From NCBI GenBank assembly GCA_020061285.1, contig JAGUYQ010000270.1, forward strand, positions 1-5,437: DNA of 5,437 bases, given 5' to 3'. How positions within the stretch are numbered: position 1 is the first letter of the stretch; every line of letters starts with the position of its first letter. The position numbers and the translations under genes were made by a program. The notes beneath the pieces were generated by a model. That model worked only from the letters and a program-made list of their open reading frames with translations, did not search any database and had not been told where the DNA came from. This document shows positions 1-5,437 of the stretch, piece after piece. The stretch is from Betaproteobacteria bacterium (lineage in GTDB: Bacteria; Pseudomonadota; Gammaproteobacteria; Burkholderiales; UBA9220).

Positions 1-836
1 AGTGTGTCGCCACTCCCCTGCGCCACTTCACCCTGCATAACTTGGCGGAAGCGGGCCGCAGGCTCAAATACCGCCTTCCCCCCCAGCACCCTGCCGCCGA
101 GGCGTTGTTCCTGCAACACCTGGCCCAGCAGCGGATTGCCAACCCCTACGCCCAGCGGCACGAAACCTACTACTGGCGGTTCAACTTCGCCGCCCGTATC
201 ATGCGCTCCTCGGGCATCGCCCTGGTGGCCGTGGGCGTCCTGTCCGCCCTCTACAACCTGGGCTCGATGCTGGACCTCGACCAGCAGACCGATACCGTCG
301 CCGCTCAGGCCAAGGCCGTGGAAGAAGAAACGCGGGCCATCCGCGGCACCTTCCCCCCCCTTCCCGCCTCGCCGGACACCATGAGGGCGGCGGTGGAGGC
401 CGGCGATTTCATCCTCGGCCATTTCCGCTCGCCGAAGCCCATGCTGTCCCTGATCGGCCAAGCCCTGGCCAGCCAGCCCTATATCCAAATCAACCGGGTC
501 CAATGGTGGGTGACCCCCAACCCGGAAGCCGCGCAGGACAACGGCGGCCGTGGTCCCGCGCCGGTGCCAGCCCAAACCGTCCCGGTGGCGGACTCCCTCT
601 ACCAGGTCGTCCTGCTGGAAGGAGAGGTCAAACCCTTTACCAGCAACCGCAGCGCCGTTACCGCCGTGGAATCCTTGGCAACCGCCTTGAACGGCATTCC
701 CGGCGTCAAGGCCACGCCCGTCTCGCTGCCGCTGGAGTCCGCTTCCCAGAGCCAGATTCGCGGCACCACGGATGCCGGCGGCACGGCCTCCGCCTCCTTT
801 ATCCTGAAGCTGGTTTATCTTCCGGGGACCCCATGA
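1..836 (+). CDS. PilN/GspL-like inner-membrane pilus assembly protein, 5'-truncated by window edge
   Basis: The reading frame is open from the first complete codon (position 3) to TGA at 834-836, giving 277 residues with no stop upstream, so the true start lies outside the window. A TTG at 42 is an in-frame possible start but has no convincing ribosome site. Counting from position 3, residues 1-68 are a basic, presumably cytoplasmic segment containing NPYAQRHETYYWRF. Residues about 70-88 form one membrane helix, and about 91-114 are heptad-like (coiled-coil prone). The rest would be periplasmic: a helix (LSLIGQALASQ), a strand with QINRVQWWV, then YQVVLLEGEV, a helix and a closing strand FILKLVYLP, an alpha/beta pattern like the ferredoxin-like fold of PilN and GspL. 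The 4-bp overlap with a PilO-like gene and the N-O-P order support an alignment-subcomplex role. The preceding cytoplasmic part could be the end of a PilM/GspL actin-like domain, which would make this a GspL-type fusion. The gene is certain; the family assignment rests on topology and context. Confidence 0.72.
   Translation, partial: CVATPLRHFTLHNLAEAGRRLKYRLPPQHPAAEALFLQHLAQQRIANPYAQRHETYYWRFNFAARIMRSSGIALVAVGVLSALYNLGSMLDLDQQTDTVAAQAKAVEEETRAIRGTFPPLPASPDTMRAAVEAGDFILGHFRSPKPMLSLIGQALASQPYIQINRVQWWVTPNPEAAQDNGGRGPAPVPAQTVPVADSLYQVVLLEGEVKPFTSNRSAVTAVESLATALNGIPGVKATPVSLPLESASQSQIRGTTDAGGTASASFILKLVYLPGTP
353..360 (+). repeat. C8 homopolymer tract inside the PilN/GspL-like gene
   Basis: Eight consecutive C bases encode part of TFPPLP just after the predicted coiled coil. 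A second run of seven C lies at 78-84. Slippage in such tracts would frameshift the gene, but runs of this length also occur by chance in GC-rich coding DNA. Confidence 0.4.
833..836 (+). other. ATGA stop/start overlap (PilN-like to PilO-like)
   Basis: The TGA of the first gene (834-836) overlaps the ATG of the second (833-835). Such 4-bp overlaps usually mean translational coupling and fixed stoichiometry; here they join the two predicted bitopic partners. The same ATGA arrangement recurs at 1468-1471. Confidence 0.85.
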
Positions 837-1471
837 ACGGCTTCAATCTTACTCCCGCCGACAAGGAAAACCTCAAGCGCCTGCGCATCCCGCTGCTGCT
901 GCTGACCCTCAGCATCGGCACGGGCCTCGGCTTGTACTACGGCAGCGGCAAGATGCGGGACGGGGCGGAAGCCCGTTTGACGGCTACCCAGCAAAAGCTC
1001 GCCGCAGGCCGCAACGACCGTCAAATCGCCCTGACCGAGCAGCAGGAAATCCGGCAATACCTCCCCCGTTACCAGCGCCTGGTTGAGGAGGGCCTCATCG
1101 GCGAGGCGCAACGCTTCGAACTCATCGACATTCTCGGCACCGTGCGCGGCAAGCGTTTGCTTTACCCCATCGAATACGGCATCGACTCCCCCCGCCCCTA
1201 TGCCATTGCCTCCATCCCCGCCACGGGGAACCTGAAAATAGCCGCCATGCCGGTCTCCCTGCGCCTCTCCCTGCTGCACGAAGGGGACCTGGCCGATTTG
1301 CTCCAGGACGTGAGGGACGGCCTCAAGGGCATGGCCACCGTCAACCGCTGCGAACTCACCCGCCGAGACGAACTGAACACCGCGCCCGCCCTGAAGGAAA
1401 ACCTGTCGGCGGAATGCCGGCTCGACTGGATTTCCCTCGAATCCCCCTCCTCGCCAGGAGGCTACCGATGA
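833..1471 (+). CDS. PilO-like inner-membrane alignment protein
   Basis: This encodes 212 residues from ATG 833, which overlaps the upstream stop as ATGA; a GGGGA at 824-828 is a close, weak ribosome site. The frame stays open upstream to 503, but that part lies wholly inside the preceding gene. The short cytoplasmic tail (residues 1-18, FNLTPADKENLKRLR) is followed by one membrane helix (about 19-37, LLLLTLSIGTGLGLYYG). A long polar helix with coiled-coil character runs from about 42 to 85 (ATQQKLAAGRNDRQIALTEQ). The periplasmic part contains QRFELIDILGTVRGKRLL (93-110), typical of the linker before a PilO-like ferredoxin fold, and a C-terminal strand CRLDWISLE. Two cysteines (173, 195) sit in the last two strands and could form a disulfide. 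PilO and GspM proteins are bitopic proteins of about this size that pair with PilN/GspL and hold the assembly ATPase platform in line with the outer-membrane pore. The assignment rests on topology, size and gene order rather than a recognised signature. Confidence 0.72.
   Translation: MNGFNLTPADKENLKRLRIPLLLLTLSIGTGLGLYYGSGKMRDGAEARLTATQQKLAAGRNDRQIALTEQQEIRQYLPRYQRLVEEGLIGEAQRFELIDILGTVRGKRLLYPIEYGIDSPRPYAIASIPATGNLKIAAMPVSLRLSLLHEGDLADLLQDVRDGLKGMATVNRCELTRRDELNTAPALKENLSAECRLDWISLESPSSPGGYR
1456..1461 (+). promoter_or_regulatory. Strong Shine-Dalgarno of the PilP/GspC-like gene
   Basis: A full AGGAGG lies six bases before ATG 1468, inside the end of the PilO-like gene. It decides the start over the upstream in-frame ATG 1414 and is the best ribosome site in the window. 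The other genes rely on weaker sites and stop/start overlap. Confidence 0.85.
1468..1471 (+). other. ATGA stop/start overlap (PilO-like to PilP-like)
   Basis: The ATG of the periplasmic protein gene (1468-1470) shares bases with the TGA of the PilO-like gene (1469-1471). Together with the AGGAGG just upstream this predicts coupled, efficient translation. Confidence 0.85.
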
Positions 1472-1890
1472 CCCTCCGCTCCTTTGCGATAGCGACCTTG
1501 CTGCTCTTCCCATGCCTGGCCTCCTCCGCCCCCCTCGCGGCGGATGACGGCCTGGGGCGCCTGTTCTACTCCCCCCAGGAAAGAACCATGATGAACGCCC
1601 AGCGCAACAGGGATGCCGGCATGCTTACCGGCGGCGAGAAGCTCAGTGTCGATGGCCTGGTCGTGCGCAGCAGCGGCAAGAGCACGGTGTGGCTGAACGG
1701 CGTTCCCAGCCACGAGAACCGGCCTCCCGCCGACATCGCCATCACCCGCCGCCAGGGGCCGGGAGGAAAAGTGCAGCTTCGCCTGCCCGCCAGCGGCCGT
1801 GACGTGGAACTGCAAGTCGGCCAAACCCTCGACGCCACTTCCGGCAAAGTACGGGATGCTTATGACAGCCCTTCAAAACCTGCGGAATAA
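1468..1890 (+). CDS. Small periplasmic PilP/GspC-like protein with Sec signal peptide
   Basis: This encodes 140 residues from ATG 1468, which overlaps the previous stop as ATGA. The start is fixed by a strong AGGAGG at 1456-1461, six bases upstream. An in-frame ATG at 1414 would bury the signal peptide behind 18 extra residues and is rejected. Residues 1-21 form a signal peptide (MTLRSFAIATLLLFPCLASSA) with likely signal peptidase I cleavage after SSA. The cysteine at 16 sits in LFPC, which is not a good lipobox, so this is probably not a lipoprotein, unlike classical PilP. The mature protein begins with a helix (GRLFYSPQERTMMNAQR, about 30-46). A small beta domain follows: LSVDGLVVRSSGKSTVWLNG (59-78), VQLRLPASG (102-110), VELQVGQTLD (113-122), ending GKVRDAY. 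This strand-turn pattern (V-DG-VVRSSG-S-VW-NG ... V--GQ-LD) resembles the homology-region domain of GspC/PilP, which contacts the secretin. The position after PilN- and PilO-like genes fits a periplasmic link to an outer-membrane secretin, which is not in the window. Confidence 0.7.
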   Translation: MTLRSFAIATLLLFPCLASSAPLAADDGLGRLFYSPQERTMMNAQRNRDAGMLTGGEKLSVDGLVVRSSGKSTVWLNGVPSHENRPPADIAITRRQGPGGKVQLRLPASGRDVELQVGQTLDATSGKVRDAYDSPSKPAE

Positions 1891-4800
1891 ACGGCTACCC
1901 GCTGCCCAACGCGGCGCGGCGCTGTTCGTGCTGCTAGTCGCTCTCGGCTTGGCGGCGGCGCTGTTCGTGGGCTATTTGGTGAGGAACTCGGGCAAGCTGG
2001 AAGTGGACGAGGCCTCCGCCACCCTGTTGGCCCAAGCCAAGGACGCCCTGATCGGCTATGCCGTCAGCCCCACCGCCGGTGGACAGCGGCCGGGAGACTT
2101 GCCCCGCCCCGACGCCGCCTCCGAGGGTCCGGGCAACTACGACGGTCATGCCGACGGGGGGTGTCTCGACGTTACCAAGGCCAATGGCCTGCCCCTGATA
2201 GGTGGCGGGCCGGCAAACGGGTCCAACCTGCGCTGCCTCGGGCGCTTGCCCTGGTCCGACCTGGGGATGACCATCCAGGGCGCGTCTGAAAACGACCCCA
2301 CCGGCATCATGCCCTGGTACGCCGTCTCCGCCAACCTGGTGGACCCCCTCTGTCTCACCGTCCTCAATTCCGACGCCACCACCCTGCCCACCCCCGCTTT
2401 CGCCGGTAATTCCTATGCCCAGGCCTGCGCCTCCACCAGCCAGATGACCCACCCCTGGCTGACGGTGCGGGACGCCAACGGCAACGTCATTTCCAATCGC
2501 GTCGCCGTGGTTCTCATCATCCCCGGCGCCCCCCTGGCAGGCCAGAATCGCCCCACCTCGCCGAACCTCGCGGGACCTTCCGCCTATTTGGACAGCGTCA
2601 CAGTCCCCGCCGGCTGCGCCGCCCCCTGCGTGCCCGGCGCCTACAGCAACGCCGACATGGACAACGATTTCATCGTCGGCAGCCAATCTGGCACCTTCAA
2701 CGACAAGGTCCTGTACGTCACCATCGACGAACTGATGGCCGCCGTGGAGAAACGGGTCGCCACCGAGGCAGGCAACGGCTTGGCCAAGTTCTACAATTTC
2801 TGCGGCTTCTACCCCTATCCGGTCAATTTCTTTTCCGATGCCTGCTATACCGGCACCTGTCCCAGCGATGCCGCCCGGACCCAGGGACGCTTCCCCTACA
2901 CGCCCAAGCCCAACGGCGCCGCCGCTTCTTTCCCCGAATGGACCTCGGACTTCGACGCGGCCACGGCGGGGGTGCAGCAAGCCTTGCCCCAATGGTTCCT
3001 CGACAACCGCTGGGACCGGGTGCTGTACTACACGCCGGGCAGCGGCTTCGTTGTCGGCGGCAGCGGAAGCTGCGGCGCGGGCGGCTGCCTCTCCGTGGAC
3101 GGCGCCAGTACGGCACGCTCCCTGTTCTTCACCCCCCGCGGCTACGACGGCGCCACCGCCCGTCCCACCAAGCTGCCGCGGCTGGTGTCCGACTACCTCG
3201 CCACTACCGAGAACAACAACCTGGACACGGCCTTCACCGCCTTGAACACCCTGGAAAAGCTGTACCGCCGCTCCGGCGACACCTCCCCCTACACCCCCTC
3301 CAGCCCCAACCCCGCCTGCACCAACACCACGGGAGGGCTGGTGTTCGGCACCGTGGGCGGCACCACCAACAACTCGACTTCGTCAAACTTCACCACCACC
3401 ACACCCTCCACCGCCTCACAGGTTTCCATCGATACCACCACCGGCGCCATCACCCTGGGCAATACCCATTACGACGCCGGCAATACCGACTCTTGCCAAC
3501 TCTACGCCTGCGTCTGGTACAACAACTCCCTCGCCTTCGGCAACGGCGTCAGCGTCTATTTCAGCTTCGTGGTCAACGACCCCGGCGACGGTTTCACCTT
3601 CGCCGTCATCGACGCCGACCGCAATTCCACCACCAATTGCGGCCAGGGCGGCGAGGACCTCGGCTACTCGGGGGTCAACCTCTGCGCCCAGCCGAGCTTG
3701 CCGTGGAATTTCGCCACCTACCCACCGGTCATCACCTGGGCCGCCAACACCCAATACCGGCAGAACACCTTCATCAAGCCCACCCCCGGCAGCACTCGCA
3801 TCTACATGAGCGGTGACTCCGGCACCAGCGGGGCATCCGCCCCCTCCTGGCCCACCGATTACAGCTCGGTGAACGACAACAGCGTTTCCTACTGGTGGGA
3901 CATGGGCCCCATTCCCATGCCCGCCTGGGCCGCCAAAACCTATTACAACTACAAATATATCTACGTCACGCCCACCCCGCCCAACGGCCGCTTCTACCAG
4001 ACCACCCAGGCCGGCACCAGCGGCGCCTCCCAGCCCGCCTGGCCGACCAACTACGGCACCGTCGCCGACGGCGGCACCCGCTGGCAGGACATGGGTTTTT
4101 TGCCCACCCCGCCGGTCTATTACCCGAAAATCGGCATCGAATTCGACACCTACCGCAACAGCGGCGGCCCCAACTGGGTAGAGGCTTCCCGCAAGATTTA
4201 TTACTCCGGGCGCAACGACCCCAGTTATTCCCACTCCGCCATCATCTACTGGGGAAACAGCCAGGCAAATTACTCGTCCAACATCAACCCCAGCCGCCGT
4301 GAGGATTTCGAGGACAACTACCACGATGCCTCGAACAATACCCTGAAACTGCCCTACTACGACCCCATCAGCCAGCCGCCGACGCAAATCGACTCCCTCT
4401 CATCCGTCGGCCGCATCCACCACGTGCGGGTGGACATCAGCCGCAGCGGGCAGCTTTCCAATGCCAACGGCACCTACCGCAACTACACCACCAAGGTGTG
4501 GATCGTTGCCGAGAACAACGGCACCTACAACAACCGGGGCCGCGGCGACTATAACTTCAACCTGCTGACCAATCCCTGCCTGATCGGCAAGATGCAGAAC
4601 ACCAGCCAGGATTTCGACCCCACCTATACCCGGCCGGCGGCCTGGAGCGCTTCCACCGCCTACGCCAAGAACGACTGCGTCAGCGCCGGCAATCGTGACT
4701 ACATCGCCACCAATGCCGGCACCAGCGGCGCCTTCCAGCCTACCTGGCCGGCGGGGGGAACCAAGCCCTCCAGCGGGCTGACAGTCACGGACGGCACCAT

Positions 4801-5209
4801 CACCTGGCAGGATACCGGCGCCGTCACCTGGACCCCGGTCACCCATTACGCGGACAACGACATCACCTTCCCCACCAACTTCACCGCCTTCAACGACTGG
4901 TGGTACGTCACCAGCGCCGGCACCAGCGACACCAGCGAACCGAACTGGAAATATTCCGGCACCACCAACGACGGCAGCGGCGGCGGCAAGGTCCAGTGGA
5001 AGTACGGCGGACCCATTTTCGGCACCAACCCGGCCAATACCGCCGTCATGTCGGATACGGTCAAGATATACGACATCATGGGCCAATCCCCCTACCCCCG
5101 CGTGGACCTGGGCGAGGCCTTCAAGAACTTCCGCTTCGGTTTCACCCAGGGCCAGGGCGGGGTCAGCCAAAGCCTGGTCATCCAGGGGATGAAGGCCAAT
5201 CTTAGGTGA
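1862..5209 (+). CDS. Giant PilX/GspK-type prepilin-like protein with interrupted L-type lectin domain (putative pilus adhesin)
   Basis: This encodes 1115 residues from ATG 1862, with GGGA at 1853-1856 five bases upstream. ATG 1856 is a possible alternative adding two residues; GTG 1799 is unlikely. It overlaps the previous gene by 29 bp. Residues 1-18 (basic, ending QRG) plus the hydrophobic helix 19-40 look like a prepilin with cleavage at G18/A19, but position +5 is Val instead of Glu, as in PilX/GspK-type minor subunits. LAQAKDALIGYAVS (56-69) continues the pilin helix; RPGDLPRPD, GRLPWSDLGM (127-136), NDKVLYVTIDELM (280-292) and PQWFLDNRWDRVLYY (376-390) follow. From about 504 to the end there is an L-type lectin: GDGFTF (575-580), GYSG (601-604), IGIEFDTYRN (757-766), NDPSYSH (785-791), HHVRVDIS (853-860) and FRFGFTQGQGG (1090-1100). 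Two pairs of W/AGTSG modules interrupt it at about 621-746 and 926-1050. There are 18 cysteines, most in close pairs, which suits an exported disulfide-bonded protein. The inferred role is a glycan-binding adhesin carried by a (pseudo)pilus, possibly at its tip. The coding call is certain, the lectin call strong and the adhesin role inferred. Confidence 0.8.
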   Translation: MTALQNLRNKRLPAAQRGAALFVLLVALGLAAALFVGYLVRNSGKLEVDEASATLLAQAKDALIGYAVSPTAGGQRPGDLPRPDAASEGPGNYDGHADGGCLDVTKANGLPLIGGGPANGSNLRCLGRLPWSDLGMTIQGASENDPTGIMPWYAVSANLVDPLCLTVLNSDATTLPTPAFAGNSYAQACASTSQMTHPWLTVRDANGNVISNRVAVVLIIPGAPLAGQNRPTSPNLAGPSAYLDSVTVPAGCAAPCVPGAYSNADMDNDFIVGSQSGTFNDKVLYVTIDELMAAVEKRVATEAGNGLAKFYNFCGFYPYPVNFFSDACYTGTCPSDAARTQGRFPYTPKPNGAAASFPEWTSDFDAATAGVQQALPQWFLDNRWDRVLYYTPGSGFVVGGSGSCGAGGCLSVDGASTARSLFFTPRGYDGATARPTKLPRLVSDYLATTENNNLDTAFTALNTLEKLYRRSGDTSPYTPSSPNPACTNTTGGLVFGTVGGTTNNSTSSNFTTTTPSTASQVSIDTTTGAITLGNTHYDAGNTDSCQLYACVWYNNSLAFGNGVSVYFSFVVNDPGDGFTFAVIDADRNSTTNCGQGGEDLGYSGVNLCAQPSLPWNFATYPPVITWAANTQYRQNTFIKPTPGSTRIYMSGDSGTSGASAPSWPTDYSSVNDNSVSYWWDMGPIPMPAWAAKTYYNYKYIYVTPTPPNGRFYQTTQAGTSGASQPAWPTNYGTVADGGTRWQDMGFLPTPPVYYPKIGIEFDTYRNSGGPNWVEASRKIYYSGRNDPSYSHSAIIYWGNSQANYSSNINPSRREDFEDNYHDASNNTLKLPYYDPISQPPTQIDSLSSVGRIHHVRVDISRSGQLSNANGTYRNYTTKVWIVAENNGTYNNRGRGDYNFNLLTNPCLIGKMQNTSQDFDPTYTRPAAWSASTAYAKNDCVSAGNRDYIATNAGTSGAFQPTWPAGGTKPSSGLTVTDGTITWQDTGAVTWTPVTHYADNDITFPTNFTAFNDWWYVTSAGTSDTSEPNWKYSGTTNDGSGGGKVQWKYGGPIFGTNPANTAVMSDTVKIYDIMGQSPYPRVDLGEAFKNFRFGFTQGQGGVSQSLVIQGMKANLR
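1916..1981 (+). other. Prepilin-like hydrophobic helix of the giant protein (residues 19-40)
   Basis: The codons encode AALFVLLVALGLAAALFVGY and two further residues, directly after basic residues and QRG. This has the length and position of a type IV pilin N-terminal helix, which would serve as membrane anchor before assembly. The usual Glu at +5 is replaced by Val23, which in GspK/PilX-like subunits is compatible with a tip or minor position. Confidence 0.75.
3371..3721 (+). other. L-type lectin domain, first segment (residues 504-620)
   Basis: Ser/Thr/Asn-rich strands lead to VSVYFSFVVNDPGDGFTFAV (563-582) and GQGGEDLGYSG (594-604). GDGFTF corresponds to the conserved A/G-D-G-x-x-F loop of L-type lectins, whose Asp (here D576) contacts the bound sugar. 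GG..LGY.G is the usual next motif in bacterial L-type lectins. The cysteine pairs 545/550 and 593/608 could be disulfides. The segment ends where the first module pair begins. Confidence 0.75.
3722..3910 (+). repeat. W/AGTSG module 1 (residues 621-683)
   Basis: First of four related modules of about 60 residues. It starts at ITWAANTQYRQNTFIKP, has the core SGTSGASAPSWPTDY (653-667) and ends VSYWWDMGP. It is the most divergent copy at the core start (S instead of A before GTSG). It lies between the GYSG and EFDTY motifs of the lectin, so it is an insertion in that domain. Confidence 0.8.
3911..4099 (+). repeat. W/AGTSG module 2 (residues 684-746)
   Basis: Directly follows module 1 with no linker. 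It runs from PAWAAKTYYNYKYIYVTPT through NGRFYQTTQAGTSGASQP to WPTNYGTVADGGTRWQDMG. This copy is closest to the consensus W..xT.Y....V.P..NG..Y..T.AGTSG..QP.WPT..G..V.DG...W...G, which is also found as tandem units in phage tail and bacterial surface proteins. Confidence 0.82.
4100..4636 (+). other. L-type lectin domain, middle segment (residues 747-925)
   Basis: After module 2 the lectin fold resumes with YYPKIGIEFDTYRN (753-766), NDPSYSHSAIIYWGN (785-799), a polar stretch with several Asp/Asn, then HHVRVDISR (853-861) and YTTKVWIVAENNG (875-887). In L-type lectins these are the metal-site strand, the His strand, and the hairpin H-V-x-I/V-D followed by the V-W/Y-V strand. The segment ends around CLIGKMQNTSQDFDPTYTRP, where the second module pair enters. 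Confidence 0.75.
4139..4234 (+). other. ConA-type metal-binding site (E760, D762, Y764, N766, D786, H791)
   Basis: Residues EFDTYRN and DPSYSH give E-x-D-x-Y-x-N and D-x4-H, with the same internal spacings as concanavalin A ligands E8, D10, Y12, N14 and D19, H24. In ConA these bind Mn2+ and Ca2+ and order the sugar site. The only difference is the N-to-D distance: 20 residues here against 5 in ConA, i.e. a 15-residue loop insertion (SGGPNWVEASRKIYYSGRN region). The motif match is direct; metal binding is inferred. Confidence 0.72.
4637..4819 (+). repeat. W/AGTSG module 3 (residues 926-986)
   Basis: Runs from AAWSASTAYAKNDCVSAGN through RDYIATNAGTSGAFQPTWP to GLTVTDGTITWQDTG. At DNA level it shares the 18-base core gccggcaccagcggcgcc with module 2 (4715-4732 and 4010-4027), pointing to duplication within this gene or recent exchange. 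It carries the only cysteine in any module (C939). Confidence 0.82.
4820..5011 (+). repeat. W/AGTSG module 4 (residues 987-1050)
   Basis: Follows module 3 directly: VTWTPVTHYADNDITFPT, then WWYVTSAGTSDTSEPNWKY, then GGGKVQWKYGGP. The core keeps AGTS and EP.W but has D for G after GTS, and the V.DG motif is replaced by a Gly/Ser-rich turn. This is the most degenerate copy at its end. Confidence 0.75.
5012..5206 (+). other. L-type lectin domain, closing segment (residues 1051-1115)
   Basis: After module 4, VKIYDIMGQSPYPRVDLGEA leads to FKNFRFGFTQGQGGVSQSLV (1087-1106) and the C-terminus IQGMKANLR. The pattern .V.FGFT...GG..Q...I.. matches the last strands of L-type lectins (V-x-V-G-F-(S/T)-A-x-T-G...), whose final strand returns to pair with the first. 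This shows that modules 3-4 lie inside the lectin rather than after it. Confidence 0.68.
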
Positions 5210-5229
5210 CAGCAACCGGAAAAATACCG
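5210..5229 (+). promoter_or_regulatory. 20-bp gap with ribosome site before the prepilin gene
   Basis: This is the only non-coding stretch in the window. It holds the GGAAAAA ribosome site but no hairpin with a T-run and no recognisable -35/-10 pair, so the prepilin gene is most likely read through from the large upstream gene. Confidence 0.6.
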
Positions 5230-5437
5230 ATGCGAACGAACAGGAAACCCGACCGCCCCATGCACGGCTTCACCCTGGTGGAAATGGCCATCGTGCTGCT
5301 CATCATCGGCCTGCTCCTGGCCGGGATGCTCATGCCCCTCGGCGCCCAGGTTGACCAGCGCAAATACAGCGAAACCAAGAAGGCCATGGACGAAATCAAC
5401 CAGGCCCTCCTCGGCTTCGCCGTCATCAACGGCTTCC
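5230..5437 (+). CDS. Type IV prepilin / pseudopilin, 3'-truncated by window edge
   Basis: ATG at 5230 opens 69 complete codons that run off the window end. A GGAAAAA tract from 5218 supplies a moderate ribosome site about eight bases upstream, 20 bp after the previous stop. The leader MRTNRKPDRPMHG is basic and ends in the classic cleavage site G13/F14, followed by FTLVEMAIVLLIIGLLLAGM, with Glu at mature position +5 and a hydrophobic assembly helix. The class III signal would be cut and N-methylated by a prepilin peptidase (PilD/GspO). After the helix, QRKYSETKKAMDEINQALLGFAV continues the amphipathic helix. Its ALLGFAV segment matches in place and kind the DALIGYAV segment of the large upstream protein, suggesting the two subunits co-assemble. 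The internal ATG at 5260 would leave only MHG before the site, with no basic charge, so it is rejected as the start. Whether this is a major or minor pilin cannot be told from the fragment. Confidence 0.93.
   Translation, partial: MRTNRKPDRPMHGFTLVEMAIVLLIIGLLLAGMLMPLGAQVDQRKYSETKKAMDEINQALLGFAVINGF

Follow-up and report, generated by a model that had tools for sequence, protein, structure and literature searches.

The window, the stretch of 5,437 nucleotides analysed here, forms part of an apparent operon whose genes all read from left to right. It contains an intact open reading frame at 1862–5209 on the forward strand, with an ATG start, no internal stop and 1,115 codons, which encodes a pilin-like subunit with a lectin, hereafter the lectin-pilin. 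Upstream on the same strand lie genes for an MshI-like assembly protein (3–836, its 5′ end outside the window), an MshJ-like assembly protein (833–1471) and an MshK-like protein (1468–1890), names that were assigned by position. In blastp comparisons, these genes matched their syntenic counterparts in two relatives' loci, L002 from a Methylophilales MAG and L001 from a betaproteobacterial MAG (E of 9e-19 and 4e-13 for MshI, 2e-22 and 3e-14 for MshJ, 9e-11 and 5e-17 for MshK, respectively). The start of the lectin-pilin frame lies within the 3′ end of the MshK-like gene, which stops at 1890. Downstream (5230–5437, forward strand) follows a neighbouring pilin with a glutamate at position 5 (Glu5, GFTLVE), which is cut by the window end, scores above the N_methyl cut-off and shares 58% identity over 57 residues with the L001 pilin. 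All four genes flanking the lectin-pilin match those of L001 by blastp, in the same order. A GTG at 1799, in frame and upstream of the ATG at 1862, is a further possible start, with which the leader would be longer. Scanning the window for promoters and terminators yielded nothing that exceeded shuffled sequences.

At the N-terminus, we found a putative prepilin leader (residues 1–18, 1862–1915, forward strand), basic and ending in QRG, and an alpha-1 helix (residues 19–68, 1916–2065, forward strand) whose first part is hydrophobic; both structural models place a helix at residues 17–68. The 22 residues after QRG are mostly hydrophobic, and LAQAKDALIGYA occurs at residue 56. The original prediction had started from these features, and they are present in the reading frame, with the same leader pattern recurring in relatives; a basic leader ending in glycine and a hydrophobic alpha-1 helix are also what is expected of a modular type IV pilin. 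Judging by homology and context, the leader would be cleaved at G18. No IPR012902/N_methyl match was reported for the query in the Pfam search (limit E 10, with HMMER filters dropping most matches above 0.1), and neither Pfam nor NCBIfam returned a GspK family match.

The residue at position +5 of the helix is Val, not Glu. The lack of Glu is shared by all family proteins scored: Glu was found at +5 in 0 of 109 (query included), with Val, Ile, Ala or Leu at that position in 98 of them. The count began with 137 family proteins including the query, 28 of which had no prepilin-like site under the filter and were omitted, owing to truncated starts or to a K, R or D within the tail, where Glu was permitted. 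A few of the scored sites are out of register by at least one residue (for example in P0076, P0102 and P0135), and the correct register likewise shows no Glu. Type IV filaments are described as having a tip complex capped by a subunit without Glu5 (PMC10191384, PMC9934059), so the lectin-bearing subunit would itself be the cap, and the absence of Glu5 predicts a filament-capping position for it. An unlikely alternative is a modular minor pilin that sits along the shaft, or is left in the inner membrane, and displays its lectin laterally. A location in the filament body is considered possible for modular pilins if the linker is flexible enough (PMC8179133), and residues 447–506, which link stem and lectin, mostly have pLDDT values below 50 in the full-length model; however, the bulk of the protein and the lack of Glu5 throughout the scored family, a mark of cap subunits, argue against such a placement.

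In the capping minor pilin that we favour, the stem of about 490 residues looks like an internal duplication of the neighbouring pilin's head. Aligning the profile of residues 45–287 with that of residues 282–488 in hhalign gave a probability of 98.5 (E 2e-15), whereas ten controls with shuffled columns did not exceed 0.5. Nine Glu5 pilins, encoded by neighbouring or nearby genes, have heads that matched the first half of the stem at 99.2 (E 8e-20) and the second at 95.2 (E 3e-8), with controls at or below 3.5; these nine were chosen by position and by a motif containing Glu5, which is why all of them carry it. A pilin-type globular head was thus found in each half, with copy 1 at residues 57–287 (2030–2722, forward strand) and copy 2 at residues 288–487 (2723–3322, forward strand). 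As the halves resemble each other and both resemble the neighbouring pilin heads, the stem would consist of one pilin helix with two heads in series. A model of residues 1–488, built from 88 sequences, was of fair to good quality (mean pLDDT 78.9, pTM 0.82); its N-terminal helix spans 52 residues. Compared with the PDB, this model found no usable structural match, and the pilin nature of the stem is therefore a matter of profile homology to its neighbours and not of a fold match.

The C-terminal half contains an L-type lectin in three parts, all on the forward strand: a first part at residues 504–607 (3371–3682; GDGFTF and GYSG), a middle part at residues 753–886 (4118–4519; predicted metal ligands E760, D762, N766, D786 and H791) and the last strands at residues 1056–1115 (5027–5206; FRFGFTQGQGG), where the model has strands at 1060–1070, 1089–1097 and 1103–1114. 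The six ordered motifs on which the lectin had been proposed each occur once, in order, namely GDGFTF at 575, GYSG at 601, EFDTYRN at 760, DPSYSH at 786, HHVRVDIS at 853 and FRFGFTQGQGG at 1090. Because this ordered pattern recurs in relatives and the predicted structure is a ConA-like beta-sandwich of the L-type, we do not regard it as a chance occurrence. The lectin supplies the extra non-pilin module of a modular type IV pilin, and, with the hhalign matches of both stem halves to pilin heads, the proposed fusion of a pilin-like subunit to an L-type lectin is supported.

Weighing against the favoured reading, none of the sequence searches assigned the query itself to an established lectin or pilin family. 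The full-length model had low overall confidence (mean pLDDT 57.3), Foldseek gave no match at E ≤ 0.001 and, as noted, the stem had no usable counterpart in the PDB. The legume-lectin profile that had been suggested as a check, Pfam Lectin_legB, did not match the query; one relative, P0031, passes its cut-off. In Pfam, NCBIfam and PDB sequence searches, no hit of the query exceeded the cut-off, the only Pfam hit being CBM_5_12, below its cut-off, and NCBIfam and PDB returning no matches. PDB profile searches with A6 and A5 found four weak chains and one, respectively, from antibodies or unrelated proteins.

Conservation was counted in 33 lectin-bearing rows including the query, after exclusion of P0002, whose tail is not a lectin, from 34 aligned rows. 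Residues E760, D762 and H791 are present in 33/33 rows, D786 in 28/33 and N766 in 12/33; we take these five to be the metal-ligand positions of L-type lectins. The query thus has the E-x-D ... D ... H pattern of Ca/Mn ligands (E760, D762, D786, H791), equivalence being assigned by motif. Residue 576, presumably the sugar-ligand position of legume lectins, is Asp in the query and in just 5 of the 33 rows overall. The variability of position 576, the presence of N766 in only 12/33 rows and the interruption of the domain by large insertions would suit a lectin fold that has lost sugar binding and serves as a structural or protein-binding cap. We rate this as rather improbable, as the query itself retains both D576 and N766, E760, D762 and H791 are invariant in the 33 rows, and the nested repeats also resemble CBM5/12 modules, with scores under the cut-off.

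These repeats, four in number and about 65 residues each, have a core such as AGTSGxxxPxW, with GTS motifs at 654, 718, 953 and 1020. Repeats 1 and 2 (residues 622–752, 3725–4117, forward strand) separate the GYSG motif from EFDT; repeats 3 and 4 (residues 923–1053, 4628–5020, forward strand) precede the last lectin strands. In pairwise alignments, 5 of the 6 repeat pairs beat all 300 shuffles, while pair 1–4 fails (51 vs 62 for the best shuffle). The Pfam CBM_5_12 match stays below the cut-off of 26.2 bits, both for the query (17.6 bits) and for repeat 3 alone (22.1 bits, E 1.5e-4). PHROG 20658, labelled head decoration, matches both repeat pairs in four stretches (E 2.3e-15); a phage origin of the repeats is not claimed, because the whole protein had no match in the phage collection and repeats 1–2 found a single weak record in annotated phage genomes (E 3e-4). 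The plasmid collection likewise gave no match to the lectin-pilin. GC content, at 65.6 and 65.9% in the repeats, is above that of the surrounding lectin parts (57.7–61.1%) and similar to that of the stem (67.0%), and is ambiguous. Among the 136 other family proteins, P0041 and P0044 have one such repeat motif, placed in the stem.

Comparison of relatives suggests that the stem is kept while end pieces are swapped, the alternatives being none, a lectin or another tail. P0002–P0005 align over 42–47% of the query length, corresponding to the stem, at 52–55% identity; their tails are GNDxI-type repeats in P0002, a different domain in P0003 and a more divergent lectin in P0004 and P0005. A lectin tail was not seen in P0006–P0008 or in L001, and most family members examined have no lectin. 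Lectins without large inserts occur in P0016 and P0025–P0028, and other inserts exist, with P0018 weakly matching an endosialidase beta-barrel profile and P0013 matching head-decoration and tail-fibre PHROGs (E down to 2.8e-39). An open frame of at least 700 amino acids was present in 8 of the 102 family genes that could be placed in genomes, and a large tail is therefore the minority state.

The gene order around the lectin-pilin looks like that of an MSHA-type locus. In L001, it runs from an MshM-like ATPase through MshL, a TPR protein in the MshN position, a GspE/MshE ATPase, GspF/MshG and three genes to the family subunit and a Glu5 pilin; L002 keeps this order until its contig end, which falls inside the subunit of the lectin-pilin family. 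According to a published model, MshL, MshE, MshG and MshM are mandatory for MSHA and mshA is a loner (PMC6668835). The four mandatory components were found by profile or position in the relatives' loci, the window being too short for them, and 8 of the ten regions examined had a recognisable MshL; of these ten, L041 is cut by a contig end and L037 has genes hidden by the longest-frame rule. That the protein is instead a pseudopilus subunit of a T2SS-like machine, its lectin recognising a substrate or envelope partner and not an external glycan, appears very unlikely. The L001 ATPase and platform protein do score best against GspE and GspF, and the top NCBIfam match of the neighbouring pilin is GspG, all below cut-off; against this, the L001 secretin exceeds the MshL cut-off (TIGR02519, 252.8 vs 250.2 bits), the ATPase carries an MshE-related c-di-GMP motif above cut-off (NF053729, 68.1 vs 38 bits), and the TPR protein occupies the position of MshN.

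Among 200 sampled genomes of L001's order, 108 matched the A2 profile, some shorter genes among them possibly being ordinary pilins, and MshL was found at E ≤ 1e-40 in 127 genomes of the same sample (85 above cut-off). We placed the family gene in 102 of the 108 genomes, taking the best place in each and omitting six with just a short N-terminal match or an unlisted place. Of these genes, 69 follow a listed MshL of the same strand at a distance of 5.0–8.2 kb, and 33 have no listed MshL near. Open frames shorter than 400 amino acids account for 24 of the 102, a group that may include single-headed pilins, which the profile detects as well. A lectin profile identified four lectin-bearing genomes among the loci examined (G151, G021, G155 and G188), all within the 69.

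The domain DUF6701, which we take to be the C-terminal domain of MshQ, had no Pfam match in the query and is present in 47 of the 200 sampled genomes (53 places from 58 rows, five secondary fragments having been omitted). There are more than 150 MshL places; among the 150 listed, 69 have a lectin-pilin family gene within 13 kb and 38 have DUF6701. The two never occur together at these places, and 43 have neither, a number in which contig breaks may hide some genes. Independent occurrence would, by simple arithmetic, give about 17 shared places. In 25 genomes, both kinds of locus are present, one of each. Orthology of the lectin-pilin with MshQ was considered and rejected, as the query is devoid of DUF6701 and DUF6701 genes lie at separate loci. 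In Vibrio cholerae, MshQ is the putative MSHA adhesin, and cells without it have less MSHA on their surface (PMC7096442). Given this role and the lack of shared places, we tentatively assign the family to an MSHA-type system of its own, where the function of MshQ may fall to the cap pilin. The available text of PMC6668835 mentions no second MSHA type, and minor pilins are left out of its phylogenies.

Drawing on the computed evidence of the reading frame, the lectin fold, the homology of the stem halves, the absent Glu5 and the gene order, we consider it likely that the protein is a minor pilin that lacks Glu5 and caps an MSHA-type type IV pilus, with a duplicated head and a C-terminal L-type lectin. 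In this mechanism, prepilin peptidase would cut the leader after G18 and the alpha-1 helix would pack into the growing filament, where, without Glu5, no further subunit would fit above the lectin-pilin, leaving it at the tip. The two serial heads would form a stalk holding the lectin sandwich outwards, and the lectin with its nested CBM5/12-like repeats would attach to another cell or to a surface by binding a polysaccharide or glycoconjugate there, on a pilus extended by a c-di-GMP-responsive MshE-like ATPase. Besides the search results above, several observations speak against this reading: Asp at 576 occurs in few rows, S. sanguinis has its lectin and cap roles on different pilins, 33 of the 102 placed genes have no listed MshL near, and most family members examined have no lectin. 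We infer the tip position, the single copy per filament and the stalk arrangement from homology and context; the same holds for glycan binding, for the glycan's type and for c-di-GMP control. The pilus thus probably carries its own glycan hook.

To a wider proposal, we give slightly less than even credence: Betaproteobacteria of L001's order may have a second MSHA-type pilus, often beside an MshQ-type locus, in which a Glu5-less cap replaces MshQ. The double head would then be a socket for interchangeable end pieces (an L-type lectin, other domains, a repeat tail or none), which gain binding repeats, and the filament-starting cap would itself be the adhesin, in a locus that has neither a PilY1 nor an MshQ protein of its own. 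A 2023 review does not include MSHA pili in its table of components, considering them insufficiently characterised (PMC10191384); the lectin-pilin family provides a defined candidate for the MSHA pilus tip, and exchange of one C-terminal domain suggests a route by which a filament tip could change specificity.

Searches of the literature on lectin pilins, modular pilins, MSHA-like systems, Glu5-less or duplicated pilins, MSHA minor pilins and MshQ did not find the family described in titles or abstract openings among the matches listed. Grafting a lectin module onto a pilin is a principle already known, from PilC of Streptococcus sanguinis and from a survey of modular pilins. PilC is a filament-borne modular pilin whose ConA-like lectin binds glycans (PMC9934059), and like the lectin-pilin, it combines a class III leader, a pilin moiety and a C-terminal ConA-like lectin in one polypeptide. 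However, PilC belongs to a Gram-positive type IV pilus; its pilin moiety contains Glu5 and is unusually short, its sandwich is galectin-like and it also has an Ig-like module (PMC9934059), whereas the lectin-pilin has no Glu5, a duplicated pilin head, an L-type sandwich with nested repeats and an MSHA-type locus with a secretin. In S. sanguinis, PilA is the pilin without Glu5 (PMC9934059); as PilC has Glu5, the lectin and cap roles sit on separate pilins there. The survey of Raynaud et al. (2021) counts over 1,200 modular pilins, distributed among 264 architectures, with functional modules on pilins, lectin-like ones included, in monoderms and diderms, all detected by the N-terminal IPR012902 motif (PMC8179133); the lectin-pilin is of the same general design and is expected to lie outside this set, presumably because no N_methyl match was reported for it. 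It shares with MshQ of V. cholerae the status of an MSHA-operon protein with a proposed adhesive role, while differing from it in domain content (DUF6701). With the GspK and PilK cap subunits, it shares the absence of Glu5; GspK has an alpha-domain inserted in the pilin sheet (PMC8179133), whereas the head of the lectin-pilin seems to be duplicated in tandem. The fold and the E-x-D ... D ... H pattern are those of L-type lectins, such as legume lectins and the Methanocaldococcus jannaschii protein 7elv, but here CBM5/12-like repeats, in two pairs, break up a sandwich that is also joined to a pilin-like stem. What is new is the combination of a Gram-negative, MSHA-type setting with a Glu5-less, double-headed stem and an L-type lectin containing nested repeats.

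Lectin-bearing relatives of the query, mostly of about 1000 residues (P0009–P0022), retain the same lectin and carry inserts that differ from those of the query, and several of them come from sources named as Rhodocyclales or Rhodocyclaceae. Among these proteins, P0013 showed strong matches to head-decoration and tail-fibre PHROGs, and P0018 a weak match to a phage endosialidase beta-barrel profile. In P0041 and P0044, also of the cap family, one AGTSG-type motif was observed at residue 327, within the pilin stem and outside the lectin, and the repeat may therefore move from site to site. On a stem common to the query, P0002 carries a GNDxI-type repeat tail (residues ~560–800), perhaps a beta-solenoid.

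Downstream of a lectin-bearing gene in genome G188 (contig C8, ~216818), we observed a 1470-codon open frame whose N-terminus matched the pilin module, possibly a second giant pilin. Open frames of 1411–1956 residues were also seen in G133 (C38), G060 (C110) and G037 (C38), where the family profile A2 matched in the insert region only, leaving the pilin stem unmatched.

Among the matches listed, 43 of the 150 MshL secretin places had neither DUF6701, the MshQ-type marker, nor the cap family. Genome G001 contains two separate MSHA-type loci (contigs C31 and C39), one with DUF6701 and the other with the cap family, and the same pairing was observed in 24 further sampled genomes.
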